Assembly: GCA_020053795.1 (NCBI GenBank)
Contig: JAGVMN010000024.1
Span: 1-41,704, forward strand
Reading direction: 5' to 3'
DNA: 41,704 nt
Origin: Bacteroidia bacterium
GTDB taxonomy: Bacteria; Bacteroidota; Bacteroidia; NS11-12g; UBA9320
A model generated the notes under the pieces. The model made no database searches and was not told where the DNA came from. It worked only from the letters and a program-made list of their open reading frames with translations. A program made the position numbers and the translations under genes. Shown in pieces: positions 1 to 41,704 of the stretch (positions are counted from its first letter, which is position 1; every line of letters starts with the position of its first letter).

Positions 1-3000
1 ATATTCATTCAGGAACCCATCAAACAACTTAACATAATTGGTTTCATTCAAACTACCTGACTTGGTTACAATAAAGTTGCTGTCTCCCTGCGAAACGGAA
101 TAGGTAAGGCCGCTCAGTTCAACTATTGATAAGTTAGCAGGGGGTATTGTTACACTATCTCCTCTATCCATGAGGCTAACGTAAACTGCGGTAGTGTAAA
201 CCGTCTGAGCGGCAGAATCTATCCACTGATAAATGGGTTTGAATTCAGGATTTAAGGTACTAATCCGATCTGATGGCCAGACAGAAAAACCTACAACCAA
301 AGTTGAATCTAATGTTCGCAACAAATGTGGGTCGAATTGAAATTCACCGTTCACATCGGTATAACAGATACCCACGTCTGGAATCCGTTCGAAATTTTCA
401 TCAATCAGGGCAATACCAATTCCACCTAAGGTATCCGGAATACAACTCAACGTATCTGTTAATTTTCCTTTAATGGTTGGGTAATCATCATCATCTATCA
501 GGCTGTAGTCTATTCCGGTTTCCATCAACAAAATGGCACGTGCCACAAATACTGGAATACCGCCAACAATGGTCTGTTGCGAGGCTATTAAATCAACGTT
601 GGACAACTGAGCTGAATCGAGGTTTTCAAAAGTGCTGTCCTGCATCTCTATCCAAAGGTTCAACAAATAAGCATAATTGGTCTCCAAAGCGTTTGTAGGG
701 CTGAAGCCACTCAATAGGTCAAGAGCAGTATCAAAACTGTCTATATTAATATGAGTTTCTATCTCAATGATTTTGGCAATGACGCTGTCTTTAGTGCCGA
801 TTAGGGTGTCTTTGTCTCTGAATTTTTTCTCCACGTAATATTTGTAATTCCAGTTCATAATAAAATTGGAAAAAGACAAATCTATATCATCGTCGCCGTC
901 ATCGCTATCAACTAAATTTTGCGAACAATTTGATGGAGCTCTGTTTGCTCCATTGCTACTCAATTCGCTTGTTTTATTACTACTTGAAGATCCGCTATAT
1001 TGTATAACTAATGGGTCCAAAGCAGGGTTTTCGTCATAAACCCATCTATTCAATGTTGTTCCAGTATTCCAAAGTTCAATATCACAACCAAAGGAAGGCA
1101 CTTTGGTGTACTGCATGGTTATATAATAATTGTGCCTTGAATTTGGTGAAATTGATGTGCCATTTCTTTTCCCATGTAGATCACTTGACCTAGATCTCAT
1201 ATATTCCATTCCCAGCTTAATTCCAGAAACCCCGTCAGTAAAGCCATTACAACGAAAATTAGATTGCAGCATATTACCAGCTGCAAAGATTCCTGTACCG
1301 GCCCGAATTGAGTTGTTCGTAAGGCGGGAATGAGTACTATTATCCAACCATATTCCTTTGTTTCGGTAGTCCCATGGAGTGATTCCATAAACCACATTGA
1401 AGGAATACTGGACACCTCTTGTATTACCAGCATGAACACCTACAAACTCTGGATTCGACTTGGTTGTATATGAAAACTCGTTAGAACTCACCCTTTCCCC
1501 AACAAGGGCTGGTTGATCTCCGTTTTCATCGAATCCAGTGCTGTAATAATCCGGCAACCCTGAAAGGTAGGATTTATTTGCATTTTTGTCCTCTTTCCCA
1601 ACAATATTTAGCAGCTTTATTCCTGTACCAATATTGGTGAAATCGTTATAACTAATATCTAATCTCAAGTAATGAGGCTTGGTGCTACCAATTACTTCTG
1701 TAATAAGCACCCCAATCCCAAAAGGATTATTAGTAAAAACACAATTGCCAACTAAGATTCCTGTTTTTCTATTTGCGTTATTTGCCTCTTTAGTTCCGTT
1801 ATTTTCAGCCAAAACGGCCAGGTTACAATTATCAAATGAACCCCTTAAAGTATTGTACTCTGATCCAACGCGTAGCGTTTTGTCATGGTTATTACTCCAC
1901 CTTACTCCATAATAACAATCTCGGAAAGTTGCGTCTAAAACAGTTGTATTATAATTGGTTTTGGCCCAAACACCTGTCTTTGCCCTCTCAAATTCACACA
2001 AGTCAGTAACTTCCAAATAATGTTCAACGGTTGGGGTGCCCAAGGCCTTAATTCCATATTTTACTCTTTCGAAAGAAGAATTTAAGACTTTTACATTTGA
2101 TTTGTCAATGTCAATGCCTGTCCAGCCTTTCAAGAAAGTATTCGCGGCGGTAACTGATCCAACTGCAATGACATTGCTACTTTGTATGTTCTTTATTCTA
2201 ATTCCATATCTGTCAGACGGGTTCGAAGCATCTTTTAAAGGCAATTCATGATAAAACCAGTTACCATATATGGTATTGCTGGTGCCATTGGTTTTGCAAT
2301 TATCCAATTCTATATGAGTTACCGAAGCATCGAAAAGACTTGAATGAACAATAAATTCAGACGTTGTACCTGTAACTTTTATAGCCGTTATCGCATCGTA
2401 CAATAAATTATTTGTGAATTCGATTTTACCTCCTGATTCAACGACTATTCCCTCCCACATGGTACAACCGCCACTCAGAAGAGAATTGTCAATGGTCAGT
2501 TTTTTACCGGATTGTACAGTTATCTTGGCATCAGGGCCAAATCTTATTTCTGAACCGCTATTTACCGTTAAATCGAAATCAACAATGAGTTCTCCGTCTA
2601 TTTCAATATTTTTAGATACCCATGGACTTGGATATGTGGCCTTAACGCTGGAGAAATAGGTTGTGCCGCTGTGAGAATAGCCAGTTGTTGGTGTAAAGGA
2701 TGTAGAGGTGCTTACTTTAACCAAAGTGAGATCATCAACAAAAACTCCAGTTGGTCTCCATTGCATCGGGTTAGTCCCTTGTACCTTTATACTTTCCTTA
2801 AGTCTAATTTGAATATGTTGGAGACCGTCCATTTCTTCGGGAACAGTAAAATTGGCTTCACAGAATATCCATGCTGAACAACCATCGGTTTCAATGTCTT
2901 GCCCTCCTACTCTTGTTATTACTGTATTTCGTATTGGAACCGTGGTGAAAGCCACCCAACCAGGACACGAGCTAATTATTCCGTTTTCAAAGAAAACGAC

Positions 3001-3651
3001 TTCAATTCTGTTATCATAAGGATTAGCCTGACCAGAAGTTAATTTATTTTCTCCAAAGGCTGTAACCGGAATTGCATAAAGGCTAACTTTATATGAACAA
3101 CCTGCTTCCAAAGGCTCATCTAATTCTGAGATTATATTACCCCCGTATAAAGGATTACTTCCCTGTGGATTTGTGTATGGGAAATGGCTGGTGCCATAAA
3201 AACCCATAAATCTATGGTTTTCATCTGGAGCAATATGTTCTCTCGGGTCAACATACCAACACCAAGTATAATTATCTTGATATAGATTGGTGTGTACTCC
3301 ATATTTTTGCTCCACTGCCAAAGGGCAATTACCAGCTACTGCAAACTGATCGTCAAAAACAAAGGCTTGGCCAGTGCCTGCACAATTCCGATTAATTGGG
3401 CCTATACTCCAGTCGGTGGGCATAGGAGTGGACTCATCTGTAATATCACACCATTGATCTACCGTAATAGAAGGAACATTTCCAGACTCAAACCCAGGAT
3501 TTTTAATCAAATTGGTTTGAGCGAAACCGTGCTTTCCGATAGTCACGATGTTAAGTAGAAGAAGAAAAGCCAGGCTTTTACTTGTTAGAAGCCAGGCCTG
3601 ATACTTGATAGGTGGGGGTAAGTGATTGAAATTAACCATAATGTGTTTCAT
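1..3651 (-). CDS. Large secreted parallel beta-helix protein, 3' end cut by window edge
   Basis: An uninterrupted minus-strand frame of 1,217 codons runs from ATG at 3651 to base 1 and leaves the window without a stop. The N-terminus has a basic stretch followed by a hydrophobic run ending near GFAQTN, a likely signal peptide. Residues about 45-330 look like a beta-sandwich lectin/carbohydrate-binding region. Residues about 340-850 hold repeated short strands with Asn/Gly turns (NNS, IGTG, NNPFGIGV), typical of a right-handed parallel beta-helix. A Ser-rich, acidic segment (SDDGDDDID) follows. Near the cut, a segment with DTLGGIGIALIDENF and CYTDVNGEFQFD resembles a carboxypeptidase-regulatory-like (prealbumin) module. 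Secretion to the surface, probably by T9SS, is inferred from the architecture; the C-terminal sorting domain lies outside the window. No enzymatic motif was seen. A second in-frame ATG lies at codon 5. Confidence 0.8.
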   Translation of the reverse strand, partial: MKHIMVNFNHLPPPIKYQAWLLTSKSLAFLLLLNIVTIGKHGFAQTNLIKNPGFESGNVPSITVDQWCDITDESTPMPTDWSIGPINRNCAGTGQAFVFDDQFAVAGNCPLAVEQKYGVHTNLYQDNYTWCWYVDPREHIAPDENHRFMGFYGTSHFPYTNPQGSNPLYGGNIISELDEPLEAGCSYKVSLYAIPVTAFGENKLTSGQANPYDNRIEVVFFENGIISSCPGWVAFTTVPIRNTVITRVGGQDIETDGCSAWIFCEANFTVPEEMDGLQHIQIRLKESIKVQGTNPMQWRPTGVFVDDLTLVKVSTSTSFTPTTGYSHSGTTYFSSVKATYPSPWVSKNIEIDGELIVDFDLTVNSGSEIRFGPDAKITVQSGKKLTIDNSLLSGGCTMWEGIVVESGGKIEFTNNLLYDAITAIKVTGTTSEFIVHSSLFDASVTHIELDNCKTNGTSNTIYGNWFYHELPLKDASNPSDRYGIRIKNIQSSNVIAVGSVTAANTFLKGWTGIDIDKSNVKVLNSSFERVKYGIKALGTPTVEHYLEVTDLCEFERAKTGVWAKTNYNTTVLDATFRDCYYGVRWSNNHDKTLRVGSEYNTLRGSFDNCNLAVLAENNGTKEANNANRKTGILVGNCVFTNNPFGIGVLITEVIGSTKPHYLRLDISYNDFTNIGTGIKLLNIVGKEDKNANKSYLSGLPDYYSTGFDENGDQPALVGERVSSNEFSYTTKSNPEFVGVHAGNTRGVQYSFNVVYGITPWDYRNKGIWLDNSTHSRLTNNSIRAGTGIFAAGNMLQSNFRCNGFTDGVSGIKLGMEYMRSRSSDLHGKRNGTSISPNSRHNYYITMQYTKVPSFGCDIELWNTGTTLNRWVYDENPALDPLVIQYSGSSSSNKTSELSSNGANRAPSNCSQNLVDSDDGDDDIDLSFSNFIMNWNYKYYVEKKFRDKDTLIGTKDSVIAKIIEIETHINIDSFDTALDLLSGFSPTNALETNYAYLLNLWIEMQDSTFENLDSAQLSNVDLIASQQTIVGGIPVFVARAILLMETGIDYSLIDDDDYPTIKGKLTDTLSCIPDTLGGIGIALIDENFERIPDVGICYTDVNGEFQFDPHLLRTLDSTLVVGFSVWPSDRISTLNPEFKPIYQWIDSAAQTVYTTAVYVSLMDRGDSVTIPPANLSIVELSGLTYSVSQGDSNFIVTKSGSLNETNYVKLFDGFLNEY

Positions 3652-3716
3652 AATGTTATTATTTTAAGTTAAAGATAGGAAAAACTCAAAGAACAACTCT
3701 CTGGTTAATAGTAGTA

Positions 3717-3724
3717 CAAAGGTA
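3717..3724 (-). promoter_or_regulatory. Candidate -7 promoter element for the beta-helix gene
   Basis: TACCTTTG on the minus strand matches the Bacteroidota -7 consensus TAnnTTTG, about 65 bases before the ATG at 3651. A clear -33 TTTG was not found at the usual distance; only T-rich sequence is present. Confidence 0.4.
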
Positions 3725-3863
3725 GCTAAAGAATTGTCATAAAAAAGGGAAAATTGGCCATACGGAGATTATGACTTTGTTATGACCTTTGCTTATTTCA
3801 GCCATCAAATATTTTAACATTAGGGGCGTTAGTGATGTCATGATAATATTACTTTTGCGTTTC

Positions 3864-5282
3864 ATGCGAAATTTCATTAATCTTAAGTCACTGTTTGGTT
3901 TGTTCGCCATTATCTGTTTGTTGATGGCAGAGCCCGGCTGCCGAAAAGACAAATTGAGCATGAGTGGCAGTGACAAGTTAAAAATCACTATTGACACGCT
4001 CTTTTTCGACACGGTTTTTACAGCACTTAATCAGGTGCCGGGTGTCCCGATGTCGGTGAACAAACAAATTGTGGTGGTGAACCCAAACAAAAATGCGGTT
4101 GAAACGGACATCATACTTGGCGGTGGCACGAATTCCTATTTTCGCATCAATGTGGATGGCGAGTCCGGTCGGAAGTTTGAAGACATATATATTAGAGGGG
4201 GTGACAGTATTTTTATTTTCGTTGAAGTAACCATCAACCCCAATAATACGAACAACCCTTTAATCGTCAGAGATTCCATTATATTCAATACGAATGGAAA
4301 TGTGCAGGACGTGAAACTCATTGCCTGGGGACAGGATGCTCATTATTTTTTGAGTGATACCCTTTGCAATGTCACCTGGAGCGATAAATTGAAACCTTAT
4401 GTTGTGTATGGTGATCTGTTTATTCCAAAAGGATGCACTTTTACGATTGAAGAAGGGGTGAAAGTCTATTTTGCCCCATATAGCTGGTTGCATATAAAAG
4501 GTACTTTGAAAATAAATGGAACTGTAAATGAACCTGTCATGATGGAGGGAGATCGCCTTCAACCGGAATATGAAGAAGTGGCCGGACAATGGAATGGAAT
4601 AAAAATTGATACCCCATCAGTGAATAATGAAATTTCATATGCTTACCTGAAGAATGGGTTGGTGGGTATCTATTGTTTGTCTCCACAGCAAAGTTCTAAA
4701 ATCAACGTGATTGTCAAAAATTGTTTTGTAAGGAACATGCTATATGACGGATTAGCGGGTCTTGGAACCACGATGTATGCTGACAATAGTTTGTTTGTCA
4801 ATTGCGGCAGATATGGATTTTTAGGACTAGAGGGTGGGGATTATACTTTGAAACATTGTACAATAGCTACATATGAAAACACCTTTAGTCGCAAAGAACC
4901 AACTTTTGTTTTCACCAATAGAAAACGCGATGATTTTGGCAGAATCGTCAAAACTTTTGACATAACATACAACTTCCAAAACTGCATTATTTACGGCAAT
5001 CTTGCCGATGAGTTTGGTTTTGATCTCGAACCTGGCAAGTTTGTCAACAGGGGCATTGATGGCAACCTGATCAAATCTTCTGACACCACCTGGAAAAAGA
5101 CAAATAATGTCATAAACAAAGACCCCAGATTCATAAATTACAAAAAGAATGATTTCAGGCTCGACACGCTTTCAGGAGCCAAAGACATTGGTGTATTATT
5201 AAACCCTCCAATCAGCTCTGATTTTGCCGACCGGCCAAGAGACAACAAGCCGGATGCAGGGGCATTTGAAAGAGTCGAGTAG
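3864..5282 (+). CDS. Parallel beta-helix lipoprotein (choice-of-anchor Q type)
   Basis: The N-terminus MRNFINLKSLFGLF leads into a hydrophobic segment ending at AEPGC, an atypical lipobox, so outer-membrane lipidation is likely. The body has an N-terminal beta-sandwich (IDTLFFDTVF onward), then beta-helix coils with W..I.I and N.NG.VGI turns. The C-terminus (DFRLDTLSGAKDIG, then DAGAFE) is typical of choice-of-anchor Q beta-helix proteins in Bacteroidota. The function is unknown; polysaccharide or surface binding is plausible. The same frame is open back to a TTG at 3789 and contains ATG at 3840. I prefer ATG 3864 because the signal sequence begins properly there and TACTTTTG (3850-3857) lies just upstream, although that would leave almost no leader. 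The gene ends three bases before the convergent moaCB stop. Confidence 0.75.
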   Translation: MRNFINLKSLFGLFAIICLLMAEPGCRKDKLSMSGSDKLKITIDTLFFDTVFTALNQVPGVPMSVNKQIVVVNPNKNAVETDIILGGGTNSYFRINVDGESGRKFEDIYIRGGDSIFIFVEVTINPNNTNNPLIVRDSIIFNTNGNVQDVKLIAWGQDAHYFLSDTLCNVTWSDKLKPYVVYGDLFIPKGCTFTIEEGVKVYFAPYSWLHIKGTLKINGTVNEPVMMEGDRLQPEYEEVAGQWNGIKIDTPSVNNEISYAYLKNGLVGIYCLSPQQSSKINVIVKNCFVRNMLYDGLAGLGTTMYADNSLFVNCGRYGFLGLEGGDYTLKHCTIATYENTFSRKEPTFVFTNRKRDDFGRIVKTFDITYNFQNCIIYGNLADEFGFDLEPGKFVNRGIDGNLIKSSDTTWKKTNNVINKDPRFINYKKNDFRLDTLSGAKDIGVLLNPPISSDFADRPRDNKPDAGAFERVE

Positions 5283-5284
5283 GC

Positions 5285-6211
5285 CTAACTTGACTTCGAC
5301 GGTTCATGCGACTCTTGTTCCATCACCTTGAAAATATGCAGAATATAAGGGAAGAGGGCGTCCATGCTTTCTTCGGCTCCGCGGGTGGAGCCCGGCAAGG
5401 CAAGTATGAGGGTTTTCCCTTTTAGTCCGGCCAAACTGCGTGATAGCATGGCATAGGGCATTTGTTGCTGTCCGTAACTTCTGGCAGCCTCAGCTATTCC
5501 GGGTATTTCACGGTCAAGCAAAGGCCGAAGAGCTTCGGGTGTCACATCTCTGGCAGACAATCCTGTACCTCCGGTCAGGATGATCAAATCGAATTTGTTA
5601 GTGTAAAGAGCCAAAACCTTTTCCTGAATGTCCTTTATTTCATCAGTAATAACACCGTAGTCTTCAACCGAAACCTCAAAGTTTTGGAGTTTTGAGATAA
5701 TCGCTTTTCCCGCAAAGTCTTGCTTCTTTCCGGCAAAAATGCTATCTGAACAAACAACTACTGCCGTTGTGATAGCACGACCGAGTTTGTCCTTATACTG
5801 AGATTTGCCGCCCGTCTTTGAAAGCAATCTGATGCTATGAATTTCGATTTCCTTGTCAATGGGTTTCAGCATATCGTAAATTGTGAGGGCCACAACCGAT
5901 GCCCCATGCATGGCTTCTACTTCTACCCCGGTTTTGTAAACAGTTTGAACTTCAGTTTCAATAATGATTTGAAGACCTTCAATATGGTGACGGATTTCAG
6001 TAAATTCGACAGGCAGGGGATGACAATCGGGAATCATGTCACTGGTTCGTTTTACGGCAAACAAACCTGCAACCCGGCTTGTTTCAATGACATCACCTTT
6101 TGGAACAGTTTTGTTTTTAACGGCATCAATTGTTTCCTGCCTTCCGACGCTTACGATTGCCTGTGCGATGGCAGAGCGTTTGGTTTTTATTTTATGGGTA
6201 ATATCAATCAT
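5285..6211 (-). CDS. moaCB: Bifunctional molybdenum cofactor biosynthesis protein MoaC/MogA-MoaB
   Basis: This 308-residue protein fuses two enzymes of molybdopterin synthesis. Residues 1-145 are MoaC (cyclic pyranopterin monophosphate synthase accessory). The expected catalytic residues are visible by alignment to E. coli: Lys38 in PKGD, His64 in PDCHPLP, Asp113 and Lys116 in IYDMLK, and the KTGGKS motif near 132. Residues about 147-295 are the MogA/MoaB adenylyltransferase fold, with VVVCSDS at the start, GGTGLSARDVTPEA as the nucleotide/molybdopterin site and ALPGSTRGAEES near the end. MoaC-MoaB fusions are known in Bacteroidota. No other molybdenum cofactor gene is in the window. A terminator lies just upstream at 6259-6283, so transcription starts close to the gene. 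Confidence 0.93.
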   Translation of the reverse strand: MIDITHKIKTKRSAIAQAIVSVGRQETIDAVKNKTVPKGDVIETSRVAGLFAVKRTSDMIPDCHPLPVEFTEIRHHIEGLQIIIETEVQTVYKTGVEVEAMHGASVVALTIYDMLKPIDKEIEIHSIRLLSKTGGKSQYKDKLGRAITTAVVVCSDSIFAGKKQDFAGKAIISKLQNFEVSVEDYGVITDEIKDIQEKVLALYTNKFDLIILTGGTGLSARDVTPEALRPLLDREIPGIAEAARSYGQQQMPYAMLSRSLAGLKGKTLILALPGSTRGAEESMDALFPYILHIFKVMEQESHEPSKSS

Positions 6212-6214
6212 ATT

Positions 6215-6703
6215 TTAACTATTATTAGCGGTGCAAAATAGAACCACTTGATGACATGAAAAACCGGACTTTTGTAAAGCCGGATTTGGCGTTTCATTTC
6301 TTACATAAGACATTTCTCCTGTATATCTCTCGTCGAATTTCGTATAAAAGACTGAGGTGTGTTTTGATGGTTGCGGTTGTTTGAAAAAATCGTTGATATA
6401 GGTTGTTTGTCCTTCATGGTAAATATCGCCACAGTTAAAGTTTATGAGGATACCTTTGGGTGCATTCTGTCGTTTCATGTGGTTGAGAAGTTTTGCTTCA
6501 AACATAGGGTGCATTTCGATTATGGCTTTTAACTCAACAATCAAGCAATTTTCGACAAAAAAATTGTACCTGAAATCAACTTTGATTGTATTTTCTTTTA
6601 GACTTGGTTCTTTCTTTTCAGATTTATCGTGTATGCCGGCTAAAACTCCTACCATTCCATGAATATTTATCCAACTGTGGTCGTAATCCAGAGCAACACG
6701 CAT
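6215..6703 (-). pseudogene. GxxExxY-type PD-(D/E)XK protein, degraded remnant
   Basis: Residues about 38-100 match the core and tail of the GxxExxY family (PDDEXK_3 nuclease-like fold): a VDFRYNFFVEN strand, the ExK signature in IVELKAI, HPMFEAKLLNHMKR and the near-invariant LINFN. The N-terminal third that normally carries GxxExxY is missing and is replaced by unrelated sequence. The last about 40 codons read straight through a convincing terminator (6259-6283), so the present C-terminus is not original. Both ends therefore look wrong, and I regard this as a decayed gene. GxxExxY proteins are common, poorly understood accessory genes. An alternative is a short divergent functional member. 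Confidence 0.6.
6259..6283 (-). terminator. Rho-independent terminator upstream of moaCB
   Basis: On the minus strand CCGGCTTT, loop ACA, AAAGtCCGG (one bulged T) is followed by TTTTT. It separates moaCB from the upstream minus-strand genes and lies inside the 3' part of the decayed GxxExxY frame. Confidence 0.65.
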
Positions 6704-6897
6704 TAAAAATAGTTTTACTCATAATCAAGGATTTAAGGGATTTTAAAAAATAACAATTTTGACTTTACGAACGGCTACCTGATTTTAAATTTATGCAAAC
6801 CCTTGATATGATTGAATTCTATTTTTCCTTTTTGTGAAGATTTCAATTTAATAACTGTTGCCCAGGGTTGTAATCTTCTTCATTTGTCCTTACGAAT

Positions 6898-7366
6898 TCA
6901 GACACTTTGGTAACTGTTTTTCAAGTTTATCAATTTCTTGAAATGCATATTTATTAATGTCTGGTCCATATTGTCCGTTAAAACAGATACTGCTTGCTTT
7001 GCTGAATTGTCTATACAACAGTAAGCAACAAATCTTGCTCTTAGTTTTGCTACACAAAACCAATATGTCGCATCGTCCAGTTTGTCTTGGCTGAAAAGTT
7101 CACGGGGCAATGTATCAATAACAGAAGGATTGTAGAAGTTTTGATTATTCAAAATACTGTCAACGGTCTGCCGTTTAAGTTTATTGTATTTACCATTTAA
7201 GATTTCGATTGCTTCATTTTTTCGAGTCACATCAATTTCTTTAAAAACCCTTTTAGGTTTAATTTCTTCGTTTTGTGCCTTACTATGAGGTGGTAAGTCC
7301 TAAAATAATTGTCAAAAAGAGAATGATTTATGGTTTGATTTTATTAATTTGTTCATCCGTTTTCAT
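6898..7366 (-). pseudogene. Small secreted/membrane protein broken by one stop and one frameshift
   Basis: The readable 3' part (GTG 7230 to 6898) encodes 110 residues with a helical C-terminal region (DDATYWFCVAKLRARF). The frame is open back to 7299 without an ATG. Immediately upstream, another frame encodes IILFLTIILGLTTS (7327-7286), an ideal signal peptide, which ends at TAG 7283-7285. Shifting one base there joins it to SKAQNEEIKPKRVFKEI and the rest. Further upstream, MKTDEQINKIKP starts at ATG 7366-7364, overlapping the purQ stop as ATGA, and ends at TAA 7328-7330 in the same frame as the signal peptide. This reconstructs one translationally coupled gene with a nonsense codon and an indel. 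The function is unknown. Confidence 0.55.
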
Positions 7367-8055
7367 ACCATCACCTCAGACACTATACTCTCGAAGAACG
7401 CCACCCCATCGGTGTTGTACAAATCTTTATGAGCTGCTCTTTCGGGATGAGGCATCATACCAAAAACATTCTTCTCAGCATTGCAGATTCCGGCAATGGA
7501 ATTCACACTTCCATTCAGGTTGCTTTCAGGGGTCAACTGTCCTTCCACATTGCAATATCTGAACAATATCTGATTGTTGTCCTCCAATTGCCGCAGTGTT
7601 TTCTCATCGGCATAATACCGACCTTCGGCATGAGCAATAGGAATTTTAAGAGACGTTCCCTTTGGAAGTAAACGGGTAAGCCGGGTATTTGTATTTTCTG
7701 TTCTAATGTATATATTGTCGCAAATAAAATGTTGCTTTTCGTTTCGGAGCAAAGCACCCGGAAGCATTTGGGCTTCACACAGAATTTGAAAACCGTTGCA
7801 AATTCCCCACACCGGACCTCCTTTTTCAGAGAAAGACTTTACCGAACCCATAATAGGCGATAAACGTGCAATGGCTCCACTTCTTAGGTAATCCCCGTAA
7901 GAAAACCCACCGGGAAGGCAAATAAAATCACAACCCTGCAGGTCGGTGTCTTTGTGCCAGAGTTTCACCACTTCCTGGGCGGTAATGGTTTCAAGAGTCC
8001 CAATCAGGTCTTGATCGCAGTTTGACCCAGGAAAAATAACTACGCCAAATTTCAT
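7363..8055 (-). CDS. purQ: Phosphoribosylformylglycinamidine synthase subunit PurQ
   Basis: PurQ is the glutaminase subunit that supplies ammonia for FGAM formation, step four of de novo purine synthesis, in complex with PurL and PurS. The 230-residue class I amidotransferase shows the N-terminal VVIFPGSNCDQD signature, the oxyanion region LPGGFSYGDYLRSGAIA, nucleophile Cys86 in GICNGFQIL, and His203/Glu205 in MMPHPER. Length is normal for the family. No other pur gene is adjacent. The gene is divergent from thyA, and its stop overlaps the ATG of a broken downstream gene (ATGA at 7366-7363). Confidence 0.95.
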   Translation of the reverse strand: MKFGVVIFPGSNCDQDLIGTLETITAQEVVKLWHKDTDLQGCDFICLPGGFSYGDYLRSGAIARLSPIMGSVKSFSEKGGPVWGICNGFQILCEAQMLPGALLRNEKQHFICDNIYIRTENTNTRLTRLLPKGTSLKIPIAHAEGRYYADEKTLRQLEDNNQILFRYCNVEGQLTPESNLNGSVNSIAGICNAEKNVFGMMPHPERAAHKDLYNTDGVAFFESIVSEVMV

Positions 8056-8200
8056 GTGGCAAACTTAAGCATTTGGAAAATTTTAAAATTCCAAAATTTG
8101 AAAATGAATTCTGGAATTAGGCATTTGTTGAAAAAATGATCAAACATAACTGCTTTAAGAAGAAAAAGAATGCCAGATTTCGATGACCTTTGTTTGAAAT

Positions 8201-8998
8201 ATGTACGACCAATACGAGCAGTTTTTAAGGTTTGTTTATGAGAATGGCGTTCGAAAGAACGACCGTACAGGTACAGGAACGGTCAGTGTTTTTGGTGGTC
8301 AATTGAGGTTCGGTCTGAAGGATAGTTTCCCGATGATCACTACAAAAAAACTGCACCTTAAAAGTGTTGTTTACGAACTGCTTTGGTTTTTGAAGGGAGA
8401 TACCAACATCAAATATCTCAATGATAATGGTGTCAGAATTTGGGACGAATGGGCCGACGAACGGGGTGATTTAGGCCCCGTTTATGGAAAGCAATGGCGA
8501 AGTTGGCAAGGTGCCAATGGCAAAACCTATGACCAGATCGGCGAGGTGCTTCATCTGCTCAAAACCAATCCCGATAGTCGCAGAATTCTGGTGAATGCCT
8601 GGAACGTGGCCGATATAAGCAAAATGGCTTTGGCTCCCTGTCATTGCCTGTTTCAGTTTTATGTGGCCGGAGGAAAACTGAGTTGCCAACTTTATCAACG
8701 CAGTGCCGATTTATTTTTGGGCGTTCCGTTTAATATTGCTTCATATTCCCTCCTCACTATGATGATCGCTCAGGAATGCGGATTGGAAACAGGGGAGTAT
8801 GTTCACACCTTTGGTGATGCCCATATTTATTCCAACCATTTCGAACAAGTGGAACTGCAACTCAGCCGTGAACCCAGACCATATCCTCAAATGGAACTTA
8901 ACCCCAAAAGGAAATCTGTTTTTGATTTTGAATTTGAAGATTTCACCTTGTCGGGTTATAATCCACATCCCGGAATCAGGGCAGAGGTATCTGTTTAA
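8201..8998 (+). CDS. thyA: Thymidylate synthase ThyA
   Basis: ThyA makes dTMP from dUMP with methylenetetrahydrofolate in the cytoplasm. The 265-residue protein begins [12 protein letters not shown] and carries NDRTGTGT (phosphate-binding Arg), [17 protein letters not shown], nucleophile Cys147 in [12 protein letters not shown], the second-subunit Arg motif [17 protein letters not shown], and DAHIYSNH. The C-terminus ends [10 protein letters not shown] where E. coli has HPGIKAPVAI. Dihydrofolate reductase, often next to thyA, is not in the window. The start is at ATG 8201; GACCTTTG just upstream resembles an imperfect -7 element. Confidence 0.97.
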
Positions 8999-9007
8999 CT
9001 AAATGTG

Positions 9008-9673
9008 TTATTCGATTCCTAAGAGTTCCACTTCAAAAATCAAAGTAGAATAAGGTCCTATCACCGAACCGCTCCCTTGTTCGCCATAAGCGAGGTTGTA
9101 CGGAATAAATAATTTCCATTTAGAACCGACGGGCATGAGTTGCAGGGCCTCTACCCAACCCTGTATGACGCCGGTTACGGCAAACGAAATGGGTTCTCCT
9201 CGCAGAACTGAACTGTCGAACACTTTGCCATTTATAAGCGTTCCGTGATAATGAACTCTTACTTTATCCTTTGTCGTTGGAATGGGGCCGGTTCCCTTTG
9301 TCAGAATTTCATATTGCAATCCGCTTGCCGTTGTAACGACTTCTTTGCGGGCAGCATTGTCTGCCAGAAACTTCTTTCCCTCCAGTATATTGGTAGCGTT
9401 TGCAGAAGTTTTTTGTTGATTAATGTAATCCTGAATCACAGCATTGGCCTTAGCTGCGTCCAATAAAAGTGGCTTTTTTTTCATGGCCTCTGTAAAACCC
9501 TTGGTAAAAATGGCCAGATCAATACTGTCGAATCCTTGCTGTTGCAGATTTTGAGCGATCAGTATAGAAAGACTATAACTCACACTATCTGCGGTGGTTT
9601 TGAGGTTTTGAGCATTTGACAAATTCATAAGTGCTGCCATTGCTGATAAACCGAACAGAATTTTTATTTTCAT
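9008..9673 (-). CDS. Secreted FKBP-type peptidyl-prolyl cis-trans isomerase
   Basis: The 221-residue protein has a signal peptide (MKIKILFGLSAMAALMNLSNAQ cleavage region). An FkpA-like N-terminal helical dimerization domain (about 25-105) contains YSLSILIAQNLQQQGF and the FxxG-type repeats. The C-terminal FKBP domain (about 115-221) carries VRVHYHGTLINGKVFDSS, the active-site GVIQGWVEALQLMPVG, and IPYNLAYGEQGSG ending FEVELLGIE. It would catalyse proline isomerization and act as a chaperone for envelope proteins in the periplasm or outer membrane. A well-formed promoter lies at 9696-9726. Confidence 0.92.
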   Translation of the reverse strand: MKIKILFGLSAMAALMNLSNAQNLKTTADSVSYSLSILIAQNLQQQGFDSIDLAIFTKGFTEAMKKKPLLLDAAKANAVIQDYINQQKTSANATNILEGKKFLADNAARKEVVTTASGLQYEILTKGTGPIPTTKDKVRVHYHGTLINGKVFDSSVLRGEPISFAVTGVIQGWVEALQLMPVGSKWKLFIPYNLAYGEQGSGSVIGPYSTLIFEVELLGIE

Positions 9674-9695
9674 AGTTTTTATTCTTTTGGGTCGG

Positions 9696-9726
9696 CAAAA
9701 ATATTGAATTCCTTTGGTGTCACAAA
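9696..9726 (-). promoter_or_regulatory. Bacteroidota-type promoter of the FKBP gene
   Basis: On the minus strand TTTG (9726-9723), a 19-base spacer and TATTTTTG (9703-9696) fit the -33/-7 consensus TTTG N17-23 TAnnTTTG. The leader would be about 20 bases before ATG 9673. Confidence 0.6.
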
Positions 9727-9786
9727 AGGCTTAAATGGTAAATGATCACCAAGTGAAACAGGAGTTCAAACGACAAATGAACGGAA

Positions 9787-11082
9787 TTAGCGGTTCATCA
9801 AATCTTCTATTTCCTCAACCTCTATTGGCATCCTGATTTCATCCATCAAATCGAGCGGGCCGTTTGTTCCTATCAGAATGTTGTTTTCTATTCTCACGCC
9901 GATTTTCTCATCAGGGATATAAATGCCGGGCTCACAGGTGAAGAGCATTCCGGCTTGCATAGGTTCGTAACGCATCCCGCTGTCATGCACATCCACACCC
10001 AAAAAGTGCGAAGTGCCGTGCATGAAGTATTTCTTATAAGCAGGCCAGGCGGGATCTTGCTTTTTGATGTCATCCAAAGTAATCAGCCCCAAACCCAATA
10101 ATTCTTTTTCCATGATGCCGCCGACCACTTTGTGATATTCCATCAACATTGTTCCGGGAACGAGAAGTTTGGTTGCTGCCCGCATGACCCTCAGCACAGC
10201 GTTGTAAACATCTTTTTGTCGCTTCGAAAAGCGACCGTTTGCGGGAATGCAGCGAGTCATGTCGCTTGCATAGTTGGCATAGTCAACGCCGCAATCTATG
10301 AGAAGCAAATCACCGTCTTTCACCTGGCAATTGTTGGCCACATAGTGCAACACACAGGCATTGGCTCCGGTCGCAACAATAGGGTCAAAAGAGTGCCCAT
10401 TAGCTCTGTTGCTCAGGTATTCGTGAATGAGTTCTGCCTCGATCTCATATTCCCAGACACCGGGTTTGATGAAACGCAGTAACCGCTCAAAACCTTTTTT
10501 TGAAATCCCGATGGCCTTACGAACCAAAGCGAGTTCGGCATCCGATTTCAAACTTCGGAGTCTCTGCATCATCGTACCCGCTCTTTCGTATTGATGCAAG
10601 GGGAAAAGCTGCAGAAGTTCATGAGCGAAATCGAGCGATTTATAAGGTGCCTTTGGCTGAAAGCGATCGTTTTCGTTCAAAGCAAGATAAATGTTGTCGG
10701 CCATATTAATGATGGGTCGCAACTGGTTCATCAAATCCTGATTCCAGAAGATATTGGCGATGCCCGATGTTTCGGTGGCTTCGGCTTTGGTGTATTTGTG
10801 CCCTTCCCAAATGGCGATCCTGTCGTTGGTCTCTTTCAGAAAAAGACATTCGCGGTATTCCGCAATCGGGCAATCGGGAAAAATGACCAGATAACTATCT
10901 TCCTGGTCAATGCCGGAAAGCCAGAAAAGGTCGGAGTTTTGTTTGAATTTATGTGTGGCATCGCCGTTCCAAGTGTATTCGAAGTTGGAGGGAATAATGG
11001 CTATGCTGCCCGGTTTCATCAGAGCCGTGAAACGCTTGCGGTTGTCAATAAACAGTTTGTTGTCAAGGGTTGGATATTTCAT
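9787..11082 (-). CDS. pepP: Xaa-Pro aminopeptidase (M24B family)
   Basis: The 431-residue metallopeptidase removes N-terminal residues preceding proline. An N-terminal AMP_N domain (about 1-165, with FWLSGIDQEDSYLVIFPD) is followed by the pita-bread catalytic domain. The five metal ligands align to the family: Asp263 and Asp274 in LLIDCGVDYANYASDMTR, His359 in HGTSHFLGVDVHD, Glu384 in TCEPGIY and Glu399 in VRIEN. It is cytoplasmic, with no signal peptide. The gene stands alone on the minus strand upstream of the FKBP gene, with 113 bases between them. Confidence 0.94.
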   Translation of the reverse strand: MKYPTLDNKLFIDNRKRFTALMKPGSIAIIPSNFEYTWNGDATHKFKQNSDLFWLSGIDQEDSYLVIFPDCPIAEYRECLFLKETNDRIAIWEGHKYTKAEATETSGIANIFWNQDLMNQLRPIINMADNIYLALNENDRFQPKAPYKSLDFAHELLQLFPLHQYERAGTMMQRLRSLKSDAELALVRKAIGISKKGFERLLRFIKPGVWEYEIEAELIHEYLSNRANGHSFDPIVATGANACVLHYVANNCQVKDGDLLLIDCGVDYANYASDMTRCIPANGRFSKRQKDVYNAVLRVMRAATKLLVPGTMLMEYHKVVGGIMEKELLGLGLITLDDIKKQDPAWPAYKKYFMHGTSHFLGVDVHDSGMRYEPMQAGMLFTCEPGIYIPDEKIGVRIENNILIGTNGPLDLMDEIRMPIEVEEIEDLMNR

Positions 11083-11102
11083 CTCCGGAAAATATTAAGG
11101 GC

Positions 11103-11134
11103 GAAATTTAAGGCAATTAAATTTGATGGACAAA
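11103..11134 (-). promoter_or_regulatory. Candidate promoter of the Xaa-Pro aminopeptidase gene
   Basis: Minus-strand TTTG (11134-11131), a 20-base spacer and TAAATTTC (11110-11103). The -7 box differs from TAnnTTTG only in its last base. It lies about 20 bases before ATG 11082. Confidence 0.45.
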
Positions 11135-11195
11135 AGGGATCGAAAGGTTAAGACTAATCTGTCGGGTGCAACGTCAGAAAACCGGTTTGATTGGT

Positions 11196-11588
11196 TCAGA
11201 GAATCTGATAATACAAGTTTACCTTGAATTTTAAAGGGCTAAGAAATTTTCTGACAGTTAGTCCGGGAATGATTTGAGGCTTGTAATCATGAAACTCGTG
11301 GTTATCAGGACTCCTGAATTTTCTCGACTGGTCTGCATAGCTTAGTAAGAAATCACCAAAACTACAGCTTATCGAAGAATAGAGCCCCAGATGACTGTTC
11401 TTAAAAGGTCTGAATCTACAGCCAATTTCAGTATAAACGGCCACTTTTTTATAATTTTTGCAGGAAAGAATTTTCACAAACTTGTCCTCCCAAAAGTCTC
11501 CTTTTATAACAAAAGTCGCAGTTTCAGAATAATAGGAGCGAATGTTCAGGTTATTTTCGTGCCGATGAAAGTTACTGTTGAAACTACT
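11196..11588 (-). pseudogene. C-terminal fragment of an outer-membrane beta-barrel protein
   Basis: The minus-strand frame is open for 131 codons without an ATG start; only a GTG at 11477 is available. The translation reads as alternating amphipathic strands with short turns: SYYSETATFVIKGDF, VAVYTEIGCRFRPF, SHLGLYSSISCSFGDFLLSY, DYKPQIIPGL, and a terminal strand FKVNLYYQIL ending in a hydrophobic/aromatic pattern typical of barrel proteins. I read it as the 3' end of a lost outer-membrane protein gene whose 5' part was replaced by the region that now starts the SRAP gene. It could instead be a non-coding shadow, but nothing opposes it on the other strand. Confidence 0.4.
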
Positions 11589-11611
11589 TTAAGGCAAATG
11601 TAAAATCATTT

Positions 11612-12352
11612 ATGTGTTACAGTATAGCTTTTTTGCAACTGCGGTCTGCCAAATATATCGAGCGTTACAAAGATATTTTGCCACCCGACTGGAGTAAAGA
11701 AAAGTTGCCACCCGAATTACCTCTTTGTTATTTCTTAAGTGGATTTTCAAATCCTTTGCTGCCAATTGTAAAACATGATGGTATTTTTTTATTCGAATGG
11801 GGACTTATTCCCACTTGGACCCGCGACAGCAAAGGTGCTGAAGAGATTCAGTCCCGAACACTGAATGCTGTAGGAGAGACTGTTTTTGATAAACCGGCTT
11901 TTCGAAAGAGTATAATTTCGCAAAGATGTCTGCTGGGTGTTTCCGGTTTCTATGAGTGGCGTGATTTTAACAAGAGCAAATACCCCTACTTTATTCGATT
12001 AAAAAGTGAGGAAATATTTTCGTTGGGTTGTATTTATGAAAGCTGGATTGCTAAAGACACGGGCGAGGTTCGCAACACTTTCAGTATATTGACCACCCCG
12101 GCCAATCAGTTGATGGAGAAGATACACAACCTAAAAAAGCGAATGCCGTTGATCATATCCAAAGCAGACGAAAAGGCCTGGATAGACCCGAGTCTGAGTT
12201 CAGAACAAATCAAATATTTGATAAAGCCTTACCATGAAACAGATATGAAAGCCCATACTGTCTCTAAATTGGTGAGTAACGCCAGAAATGACCGGAATGT
12301 GCCCAAGGCCCTTGATGAGGTATCATATTCGGAACTAAGCGTAATAGACTAA
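11612..12352 (+). CDS. SRAP domain protein (YedK/HMCES-like abasic-site crosslinker)
   Basis: The 246-residue SOS-response-associated peptidase domain protein should form a protective thiazolidine crosslink to abasic sites in single-stranded DNA, using Cys2 after removal of the initiator Met. Visible signatures are MCYSIAF, SRTLNAVGET (the conserved Asn-Ala motif), SGFYEWRDF with the catalytic Glu, LTTPAN, and IHNLKKRMPLII with the conserved His and RMP. The start is fixed because Cys must be residue 2. The gene stands between two decayed genes. Confidence 0.92.
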   Translation: MCYSIAFLQLRSAKYIERYKDILPPDWSKEKLPPELPLCYFLSGFSNPLLPIVKHDGIFLFEWGLIPTWTRDSKGAEEIQSRTLNAVGETVFDKPAFRKSIISQRCLLGVSGFYEWRDFNKSKYPYFIRLKSEEIFSLGCIYESWIAKDTGEVRNTFSILTTPANQLMEKIHNLKKRMPLIISKADEKAWIDPSLSSEQIKYLIKPYHETDMKAHTVSKLVSNARNDRNVPKALDEVSYSELSVID

Positions 12353-12405
12353 AATAAATTGTTACCTGAAAAGTACTCGGCGTCTGTCTGTTTCGGTTTT
12401 TATAG

Positions 12406-12759
12406 AACGCACCAAAAATATATAATGACCACAGTTTATTTTTCAATTCTTTCTTCAAAGAAATGTTTGGCAGGAATTTTCAGAAATTCGGTGATGAGTA
12501 CTATTGGATGGCCATGACCGGCGATGAGAAATTGCCCGGTATTAATGGAGTTATCATGAAAAAACAAGATCCCGGCCAACCGATTGTCAACTCAATAGAT
12601 GTTTCAGACATTAATGCCTATATCCTGAAAATAGAAAAAGCAGGCGGGCTTATCGTTGTACCCAAGATGCCTATTCCAACTGTTGGCTGGCTGGCGTAAT
12701 TCAAAGACCCGGATGGGAATATTCAAGGGGTTTATCAGAATGACGCCGGGGCCATGTAA
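12406..12759 (+). pseudogene. VOC (glyoxalase/bleomycin-resistance fold) protein, decayed
   Basis: The frame from 12406 reads FFKEMFGRNFQKFGDEYYWMA, then INGVIMKK, VSDINAYILKIEKAGG and PKMPIPTVGWLA, then TAA at 12697-12699. In the same frame it continues FKDPDGNIQGVYQNDAGAM to a second stop at 12759. That is the VOC C-terminal pattern GxxAxFxDPxGNxxGxxQ, with the stop at a position usually occupied by Tyr, Gln or Thr. The first beta-alpha unit with the start codon is missing; ATG 12463 lies inside the first module. Both defects indicate a pseudogene. The substrate is unknown. Confidence 0.7.
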
Positions 12760-12766
12760 AGGCACT

Positions 12767-13996
12767 TTAATATTTTATAATTTTGACAGGTTGATTTATT
12801 TTGTTTCCTGTTTCTGAATACATCAAATACATTCCGGCCGGAACATCTGATAAATCAATCTGTACAAAATCGGAGGTTATCTCACCAGATAAAATGGATT
12901 TTCCTTCAATTGTAGAAACTTTGTACTTGTGTTTACCCGCCGTCTGGAATGAAAGATCAAATATGTCCTGTGACGGATTGGGGGAAATGTTGATTGCTTG
13001 TCCAATAACTTCATCGTCAATTCCGGCTCCGGTTAGATCCATTTTGACTACCCCGGTTCTCGTTGACAGCCAAATTTTTCCTTTCGTATCCTTTACAATT
13101 CCAGTCACATCATTATCCGCCAAAGGAGAGTTAGCAGAATTGTAATTTGCCAATAAGGTCAATGTTAGTCTGTCGAGTTTCAGAAGCCCTTTGGAGGTGG
13201 CAACCCAAAGTATGTCTCCATCCGGAAAAATATCCAGGTATTGCGTATTACTGGTAAAGCCAAAGTCAGCAACATTATCTATGAAAGTCCATTTTGAACC
13301 ATCATATTTCAAAAGGCCATCAAAGCCTCCAGCCCAAATATTCCCGCCGTCATCCGTAGCCAGGCAGTTAGATGACCAAAGTTTCGTAGATGCATATGGA
13401 TAGAAAGAAAAAGTCCCGTCGTATCTGGTAATTCCATTTCCGGCAATCCATGCAACGTTCTGGGCACTAAATGTGAAATCCGGGAATTCCTTACCATTTA
13501 TCTGTGAAGGATAACCTGTCAGATTTTTCCATGTCGTACCATCAAAAGTCGTGATGCCTTTGTAGCCACTACCGTCTTCTGATGAAAGCCAGATTATACC
13601 ATTATTGTCTTTGCCTAACGCATATACTTCTGAACCTGTAAATCCAGCGTTGGCAGGCGTATAGCTTGTAAAGGTGGTTCCATTAAAAACAGAAATACCC
13701 TTGAATGTTGCAACCCACACTTTGTTGGCATTATCAACTACAATATCATTGATATCATTGTGGAGAATATTCGAATTCAATGTCCGGTAATTCGTCCAGG
13801 TGGTCCCGTTGAATTTAAAAACTCCGGATAAAAGGGAGCCCACCCATATGTTTCCCGATTTGTCTATGGTAATGGAATTGTAATAATCCGCTTTAAGCGT
13901 GGAATTTGTACTGTTATAAACTTTCCAGCCCGGCTGAGACCATAAGAGATTCGAAACAGGGATAAGCAAAACAAGGAAGGTGCATTTCATTTTCAA
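12767..13996 (-). CDS. Two-component-regulator-type propeller protein with T9SS type A sorting tail
   Basis: The 409-residue secreted protein has a signal peptide ending around LLWSQ. About seven propeller blades follow, each with the pattern D..GNIWVGS..GVFKFNGTTWTNY (reg_prop/YVTN-like). Examples are IVVDNANKVWVATFKGISVF, DNNGIIWLSSEDG and DTKGKIWLSTRTGVV. The last about 80 residues (INISPNPSQDIFDLSF to QPVKIIKY, with DLSDVPAGMYLM) form a Por-secretion C-terminal domain, so T9SS should export and anchor it. Unlike sensor histidine kinases carrying these repeats, there is no kinase part, so it is probably a surface binding protein. A strong promoter sits at 14111-14142. Confidence 0.88.
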   Translation of the reverse strand: MKMKCTFLVLLIPVSNLLWSQPGWKVYNSTNSTLKADYYNSITIDKSGNIWVGSLLSGVFKFNGTTWTNYRTLNSNILHNDINDIVVDNANKVWVATFKGISVFNGTTFTSYTPANAGFTGSEVYALGKDNNGIIWLSSEDGSGYKGITTFDGTTWKNLTGYPSQINGKEFPDFTFSAQNVAWIAGNGITRYDGTFSFYPYASTKLWSSNCLATDDGGNIWAGGFDGLLKYDGSKWTFIDNVADFGFTSNTQYLDIFPDGDILWVATSKGLLKLDRLTLTLLANYNSANSPLADNDVTGIVKDTKGKIWLSTRTGVVKMDLTGAGIDDEVIGQAINISPNPSQDIFDLSFQTAGKHKYKVSTIEGKSILSGEITSDFVQIDLSDVPAGMYLMYSETGNKINQPVKIIKY

Positions 13997-14110
13997 TCCG
14001 TTCTTTATTAAAATATTTTGTATCTGATTTGACTAAATTGTTTAACTATCGTTTTTGGTAAAGACTCATTCAGTCTTTTAATGAGCCACGATTAAGCAAT
14101 CAATTTTTAA

Positions 14111-14142
14111 CAAAGGTATTTTGTTCGTGCCAATTGCCCAAA
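14111..14142 (-). promoter_or_regulatory. Bacteroidota-type promoter of the propeller protein gene
   Basis: Minus-strand TTTG (14142-14139), a 20-base spacer, TACCTTTG (14118-14111). Both boxes match the consensus exactly. The leader to ATG 13996 would be about 110 bases. Confidence 0.6.
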
Positions 14143-14162
14143 CATTTGTTCCGACCGGAATT

Positions 14163-15152
14163 TTAATTTGATATTTTTTTTGATGGTAAGCAATATTTCA
14201 ATCCTTCTGTTGCAATGTTTGCATGGTCTAAAACGGGCTGCGAGCCTAACTTTGAACCTGCCAAATTTTTGATTACCGAACCATCAATCGATTGCATCCA
14301 TGCCTTATTTCTAAAGTAAACCACGTCTGAGGCGAGATACACGGTTTTTTTAGAATCAAACGGGTAACAACACAAATCGGTGATTGAATGAATCTGTCTG
14401 TCGCTAAAATTATTATTCAATGCATCCATCATCTTTCCGCAAGTGTTTAGGGTATTGATGTCTTCAATTGTTTTGCCAAGAGCAATCTCAAAGATGCCAT
14501 GGCTGGTAATGAATTCATCAAAGAGTCTCCCCTGAGAAACGGTGGTATTTTTAAAGGTGTATCCCAATGCTCTTGGTAAATCACATTTTACATGAGCATC
14601 TATTCCCAAGGCAAGAGCACAACTTAATTTGCAACAGTAAAATGAGATTTTACTATCGTTAGCGAATTTAAAATACTCTATCCAATGGGCCTCAATAGCC
14701 CCAATGTTTCCGGAATCCCAACAAAGTCTGTTGTATTTGAAGGCGTCAAAGAATGCGATAATTTGCTCCATTTTTTCAATGGGGTAACAATAAAACCCGT
14801 TTTTAATTTTGATCATCTCTTCATAGCTTACATGATAATAGACTGTCGGGAAAATGTTTATCAAACTACCATCCCTTAGAAATTGGTAGCGATAAGAATT
14901 TAATTCAGACAAAACACCCAATACGTGATAATACAAAGCTGTTCTTCTCAGGCTGTCCCGGGCATTGACAGCCTGGTCTATCAAAGCACTAAAAGCACAA
15001 AAATCCGGCTGATCAATATTTGAAGTCTGGTTTTTAGTTGACGGATTCTGTGCAGAAATCTTGGTAGCAAAGAGCAGAAAAGCGACGAACAACATCAACC
15101 CAATATATCCCTTATCCATGGTTAGCCGGTATATTTTTCTCTTCCCTTTCAA
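14163..15152 (-). CDS. Secreted protein of unknown function
   Basis: I do not recognise this 329-residue protein. It has a signal peptide (GLMLFVAFLLFATKISAQ), so the mature protein starts near residue 36. The mature part is Cys-rich for a periplasmic protein (WDSGNIG region, FYCCKLSCALALG, DAHVKCD, SITDLCCYPF, KYCLP). It has many aromatic residues and no repeat or metal motif I can name. The start could be ATG 15152 or the internal ATG 15119 (MDKGYIGLML), which leaves a more usual signal peptide. It is preceded by a -7 box at 15194-15201. Confidence 0.65.
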   Translation of the reverse strand: MKGKRKIYRLTMDKGYIGLMLFVAFLLFATKISAQNPSTKNQTSNIDQPDFCAFSALIDQAVNARDSLRRTALYYHVLGVLSELNSYRYQFLRDGSLINIFPTVYYHVSYEEMIKIKNGFYCYPIEKMEQIIAFFDAFKYNRLCWDSGNIGAIEAHWIEYFKFANDSKISFYCCKLSCALALGIDAHVKCDLPRALGYTFKNTTVSQGRLFDEFITSHGIFEIALGKTIEDINTLNTCGKMMDALNNNFSDRQIHSITDLCCYPFDSKKTVYLASDVVYFRNKAWMQSIDGSVIKNLAGSKLGSQPVLDHANIATEGLKYCLPSKKISN

Positions 15153-15193
15153 GCCCTGTTAAACTTCCTTTTACTAATTAAACGTGAGGCCAA

Positions 15194-15201
15194 CAAATAT
15201 A
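15194..15201 (-). promoter_or_regulatory. Candidate -7 element for the Cys-rich secreted protein
   Basis: Minus-strand TATATTTG matches TAnnTTTG, about 40-80 bases before the two possible ATGs. No clear -33 TTTG was found. Confidence 0.35.
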
Positions 15202-15472
15202 AGCTTCATCACCGTTCGCTGGTTCTGATTCAGTAACTGAGGTTCATTTAATAAATTGAGTTTCGAAAATTGCCAAAAAGGTGCGGTAACCGTTGCGAAA
15301 TGCTGCAAATTCTATAACCTGCTATTAGCAAAAAATACAAAATTGACTGCCTTGTCCGGAATATTTGCGTGAATCAGTTGGATAGATAAGCACAAGATGA
15401 AACGCTGCAAAATTTGCCAAAATTTATGAAATCCACTTCTGATATCCGTTTTCTCAAAATATCCGACCGATT
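15202..15472. other. Intergenic stretch between divergent genes, no gene seen
   Basis: Both strands carry frequent stops, with no small coding frame with recognisable motifs, no RNA fold I can support and no repeat. It separates the divergent promoters at 15194-15201 and 15473-15480. Confidence 0.5.
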
Positions 15473-15480
15473 TAGGTTTG
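15473..15480 (+). promoter_or_regulatory. Candidate -7 element of the GNAT gene
   Basis: TAGGTTTG matches TAnnTTTG and lies 28 bases before ATG 15508. It argues against the in-frame TTG at 15478 as the start. Confidence 0.4.
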
Positions 15481-15507
15481 TATCATCAAATCAAAAAGAC
15501 CCCGATT

Positions 15508-16097
15508 ATGAAACAAGCAGGCAGAAAAGACAAAAAGCGAGTTTTAGAAATTCTCACGAAAACATTTGATCAGGTGCAGGGCATCCAATGGTTGGTTAAG
15601 GGTGATGATAAAAAAGAAAAAAAGCTTTGGCCCTTGCCAACTATACCTTCGAAAAAGCTTATGCCCGTAGGGGTGTATTCCTTTCGGATGACGAAACCGG
15701 AGTGGCACTTTGCTACCGCAATCATACCGAATGCAATTTCTTCACAGATAGTTGGAATGAAATTAAGCTCATGTTCTATGCTTTCAGCATTTTCCGGATA
15801 CCAGCTATAAAAGCCCGTGAGTGTTATCGTCAACAGATAAGGCCTAAAGATGACTACTATTATTTCTGGATGCTGGGCGTATTGGACGAAGGTAAAGGCC
15901 GGGGTGCGGCAAGAGAACTGAAAAATACAATGTTTCAAAAAGCCGATGCCGAAGGGTTGCCCATATATGCCGAGACCTCTATGGAAAGCAATTGCCGGGT
16001 TTATGAATGGATGGGTTTTGAACTCTACCACTTTTGGGAAGTGGAACAAAAAGACATTCGTTTTTGGTTTATGAAGCGGGAGCCCGCAGCATCATAA
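15508..16097 (+). pseudogene. GNAT N-acetyltransferase split by a -1 shift at an A-tract
   Basis: ATG 15508 opens a frame encoding MKQAGRKDKKRVLEILTKTF up to the A-tract at 15618-15624. After that the frame loses any acetyltransferase pattern. The -1 frame from 15624 continues at once with ALANYTFEKAYARRGVFLSD, FWMLGVLDEGKGRGAARELK (acetyl-CoA loop, Q/RxxGxG/A type) and AETSMESNCRVYEWMGFELYHFWEV, and ends at 16097. Joined, this is a normal 196-residue GNAT of the type common in Bacteroidota. Either one A has been lost from an eight-A run (mutation or sequencing error), or expression depends on -1 slippage at A AAA AAG. The substrate is unknown. The gene is followed by 68 bases and then the ATPase gene. 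Confidence 0.75.
15618..15640 (+). promoter_or_regulatory. Slippery heptamer A AAA AAG with short downstream hairpin
   Basis: In the upstream frame the codons are GAA AAA AAG, so A AAA AAG (15618-15624) is in the exact phase used for -1 frameshifting in dnaX and many IS elements. A hairpin TTGGC, loop CCTT, GCCAA (15627-15640) follows after only two bases, closer and weaker than usual stimulators. The downstream frame is precisely the -1 frame. Confidence 0.35.
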
Positions 16098-16128
16098 GTG
16101 AGTCCCTACATCACATGAGAAAAGAGTT

Positions 16129-16161
16129 TTTGGAGGTAGGAATTTTTATGTAATACATTTG
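16129..16161 (+). promoter_or_regulatory. Bacteroidota-type promoter of the ATPase/Toprim-like cassette
   Basis: TTTG (16129-16132), a 21-base spacer, TACATTTG (16154-16161). The -7 box is only four bases before ATG 16166, so the message would be leaderless or nearly so, or translation begins at a later codon. Confidence 0.5.
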
Positions 16162-16165
16162 CATT

Positions 16166-17158
16166 ATGATAAATCATCTAAGCATCAAGAATTTTAAATC
16201 TATCAAGCATTTGCAAATGCCTTGCAAAAAGTTGAATGTCTTTATCGGTGAGCCAAATAGTGGCAAAAGCAATATTATTGAAGCTTTGGCTCTTCAAAGC
16301 CAGAACTCTTTATCGAGTGAATTGAATAGAGATATTTTCCGATACAAAACGATGGGTGATATTTTTTACGATTCGAACATTAATTTACCGATTGAAGTAG
16401 TCACAGATCAAAAGAGTTCAACCTTGTTTTATTCAATCCGCGAAGACAATACTCCCGACAACCAATTCCATTTTTTGCTGAATCGATATGACGTATCAGA
16501 AAAAAATAATCCAACTATGATTGGACATGATGGGAGAATAATAAATTACGGAAAAAATGGCAAAACAGATGTCAGATATTATGAATACAAAAGACTCTCT
16601 GGTTTCAGCCAAGATTCTGTACCGCATTTGAGCGTTCCATTTGGTAAAAATTTACCTGGATTACTTTTATCAAATGCTGCTTATAATGACTGGGTCTCTG
16701 AATTTTTTCAGACAAAAGACCTAACATTGACATTAAAACCTACGGAGAATGATTTGGCATTAAGCAAGTTAATCGGTAATAGAATTTACAGTTATCCATA
16801 TTTCACAGTTTCAGAGACGCTTCAAAGAGTGGTCTTTTGTACGATGGCTATTATAAGTAATGCAAACTCTGTTTTGCTTTTTGACGAACCTGAAACCAAT
16901 ACATTCCCTTTTTACACGAAAATTTTAGCTGAACGAATAGCGTTAGATGAAACAAATCAATTCTTTATAACTACACATAATCCGTACTTGTTGTTGAGCC
17001 TAATTGAAAAATCAAAGTTCAATAATCTGAATGTTTGTATTGTTCAAATGAAGGATTATGAGACTAATGTAAAGGTGCTGAATGAAAAACAGGTATCTCA
17101 GGTTCTTGATTTCAATTCCGATGTTTTTTTCAACTTCGACAAAATTCTTGATAAATGA
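16166..17158 (+). CDS. AAA/ABC-type ATPase of an OLD-like defence pair
   Basis: The 330-residue SMC/OLD-like ATPase starts INHLSIKNFKSIKHLQM, the classic beta-strand opening of AAA_15/AAA_21 proteins. Walker A is GEPNSGKS at 28-35. A SETLQR signature-like segment at 216-221 precedes Walker B SVLLFDEPE (Asp240, Glu241), and the switch His271 is in TTHNPYLL. The middle (about 60-200) is a short lid region without coiled coil. There is no C-terminal Toprim domain, unlike single-chain OLD nucleases. The next gene overlaps by ATGA and encodes a Toprim-like small protein, so the two probably act as one complex. The pair ends shortly before the 3' end of tRNA-Val. Phage defence is an inference from family and context. 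Confidence 0.85.
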   Translation: MINHLSIKNFKSIKHLQMPCKKLNVFIGEPNSGKSNIIEALALQSQNSLSSELNRDIFRYKTMGDIFYDSNINLPIEVVTDQKSSTLFYSIREDNTPDNQFHFLLNRYDVSEKNNPTMIGHDGRIINYGKNGKTDVRYYEYKRLSGFSQDSVPHLSVPFGKNLPGLLLSNAAYNDWVSEFFQTKDLTLTLKPTENDLALSKLIGNRIYSYPYFTVSETLQRVVFCTMAIISNANSVLLFDEPETNTFPFYTKILAERIALDETNQFFITTHNPYLLLSLIEKSKFNNLNVCIVQMKDYETNVKVLNEKQVSQVLDFNSDVFFNFDKILDK

Positions 17159-17610
17159 AACAGGTACATGTAGAATGTAAACCTGATGAAGCGTTGGTTA
17201 AAAAACTTGGCTTTACCAGAAAAGAGGTGGTCCATCATTCTGGAAAATCACGAGTTTTTCATCAGCTAAAATCATTAAAAAACCAATTAGCAATGGTTGA
17301 TGAAGACCCGGGTAGTGCTAAAACCACATATGAGAAAGACCTCGTATTTATTGAGGAACTTCACAGCATTAAAATTTATTCTGATGAACCGGGGAATAAG
17401 GTTTTAATCTTAAAGGGAAAGTTAGAAGACTGGATTGTTAGTCTCTGCAAAAAGTCTGGGGTGAATCTTGTAAATTTTGGTTTACCCGAAAAGCCGAACG
17501 AATTACACAGTGTTATTATTCAACGTATGATTCAGTACGAAGAATTGATAGACAATCTTTTGAAAATCAATAATGCTGAGTTGAATCAATTGAAGAAATG
17601 GCTGAGGTAA
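17155..17610 (+). CDS. Toprim-like partner of the upstream ATPase
   Basis: The 151-residue protein is translationally coupled to the ATPase (ATGA at 17155-17158). Its start, QVHVECKPDEALVKKLGF, resembles the Toprim opening strand with a conserved Glu (Glu7) and a downstream Asp. AMVDEDPG supplies an Asp49-x-Asp51 pair as in the Toprim DxD motif. A third strand (NKVLILKGKLEDWI, 81-94) and a helical tail (IIQRMIQYEELIDNLLKI) complete a compact Rossmann-like fold. If correct, it would be the metal-dependent nuclease subunit of a split OLD-type system. The glycine after the first Glu is replaced by Cys, so activity is uncertain. It could also be a DUF4276/DUF4435-like relative; I cannot separate these by eye. 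Confidence 0.7.
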   Translation: MKQVHVECKPDEALVKKLGFTRKEVVHHSGKSRVFHQLKSLKNQLAMVDEDPGSAKTTYEKDLVFIEELHSIKIYSDEPGNKVLILKGKLEDWIVSLCKKSGVNLVNFGLPEKPNELHSVIIQRMIQYEELIDNLLKINNAELNQLKKWLR

Positions 17611-17674
17611 GTTCTGCGTATTTGGTTCATACAGATTGTATTGGTTTCATAATAAAAACCATGAAATTAGGCAA

Positions 17675-17699
17675 CAAAAAAGCCTTCCAAAGAAGGCTT
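17675..17699 (-). terminator. Terminator of the tRNA-Val transcript
   Basis: An eight-pair stem AAGCCTTC / GAAGGCTT with loop of four (17680-17699), followed on the minus strand by a run of T (17681-17675). It lies nine bases beyond the tRNA 3' end. Confidence 0.8.
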
Positions 17700-17707
17700 C
17701 AATTTTG

Positions 17708-17782
17708 TGGGAGTTGAGGGATTCGAACCCCCGACCCATTGCTTGTAAGGCAATTGCTCTGAACCAACTGAGCTAAACTCCC
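17708..17782 (-). tRNA. tRNA-Val (anticodon UAC)
   Basis: The minus strand folds as a full cloverleaf. Acceptor GGGAGTT/AACTCCC, D arm GCTC/GAGC, and anticodon stem ATTGC/GCAAT with loop CTTACAA (anticodon TAC). The T arm is GGGGG-TTCGAAT-CCCTC, with discriminator A. CCA is not encoded. It is followed by its own terminator. The 3' end faces the ATPase/Toprim-like cassette, a common integration position, but I found no duplicated tRNA end. Confidence 0.96.
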
Positions 17783-17848
17783 GAAAAAGGTCGGCAAATA
17801 TAACACTCTGAAGAATTTTTGCAACCCGGAATTTTTTGAATTTGATTT

Positions 17849-18781
17849 TCAGACTGTGAGTATAATCACCCCCAATGACACAGACCCGATGACAACCCAA
17901 AGTAATATTCCCTGAAGAAAAGGCCGGAACCCAACCGATTTGATCGTTTCAAATGACAATCCTGCCCCAATTAAGAAAAGTGTTATGGTCAGGCCCTTTT
18001 TTGCGATCAGAACAAAAGTGGAATAAAGGTCCTTATAATCAGGAAGAAAAGTGCTGATGACCATAGCCAAAATGAACAAACCAATGAACCAGGGGATTTT
18101 TATTTTAGTTCCTGAACCTTTGTAGAAAAACAAAGTCAGCAGAGAAAGCGGGATGATCCAAAGAGCCCTTTCAAGTTTTACTGTAGTCGCAACCTGCAGA
18201 GCTTCTTCGCCATATTTCACAGCAGCACCAACAACAGAACTGGTATCGTGAATGGCAATGGCTGCCCACATTCCGAATTGTTTCTGCGTAAGACTCAACC
18301 AATGCCCTATGCCCGGGAAAATAAATAGGGCTAAAGCATTTAGGATGAAAACTGTGCCCAGTGAAACGCTCATTTGCTTGTCGTCTGCTTTCACAATGGG
18401 CGAAACAGCCGCTATGGCACTTCCTCCGCAAATAGCTGTGCCGCAGGATATGAGATATGAAATCTTTCCTTCAACCTTCAACAATCTACCGATAAGCCAA
18501 CCTAAAGCCAAAGCCAGAACGATGGTGGAAAAAGTGAAAAGTATCCCCAGTTTACCGGCATCAAGTACATGGTTCAGGTTCATCCCAAAGCCAAGTAGGA
18601 TGATTGATAATTTCAGCAAAAAATTTGTTGCCTTACTGTTCAAGTGTTTGAACGGATGACCACTGGTCTGGGCTAAAATCAAACCCATCAACAGAGCAAT
18701 GGGTGGGTCTATGAAGGGTAAAAGGCAACCCAAAAGAGCCAGTATGAAAATGGTTTGCCGGATGGTTTGATTGATTTTCAA
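17849..18781 (-). CDS. YeiH/UPF0324 family putative sulfate exporter
   Basis: The 310-residue inner-membrane protein has about nine to ten transmembrane segments. Family signatures seen are LLGFGMNLNHVL, SCGTAICGGSAIAAVSPIV, LFIFPGIGHWL, AIHDTSSVVGAAVKYG and a final GLTITLFLIGAGLSFE. Members are annotated as putative sulfate exporters; some are induced with sulfonate or cysteine metabolism. The substrate is not provable here. It is transcribed away from the ABC exporter gene across a repeat-bearing intergenic region. Confidence 0.9.
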   Translation of the reverse strand: MKINQTIRQTIFILALLGCLLPFIDPPIALLMGLILAQTSGHPFKHLNSKATNFLLKLSIILLGFGMNLNHVLDAGKLGILFTFSTIVLALALGWLIGRLLKVEGKISYLISCGTAICGGSAIAAVSPIVKADDKQMSVSLGTVFILNALALFIFPGIGHWLSLTQKQFGMWAAIAIHDTSSVVGAAVKYGEEALQVATTVKLERALWIIPLSLLTLFFYKGSGTKIKIPWFIGLFILAMVISTFLPDYKDLYSTFVLIAKKGLTITLFLIGAGLSFETIKSVGFRPFLQGILLWVVIGSVSLGVIILTV

Positions 18782-18813
18782 ATGTGATTGTCGGATTCAA
18801 ATGTAGGAATAAT

Positions 18814-18983
18814 AGGCGTAAGTAAAAAAGTGTTAAGGCGTAAGTAATTAGTTGTAGGCGAAAGGCAAATAAGTCAAATGCACGAAATCAAACTGTGTAA
18901 TAAAATAAGTTTTGAGGATTTCTTGGCCTATTAAACCCTGACAACTTATGCCTTAGGACTTATGCCTATTTGCCTTTCGCCTA
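18814..18983. repeat. Nested direct and inverted repeats between divergent transporter genes
   Basis: AGGCGTAAGTAA occurs twice in direct orientation (18814-18825, 18836-18847). TAGGCGAAAGGCAAATA (18855-18871) has a perfect 17-base inverted copy at 18967-18983. CTTATGCCT occurs twice (18945-18953, 18959-18967) as near-inverted forms of the first unit. The two arms are about 95 bases apart and could pair in single-stranded form. No coding frame of interest lies inside. Confidence 0.7.
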
Positions 18984-19051
18984 TTTTCTTTCAAACTTTT
19001 CATACACATCCATGTTTAGATAACTTCGCAACCTTAACCACAACAATAACC

Positions 19052-20794
19052 ATGTCGGAAAAGAAGAGTAAAGTGACGATGGCCCATGCCTTCAGAGAAA
19101 TTATCTGGCCCCGCCGCAAGCTTGTTTTCATAGGGCTTTTCCTTATTGCCATAAGCAGAGTCGCCAGTTTGGTATTGCCATGGGAAAGCAAAGTGTTACT
19201 GGATGAAATCATACCCAACAAAGATTTCGATCAACTGAAAACCCTTATTTGGGTAGTTTCACTTGCTATCATTGTTCAGTCTTTAACATCATTCATGCTC
19301 ACCAAATTGCTGAGCGTAGAGGCTCAACATTTGATCTCGAAATTGAGGGTAAACGTTCAGAAAAAAATTCTTTCGTTGCCCGTCAGTTTTTTCGACAACA
19401 ACAAATCAGGAGCATTGGTTTCCCGAATAATGAACGATGTAGAGGGTGTTCGAAATCTCGTTGGAACCGGTTTGGTTCAGTTAGTCGGTGGTACATTAAC
19501 GTCGGTAGTTTCCCTTTTTCTGTTAATTAAAATCAGTCCGATGATGACGATTTATGTTCTGGTTCCTGTGGGCATTTTTGCCTTGATAGCCCTAAAGGCT
19601 TTTAATTACATAAGACCCATCTTCCGCACACGCGGAATCCTTAATGCAGAAGTATCAGGCCGTTTGACTGAAACACTGAATGGCATCAGGGTGATCAAAG
19701 GTTTTAATGCTGAAGTCCAGGAAACCCTTTCTTTTGAGCGAGGTGTTGAACAACTTTTTCTGAATGTCAAGAAGAGTCTTACTTCGACTGCCTTCATAAC
19801 AAGTTCTGCCACATTTTTACTAGGATTGGCCAGTACAGGAATCATGGGCATAGGAGGCTATATGATCATAGAGGGCAATCTGACTTTCGGCGAATTTCTC
19901 TCGTTTACGCTATATCTGGGATTTATGATTGCTCCTATTGTGCAAATGAGCAATATCGGAAGTCAGTTGACAGAAGCCTTTGCCGGATTGGACCGAACAG
20001 AGGAAATTATGAATATGAATCCGGAGAATGATGCTGCTGAAAGAACCATTTTTCTGAAAGAAATAAAAGGCGACATGAAATTTGAAAATGTCTCTTTTGC
20101 CTATGAAGAAGGAAAAGAAGTGGTGAACAATATCACTTTCAATGCCCCTTCCGGTTCGGTAACTGCTTTGGTCGGCACTTCGGGATCAGGAAAAACAACC
20201 ATTGCCGGATTGGCGGCTACCTTTCTGACACCACAATCGGGATTGATAACCATAGACAACCAGAACCTTTCCAAAATAGACCTTAACAGCTTCAGACAGT
20301 ATCTTGGAGTAGTGCTCCAAGATGATTTTTTGTTTGAAGGGAGCATTAGAGAGAACATCTTGTTTCCGCGACCGGATGCCACTGAAGAACAACTGCTGGA
20401 GGCTGTTCAGGCTGCCTACGTCTATGAGTTTACTGACAGGTTTGAAAAAGGTTTGGATACGGTAATCGGTGAAAGAGGGGTGAAACTTAGTGGCGGGCAG
20501 AGACAAAGAATCGCCATTGCCAGAGCCATATTGGCAAATCCAAAAATCATTATTTTGGATGAGGCCACCTCAAACCTCGATACCGAAAGTGAATTGCTGA
20601 TTCAAAAGAGTTTGGCTGAATTGATGAAAGGCCGCACCACCTTTGTGATTGCCCATAGATTGAGTACGATTCGGCAGGCAGATCAGATTTTGGTGATAGA
20701 AAACGGACGCATTTTCGAGCAGGGTAATCATCAGGAGTTGATTGAAAAACAAGGCCGGTATTTTGAGTTGTTCACCTATCAATCGAGAATTTAA
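19052..20794 (+). CDS. ABC exporter, fused permease and ATPase (MsbA-like)
   Basis: The 581-residue half-transporter functions as a homodimer in the inner membrane. Residues about 15-310 are the six-helix exporter domain, with SVEAQHLISKLRVNVQKKI and VSFFDNNKSGALVSRIMNDV in the coupling region. Residues about 340-581 are the nucleotide-binding domain: Walker A GTSGSGKTT, Q-loop VLQDDFLFEGS, signature LSGGQRQR, Walker B IIILDEATSNLD and switch His in AHRLST. Lipid, drug or envelope glycolipid export is possible. The frame is open upstream to 18962, but that extension overlaps the inverted repeat and has no signal-like character, so ATG 19052 is chosen. Confidence 0.93.
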   Translation: MSEKKSKVTMAHAFREIIWPRRKLVFIGLFLIAISRVASLVLPWESKVLLDEIIPNKDFDQLKTLIWVVSLAIIVQSLTSFMLTKLLSVEAQHLISKLRVNVQKKILSLPVSFFDNNKSGALVSRIMNDVEGVRNLVGTGLVQLVGGTLTSVVSLFLLIKISPMMTIYVLVPVGIFALIALKAFNYIRPIFRTRGILNAEVSGRLTETLNGIRVIKGFNAEVQETLSFERGVEQLFLNVKKSLTSTAFITSSATFLLGLASTGIMGIGGYMIIEGNLTFGEFLSFTLYLGFMIAPIVQMSNIGSQLTEAFAGLDRTEEIMNMNPENDAAERTIFLKEIKGDMKFENVSFAYEEGKEVVNNITFNAPSGSVTALVGTSGSGKTTIAGLAATFLTPQSGLITIDNQNLSKIDLNSFRQYLGVVLQDDFLFEGSIRENILFPRPDATEEQLLEAVQAAYVYEFTDRFEKGLDTVIGERGVKLSGGQRQRIAIARAILANPKIIILDEATSNLDTESELLIQKSLAELMKGRTTFVIAHRLSTIRQADQILVIENGRIFEQGNHQELIEKQGRYFELFTYQSRI

Positions 20795-20919
20795 ATAACT
20801 TGACACTTGGTTTAAATAACTGACTTCGATTCGGCTCAGTCACCAATCGGAATTGCTGGATACAATAAATTTGAATTTTCAGAGTTCATCATCAAAATAT
20901 TCAACAGAATCATTATCCC

Positions 20920-23301
20920 TTACTTCAACTCAACCAAACTCACTCCCTCTCCCCCCAATTGAATGCTCTCATAATAAATATTCTGAACGATGGACTGTTG
21001 CCTCAGATAATCCCTGATGAGTTTTTTCAGAATGCCATCTCCTTTTCCATGTATAATCCTAAGATTGGAGTAACCCAGAACATGGGCTTCGTCAAGCCAG
21101 TTCTCAACCACTTTCAAGGCTTCTTCGCCCCGCATACCTCGCACATCAATTTGCGATCTGAAGTCTTTTTGTTTATCCAGCAAATCAATCCCACGCCTTT
21201 GAACTGCTTCTTTTCTGGCTTTTTCCGATTTGGCGGTTTCCAGTTGTTCCAGATTCACAACGGTGCGGATACTGCCGGTTTGTATGGTCGCTTTGTTGCC
21301 CTTTATCTCCACCAATTCGGCAAGCATTTCATTGCCTTTGATCCGAACCACATCACCTGCTTTCAAGGGTTTTGCTTCTTCAGTTTTTATATCAGACTCC
21401 CTGAAAACAGGCAAACCCATTTCCGATCTCAGGGTGTTTTTCTTTTCCTCAAGACCTTTGCGGACGAATTTAGTTTTTTCCTTGTTCGCCTGACCCTTCC
21501 TGATTTCCTGAATGGTGTTCTCCACCTGTTTATTGGCGTTTTCGATGATGGTCAAAGCCTTTTCCCGGGCCATGTCCAGCATTTGCTTTTTGTTTTCTTC
21601 GATACTTGCTTTTAAGGTCGAATACTCTTTGATCAGCTTGTCAGCCAGGGTCTGCTTTTGAGAAATGTCCAAACGCAGCTCTTCATATTCATTTTTCTCT
21701 TTCTCCAATTCAGCCAACAACAGATCGAGATTCAGAATTCTATGATCGGTAAAAGTCTTTGCCCTTTCAATGACATTTGGGTCTATACCCGCTTTGGAGG
21801 CTACCTCAAAGGCATAGGAACTTCCGGGTTTCCCAATGTTCAAAGTATAGAGTGGAACGAAGTTTTCCGTGTCGTAACCCATGGAGGCATTGAAAAGTCC
21901 GGGCCATTGATCGGCAGCTTTTTTCAGGTTGCTGAAATGGGTAGTCACTATTCCGAAGGCTCTCTTTTCGTTTAATTCAAATAAGACCGATTCGCCCATG
22001 GGGCCGCCGAATGCCGGGTCGGTGCCGGTACCAAGTTCGTCAATCAAAACAAGCGTATCTTCTCTGGCATTGGCCATAAAAAACTTCATGGCCATCAGGT
22101 GGGAGGTATAAGAACTCAAATGGTTTTCCAGCGATTGGTCATCACCGATATCCAGAAAAATGCCACTAAAAATGCCACTTTCAGAGCCCTTATCACAGGG
22201 AACCGGAATGCCGCATTGCAACATATATTGAAGCAATCCTGCAGTTTTCAAGGTCACGGATTTTCCACCGCCATTTGGGCCGGAAATGATCATCACTCTC
22301 ATTTCGTCGCCCAATTCGATATTTTGAGAAACGATCTGTTTGCCAGATTTTTTCAGGTTGAGGTAAAGCACGGGATGCCGGGCATTGATGAAATGAAATC
22401 CGGGTTGACGGTGTAAATCTGGTATCGATGCGTCCAGTTTCAGTCCATAAGTAGCCTTTGCCTGAATGAAATCGAAGAGCGACAACAGACGTTGGTGCTC
22501 CTGCAAAATACCCAGATAGCCTCGCAAATCTTTGGTGACCTTTCTCAATATCCGTTCTATCTCACGGTTTTTTTCCAGTTCCAGTTCGCGGTGTATATTG
22601 TTGAGTTCAATCAGTTCTTCGGGTTCTATGTAAAGTATTTTTCCTCCCCCGGATTCATCGTGCACATAGCCCCTAACCTTCCGTTTGTGTTCACTCAAAA
22701 CAGGTAAAACTGTCCGGCCATCTTTTATCGAGACACCGGTATCGGCCACCCACTCTTTTTCTTTGTATCGGGCATAAAGCTGGTTAATCTTCTTTTCTGT
22801 TTCTCTCTCTGCACGGGCTATTTTAACCAACAGATCTGATAGTTCAGGCGAGGCATTGTCTTTCATTTTTCCAAAGTCGTCCACCACCTTATTGATGATC
22901 TCAACAATCTTTCCTTCGTAAACCGCTGCCTGAAAAAGCTCCGCTAAAGCAGGATAGGAATCTCCGTTCTTTTGCAAAAACCTGAACACTTTGCCAAACT
23001 GGACCGTATGCTCCCTGATCTGATGCAGGTCGGAAACCGAAAGGGCATACCCATCAAGCTTCATGGTGGTCAGTTGTCTTTCAATATCCGGAAGCCTGGT
23101 TTCAATCAAATGACCGGTGGCCTTTACCATGGCCATGCATTCTTCCGTTTGTTTCAGCCACAACTGCACCTGCTCATAGGTGGAAGAGAATTGCATTTGT
23201 TGTACCCATTGCTCACCTGCACGACTGAGGCACAGTTCACCCAGATGAAAACGAACCGTATCAAAACCGAGTTTTTGTTCTATGTTTTCAGGGAAGAACA
23301 T
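20920..23301 (-). CDS. mutS2: Endonuclease MutS2 (MutS-type ATPase with Smr domain)
   Basis: The 793-residue protein has the MutS core without the mismatch-recognition domain. A lever/clamp region (about 1-300) is followed by Walker A GPNGGGKS at 341-348, then DIGDDQSLENHLSSYTSHL and Walker B LVLIDELGTGTDP. A long coiled-coil (about 520-640, rich in Glu/Lys/Leu) follows. A KOW-like segment (KAGDVVRIKG) precedes the C-terminal Smr nuclease domain (about 712-793: IDVRGMRGEEAL, IIHGKGDGILKK). MutS2 suppresses recombination, and in some bacteria it acts in ribosome rescue. It overlaps the upstream DUF4296 gene as TGATG, indicating an operon. Confidence 0.95.
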   Translation of the reverse strand: MFFPENIEQKLGFDTVRFHLGELCLSRAGEQWVQQMQFSSTYEQVQLWLKQTEECMAMVKATGHLIETRLPDIERQLTTMKLDGYALSVSDLHQIREHTVQFGKVFRFLQKNGDSYPALAELFQAAVYEGKIVEIINKVVDDFGKMKDNASPELSDLLVKIARAERETEKKINQLYARYKEKEWVADTGVSIKDGRTVLPVLSEHKRKVRGYVHDESGGGKILYIEPEELIELNNIHRELELEKNREIERILRKVTKDLRGYLGILQEHQRLLSLFDFIQAKATYGLKLDASIPDLHRQPGFHFINARHPVLYLNLKKSGKQIVSQNIELGDEMRVMIISGPNGGGKSVTLKTAGLLQYMLQCGIPVPCDKGSESGIFSGIFLDIGDDQSLENHLSSYTSHLMAMKFFMANAREDTLVLIDELGTGTDPAFGGPMGESVLFELNEKRAFGIVTTHFSNLKKAADQWPGLFNASMGYDTENFVPLYTLNIGKPGSSYAFEVASKAGIDPNVIERAKTFTDHRILNLDLLLAELEKEKNEYEELRLDISQKQTLADKLIKEYSTLKASIEENKKQMLDMAREKALTIIENANKQVENTIQEIRKGQANKEKTKFVRKGLEEKKNTLRSEMGLPVFRESDIKTEEAKPLKAGDVVRIKGNEMLAELVEIKGNKATIQTGSIRTVVNLEQLETAKSEKARKEAVQRRGIDLLDKQKDFRSQIDVRGMRGEEALKVVENWLDEAHVLGYSNLRIIHGKGDGILKKLIRDYLRQQSIVQNIYYESIQLGGEGVSLVELK

Positions 23302-23642
23302 CAGGGTTTTTTCTTGCCTGTCTCCTCAATTCGCAGTGAAACTTTTTTGAGCATCTTTTCCATGTTCTCCGGGTTCATCGAATAATACTTCATGCTGGTG
23401 TCCATTTGTTTCGAAGTGACCTGATGCGACTGGTAAATGAAGCGGTACGAACTATCAATATAGTCATTGGCACTGACGCCATTTTCTGTCAAAACCTTGT
23501 AGCTGCCTTCAGCCAGACGGATGTCGGTGAGTATTTCCACCATTTTTTCTTCAGGAATAATTACCGAAGGCACTGATTGTTCTTTTCTTTTGCAGTCAGA
23601 AAAAAACAAGATCAGCAGCGAGAAAAGCCAAACTGATTTCAT
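23301..23642 (-). CDS. DUF4296 lipoprotein
   Basis: This 113-residue protein has a short hydrophobic N-terminus ending at FFSDC, a Bacteroidota-style lipobox with Cys17, followed by charged KRKEQ. The body has the DUF4296 pattern: IPEEKMVEILTDIRLAEGSY near the start, DSSYRFIYQSHQVTSKQMDTSMKYY, and NPENMEKMLKKVSLRI at the end. The function is unknown; the family is confined to Bacteroidota and likely sits in the outer membrane. It overlaps mutS2 by one base and lies 24 bases from the divergent yggS. Confidence 0.85.
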   Translation of the reverse strand: MKSVWLFSLLILFFSDCKRKEQSVPSVIIPEEKMVEILTDIRLAEGSYKVLTENGVSANDYIDSSYRFIYQSHQVTSKQMDTSMKYYSMNPENMEKMLKKVSLRIEETGKKKP

Positions 23643-23666
23643 AGCCTCAAAACTACAACGAAAGAG

Positions 23667-24323
23667 ATGATTAAAGAGAACCTAAGCACCATACTTGGAC
23701 AATTACCAGCGAATTGCCGACTGATTGTTGTCTCAAAATTCAGGAGCCATGCCGAAATCATGGAGGCCTATGCGTCAGGTCACAGGGCTTTCGGCGAAAA
23801 CCGTGTGCAGGATTTGGTTGAGAAACAAAAACAACTTCCTGCCGACATCGAATGGCATCTGATCGGGCATTTGCAGAGCAACAAGGTTAAGTACATCGCT
23901 CCGTTTGTTGCACTCATTCATTCGGTGGACAGCCTGAAACTGGCTGAAGAAATTGACAAACAAGCGGCGGCCAACAAAAGAACTATTCGCTGTCTCTTGC
24001 AGGTACACATTGCCAAAGAAGAGAGCAAGTTTGGTTTCAGCCCGGACGAACTGATCCTTGAATTAAAAAACTCGCAATGGAAGAATCTTCAACACATTCA
24101 AATCTGCGGACTGATGGGCATGGCCACCCTCACCAATGATCAGGGTCAGATCAGAAACGAATTTAAAACACTGAAAACCCTCTTTGAGGTATTGAAGAAA
24201 ACCGTCTTTTCGGGCATTCCAACTTTTACAGAACTTTCCATGGGAATGAGCGGAGATTACAAAATTGCCGTTGAAGAAGGAAGTACGATGGTGAGGGTTG
24301 GGAGCAAGGTTTTTGGGGGGTGA
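23667..24323 (+). CDS. yggS: Pyridoxal phosphate homeostasis protein (YggS/ProSC)
   Basis: The 218-residue fold-type III PLP-binding protein regulates free PLP and amino-acid pools. The PLP lysine is Lys24 in VVSKF. Other signatures are AFGENRVQDLVEK, WHLIGHLQSNKVKY, IHSVDSLKLAEEI, VHIAKEESKFGF, CGLMGMATL, LSMGMSGDYKIAVEEGSTMVRVGSKVFG. The N-terminus is short, starting almost directly at the barrel. Divergent from the DUF4296-mutS2 operon. Confidence 0.95.
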   Translation: MIKENLSTILGQLPANCRLIVVSKFRSHAEIMEAYASGHRAFGENRVQDLVEKQKQLPADIEWHLIGHLQSNKVKYIAPFVALIHSVDSLKLAEEIDKQAAANKRTIRCLLQVHIAKEESKFGFSPDELILELKNSQWKNLQHIQICGLMGMATLTNDQGQIRNEFKTLKTLFEVLKKTVFSGIPTFTELSMGMSGDYKIAVEEGSTMVRVGSKVFGG

Positions 24324-24433
24324 GGAGGACTCTGAAAATACAACCTTTCTTTTGCTTCTACTAAGATAAATCTTCCTTGCCTTTGAAAACAGATTTGAAT
24401 AGTTAGATTTGATTTGTGAGGGATTCATTCATC

Positions 24434-26086
24434 TTAATTTTTTCTTCCGTTTCTTCTTCCAGAAAGTTTTTTCCAAATGCTTCTCATCATTTTCACTTCT
24501 GTTTCAGAAAATTTAAGTTGTTTGATTAAAAGTTCTTTATCAATGATGTCAAGCACTTCTTCAATTTTCCGCTGGCGAATGAGTGAATCAATTTTCTTGA
24601 AATCAATTTTGTGAGTTCCTAAAAGCGGTAAAGGAATTTCTTCAATCTCTGTTGGTTCAAATGTCAGCACACCACCTCCGTAACTTCTTCCCAATATTTC
24701 GGAGAAAGCAAAAGTCAGTGAGTTGAGATAGGAGAGTGCAATCGTCTCAGGATTTATTTTCTTTTTGAAACGCACTCTGTGAATCGTATCGGTTGAAGAT
24801 GCTTCCGTTTTATTCAAGATAAGTTTTGGATAATCGCCAACCTGCCTTAACACAAACGCATCAGGTGACCACAACGAAGGTGTGATATACCAGCGTTTAC
24901 GGATTTTGCATTTGTAACCTGTATGAAATTCCATTGCTTCTCCATAAGCAATGTATTTCCGGCTTGCATCTGGTTGTGCTGAATAATCCTTATCGGCTGG
25001 CAAAAAAAGTTGAACGGGATAATTGGCTTCAACATTCTGTTCAAAGTCATCGTTGTTATAAACGATTCCTTTGAAGTGGTTTGACTTGCCTACCACTTTT
25101 GTTGTGTGTGATTTGAGTTTCCATTTTGCAACAACTTCCTTATTCAGCATAAAGAATTCATTTCTTCCTGTTACAATTCCAACATCAACATCCATTATAT
25201 CAGCACAAGGTTTTATTCTCTTGTCTGTTTTGATTTTGCGAAGCAATTCAATTTCGTTTTCGTCAAGAAAATACTTTGTCCATTTTTCCGAAGTGTGGTC
25301 AAGTGCTTTAACCTGTGTCTGCTGAATTCTATCAATCTTTATAGAATTCAGTTCTGCAAGATTGTTCAATTCAATTACTCTGATTCCCTTGTTGGCTGTA
25401 ACATCTTTTTCGCAAAGCATCAAAACAATTTCCTGCTGTATGTCGGCAAAGACAAGTTTCTTGAATGTTACGATTGTTATTCTTGAAAAAAAGTTCGAAA
25501 GAAAAATTCTTGTTTCGGCTGCATACTTTACCTGAAATAGTTCTGCTGGAATTACCATTGCCAACTTTCCAAAACGATTCAACTTGCTTGCTGAAATAAC
25601 CAAGAACGGAACCCAAATATTTGTTAGCTTGTTTGGATGCAAATTCATTTCTTCCATCATCCTGAAAGCAACTTCACGATGTTCCTCTGGAAAATTTTGG
25701 TAACGAATGAATGGTGGATTTCCAATGACTACATCAAAGTGTGCTTCACCATTTGCGTTTGCTATGTAATTAAAAAAGTCGGTGTTGAGAATTGTTGTTG
25801 AATTCAAACCATACTTTGCTGCTCTGTCTTTTGATTTATCCGCTTCATCTTCTACCAACTCAATTCCTTTTATCAATCCAAAAAGTTTGTTGTTCGGAAC
25901 ACCTAATTCTTTGAACCTGCGAATTGCAGATTCAATAAAATTTCCATCACCACAACTTGGTTCTAAAACTTTTTGAGTTGGTTTTGTAATTGCCCACTTA
26001 CAGATGAAATCCGTAATCGCTTGTGGTGTGTAGTAACCTCCACAAAGTTTTTTTGAATCTACATTCTCAATTATTTCTGTTGCCAT
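24434..26086 (-). CDS. Adenine-specific DNA methyltransferase, M.Eco57I-like
   Basis: The 550-residue gamma-type N6-adenine methylase shows GGYYTPQAITDFICKW before motif I EPSCGDGNF (42-50), and catalytic motif IV NPPF at 123-126. A long C-terminal target-recognition region contains HTGYKCKIRKRWYITPSLW and LGRSYGGGVLTFEPTEIEEIPLP, typical of Eco57I/TaqI-type enzymes. Size is close to M.Eco57I, the separate modification enzyme that accompanies the bifunctional R.Eco57I. It begins one base after the stop of the nuclease-methylase frame, so it is the last gene of the restriction cassette and should protect host DNA. Confidence 0.9.
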   Translation of the reverse strand: MATEIIENVDSKKLCGGYYTPQAITDFICKWAITKPTQKVLEPSCGDGNFIESAIRRFKELGVPNNKLFGLIKGIELVEDEADKSKDRAAKYGLNSTTILNTDFFNYIANANGEAHFDVVIGNPPFIRYQNFPEEHREVAFRMMEEMNLHPNKLTNIWVPFLVISASKLNRFGKLAMVIPAELFQVKYAAETRIFLSNFFSRITIVTFKKLVFADIQQEIVLMLCEKDVTANKGIRVIELNNLAELNSIKIDRIQQTQVKALDHTSEKWTKYFLDENEIELLRKIKTDKRIKPCADIMDVDVGIVTGRNEFFMLNKEVVAKWKLKSHTTKVVGKSNHFKGIVYNNDDFEQNVEANYPVQLFLPADKDYSAQPDASRKYIAYGEAMEFHTGYKCKIRKRWYITPSLWSPDAFVLRQVGDYPKLILNKTEASSTDTIHRVRFKKKINPETIALSYLNSLTFAFSEILGRSYGGGVLTFEPTEIEEIPLPLLGTHKIDFKKIDSLIRQRKIEEVLDIIDKELLIKQLKFSETEVKMMRSIWKKLSGRRNGRKN

Positions 26087-26087
26087 T

Positions 26088-27902
26088 TTACTCTTCGTTT
26101 ATTTCGTTATTTAATTCTTCATCGTTAAGCACTGAATCCATTTCCTCATTTGAAACTCCGTAAAGAGAATTTACTTGTGTAAAGAGTGAACCAAAAAGCA
26201 AATCCATTTTATGTTTGAGAACTTTTTTCTTTGCACCCAAATACACTTCGCTGTAAGCTACTTTGGTTTCAATCAACTTCTTGACTGTCTTTACAAGTTC
26301 ATCGTGAAGTTTCATTTCTTCTGCATTTGCAAAATCAATCTTTCTTATCGGAAGGTTTTCTATAAACTGTTTTCCATGTGAGTAATATGCACCTCTGAAT
26401 TCACTTGCACCTGCTTTTACCATTGCCTCAAACAAGGGGTGTGCAAGTATTCCTAAAATGTAATACAGTGAATAGTTGGAGTTGGTGAACAAGGAATAGT
26501 AAGGACCATTTCCACCTCCTGTAAACTGCAAATTGTTTTCATCAAAGACATAAGGCGGCTTGGTAGAAAGCACTGACCAAATCAACTTTGGTGTGTTGTG
26601 GAATCGTGTCAAACTTTGCGACCTGCCATATTGATACCACTTCGGTGAATTACCGTTGATGCTTCGTTTTGAAAGTGGCTCTTTGAAATTATTCAGATAA
26701 GCCCAGGTAAGCGGAAAGTTTTGCTGGAAGTAATCTTCTGAAAAAACTTCTGCCTTGTCTGCCTGAATTGTGTAAGGAAAGATTAATTGTGCATTTGGTT
26801 TTACTGTATCAAACAAACCAAATGAAAGGTCATACAAACAAGGTTTGCAGATGGCTTTCTCAACTTCGTATTCTGTGCCTTTGAAATTTAGTCGGTAAGT
26901 TGTTGATGTTTCAGAAGTCGGTTGGAAAATGTAAACCTTGTCCGCACTGGTTTGTAAACCAACTGCTATTTCAGCAATAGTGTGAAGTGCAACGGTATTT
27001 TCTCCTTTCAGTTTTTGGAATACTTGTTCAGATGTTTTAGAAACAAAAACCCAAGGTTGTTCTGAATACAAACCTGTTTTGTAAGTATCGTAGTTAAGTG
27101 AACCTGCTGTCAGTTCAAATGCAATCCTTTGAATTCGCTTAAAGAAAAATTCTTCTCTTTCTTTTTTGTCAAGAATGAGAATAGCCGTATAGGTGCTGCG
27201 GTTTGGAAAAACCTGTGCAACTCCAAAATGAATGACTTTGAAAAGCGATGAATGAGAGGTGATAAAAGCACGAAGTGCTTTTCCACCTTTCACAATAAAA
27301 AACTTGTGAGGAACTATGTAACCTAAAACTCCATTCTCATTGAGTAAACTGATTGCTCTTTGAATAAAGAGATAGTATTTGTCAAAGGTCTCTGCTACCG
27401 CAACTGTGTAACCTGAAATATCGCTCTGAAAGAATTTTACTTCTTCTGCTGAAAACTTTACGATGTTTTGAATTCTAACATAAGGTGGATTGCCAACAAT
27501 TGCATCAAAACCGTTTCGCTGTTCTAAGAAATCAAATTCCTCTTTCCAATTGAACGGTTTGAGTTTAAAAAGAAGTTCGTTGCTGTCAATCGCTTCTGGA
27601 TTGAATTGAAAGTATGAATCGTCAACAAGTGAGTTACCACATTTGATATTGTTGTCTAAACTCGGTAAAACTTTTTGTTTGTGTTTAGCAAGGTAGTTTT
27701 CAATTGACCCTGAGTTTTCTCCCTCCAATAATTTCAGTAGCAAACTGAACTTACTTACTTCAACTGCATAAGGATTTATGTCAACTCCGAAAATATTTGA
27801 AGTGAGAATTTGATGCTTTGCTTTTAAAGTAAGATGATATGAACCGTCAAATACTTGGTTGATTATTTCACCGTCATTCACACTAGCCGCAACAAATTCC
27901 AA
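26088..27902 (-). CDS. Methylase/specificity part of Eco57I-like restriction enzyme (downstream of amber codon)
   Basis: The 604-residue open part begins only at a TTG (27902) and lacks motif I, which sits just upstream in the same frame (ADICCGSGTF, 27971-27942). It carries FGVDINPYAVEVSKFSLLLKLL (motif X/II region), the catalytic NPPY (138-141 of this part) and YIVPHKFFIVKGG. A C-terminal target-recognition domain contains WYQYGRSQSLTRF, KLIWSVLSTKPPYVF, GGGNGPYYSL and GAYYSHGKQFIENLPI. Alone it should not bind S-adenosylmethionine, so it depends on readthrough or is inactive. The gene is followed after one base by the separate methylase. Confidence 0.8.
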   Translation of the reverse strand: MEFVAASVNDGEIINQVFDGSYHLTLKAKHQILTSNIFGVDINPYAVEVSKFSLLLKLLEGENSGSIENYLAKHKQKVLPSLDNNIKCGNSLVDDSYFQFNPEAIDSNELLFKLKPFNWKEEFDFLEQRNGFDAIVGNPPYVRIQNIVKFSAEEVKFFQSDISGYTVAVAETFDKYYLFIQRAISLLNENGVLGYIVPHKFFIVKGGKALRAFITSHSSLFKVIHFGVAQVFPNRSTYTAILILDKKEREEFFFKRIQRIAFELTAGSLNYDTYKTGLYSEQPWVFVSKTSEQVFQKLKGENTVALHTIAEIAVGLQTSADKVYIFQPTSETSTTYRLNFKGTEYEVEKAICKPCLYDLSFGLFDTVKPNAQLIFPYTIQADKAEVFSEDYFQQNFPLTWAYLNNFKEPLSKRSINGNSPKWYQYGRSQSLTRFHNTPKLIWSVLSTKPPYVFDENNLQFTGGGNGPYYSLFTNSNYSLYYILGILAHPLFEAMVKAGASEFRGAYYSHGKQFIENLPIRKIDFANAEEMKLHDELVKTVKKLIETKVAYSEVYLGAKKKVLKHKMDLLFGSLFTQVNSLYGVSNEEMDSVLNDEELNNEINEE

Positions 27903-27980
27903 AGTGATTTTCTCAAAGATGAAATCGTAAATTGAAATAAGAAATGTTCCTGAACCGCAACAAATGTCAGCCAGCTTTAG

Positions 27981-29162
27981 CTACTGCATTTGGTCAAGTG
28001 TTTTGCCTTCAAATAGGGGAGCAAGAGTTTCTTTAACGATGTTCTGAACTATCAACTTCGGTGTTGGAACAACACCGCTTGATGCAGCAACTTCTGGTTC
28101 TTCTACAATTGAAATTTGTCTTTCATTTACAATCGCAATCTTGCTTCCTAAATATCTTTCGTAAATCTGGCTAAGTATTGTCGGGTCAACAACTGAAAAG
28201 TCATAAGGACTTTGTGGGTAATACAGTTCGTTGAAAATCCCGATTAGAATTTCTGAATTCAGATTGATGTTGAGTGAAAAATTATCCTCAATGAAATCAA
28301 AAAGTCCTGAGTTGTATTTCTTGTCTGAGGAAATGAAAAGTTGTTTGAGTTCATCATAGCTCTTGATGTTTTTGAGTGTCTCAAACTTTTCTATTTCTCT
28401 GTCTTCGCAAATTCTTAGAAATACAATTCTGTTCAGCAATCGCTGAATCAGAAAGTTTATGTCTTCGTTGTTGAAGCCGCCATTGTTTGCAATAACATCA
28501 TTTGCCAAACTCTGCCGCCAACTTTCAATTTGCTTTAAGAAATAGTTATCAAAGGTTGTTGTCTCTTTCTGTGCAACAGAAAAATATTCGTCAACAAAAC
28601 CAGATGAGATTGATTGAAAATAAAGTAGCTGATATAGTTCTTCAAACTTTGAAAGATATTCTGAGAAATGAAATGACTTATACCTTGCAATACTAGCAGC
28701 ATCTTCTGCATTTGGTTTGTGTCGGCAATCGTAAACTGATAATGTTTCAAAGTTTGTGAGAATGGAAATGCCAAGGTTGGCATTCCAGCCGTATCTTCTT
28801 GTTTGAAATGATGGTTTGTTTGTTATGTCAAGGTCAATGGAAACTTTCTTGGCTTCAACGAAAAACTTTCTTGTGCCTTGAATTCGTAAAGTGTAGTCAG
28901 GATTTTTTTTAGTAACAGAATCTTCTTCCTCTACCTCAATACTCTCCTCCTGAATTACATCACGAAGAAATTGAGTTTTTAATTTCTCATTGTCCACATC
29001 CCAACCAAAAGTTTTGAGAAGCGGATTCAGAAAATCAATTCTTAATTGTGCTTCACTGTATTTAGGTGTTTTGTAAATGACATACTCCTTCTCAAAAGCA
29101 CTGATAAGAGCTTTCAGTTGTTCAAGACATTCTTCCTTTGTTGCTGTTACTTTATATGCCAT
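27981..29162 (-). CDS. Nuclease and helical part of Eco57I-like restriction enzyme (upstream of amber codon)
   Basis: The 393-residue part starts at ATG 29162, overlapping the controller stop as TAATG. Its N-terminus is the PD-(D/E)XK nuclease of type IIG enzymes. LRIDFLNPLLKTFGWDVDN is followed by Asp89 in NPDYTLRI and Glu103-x-Lys105 in KFFVEAKK, then FQTRRYGWNANLGISILTNF. Residues about 190-370 are the helical connector, with LQRLLNRIVFLRICEDREIE-like spacing and PTILSQIYERYLGSKI. It ends at DQM-Gln before TAG. As a separate polypeptide it could still cut only if it docks with the methylase half. Confidence 0.85.
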   Translation of the reverse strand: MAYKVTATKEECLEQLKALISAFEKEYVIYKTPKYSEAQLRIDFLNPLLKTFGWDVDNEKLKTQFLRDVIQEESIEVEEEDSVTKKNPDYTLRIQGTRKFFVEAKKVSIDLDITNKPSFQTRRYGWNANLGISILTNFETLSVYDCRHKPNAEDAASIARYKSFHFSEYLSKFEELYQLLYFQSISSGFVDEYFSVAQKETTTFDNYFLKQIESWRQSLANDVIANNGGFNNEDINFLIQRLLNRIVFLRICEDREIEKFETLKNIKSYDELKQLFISSDKKYNSGLFDFIEDNFSLNINLNSEILIGIFNELYYPQSPYDFSVVDPTILSQIYERYLGSKIAIVNERQISIVEEPEVAASSGVVPTPKLIVQNIVKETLAPLFEGKTLDQMQ

Positions 29163-29485
29163 TAAGAAATACCGTTTGATTTTCTGTAATATTTTATTTT
29201 TCCTTCGGCAACTTTCAGAATGTCTATATCCGCATTTTCATTAATAATCCTATTTGCAATTTGATCGCTAAGATATTCCTTCATCATATCCTTTACGTCA
29301 ATCTTGAAATACTTTGCTATCCATTTGATTTGTTCAATGGTAGGTTGTCTTTCGCCACGTTCAATTTTCCCAAGTAGAGACATGTCAATTCCGACTTGTT
29401 CTGATAAGCCTCTTAGGGAGAGCTTTGCACTCTCTCTCATATGTCTGATTCGCTCTCCTAATGTTGTAATTGTATCCGGACTCAT
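29162..29485 (-). CDS. XRE-family controller (C protein) of the restriction cassette
   Basis: From ATG 29485 the protein has 107 residues. Residues about 8-65 form an XRE/Cro helix-turn-helix (LGERIRHMRESAKLSLRGLSEQ, MSLLGKIERGERQPT, IKWIAKYFKID). The tail (EYLSDQIANRI, ILKVAEGKIKYY) is of the kind found in regulators beside type IIG enzymes. It overlaps the nuclease gene as TAATG. The frame extends upstream to a TTG at 29509, but that codon lies inside an operator palindrome and next to the -7 box, so ATG 29485 is preferred. It probably represses or times expression of the cassette, binding the two palindromes at 29493-29545. Confidence 0.85.
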   Translation of the reverse strand: MSPDTITTLGERIRHMRESAKLSLRGLSEQVGIDMSLLGKIERGERQPTIEQIKWIAKYFKIDVKDMMKEYLSDQIANRIINENADIDILKVAEGKIKYYRKSNGIS

Positions 29486-29492
29486 TGATTGA

Positions 29493-29545
29493 GGACAATT
29501 TTTGTCCAAAAATAAACATTAGGCTGACTGAGGACAATTCTGTCC
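29493..29545 (-). promoter_or_regulatory. Controller promoter bracketed by two C-box-like operators
   Basis: Two near-identical palindromes, GGACA-N5-TGTCC (29493-29507) and GGACA-N4-TGTCC (29532-29545), lie directly upstream of the controller ATG and share the flank TGTCCTCARTC on the minus strand. Between them is a Bacteroidota promoter: TTG (29537-29535) inside the upstream palindrome, a 20-base spacer, and TATTTTTG (29514-29507), which abuts the downstream palindrome. Binding at either site would cover the -33 or the start region. Confidence 0.7.
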
Positions 29546-29781
29546 TTAAAAGTTCTCAACAAGCTATAAACTGAAAGCCGTTAATAATGCCCTAATTATG
29601 AAAGGAGCATAAAATTTGTCGATTAAAAAGTGATTCAGGTAATTGAGGTGCTACTGTTAGCGATTGAAAACCGAAACTTCAAAAAAGGTAGATTGTTGCT
29701 GAGTCAGTTAAACTCAATCTGATAAAAGTCAAAACTTTCGATTTTTTTTATCAAGCACTATAGATCATTTCAAAAACATTC
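29546..29781. other. Intergenic region upstream of the restriction cassette, no gene seen
   Basis: AT-rich, stops in all frames, no motif-bearing small ORF and no clear terminator for the prolyl oligopeptidase side beyond a T-rich run near 29740-29748. Confidence 0.4.
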
Positions 29782-31947
29782 CTATCTCCTTTCCGGTATC
29801 CTGACCGGTTCATTTTGAAAAGGCGGAGCGACAATGCCATTCATCTCCATCCCCAAATTGTAGAACACAAAACTCCAGACATCGCCTTGTTCTTCGATGA
29901 GCTTAGAGATCGGTTTTCCTGCTCCGTGTCCAGCCTTTTCTTCGATGCGGATAAGGACAGGATTTTCACCAACTTGGGCTTCCTGCAAAGTTGCCGTGTA
30001 TTTGAATGAATGGGCCGGAACCACACGGTCGTCATGATCGGCGGTGATGACAAGCGTTGCAGGGTAAATTGTGCCTGGTTTCAGGTTGTGTAATGGAGAA
30101 TATTTGATCAGGTATTTGAATTCTTCTTCCTTGTCGCTGCTGCCATACTCTACTGCCCAACCCCAGCCCACGGTGAACTTGTGATAACGAAGCATATCCA
30201 ATACACCAACTCCCGGCAAAGCCACTTTGAAAAGATCGGGTCTTTGGGTCATACATGCCCCGACAAGCAAACCACCATTGGAACGCCCACTGATAGCCAG
30301 TTTGGCCGGACTGGTATAACCTTCTTTGATCAGGTACTCTGCTGCAGCAATAAAATCGTCGAACACGGTTTGTTTTTTCTCCAGCATCCCGGCTTTGTGC
30401 CAATCTTCGCCAAACTCGCCTCCGCCTCTCAAATTAGCAATGGCATAAATGCCACCGTTCTCCAGAAATACCAGGTTAGCCGGGTTGAAGCCCGGAGTCA
30501 GGCTGATATTGAAACCGCCATATCCATAGAGCAACGTCGGGTTTTGGCCGTTCATTTGGATGCCTTTTTTGTAGATGAGAAACATGGGAATTTCTGTTCC
30601 GTCAGGACTAAAGTAACGAACCTGCCTGGTCTCAAATTCCTCGAGATTCACCGGATAATCTGTTTGGCGGAACAAGGTGCTTTTCATGGTTGCCAAATCG
30701 TAGCGATAGATGACAGGTGGTGTTGTAAATCCACTATAAGTATAAAAAACCTCTTTGTCGTCCTTGTTGCCACCGAAACCACCAACAGACCCGATTCCGG
30801 GAAGGGGTATTTCAGTTTCCAGTTTGCCGAGAATATTGTACTGATAGACTTTGCTGCTGACATTTTTGAGGTAGGTAGCAAATATTTTCCCTCCGGTATA
30901 AGAAACGCCGCTCAATAGTTCGGGTTTATTTGGTATCACGGTTCTCCAGCTATTAGGATCGGTATTTTTTGTACTAATTATCACCAATCTGTAATTGGGG
31001 GCATCCTTATCCGTTCTTACCAAAATGCTGTCACCAATGTTCTCAACTATTCCATAGTTTGTGGTGAATCCTTCGAGTAACATCTGGAATTTTTCAGGAG
31101 CCTTGGTTTGGTCTGCAAACAGATACTGGCTTCCGCGGGTCCCTTCGGAAGAACCAATGAAAAGGAATCTTTCATCTTCGGTAACTTCTGCCCAAACATA
31201 ACGCTTGGGGTGATCCATATCCTCAAAAACCAGGCGATCGGCATTTTGAGAAGTGCCCAATTTGTGGTAGTAAATCTTTTGTTGCTGAGAGGCGGCTGAA
31301 AACTCCAAACCCGCCTCCGGCATAGGGTAGCGGCTGTAATAGAATCCATCCTTGTACCAGGCTGCTCCGCCGAATTTCACCCAGGTGATGACATCAGTTT
31401 GCAACTTCCCTGTTGCCACTTCGAGTATAAACATTTCCTGCCAGTCGCTGCCCGAGCGGGCAATGGAATAAGCACAATACTTGTTGTCATTTGAGAATGA
31501 CATGCCAGTAAGTGAAACTGTTCCATCGGTCGAGAAAGCGTTTGGGTCTATAAAGACTTCGGGTTTGCCGTTGAGCCCTTTCATCTTGTAAATGACACTT
31601 TGGTTTTGCAGACCGTTGTTGTGACCATAGAAATAAAATTCTCCTTTTTTGAATGGTGCGGAATATTTCGGATAATTCCATGTTTCCGTCAGGCGATTTT
31701 TGATCTGAGCCCGGTATGGAATCTTGTCGAGATAAGAAAAGGTGACCGCATTTTGTTCTTTCACCCACTGCTTGACATTTGAAGCGGTGTCGTTTTCGAG
31801 CCAGCGATAGGGGTCGGCAATTTCAGTTCCGAAATAATTGTCTTTTACATCGCCCTTTTTCGTGTGGGGATAAATCATCTGGCCAAAGGCAGATCCAGAT
31901 AAAGTGGAAACGATAATTGAAAGGGCAATGATTCTTAGTGGTTTCAT
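29782..31947 (-). CDS. Secreted prolyl oligopeptidase (S9A)
   Basis: The 721-residue serine peptidase cleaves after proline in short peptides. A signal peptide (IIALSIIVSTLSGSAFGQ) points to the periplasm. The N-terminal strand YPHTKKGDVKDNYFGTEIADPYRWLEND is the S9A signature, followed by a seven-bladed propeller (about 75-430). The alpha/beta hydrolase domain carries RGGGEFGEDWHKAG, catalytic Ser in SGRSNGGLLVG (about 550), Asp in DHDDRVVPAHS (about 640) and His674 in GHGAGKP. Length matches the family. A -7 box lies at 31967-31974. Confidence 0.95.
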   Translation of the reverse strand: MKPLRIIALSIIVSTLSGSAFGQMIYPHTKKGDVKDNYFGTEIADPYRWLENDTASNVKQWVKEQNAVTFSYLDKIPYRAQIKNRLTETWNYPKYSAPFKKGEFYFYGHNNGLQNQSVIYKMKGLNGKPEVFIDPNAFSTDGTVSLTGMSFSNDNKYCAYSIARSGSDWQEMFILEVATGKLQTDVITWVKFGGAAWYKDGFYYSRYPMPEAGLEFSAASQQQKIYYHKLGTSQNADRLVFEDMDHPKRYVWAEVTEDERFLFIGSSEGTRGSQYLFADQTKAPEKFQMLLEGFTTNYGIVENIGDSILVRTDKDAPNYRLVIISTKNTDPNSWRTVIPNKPELLSGVSYTGGKIFATYLKNVSSKVYQYNILGKLETEIPLPGIGSVGGFGGNKDDKEVFYTYSGFTTPPVIYRYDLATMKSTLFRQTDYPVNLEEFETRQVRYFSPDGTEIPMFLIYKKGIQMNGQNPTLLYGYGGFNISLTPGFNPANLVFLENGGIYAIANLRGGGEFGEDWHKAGMLEKKQTVFDDFIAAAEYLIKEGYTSPAKLAISGRSNGGLLVGACMTQRPDLFKVALPGVGVLDMLRYHKFTVGWGWAVEYGSSDKEEEFKYLIKYSPLHNLKPGTIYPATLVITADHDDRVVPAHSFKYTATLQEAQVGENPVLIRIEEKAGHGAGKPISKLIEEQGDVWSFVFYNLGMEMNGIVAPPFQNEPVRIPERR

Positions 31948-31966
31948 AGAAAGTTTTGATTTGAAA

Positions 31967-31974
31967 CAAAACTA
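31967..31974 (-). promoter_or_regulatory. Candidate -7 element of the prolyl oligopeptidase gene
   Basis: Minus-strand TAGTTTTG matches TAnnTTTG, 19 bases before ATG 31947. The -33 position has no clear TTTG. Confidence 0.4.
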
Positions 31975-31993
31975 TGAAAGGGAATAATTGCTC

Positions 31994-33073
31994 TTACTTT
32001 TTCTCGTTGCGATTCACAGAAAAACGGACGGAAAACACATGGGTATATAAAGCAGTTGATTGCTTTCCGACAGTAGTGAGGGCATAGTCGAGCATGATTG
32101 CACCCAGTTTCAAACCCACACCGGCGTTGGGTTCCATGATCCGATCTTTGCCGGTTTCAAGCGTTACCACCTGAATATTCCCAATTCCACCGCGAAGAAA
32201 AATCTGTTTTTTATAGGCAAGCTCGATACCCGCATGCGGGGCCAGACTGAAAGGGTCGCTTTTGAGAAGTACATTCCTTTTCCCATCTGTTGTCAGATCG
32301 GCATCAAATTCCGTTGTCATTTCAAATTTCGGAGTGAAATGAAAAGTCTTTGCCAGTCCCATTTGAAAAGAAGGCAATGTTATCTCCAAACTGTTTTCTG
32401 GTATTTCGTTTTCGTTTTGAGTCAGAATTTCTTTTTCCTGATTGGTAAAATTCATCCTCCAAGCATTAAAAGTAGAAGTGATGTCTTTGGCAACAATGGC
32501 AAACTGCCAGTTATTTGAACTTTTATATTGCATGGAAAAGTCTATCCCGAATCCCCATGCTTTGGCAAATTGCCCCGCTTTTCTATAGACTATTTTAGCA
32601 TTCCCACCTACAACCAATCCATCTTTTGAAGACTTTTGAGCATAGCTGAATAGGAATCCATAGTCAACAGCCGAGAAAGCTGTTATCCGATCGTAATTAA
32701 TTTGCCCGTTCTTCACCAGATCAAAGGTGTTAGGTATATTGTCTATTCCAAACCGCACCATCGAAATCCCCATGGCTCCTTTCTTTTTCAACCGGAATGC
32801 TGCTCCTGCATAATCGTAATTAGCTATGCCGCTGAAATAGGCCGAATGCATATAACCCAATTGCAGGTTATCTTCCATGTTGGCCAGACAAGCCGGATTC
32901 CAGTAACCCGCTGTTACATCGTCAACAGTCGCCACAACAGAACGGCTCATCGCCAATGACCTGGCTCCAACTCCAATGGTTAAAAATTCGTTGCTGTATT
33001 TTGGCGTGCTTTGGGCAAAAGCACCCGCTAAAAAAAGAATACATCCAAGTGCAGTGAGTATTTTTTTTATCAT
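31994..33073 (-). CDS. PorV/PorQ-family outer-membrane protein
   Basis: The 359-residue protein has a signal peptide (ALGCILFLAGAFAQ) followed by FLTIGVGARSLAMSRSVVATVDDVTAGYWNPACLA, the hallmark opening of PorV/PorQ beta-barrels of the type IX secretion system. The remainder alternates strands of a FadL-like barrel (YDYAGAAFRL, GFLFSYAQKS, AGIELAYKKQIFLRGGIG) and ends with an amphipathic strand. PorV is the shuttle that delivers T9SS cargo to the sortase; PorQ and paralogs have related roles. I cannot say which paralog this is. It overlaps the upstream phosphodiesterase gene by ATGA. Confidence 0.88.
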   Translation of the reverse strand: MIKKILTALGCILFLAGAFAQSTPKYSNEFLTIGVGARSLAMSRSVVATVDDVTAGYWNPACLANMEDNLQLGYMHSAYFSGIANYDYAGAAFRLKKKGAMGISMVRFGIDNIPNTFDLVKNGQINYDRITAFSAVDYGFLFSYAQKSSKDGLVVGGNAKIVYRKAGQFAKAWGFGIDFSMQYKSSNNWQFAIVAKDITSTFNAWRMNFTNQEKEILTQNENEIPENSLEITLPSFQMGLAKTFHFTPKFEMTTEFDADLTTDGKRNVLLKSDPFSLAPHAGIELAYKKQIFLRGGIGNIQVVTLETGKDRIMEPNAGVGLKLGAIMLDYALTTVGKQSTALYTHVFSVRFSVNRNEKK

Positions 33074-33717
33074 AAAAGCATCTCCAGTCGTTTGACGAAT
33101 GGAACAAAGGTATGGTGCAACTCATGAATCAAGCTAAGAATAACCTTTTTATGACCGGGTTCTGATATGTTGATATGTACCTTTTCGGCTATTTTGGTCA
33201 GAGCAAATGCCACACTTTCTGCCTGATCATAGTTGTTCAGGTATCTTACTTTTTTGAATTTTTCGAAACCTGTTTGAAAAGAACTTTGATCAATCATGCC
33301 AGCTTCAGACAAGAATTCACTTAAAGCCAAAGGATGAATTTTATCAAGGTCGGCATAGAGTTCATGAGCTATCAAGGGATGAGCCATGAGTATGGTTCGG
33401 TCAATAAGCAACTCAGTGAGTATATGGGCAAGGAACCAATCACGGTGAAACCTCGATCCGCTATTTCTGAGCATTTGCGTGATTTGTTTGTTAAACGATA
33501 CAAAATCTGCACAATGGTGAAAAATTTTATCCGTAGTCAAATGCTTTTGGAAGCCATCGGCAAGCCATTGTACATTCTGGTTTTCAGTTTTAAACCCGTA
33601 TGGCAGGTGATGAATAACAGTTGAGGAATTTCGAATCAAATCGGGCAACAGCAAGCCGAGATTGAAATAAGGGTTATTTCCCTTGTGATCGAAATAGTAA
33701 TGTGCCAGAAAATTCAT
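33070..33717 (-). CDS. Acyl carrier protein phosphodiesterase (AcpH-like)
   Basis: The 215-residue protein begins MNFLAHYYF, the invariant start of the ACP phosphodiesterase family, followed by NLGLLLPDLIRN and GFQKHLTTDKIFHHCADF. The latter matches the G...H...D metal-site helix of this HD-like fold. FHRDWFLAHILTELLIDRTIL continues the helical core. It should remove 4'-phosphopantetheine from ACP, though the expected arginine in the G.x.LHR motif is not obvious, so the reaction is less certain. An upstream ATG two codons earlier (33723) is possible; MNFLAH is chosen by homology. It is translationally coupled to the PorV-like gene. Confidence 0.82.
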   Translation of the reverse strand: MNFLAHYYFDHKGNNPYFNLGLLLPDLIRNSSTVIHHLPYGFKTENQNVQWLADGFQKHLTTDKIFHHCADFVSFNKQITQMLRNSGSRFHRDWFLAHILTELLIDRTILMAHPLIAHELYADLDKIHPLALSEFLSEAGMIDQSSFQTGFEKFKKVRYLNNYDQAESVAFALTKIAEKVHINISEPGHKKVILSLIHELHHTFVPFVKRLEMLL

Positions 33718-33739
33718 TACCAAAAATAGGCTATTGCGG

Positions 33740-33767
33740 TTGGAGAAAAAAGAATGAAATATATTTG
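33740..33767 (+). promoter_or_regulatory. Bacteroidota-type promoter of the DUF4468 gene
   Basis: TTG (33740-33742), a 17-base spacer, TATATTTG (33760-33767). It lies 24-33 bases before the two possible ATGs (33792, 33801). Confidence 0.55.
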
Positions 33768-33791
33768 CCAGTGGTAGGTCTTTTGACCTGC

Positions 33792-34352
33792 ATGCAAAAT
33801 ATGAGAAAGTTACTATTTATTACCGTCGCCCTTTGGGGTACCCTATTTGCGAACGCACAAACTACCCCACCCGACCTGCCTTTGGACAAAGAAACAGGTT
33901 TGGCCAAATGGGAAGGAGTGGTTGAAGAAACCGGTGTAGCAAAAGACGAACTGTACGACCGGGCTGTTGCCTGGATCAATGTCTTTTTCAAGAACCCGGT
34001 TGGGGTGATGAAAAAGCAGGACAAGGCTGGTGGTGAGATTGAAGGAAAGGCCCGATTTGCTTTAAAAGAAAAAGACAAAAAAGGAAATGTGGTAGCCGGT
34101 GGCGGCATCGTTGAGTTTACCTTCACTCTTAAATTCAAGGAAGGAAAATACCGTTTTGAAATTATGCGTGTGCATTGGATACAGGCATCTTATTATGATG
34201 TGAGCAGATGGTCGGACAAAACACAGACACACTATAATGAAGCTCAGTACAATTTTTATCTGGAGCAAACGATTGAATACATGGAGAATTTAATAGAAGA
34301 CCTGGGGGATGGGATGAAGAAAAGTACAGCACAAAAGAACAGCGATTGGTAG
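33792..34352 (+). CDS. DUF4468 secreted protein
   Basis: The frame is open from 33702, but the signal peptide begins MQNMRKLLFITVALWGTLFANAQ, so translation starts at ATG 33792 or 33801, downstream of a good promoter. Mature residues show the DUF4468 (TBP-like fold) pattern: GLAKWEGVVEETGVAKDELYDRA, a Lys-rich KARFALKEKDKKGN strand pair, and IVEFTFTLKFKEGKYRFEIMRVHW. A helical tail follows (LEQTIEYMENLIEDLGDGM). Function unknown; common in Bacteroidota envelopes. Divergent from the phosphodiesterase gene. Confidence 0.82.
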   Translation: MQNMRKLLFITVALWGTLFANAQTTPPDLPLDKETGLAKWEGVVEETGVAKDELYDRAVAWINVFFKNPVGVMKKQDKAGGEIEGKARFALKEKDKKGNVVAGGGIVEFTFTLKFKEGKYRFEIMRVHWIQASYYDVSRWSDKTQTHYNEAQYNFYLEQTIEYMENLIEDLGDGMKKSTAQKNSDW

Positions 34353-34391
34353 GAATCCGCTCTGGCTTTAATCGAATCAATTGAAATTTAT

Positions 34392-34568
34392 CTAAGCTCT
34401 CCAAAAATACTTGCAGGTTTTGCAACGGATAATCAAATTCCTGAACCATTTAGTAGGAATTCCTATTTTAAACAGACTCTTTTCAACAGCATTCAACAGT
34501 GAATTTCCGGTAAAGGGCTTTACTTCAAATTTGTGATGATGACAGTTTGGACATGTAAGTTGACTCAT
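34392..34568 (-). CDS. Small zinc-ribbon protein, 58 residues
   Basis: ATG 34568 to TAG 34392 encodes a compact protein with two CxxC knuckles: Cys6 and Cys9 in LTCPNCHHHKFE, and Cys49 and Cys52 in IRCKTCKYFW. Between them lies a helix-prone linker (SLLNAVEKSLFKIGI). This spacing is a classic zinc ribbon. No enzymatic part is present. The rest of the 378-base gap is non-coding apart from the promoter of the PKD gene. Such single zinc ribbons may be DNA/RNA-binding adaptors, but the role here is unknown. Short length limits certainty. Confidence 0.65.
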   Translation of the reverse strand: MSQLTCPNCHHHKFEVKPFTGNSLLNAVEKSLFKIGIPTKWFRNLIIRCKTCKYFWRA

Positions 34569-34701
34569 AAGTTATAACTTGACGTAATAATTGGTAAAAA
34601 TGTTTTTCTTTAACAACCATTTTATCAACTGTTTACAATCTTTTTACAATTCTATGGCTCTCGGGCAACGCTTACCTACTATTAATCAGCTTTAAATTTG
34701 T

Positions 34702-34709
34702 TATTTTTG
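34702..34709 (+). promoter_or_regulatory. Candidate -7 element of the giant PKD gene
   Basis: TATTTTTG matches TAnnTTTG, 21 bases before ATG 34731. The -33 region has no exact TTTG. Confidence 0.4.
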
Positions 34710-34730
34710 CATTGATTAGTCAGCCGGCAA

Positions 34731-37700
34731 ATGAGATTTTTATTAATTATTTTCTTATTTTTGTTTTCTTCGCAGATCAAAGCCAGTCCTGTTGGCATTT
34801 TTACTGCCTCCCCCGCTCAGGGTTGCTCTCCATTAGTTGTTTCCTTTACCAATCAATCAACCGGATCTGTGAGTTATGACTGGGATTTTGGAAACAGCAA
34901 TAAATCAACTCTTGCAAATCCGTCGGCTATTTATTACATCCCGGGATATTATACAGTAAAGCTAACAGCCTATGACGGTTTAGGCGGTAAGCATGAGTTG
35001 ATAAAGTCAATAAGGGTTTTTAAAGACCCTCTGGCTTCTCTGACCGTATCAAAAAAAGAAATTTGTTCAGGTGAAGAACTGATTTTTAGCAGCACTTCGG
35101 GAATGGGAGATACGGGTCTGGCAATACTGTCGTGGGATTTTGGAGATGGAACCTTGCGAACCGGTGAAATTATCAGACATACCTATACACAAAGCGGACA
35201 ATTTAACGTTGCCTTGCACATTTTGGATTTGAATGGCTGCTCTTCTGACACTGTCATGACCAGATTGATAAATGTTAAGGAACGTCCCGAAGCAGATTTT
35301 GAAGTGGATTATAATTCTTTCTGCAGTGCACCGGCAACTGTAAATTTCACAAACAAATCTACCGGAGCAAAACCAAATAAGTATGCCTGGGAATTTGGCG
35401 ATGGTGCAAACTCAACTGCCGACAATCCGTCCAATGTTTACAAAAGTTTTGGCATTTTCAATCCGCGATTAATTGTCACCGGATCGACCGGATGCAAAGA
35501 CACAGGATTTTTGAAAAATCCCGTTTCTATTGTTAAACTAAAGTCAGACTTTTCTATCCCGACTGATTTGTGTGGTCCTGACGATTTTACTTTCATTGAC
35601 AAAACAGTTCCTTCATTACCTTCTATGAGCTATCAATGGTTACTGGACGGGAAGACTGTCGGCACATCTTTTTCATTAACCCTTCAGTTGGATCCCGGGT
35701 CATATAGTCTTAAATTCAACATATATGACAAGAAATGTTACGACGAAATTGAGCGATCTTTTACCATAAATGCGAAGCCTGCCGGAATTCTTTCCTTGAG
35801 TCCTAAATACTTGTGTCAGATACCACAGAACATTGATTTAACTTTTAGTCCGGCTAATTATAATACGTATGACTGGCAGATTAATGGAAAATCCGTTGGC
35901 AGCGGTCCAGCCATAAATTATACAGAACAGAAAGTTGCCAATAGTCTAGTAAGTGTTGTTGTAAACAATAAAGGATGTGAGGCAGAATTTTCGGATACAC
36001 TTATTTACAGTGTGCCGAAAGTCAGTATTAAACCAGGCGATACATCTGGGTGTTTAGGTATGATCGTTCCTTTCAGAACAACTGTGTATTCCAAATTTCC
36101 TATTGTTTCTTATGACTGGCTTTTTGGCGACGGTGGCAGTTCCAACCTGATAAACCCAAGTTATCAGTTCAATGACACCGGCATTTTTCTGCCAAGGCTA
36201 ATGGTTAAGAATGACAAAGGTTGTATCAACTCTACACGCGATACTATAATGGTTGGTGTCAAAATACCGCCAGAATTCAGCTACGATACTACTGCTATTT
36301 GCAATGGAGAATATAAGTATTTTCAGAATCTGACCAATGAAAGTCCGGTAAAACCTCAAAGGTACGAATGGATATTGGGCGACAGTACAGACGAAGGTAA
36401 GAATCCGAACCATCGTTTTCATCAGACACCGGGTAAGAAGGCCATGAAACTCATCACCCATTATTTTGGATGCACCGATACCTTTGTGTATCCCGATTCA
36501 TTGAACATCAAAGCTCCTTTTTCTTGGCCCATCGTTAAGTTTGACAATTGTGGCCCAACCGAAGTTGAGTTTTTTAACAACAGTCAAGGTGCAACTTCTT
36601 TCCTCTGGATGTTTTCTCCTGTTGACGGAAGAACCGAAGACAAAATAAAAATGACTTTGTACCCCGGTAATTATAAAGTGGGCATTGCTTCTTACAATTC
36701 CTCAACGGGCTGCCGAGATACCAACTATAACGATTTCTCAATCTTTTCTAAACCCCTTGTTTCTTATTCTTCTTCAGCTAATTTAGATTGTCCTCCGGTG
36801 ACATTAAATGTCAACCTTAATGTAAATAATGCTGACAACAACCTTTTAGTAGAAGCTGGCGATCAGTCTGATTTCAAGGAATTTATCTGGCGATTAGGTT
36901 ATGACACCTCTTGGTATAAATACTATTATACTTTTTCAAATTTGCCTTCAGTTTTCGATTTGAAAATTACGGCGACAAATCATTATGGCTGTTCAACTTC
37001 TGTGTTGGAAAAATTTAATGGTTCGGGTCCAAAAGCTGATGGCAATGTGAAATCAGAAGGAACTTGCTTTCCATTTAAATTAACACTTACGGACAATACC
37101 TATGGATCAGACGGATTTGAACATTATTGGCTCGTAGGTGCCAATGGCCCGATACCGATTACAAGTAAGGTGATGTACCTGAACCTTGAAGAAAAGTATC
37201 AGGGAAAGAATGATGTTCCGGTGCGATTAAAAGTGGGTAATGATTCTTGCTGGGATATTGTGACTTTCATTGTTCGGGTAAATGGGTTTGATGCGACCAT
37301 TGGTGTTGTTTCATCTATAATTTGCAACCAGATTGCCTTTGGTGTGAAAGCAGCCATGATGCCGGACACATTTACAAATCTGGTTTATCAATGGGGCGTT
37401 AACAGCAACTGGGGCCAAGAACAATTTACCGACAGTCGTACCTACGTATTACCTTTAGATATGAAAGTTGATACGCTCAGGGTTAGAATTAAACATCCCG
37501 ATGGTTGTATTACGGCTCAAAGCGAGCTATTGTACAAACCCAAAGCGACGGTAGAAGCCTTATTTACTGCCGACACTACGGGTTCTCCGTGCCCACCGCT
37601 GTTTGTTAATTTCAAGGATAAATCATCTGCTGCCAGCGGCCCAATCTCCTCCTGGCTTTGGGATTTAGGTGATGGTTCAACATCTGTGAAACAGAACCCG

Positions 37701-39974
37701 GATAAAATGTATCTGGTTCCCGGCAGCTATTCCGTGAGTCTTACGGTTACAGACAGAAAAGGTTGTAAAAACACCTCTTTGATCCCGGACTTTGTGATTA
37801 TAGAAGGGCCAAAGGCTGCTAAACTGGTTTCACCACTCAGCGGGTGTATCCCACTTCAAGTAAATTATACGGCATCTTCGCCGGAGTTGGTTGCCTTTAA
37901 ATGGGACTTGGGCGATGGAATTGTCACTTTTGAGAACGATCTTGTTCATGAATACAATCAAGCGGGAACTTATATTCCCTTGCTTACTGTGTCTGATTCA
38001 TTTGGATGCAGTTACACCATGCCGAGGACCGATACTATCAGAACTTATTCCAATTCATCTCCAACTTTCTTAGTTTCCGGAGTGTGTGTATCAGATACCA
38101 TCGCTTTTTCACAAAAGACAAATGCACAAAGCGGTAGAATAAGTGCTTATTACTGGGATTTTGGTGATGGCGAAAAAGACACCGGTTCTAATATATTACA
38201 CGTTTACAAACAGGGTGGAACCTATAAAATATCATTAAAAGTGACCTCTGAAAATGGTTGTATGGATTCTGTTTCAAATCCATTGAAATTTTATGGAGGC
38301 ATACCCTTTTTCACCTATGAGTCAAAAGGAATTTGCTACAAAGATTCCATCCTGATTTCAAATCTGAGCAAAGCCGATACAAATATCCTGGGCTACACTT
38401 GGAAATTTGGTGATACATATATCACTCAAAACAAACCGTCTTTCCATTTCAAACCGGGGAAACCGGGTGTGTACCCCGTAACGCTAATCATGAATACCCA
38501 AGGAGGATGCAGTTTTGTATTAACAGATAGTATGGGGATTGCCGCAGCAGATACTTTTCCGTTGGCCCAGGCAATCATCAAAAGAATTTCAGTGCTGGAC
38601 GATATTTCTGCAGAACTGAAAATAGTATCTAACCCGGAACCTTTCCTGGCCGGACACTCTGTTTGGTTGCAAAATGCAGCAGGTGGTTTTAATCGCCAGG
38701 CAAACTTTGGCAAGAACGACAGTCTTTTTGAAATCAAAAACCTAAATACCCTGGAAAAGAGTTATTGCATGCTGGTGGTGCGGGAAAATTTTTGCAAAAC
38801 TCAGACACCGCCCGATACCACATTTAAGCATTGCACAGTCGAGTTAAAAGCAGTTGGAGACACCATGCGAAATCTGCTCAACTGGTCTCCATATATTGGA
38901 TGGAACTTGGTAGATCGTTATGAGGTTTTTGCCCGATTGGAAGATCGTCCCGATTTCGAGTATTTGGGTCAGGTTCTGGCTCCGCAAACAAATTATTTTG
39001 ACACTGCATTTGCCTGCTTTGCCCGCAAACGCTATCAAATAAAAGCCATAGAATACCTCGGTTTCGGTGAGAGTTCTTGGAGTGATACGGCATCTGCCTC
39101 ACCTTTGTTGGGCTACAAGATGGTAGCACCTGAAGTTTGGAGGGCATCCGTCGAGAATGATGATCGTGTTCTGTTGGAATGGGTGACCCCATACCCAAAC
39201 GTGATGCCCTTGGAAATCATCGAGGTTTATCGTTCAGAGGACAACGGTTTGCTACGATTGTGGGGAACCGTTGATGCAACTGTATTTCAGCAAAACGACA
39301 TGAAGGTGAAAGTGGATAAGTCTTCCTACCTCTATAAAGTGCGGGCCATGGACACCTGCAAGGTCTGGACACCGTTTTCTAACCATGGAAAAACCATAGT
39401 ACTGAAAGTAGGTTACAACCACGAAACCTTTCAACCGGAACTGGCATGGAGCAGTTATGGTTTTTGGAATGAAGGCGTGGATTATTACCTCGTTGAACGG
39501 CAGCAACCCGACGGGCGTTTTATGACCATTGCCCGAACGATGACGAGGTACGACACCACCTATAACGATGAAGTGGCCATAGAGCAATGCGATCCTTTTT
39601 ATTGTTACCGGGTGACGGCGGTACGCGGACAGCCTGCCAGCTACCCGGATAGCACACATGATGTAATCAGCCATTCCAATGTGAATTGTGCGGGCGTGCA
39701 ATCAACCGTTTTTGCCCCGAATGCCTTTACCTTGAACCGCGACGGACTGAATGAAACCTTCAAACCACGGGGCATGTTCCTGAAAAAATACGAACTCAAC
39801 ATTTATAACCGCTGGGGCGAAAGACTCTTCACCACCACTGAATGTCTGAAAGGTTGGGATGGGAGATACTTAGATAAACAATGCCAATCAGGAACCTATC
39901 TTTACATCATCAACGCAGTGGGTGCTGATGATGTGGTGCATACTTTGAAGGGTACGGTACATTTGCTTGATTGA
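34731..39974 (+). CDS. Giant PKD-repeat surface protein with gliding-motility type B C-terminus
   Basis: This 1,747-residue protein starts with a signal peptide (LLIIFLFLFSSQIKA). It then has about fourteen PKD-like beta-sandwich repeats, recognisable by W-D-F-G-D-G strands followed by N-P and Y-T/S-V-x-L. Examples are YDWDFGNSNKS, LSWDFGDGTL, YAWEFGDGAN, YDWLFGDGGS, WLWDLGDGST, FKWDLGDGIV and YYWDFGDGEK; some central copies are degenerate. Residues about 1360-1640 resemble two fibronectin type III modules. The last about 85 residues (FAPNAFTLNRDGLNETF, NIYNRWGERLF, GWDGRY, SGTYLYII) are the CHU_C/type B T9SS sorting domain. Export through T9SS and attachment to the surface or release is expected; adhesion is an inference. 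Confidence 0.93.
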   Translation: MRFLLIIFLFLFSSQIKASPVGIFTASPAQGCSPLVVSFTNQSTGSVSYDWDFGNSNKSTLANPSAIYYIPGYYTVKLTAYDGLGGKHELIKSIRVFKDPLASLTVSKKEICSGEELIFSSTSGMGDTGLAILSWDFGDGTLRTGEIIRHTYTQSGQFNVALHILDLNGCSSDTVMTRLINVKERPEADFEVDYNSFCSAPATVNFTNKSTGAKPNKYAWEFGDGANSTADNPSNVYKSFGIFNPRLIVTGSTGCKDTGFLKNPVSIVKLKSDFSIPTDLCGPDDFTFIDKTVPSLPSMSYQWLLDGKTVGTSFSLTLQLDPGSYSLKFNIYDKKCYDEIERSFTINAKPAGILSLSPKYLCQIPQNIDLTFSPANYNTYDWQINGKSVGSGPAINYTEQKVANSLVSVVVNNKGCEAEFSDTLIYSVPKVSIKPGDTSGCLGMIVPFRTTVYSKFPIVSYDWLFGDGGSSNLINPSYQFNDTGIFLPRLMVKNDKGCINSTRDTIMVGVKIPPEFSYDTTAICNGEYKYFQNLTNESPVKPQRYEWILGDSTDEGKNPNHRFHQTPGKKAMKLITHYFGCTDTFVYPDSLNIKAPFSWPIVKFDNCGPTEVEFFNNSQGATSFLWMFSPVDGRTEDKIKMTLYPGNYKVGIASYNSSTGCRDTNYNDFSIFSKPLVSYSSSANLDCPPVTLNVNLNVNNADNNLLVEAGDQSDFKEFIWRLGYDTSWYKYYYTFSNLPSVFDLKITATNHYGCSTSVLEKFNGSGPKADGNVKSEGTCFPFKLTLTDNTYGSDGFEHYWLVGANGPIPITSKVMYLNLEEKYQGKNDVPVRLKVGNDSCWDIVTFIVRVNGFDATIGVVSSIICNQIAFGVKAAMMPDTFTNLVYQWGVNSNWGQEQFTDSRTYVLPLDMKVDTLRVRIKHPDGCITAQSELLYKPKATVEALFTADTTGSPCPPLFVNFKDKSSAASGPISSWLWDLGDGSTSVKQNPDKMYLVPGSYSVSLTVTDRKGCKNTSLIPDFVIIEGPKAAKLVSPLSGCIPLQVNYTASSPELVAFKWDLGDGIVTFENDLVHEYNQAGTYIPLLTVSDSFGCSYTMPRTDTIRTYSNSSPTFLVSGVCVSDTIAFSQKTNAQSGRISAYYWDFGDGEKDTGSNILHVYKQGGTYKISLKVTSENGCMDSVSNPLKFYGGIPFFTYESKGICYKDSILISNLSKADTNILGYTWKFGDTYITQNKPSFHFKPGKPGVYPVTLIMNTQGGCSFVLTDSMGIAAADTFPLAQAIIKRISVLDDISAELKIVSNPEPFLAGHSVWLQNAAGGFNRQANFGKNDSLFEIKNLNTLEKSYCMLVVRENFCKTQTPPDTTFKHCTVELKAVGDTMRNLLNWSPYIGWNLVDRYEVFARLEDRPDFEYLGQVLAPQTNYFDTAFACFARKRYQIKAIEYLGFGESSWSDTASASPLLGYKMVAPEVWRASVENDDRVLLEWVTPYPNVMPLEIIEVYRSEDNGLLRLWGTVDATVFQQNDMKVKVDKSSYLYKVRAMDTCKVWTPFSNHGKTIVLKVGYNHETFQPELAWSSYGFWNEGVDYYLVERQQPDGRFMTIARTMTRYDTTYNDEVAIEQCDPFYCYRVTAVRGQPASYPDSTHDVISHSNVNCAGVQSTVFAPNAFTLNRDGLNETFKPRGMFLKKYELNIYNRWGERLFTTTECLKGWDGRYLDKQCQSGTYLYIINAVGADDVVHTLKGTVHLLD

Positions 39975-40187
39975 TGAATGAAAAAGTCTTTCACCTTTAT
40001 TTCACCCCGCCGGGGCTGTTTAAAAAGTCAATTGGTTTCAGCCATTTAATTTCATTGTTTTGTGCCACTTTGGTTTTTTAGATTTAAGCTATTCTGCGGT
40101 TCCCTGTTGTAAGTCATAGCTTCAAGTGAGGCAATTATTCATAGTTTGGGTTTTTCTCCAAAAAAGACAGGTTTTAAGCGGTTTTCT
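39975..40187. other. Non-coding flank, likely 3' end of an IS1182 remnant
   Basis: No coding frame with recognisable motifs. CCCCGCCGGGG near 40004 forms only a four-pair stem with a three-base loop. It could be a weak terminator of the PKD gene or part of an IS end, since it lies beyond the transposase stop at 40188. Confidence 0.35.
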
Positions 40188-40304
40188 TCAAAAAGTATTG
40201 ATCTTTTTGATGTTATGGGCAAGGTTTATCAGGCCGATTTCCACGACCACTTTGTCCTTACCTCTGAGGACAAGCCTTCGGTAACCTTGGTTGTGCTTTT
40301 TGCC
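40188..40304 (-). pseudogene. IS1182-family transposase, C-terminal remnant
   Basis: Minus-strand codons read GKKHNQGYRRLVLRGKDK, then VEIGLINLAHNIKKI and stop. The H-N-x-G-Y/F-R-R-x-x-L-R-G pattern followed by the A-H/Y-N-L/I-x-K helix is the extreme C-terminus of IS1182-type (DDE) transposases. Everything upstream is missing: the sequence runs directly into a palindrome (40307-40331) and then RHS sequence. Confidence 0.7.
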
Positions 40305-40306
40305 TA

Positions 40307-40331
40307 AAGGTTGGTGTTTTTCACCAACCTT
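40307..40331. repeat. REP-like palindrome, copy 1
   Basis: A perfect ten-base stem AAGGTTGGTG / CACCAACCTT with a five-T loop. It is preceded by TTTTGCCTA, similar to the CTTTGCCC flank of copy 2. It sits exactly between the IS1182 and RHS remnants. Confidence 0.8.
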
Positions 40332-40743
40332 AACCTTCGTTTACAATGCATCCGGCCAACGCATCATGAAAAGATTCATAGAAGGCTCGATTGATCGCAC
40401 AACATGGTATATTCGCGATGCCTTTGGCAATATTATAAGCATTATTACAGAAGCGAGCGAAGCCTTAACATGGGAAAGTGCCCCTATATATGGCAGTAGC
40501 CGGGTCGGGAGTTATGAGCCTGGCTTATTGCTTGGACAAACCGGAGGAGGAAGTGGCCCCGGCATTCTTACATCTTGCTATCGATGTAAAGTGGTTTACG
40601 AACTTAGCAACCACTTAGGGAATGTTCTTGCAACTATAACGGATAGAAAGATATGGATAACAGCCAATGACCCCGAAACCTGGCAGTACTATGTACGCGA
40701 TGCACAGGGCAATGTACTGGCCGTGTATAAGTGGGACGAAGAC
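40327..40743 (+). pseudogene. RHS-repeat core fragment
   Basis: The frame reads TFVYNASGQRIMKRFIEGS, TTWYIRDAFGNIISI, APIYGSSRVGSYEPG, VYELSNHLGNVLATITDRK and YYVRDAQGNVLAVYKWDED. These are the YxxxGN and SNHLGNVL signatures of Bacteroidota RHS/YD-repeat proteins near the associated core. There is no N-terminal part, no signal peptide and no toxin tail: the fragment is bounded on both sides by REP-like palindromes, and the order of its repeats looks shuffled. It is a decayed piece of a polymorphic toxin or wall-associated gene, not a functional gene. Confidence 0.75.
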
Positions 40744-41022
40744 CTTTGCCCAAGGTTGGTGTTTTTCACCAACCTTTCAAAGGTATCAGAGATGTTCCGC
40801 ATTATGCGTTATAAAACCCCATTCATCAATATCTGGCAGATAATATTTTGCCGAAGAATACTGGTAATTTTCAGGAATGTCGGACAATGTACTTACAAAG
40901 GCATTCCATTCCAAAATCGTTGCTGTGAAAAATTTGATATGGTTTTCATCCATAACTGCAAATGTAGTATTCGGTATCTACGCAAGGAAAAGGTTGGTGA
41001 AAAACACCAACCTTGGGCAAAG
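40744..41022. mobile_element. Miniature element: deletion-derived RAYT between inverted REP palindromes
   Basis: The ends are 34-base perfect inverted repeats (40744-40777 and 40989-41022). Each contains the palindrome AAGGTTGGTG, five-base loop, CACCAACCTT plus a one-sided CTTTGCCC flank. Between them, 211 bases encode on the minus strand the first and last segments of a REP-associated tyrosine transposase. The arrangement matches a non-autonomous, MITE-like or BIME-like unit descended from a RAYT element. Confidence 0.65.
40786..40953 (-). pseudogene. REP-associated tyrosine transposase (RAYT) with large internal deletion
   Basis: The 55-residue frame joins an N-terminal RAYT motif (MDENHIKFFTATILEWN) to a C-terminal one (PENYQYSSAKYYLPDIDEWG). 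In full-length proteins these are separated by roughly 120-150 residues, including the HUH motif and catalytic Tyr, all absent here. The junction stays in frame. TACATTTG, a -7-like box, lies just upstream on the minus strand. The product cannot be an active transposase. Confidence 0.65.
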
Positions 41023-41072
41023 AACACTTATGGTTGCAAACTCGCACGAGCGTTTGGGAATCTTAAACATTT

Positions 41073-41399
41073 TTAGTTGACCCGTTTAAACCAATACGCA
41101 TAAAATGCATAAAAAATACCGGGGAAAATGATTAATCTCAGTAATATAGGAATATTGGTTCGATTTATCTTAATCATCCAAATGTAGAAGATCATAATTG
41201 GAATTGACAAAAGTTGAATAACCACTTTCGCAGTTATAGTCTCCAAAGACATTGGATGTAACATATGTAGCAACAAATCTTTAGGTCCAAGAAAAAACAA
41301 AAAGATCGGCACTAATAATGACAATCCAAAACCAAGAGTGGCGACTTTTGCCATAAGAGTAAAGGTTTTTGAATGAGGAAAAATAACATCAGGTTGCAT
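41073..41399 (-). CDS. Small membrane protein of unknown function
   Basis: The 108-residue protein has three hydrophobic segments (VATLGFGLSLLVPIFLFFLG, VVIQLLSIPIMIFYIWMI, LLRLIIFPGIFYAFYAYWF) with a basic loop (KINRTN). This suggests an inner-membrane protein with three helices. I do not recognise the family. It lies between two copies of an inverted 15-base repeat (41033-41047 and 41439-41453), next to mobile-element debris. Hydrophobic-residue pattern and length favour a real gene. Confidence 0.55.
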   Translation of the reverse strand: MQPDVIFPHSKTFTLMAKVATLGFGLSLLVPIFLFFLGPKDLLLHMLHPMSLETITAKVVIQLLSIPIMIFYIWMIKINRTNIPILLRLIIFPGIFYAFYAYWFKRVN

Positions 41400-41437
41400 T
41401 AATTCTTTTGTACTAATTCAAAATGAAGCCCTTGGCT

Positions 41438-41460
41438 GGTGCGAGTTTGCAACTCGTACC
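41438..41460. repeat. Second REP-like hairpin
   Basis: GGTGCGAGT, loop TTGCA, ACTCGTACC: nine pairs including one G-T. Fifteen of its bases (41439-41453) recur as a perfect inverted copy at 41033-41047, directly after the mini-element. Confidence 0.6.
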
Positions 41461-41606
41461 TCAATTTATATCTGGTATACTTCGGCAATTGCATTTCAAA
41501 ACAACAACCATCATCATAACAAAAATAAAGCCTCGGGCCGAGAAAGCAAAATGCAAAAAAGAAAGTCGGAGAGAAATTTGATACAATGCGGTATCTAATC
41601 AGAAAG

Positions 41607-41690
41607 TGCCCAGGATCGGAGTCGAACCGATACGAGTGTAACCTCATTGGTGTTTGAGACCAACGCGTCTACCAATTCCGCCACCTGGGC
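41607..41690 (-). tRNA. tRNA-Leu (anticodon CAA)
   Basis: The minus strand gives a class II tRNA with long variable arm. Acceptor GCCCAGG/CCTGGGC, anticodon stem TTGGT/ACCAA with loop CTCAAAC (anticodon CAA), variable arm around TGAGGTTACACTCG, T arm ATCGG-TTCGACT-CCGAT, discriminator A. CCA is not encoded. Confidence 0.95.
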
Positions 41691-41704
41691 ATGTAAAAAA
41701 AAGA

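Follow-up and report, generated by a model that had tools for sequence, protein, structure and literature searches.

In the PARIS system, AriA senses a viral protein and then releases AriB, a Toprim nuclease that cuts tRNA (PMC9122126, PMC12409363). AbiL and the AAA/TOPRIM_OLD pairs combine a toxic Toprim protein with an ATPase that neutralises it (PMC10440598). A split ATPase/Toprim layout is already known from PARIS (OLD class 4) and AbiL. In contrast, the two parts are fused in OLD (class 1), Gabija GajA (class 2) and retron OLD (class 3). Septu (PtuAB) also consists of an ATPase and a small nuclease encoded by two genes.

The gene pair described here is found in a window of 41,704 nucleotides (the whole stretch of DNA that was analysed) from a Bacteroidia bacterium, contig JAGVMN010000024.1. 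Like PARIS, the pair places an OLD-type ATPase and a separate, probable Toprim nuclease in adjacent genes, and it shares with AbiL and the NetFlax AAA + TOPRIM_OLD pairs a bicistronic arrangement of ATPase and effector. Its ATPase domain is related to those of OLD classes 1 to 3, but its Toprim-like part is separate and minimal. The pair family represents a compact variant that is not recognised by current gene catalogues.

Layout of the gene pair

Table 1. Features of the gene pair and its downstream flank (window coordinates)
Feature	Position	Strand	Description
Promoter, Bacteroidota type	16130-16161	+	TTG-N21-TACATTTG; predicted from pattern match and position
ATPase gene	16166-17158	+	330 aa, OLD/AbiLi/AriA-like, ABC-type, without Toprim domain
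Small gene	17155-17610	+	151 aa, probable minimal Toprim-type nuclease (from sequence and structural model)
Hairpin	17679-17700		terminator-capable on either strand; separates the pair from the convergent tRNA-Val
tRNA-Val	17707-17782	minus	convergent to the pair

The two genes overlap by an ATGA (17155-17158). About three chance matches to the promoter pattern are expected per strand in the window, making a match alone weak, so the evidence for this promoter is its position. The match ends 4 bases 5' of the ATPase ATG and the transcript should therefore be nearly leaderless. One promoter and a near-leaderless transcript are thus predicted for the pair. An earlier, preliminary description had proposed overlapping genes behind a near-leaderless promoter, and the open reading frames, the overlap and the promoter match agree with it. 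It had also put the end of the pair about 100 bases from the 3' end of tRNA-Val; the distance from the small-gene stop codon is 96 bases. The intervening hairpin is predicted to be able to terminate transcription of both the pair and the tRNA gene. Integration at the tRNA gene was considered and rejected. No tRNA-end repeat was found near the pair and no tRNA gene is present within 3-18 kb around the other pair loci scanned, so the tRNA-Val is not evidence for an integrated element. Just upstream of the pair is a GNAT acetyltransferase-like ORF (15627-16097) with a weak Pfam match (20.9 bits; cut-off 20.7).

The ATPase and its small partner

The ATPase contains Walker A (GEPNSGKSN), Walker B (LLFDEPE) and a switch His (in ITTHNPY), all of which are kept in an alignment of 12 relatives, with the Walker B Asp often replaced by Glu. 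A conserved S/A-D/E-T-L-Q-R stretch occupies what we take to be the expected position of the ABC signature. Matches to Pfam AAA_15 (7e-19) and AAA_21 (9e-14) exceed the cut-offs; no NCBIfam equivalog cut-off was reached. Among the PADLOC models, the ATPase matches NsnB (2.8e-20), AriA (3.5e-20) and AbiLi (1.7e-15) and is also near the HEC-01A and retron ATPase-Toprim models. Both the AbiLi and AriA models match 12 of 12 ATPase relatives, with the lowest E-value (2e-29) for AbiLi, and the ATPase resembles PtuA of Septu as well. No Toprim domain was detected by Pfam and the protein stops after the switch His region. These results uphold the preliminary assignment to an OLD-type ATPase that has all three motifs and lacks a Toprim domain.

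In the ATPase tree, all 12 fall into a single clade (SH-aLRT 99) that is distinct from the OLD ATPases. They also separate from the DUF4435-linked (PARIS) ATPases, whose small number and long branches in the sample do not allow the exact sister group to be fixed. AbiLi is not represented in this tree, as the flanks available around the sampled RloB genes contained no ATPase above the threshold. In addition to its distinct clade, the pair differs from OLD classes 1 to 3 in having no visible helicase or reverse transcriptase partner. No helicase is located beside the pair in the window, and no GajB-like gene was recognised by eye among the neighbouring ORFs of relatives.

The small protein has no match in Pfam, NCBIfam or PHROGs and none by sequence in the PDB, and the window's own 151-residue protein matches no PADLOC model. 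It contains the motifs VHVEC (E7) and VDEDP (D49, D51), which the preliminary description had read as a Toprim-like Glu strand and a DED pair, tying this reading to the conservation of the acidic residues. E7 and V34 are invariant in an alignment of 42 relatives; for D11, D49 and D51 the number of relatives with the residue is 41 each, and for E91 it is 40. The order of the conserved residues, a Glu followed by DxD, matches that of the Toprim motifs. Position 8 is Cys in 40 relatives and Gly in two (L070 and L194), and the canonical Toprim E-G is therefore present within the family.

An AlphaFold2 model of the protein (pLDDT 96.5) has the order b-a-b-a-b. E7 follows strand 1 and D49/D51 lie where strand 3 ends; beyond this core come a hairpin, one more strand and a helix starting around E91. 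The model of a second member has a similar order of elements, with strand 2 unassigned. The model and the conservation together give the layout of a Toprim domain: a conserved Glu after strand 1, DxD after strand 3 and a b-a-b-a-b core.

Profile comparison points in the same direction. HHalign of the small-protein profile against DUF4435/AriB, a profile built from proteins gathered from related genomes, aligned E7, D11, G30, V34 and D49xD51 in register (a common E..D, G, V, DxD order) with a score of 26.6 but a probability of only about 12%. The maxima for 100 column shuffles per set were 19.2 and 15.6, the reversed profile scored 12.9, and DUF4435 against RloB, which are known relatives, reached only 22.2. 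Against RloB, the probability for the small protein was about 2% and the alignment was out of register; comparison with the profiles of OLD Toprims and RloB produced no convincing alignment, with scores that barely exceed those of shuffles. Member L070 matches the PADLOC AriB model over residues 8-64 (E 4.3e-4).

Foldseek returned no significant match for two confident models searched against the PDB, or for one searched against viral structures. With the second model, the C-terminal region of Xanthomonas OLD (rank 6, E 0.67) and GajA chains (ranks 23 and 32, E up to 1.2) appeared, all with low TM-scores. Without a significant match, the Toprim fold is probable and not proven. The Foldseek result, together with the lack of a Pfam match, would fit a different alpha/beta fold, such as an adaptor or another hydrolase regulated by the ATPase. 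The motif order, the register with AriB, the members with EG..D and the match of L070 to the AriB model argue against another fold, which is quite unlikely. From its sequence and predicted structure, the small protein is probably of Toprim type; motif order, register and the L070 match speak for the Toprim-like partner proposed earlier, and Foldseek gives it no support.

The pair is filed neither as PARIS nor as AbiL, although its layout resembles both, because the small protein matches neither DUF4435 nor RloB. PARIS is further defined by an ATPase that responds to an anti-restriction protein and sets free the tRNA-cutting AriB. The DUF4435 domain carried by the PARIS partner (PF14491) has no match in any of 39 small-protein members, and the PARIS partners sampled are mostly about 280-310 aa long, compared to about 150-190 aa for the small protein. 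The small protein is also shorter than RloB, the AbiL partner; no RloB (PF13707) match was found among the small-protein members. Septu is distinguished by its nuclease, as neither PtuB nor HNH models match the small protein.

Distribution and proposed function

The preliminary description had named co-occurrence across genomes as a check on the pair. The small gene lies directly behind the ATPase gene in 40 of 40 distinct loci, including one in an archaeal pleolipovirus; the pairing is real and far beyond chance. Relatives of the small protein were found in two MAGs, one family member and the archaeal pleolipovirus; in a scan of one family, 39 of 223 genomes had a relative. Across the phylum, the small-protein profile was positive in 8 of 396 genomes, and a search with the ATPase alone found 9 of 396, the same eight and one more (G486). 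In the latter, the gene downstream of the ATPase encodes a divergent small partner with FIEGYLDES and IIDDDK (E 1.5e-16 against the small-protein profile). One locus that at first seemed unpaired (L026) starts right at the edge of its contig, with the C-terminus of the ATPase still present. In one MAG (L002, 3938-4198) a stop cuts the small gene to 86 codons, which may indicate a pseudogene or an assembly error.

The viral copy is gp15-gp16 of Geoglobus ahangari pleomorphic virus 1 (L005, 5020-7174). It is flanked by two genes for HxlR-type wHTH regulators, and gp16 is annotated as hypothetical. From Bacteroidota to an archaeal virus, the two genes stay together. The pair had no match in the plasmid collection, and scans of viral contigs with alignments A2 and A4 found none. 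Carriage by an archaeal virus recalls old of phage P2 and, by this analogy, suggests virus-virus competition.

The pair most likely serves as a compact module for virus defence or growth arrest. By analogy with PARIS, AbiL and the AAA/TOPRIM_OLD pairs, the likeliest mechanism is one in which the ATPase restrains the nuclease. The ABC-type ATPase would bind the small Toprim-type nuclease and keep it inactive or positioned, until a viral trigger or a shift in nucleotide state frees or activates the nuclease. The nuclease, with a putative metal site formed by E7, D11, D49, D51 and perhaps E91, might then cut host RNA (e.g., tRNA) or DNA, which would halt growth or virus replication. A compact split-OLD effector module, with an ATPase that first restrains and then activates the small nuclease, has a slightly better than even chance of being correct. 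Alternatively, the two proteins could stay bound to each other in a constitutive complex and nick or degrade invading DNA in the manner of OLD and Gabija, with the ATPase as nucleotide sensor and no released toxin. The matches of the ATPase to OLD, GajA and retron ATPase-Toprim models and the carriage of both the pair and P2 old by viruses are consistent with such a DNA nuclease, but the small protein is closest to AriB, a tRNA nuclease, and not to the OLD Toprims, making this alternative unlikely.

Neighbourhoods and turnover at the metG site

The preliminary description had tentatively grouped the pair with the OLD, Gabija and Septu defence systems and regarded its ATPase and nuclease as separate but coupled proteins. 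The split adjacent genes, their overlap and the constant pairing bear out a separate ATPase and coupled genes, with the nuclease itself remaining probable. An affinity to OLD, PARIS and AbiL is supported as well. A defence role is plausible: carriage by a virus and turnover and divergence at a fixed site in another genus speak for it, and the housekeeping-like neighbours, with no defence island, speak against it. The genes around the pair in 18 neighbourhoods, named by eye from their translations, appear to be housekeeping genes, including methionyl-tRNA synthetase-like, methionine synthase-like and mnmE-like genes, and a defence island was rejected on this basis. In one case (L074, 4667-9149), a 2-oxoglutarate dehydrogenase E2-like gene borders the pair on one side and a dihydrolipoamide dehydrogenase-like gene on the other (also named by eye).

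Genus g60, which belongs to another family than the genome of the window, contains two lineages of the pair. One is located between metG-like and SDR/epimerase-like genes and the other beside a metH-like gene, with a fasciclin-like gene opposite in three loci. Two g60 genomes possess both copies (L067 and L068; L069 and L070), each at its own fixed site, and the copies within a genome are 37% identical in the ATPase and 26-31% in the small protein. At the metG site (L068, L070-L073 and L083 compared), the flanks are mostly 88-96% (metG) and 73-88% (epimerase) identical between genomes, and the cassette between the same genomes diverges far more, with 47-68% identity in the ATPase and 39-75% in the small protein.

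The pair is present at 13 of the 30 g60 metG loci examined and absent from 17. Most of the pairless loci retain a remnant consisting of the promoter region and the first ~20 ATPase codons (MENTTPNTNNFLNWVEIKNFN*), and many of these remnants share one junction with the epimerase start. A decayed end of the small gene is retained in L171, L173 and L178, another form of decay is seen in L169 and L170, and L188 has no recognisable remnant. Presence and absence change at least seven to eight times on the metG tree, and presence does not cluster significantly on it (58 of 500 shuffles were as low); since metG is linked to the pair site, its tree is no clean species tree. Exchange of full and scar alleles and repeated loss are both possible explanations.

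Location among housekeeping genes, and at sites that are fixed in related genomes, would also suit a cellular role outside defence, for instance in maintaining the chromosome or controlling the cell cycle. The archaeal OLD protein Cran1 offers a precedent, a caution that cellular roles are possible for OLD proteins (PMC12796447). Against this, the pair is patchy (8/396 phylum genomes), changes in presence at least seven times within g60 without clustering on the flank tree, is unusually divergent at a fixed site and is present in a virus. A cellular role is improbable, and turnover and divergence at the metG site are more in keeping with a conflict module than with a housekeeping one. More tentatively, and with somewhat less than an even chance, the pair may constitute a distinct split-OLD class whose stand-alone Toprim effector is unusually small. 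This class would be common to Bacteroidota and an archaeal virus and toggled in g60 as full and scar alleles replace each other at a single chromosomal site.

The pair adds an unannotated and very compact two-gene family, with a distribution that crosses domains, to the split ATPase-Toprim systems, and its 151-residue effector would suit as a model of how an ATPase controls a Toprim nuclease. Genus g60 represents a natural experiment: with full, decayed and scar versions of one site, it lets one track directly how such a module is lost, is exchanged and diverges rapidly. Nine metG-site loci (L161, L163, L166, L167, L172, L175, L180, L182 and L185) are scar alleles in which the promoter and ~20 ATPase codons are fused, at a junction common to them, to the epimerase start. 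In most of these nine, the stop of the short frame overlaps the epimerase start codon, and translational coupling is possible.
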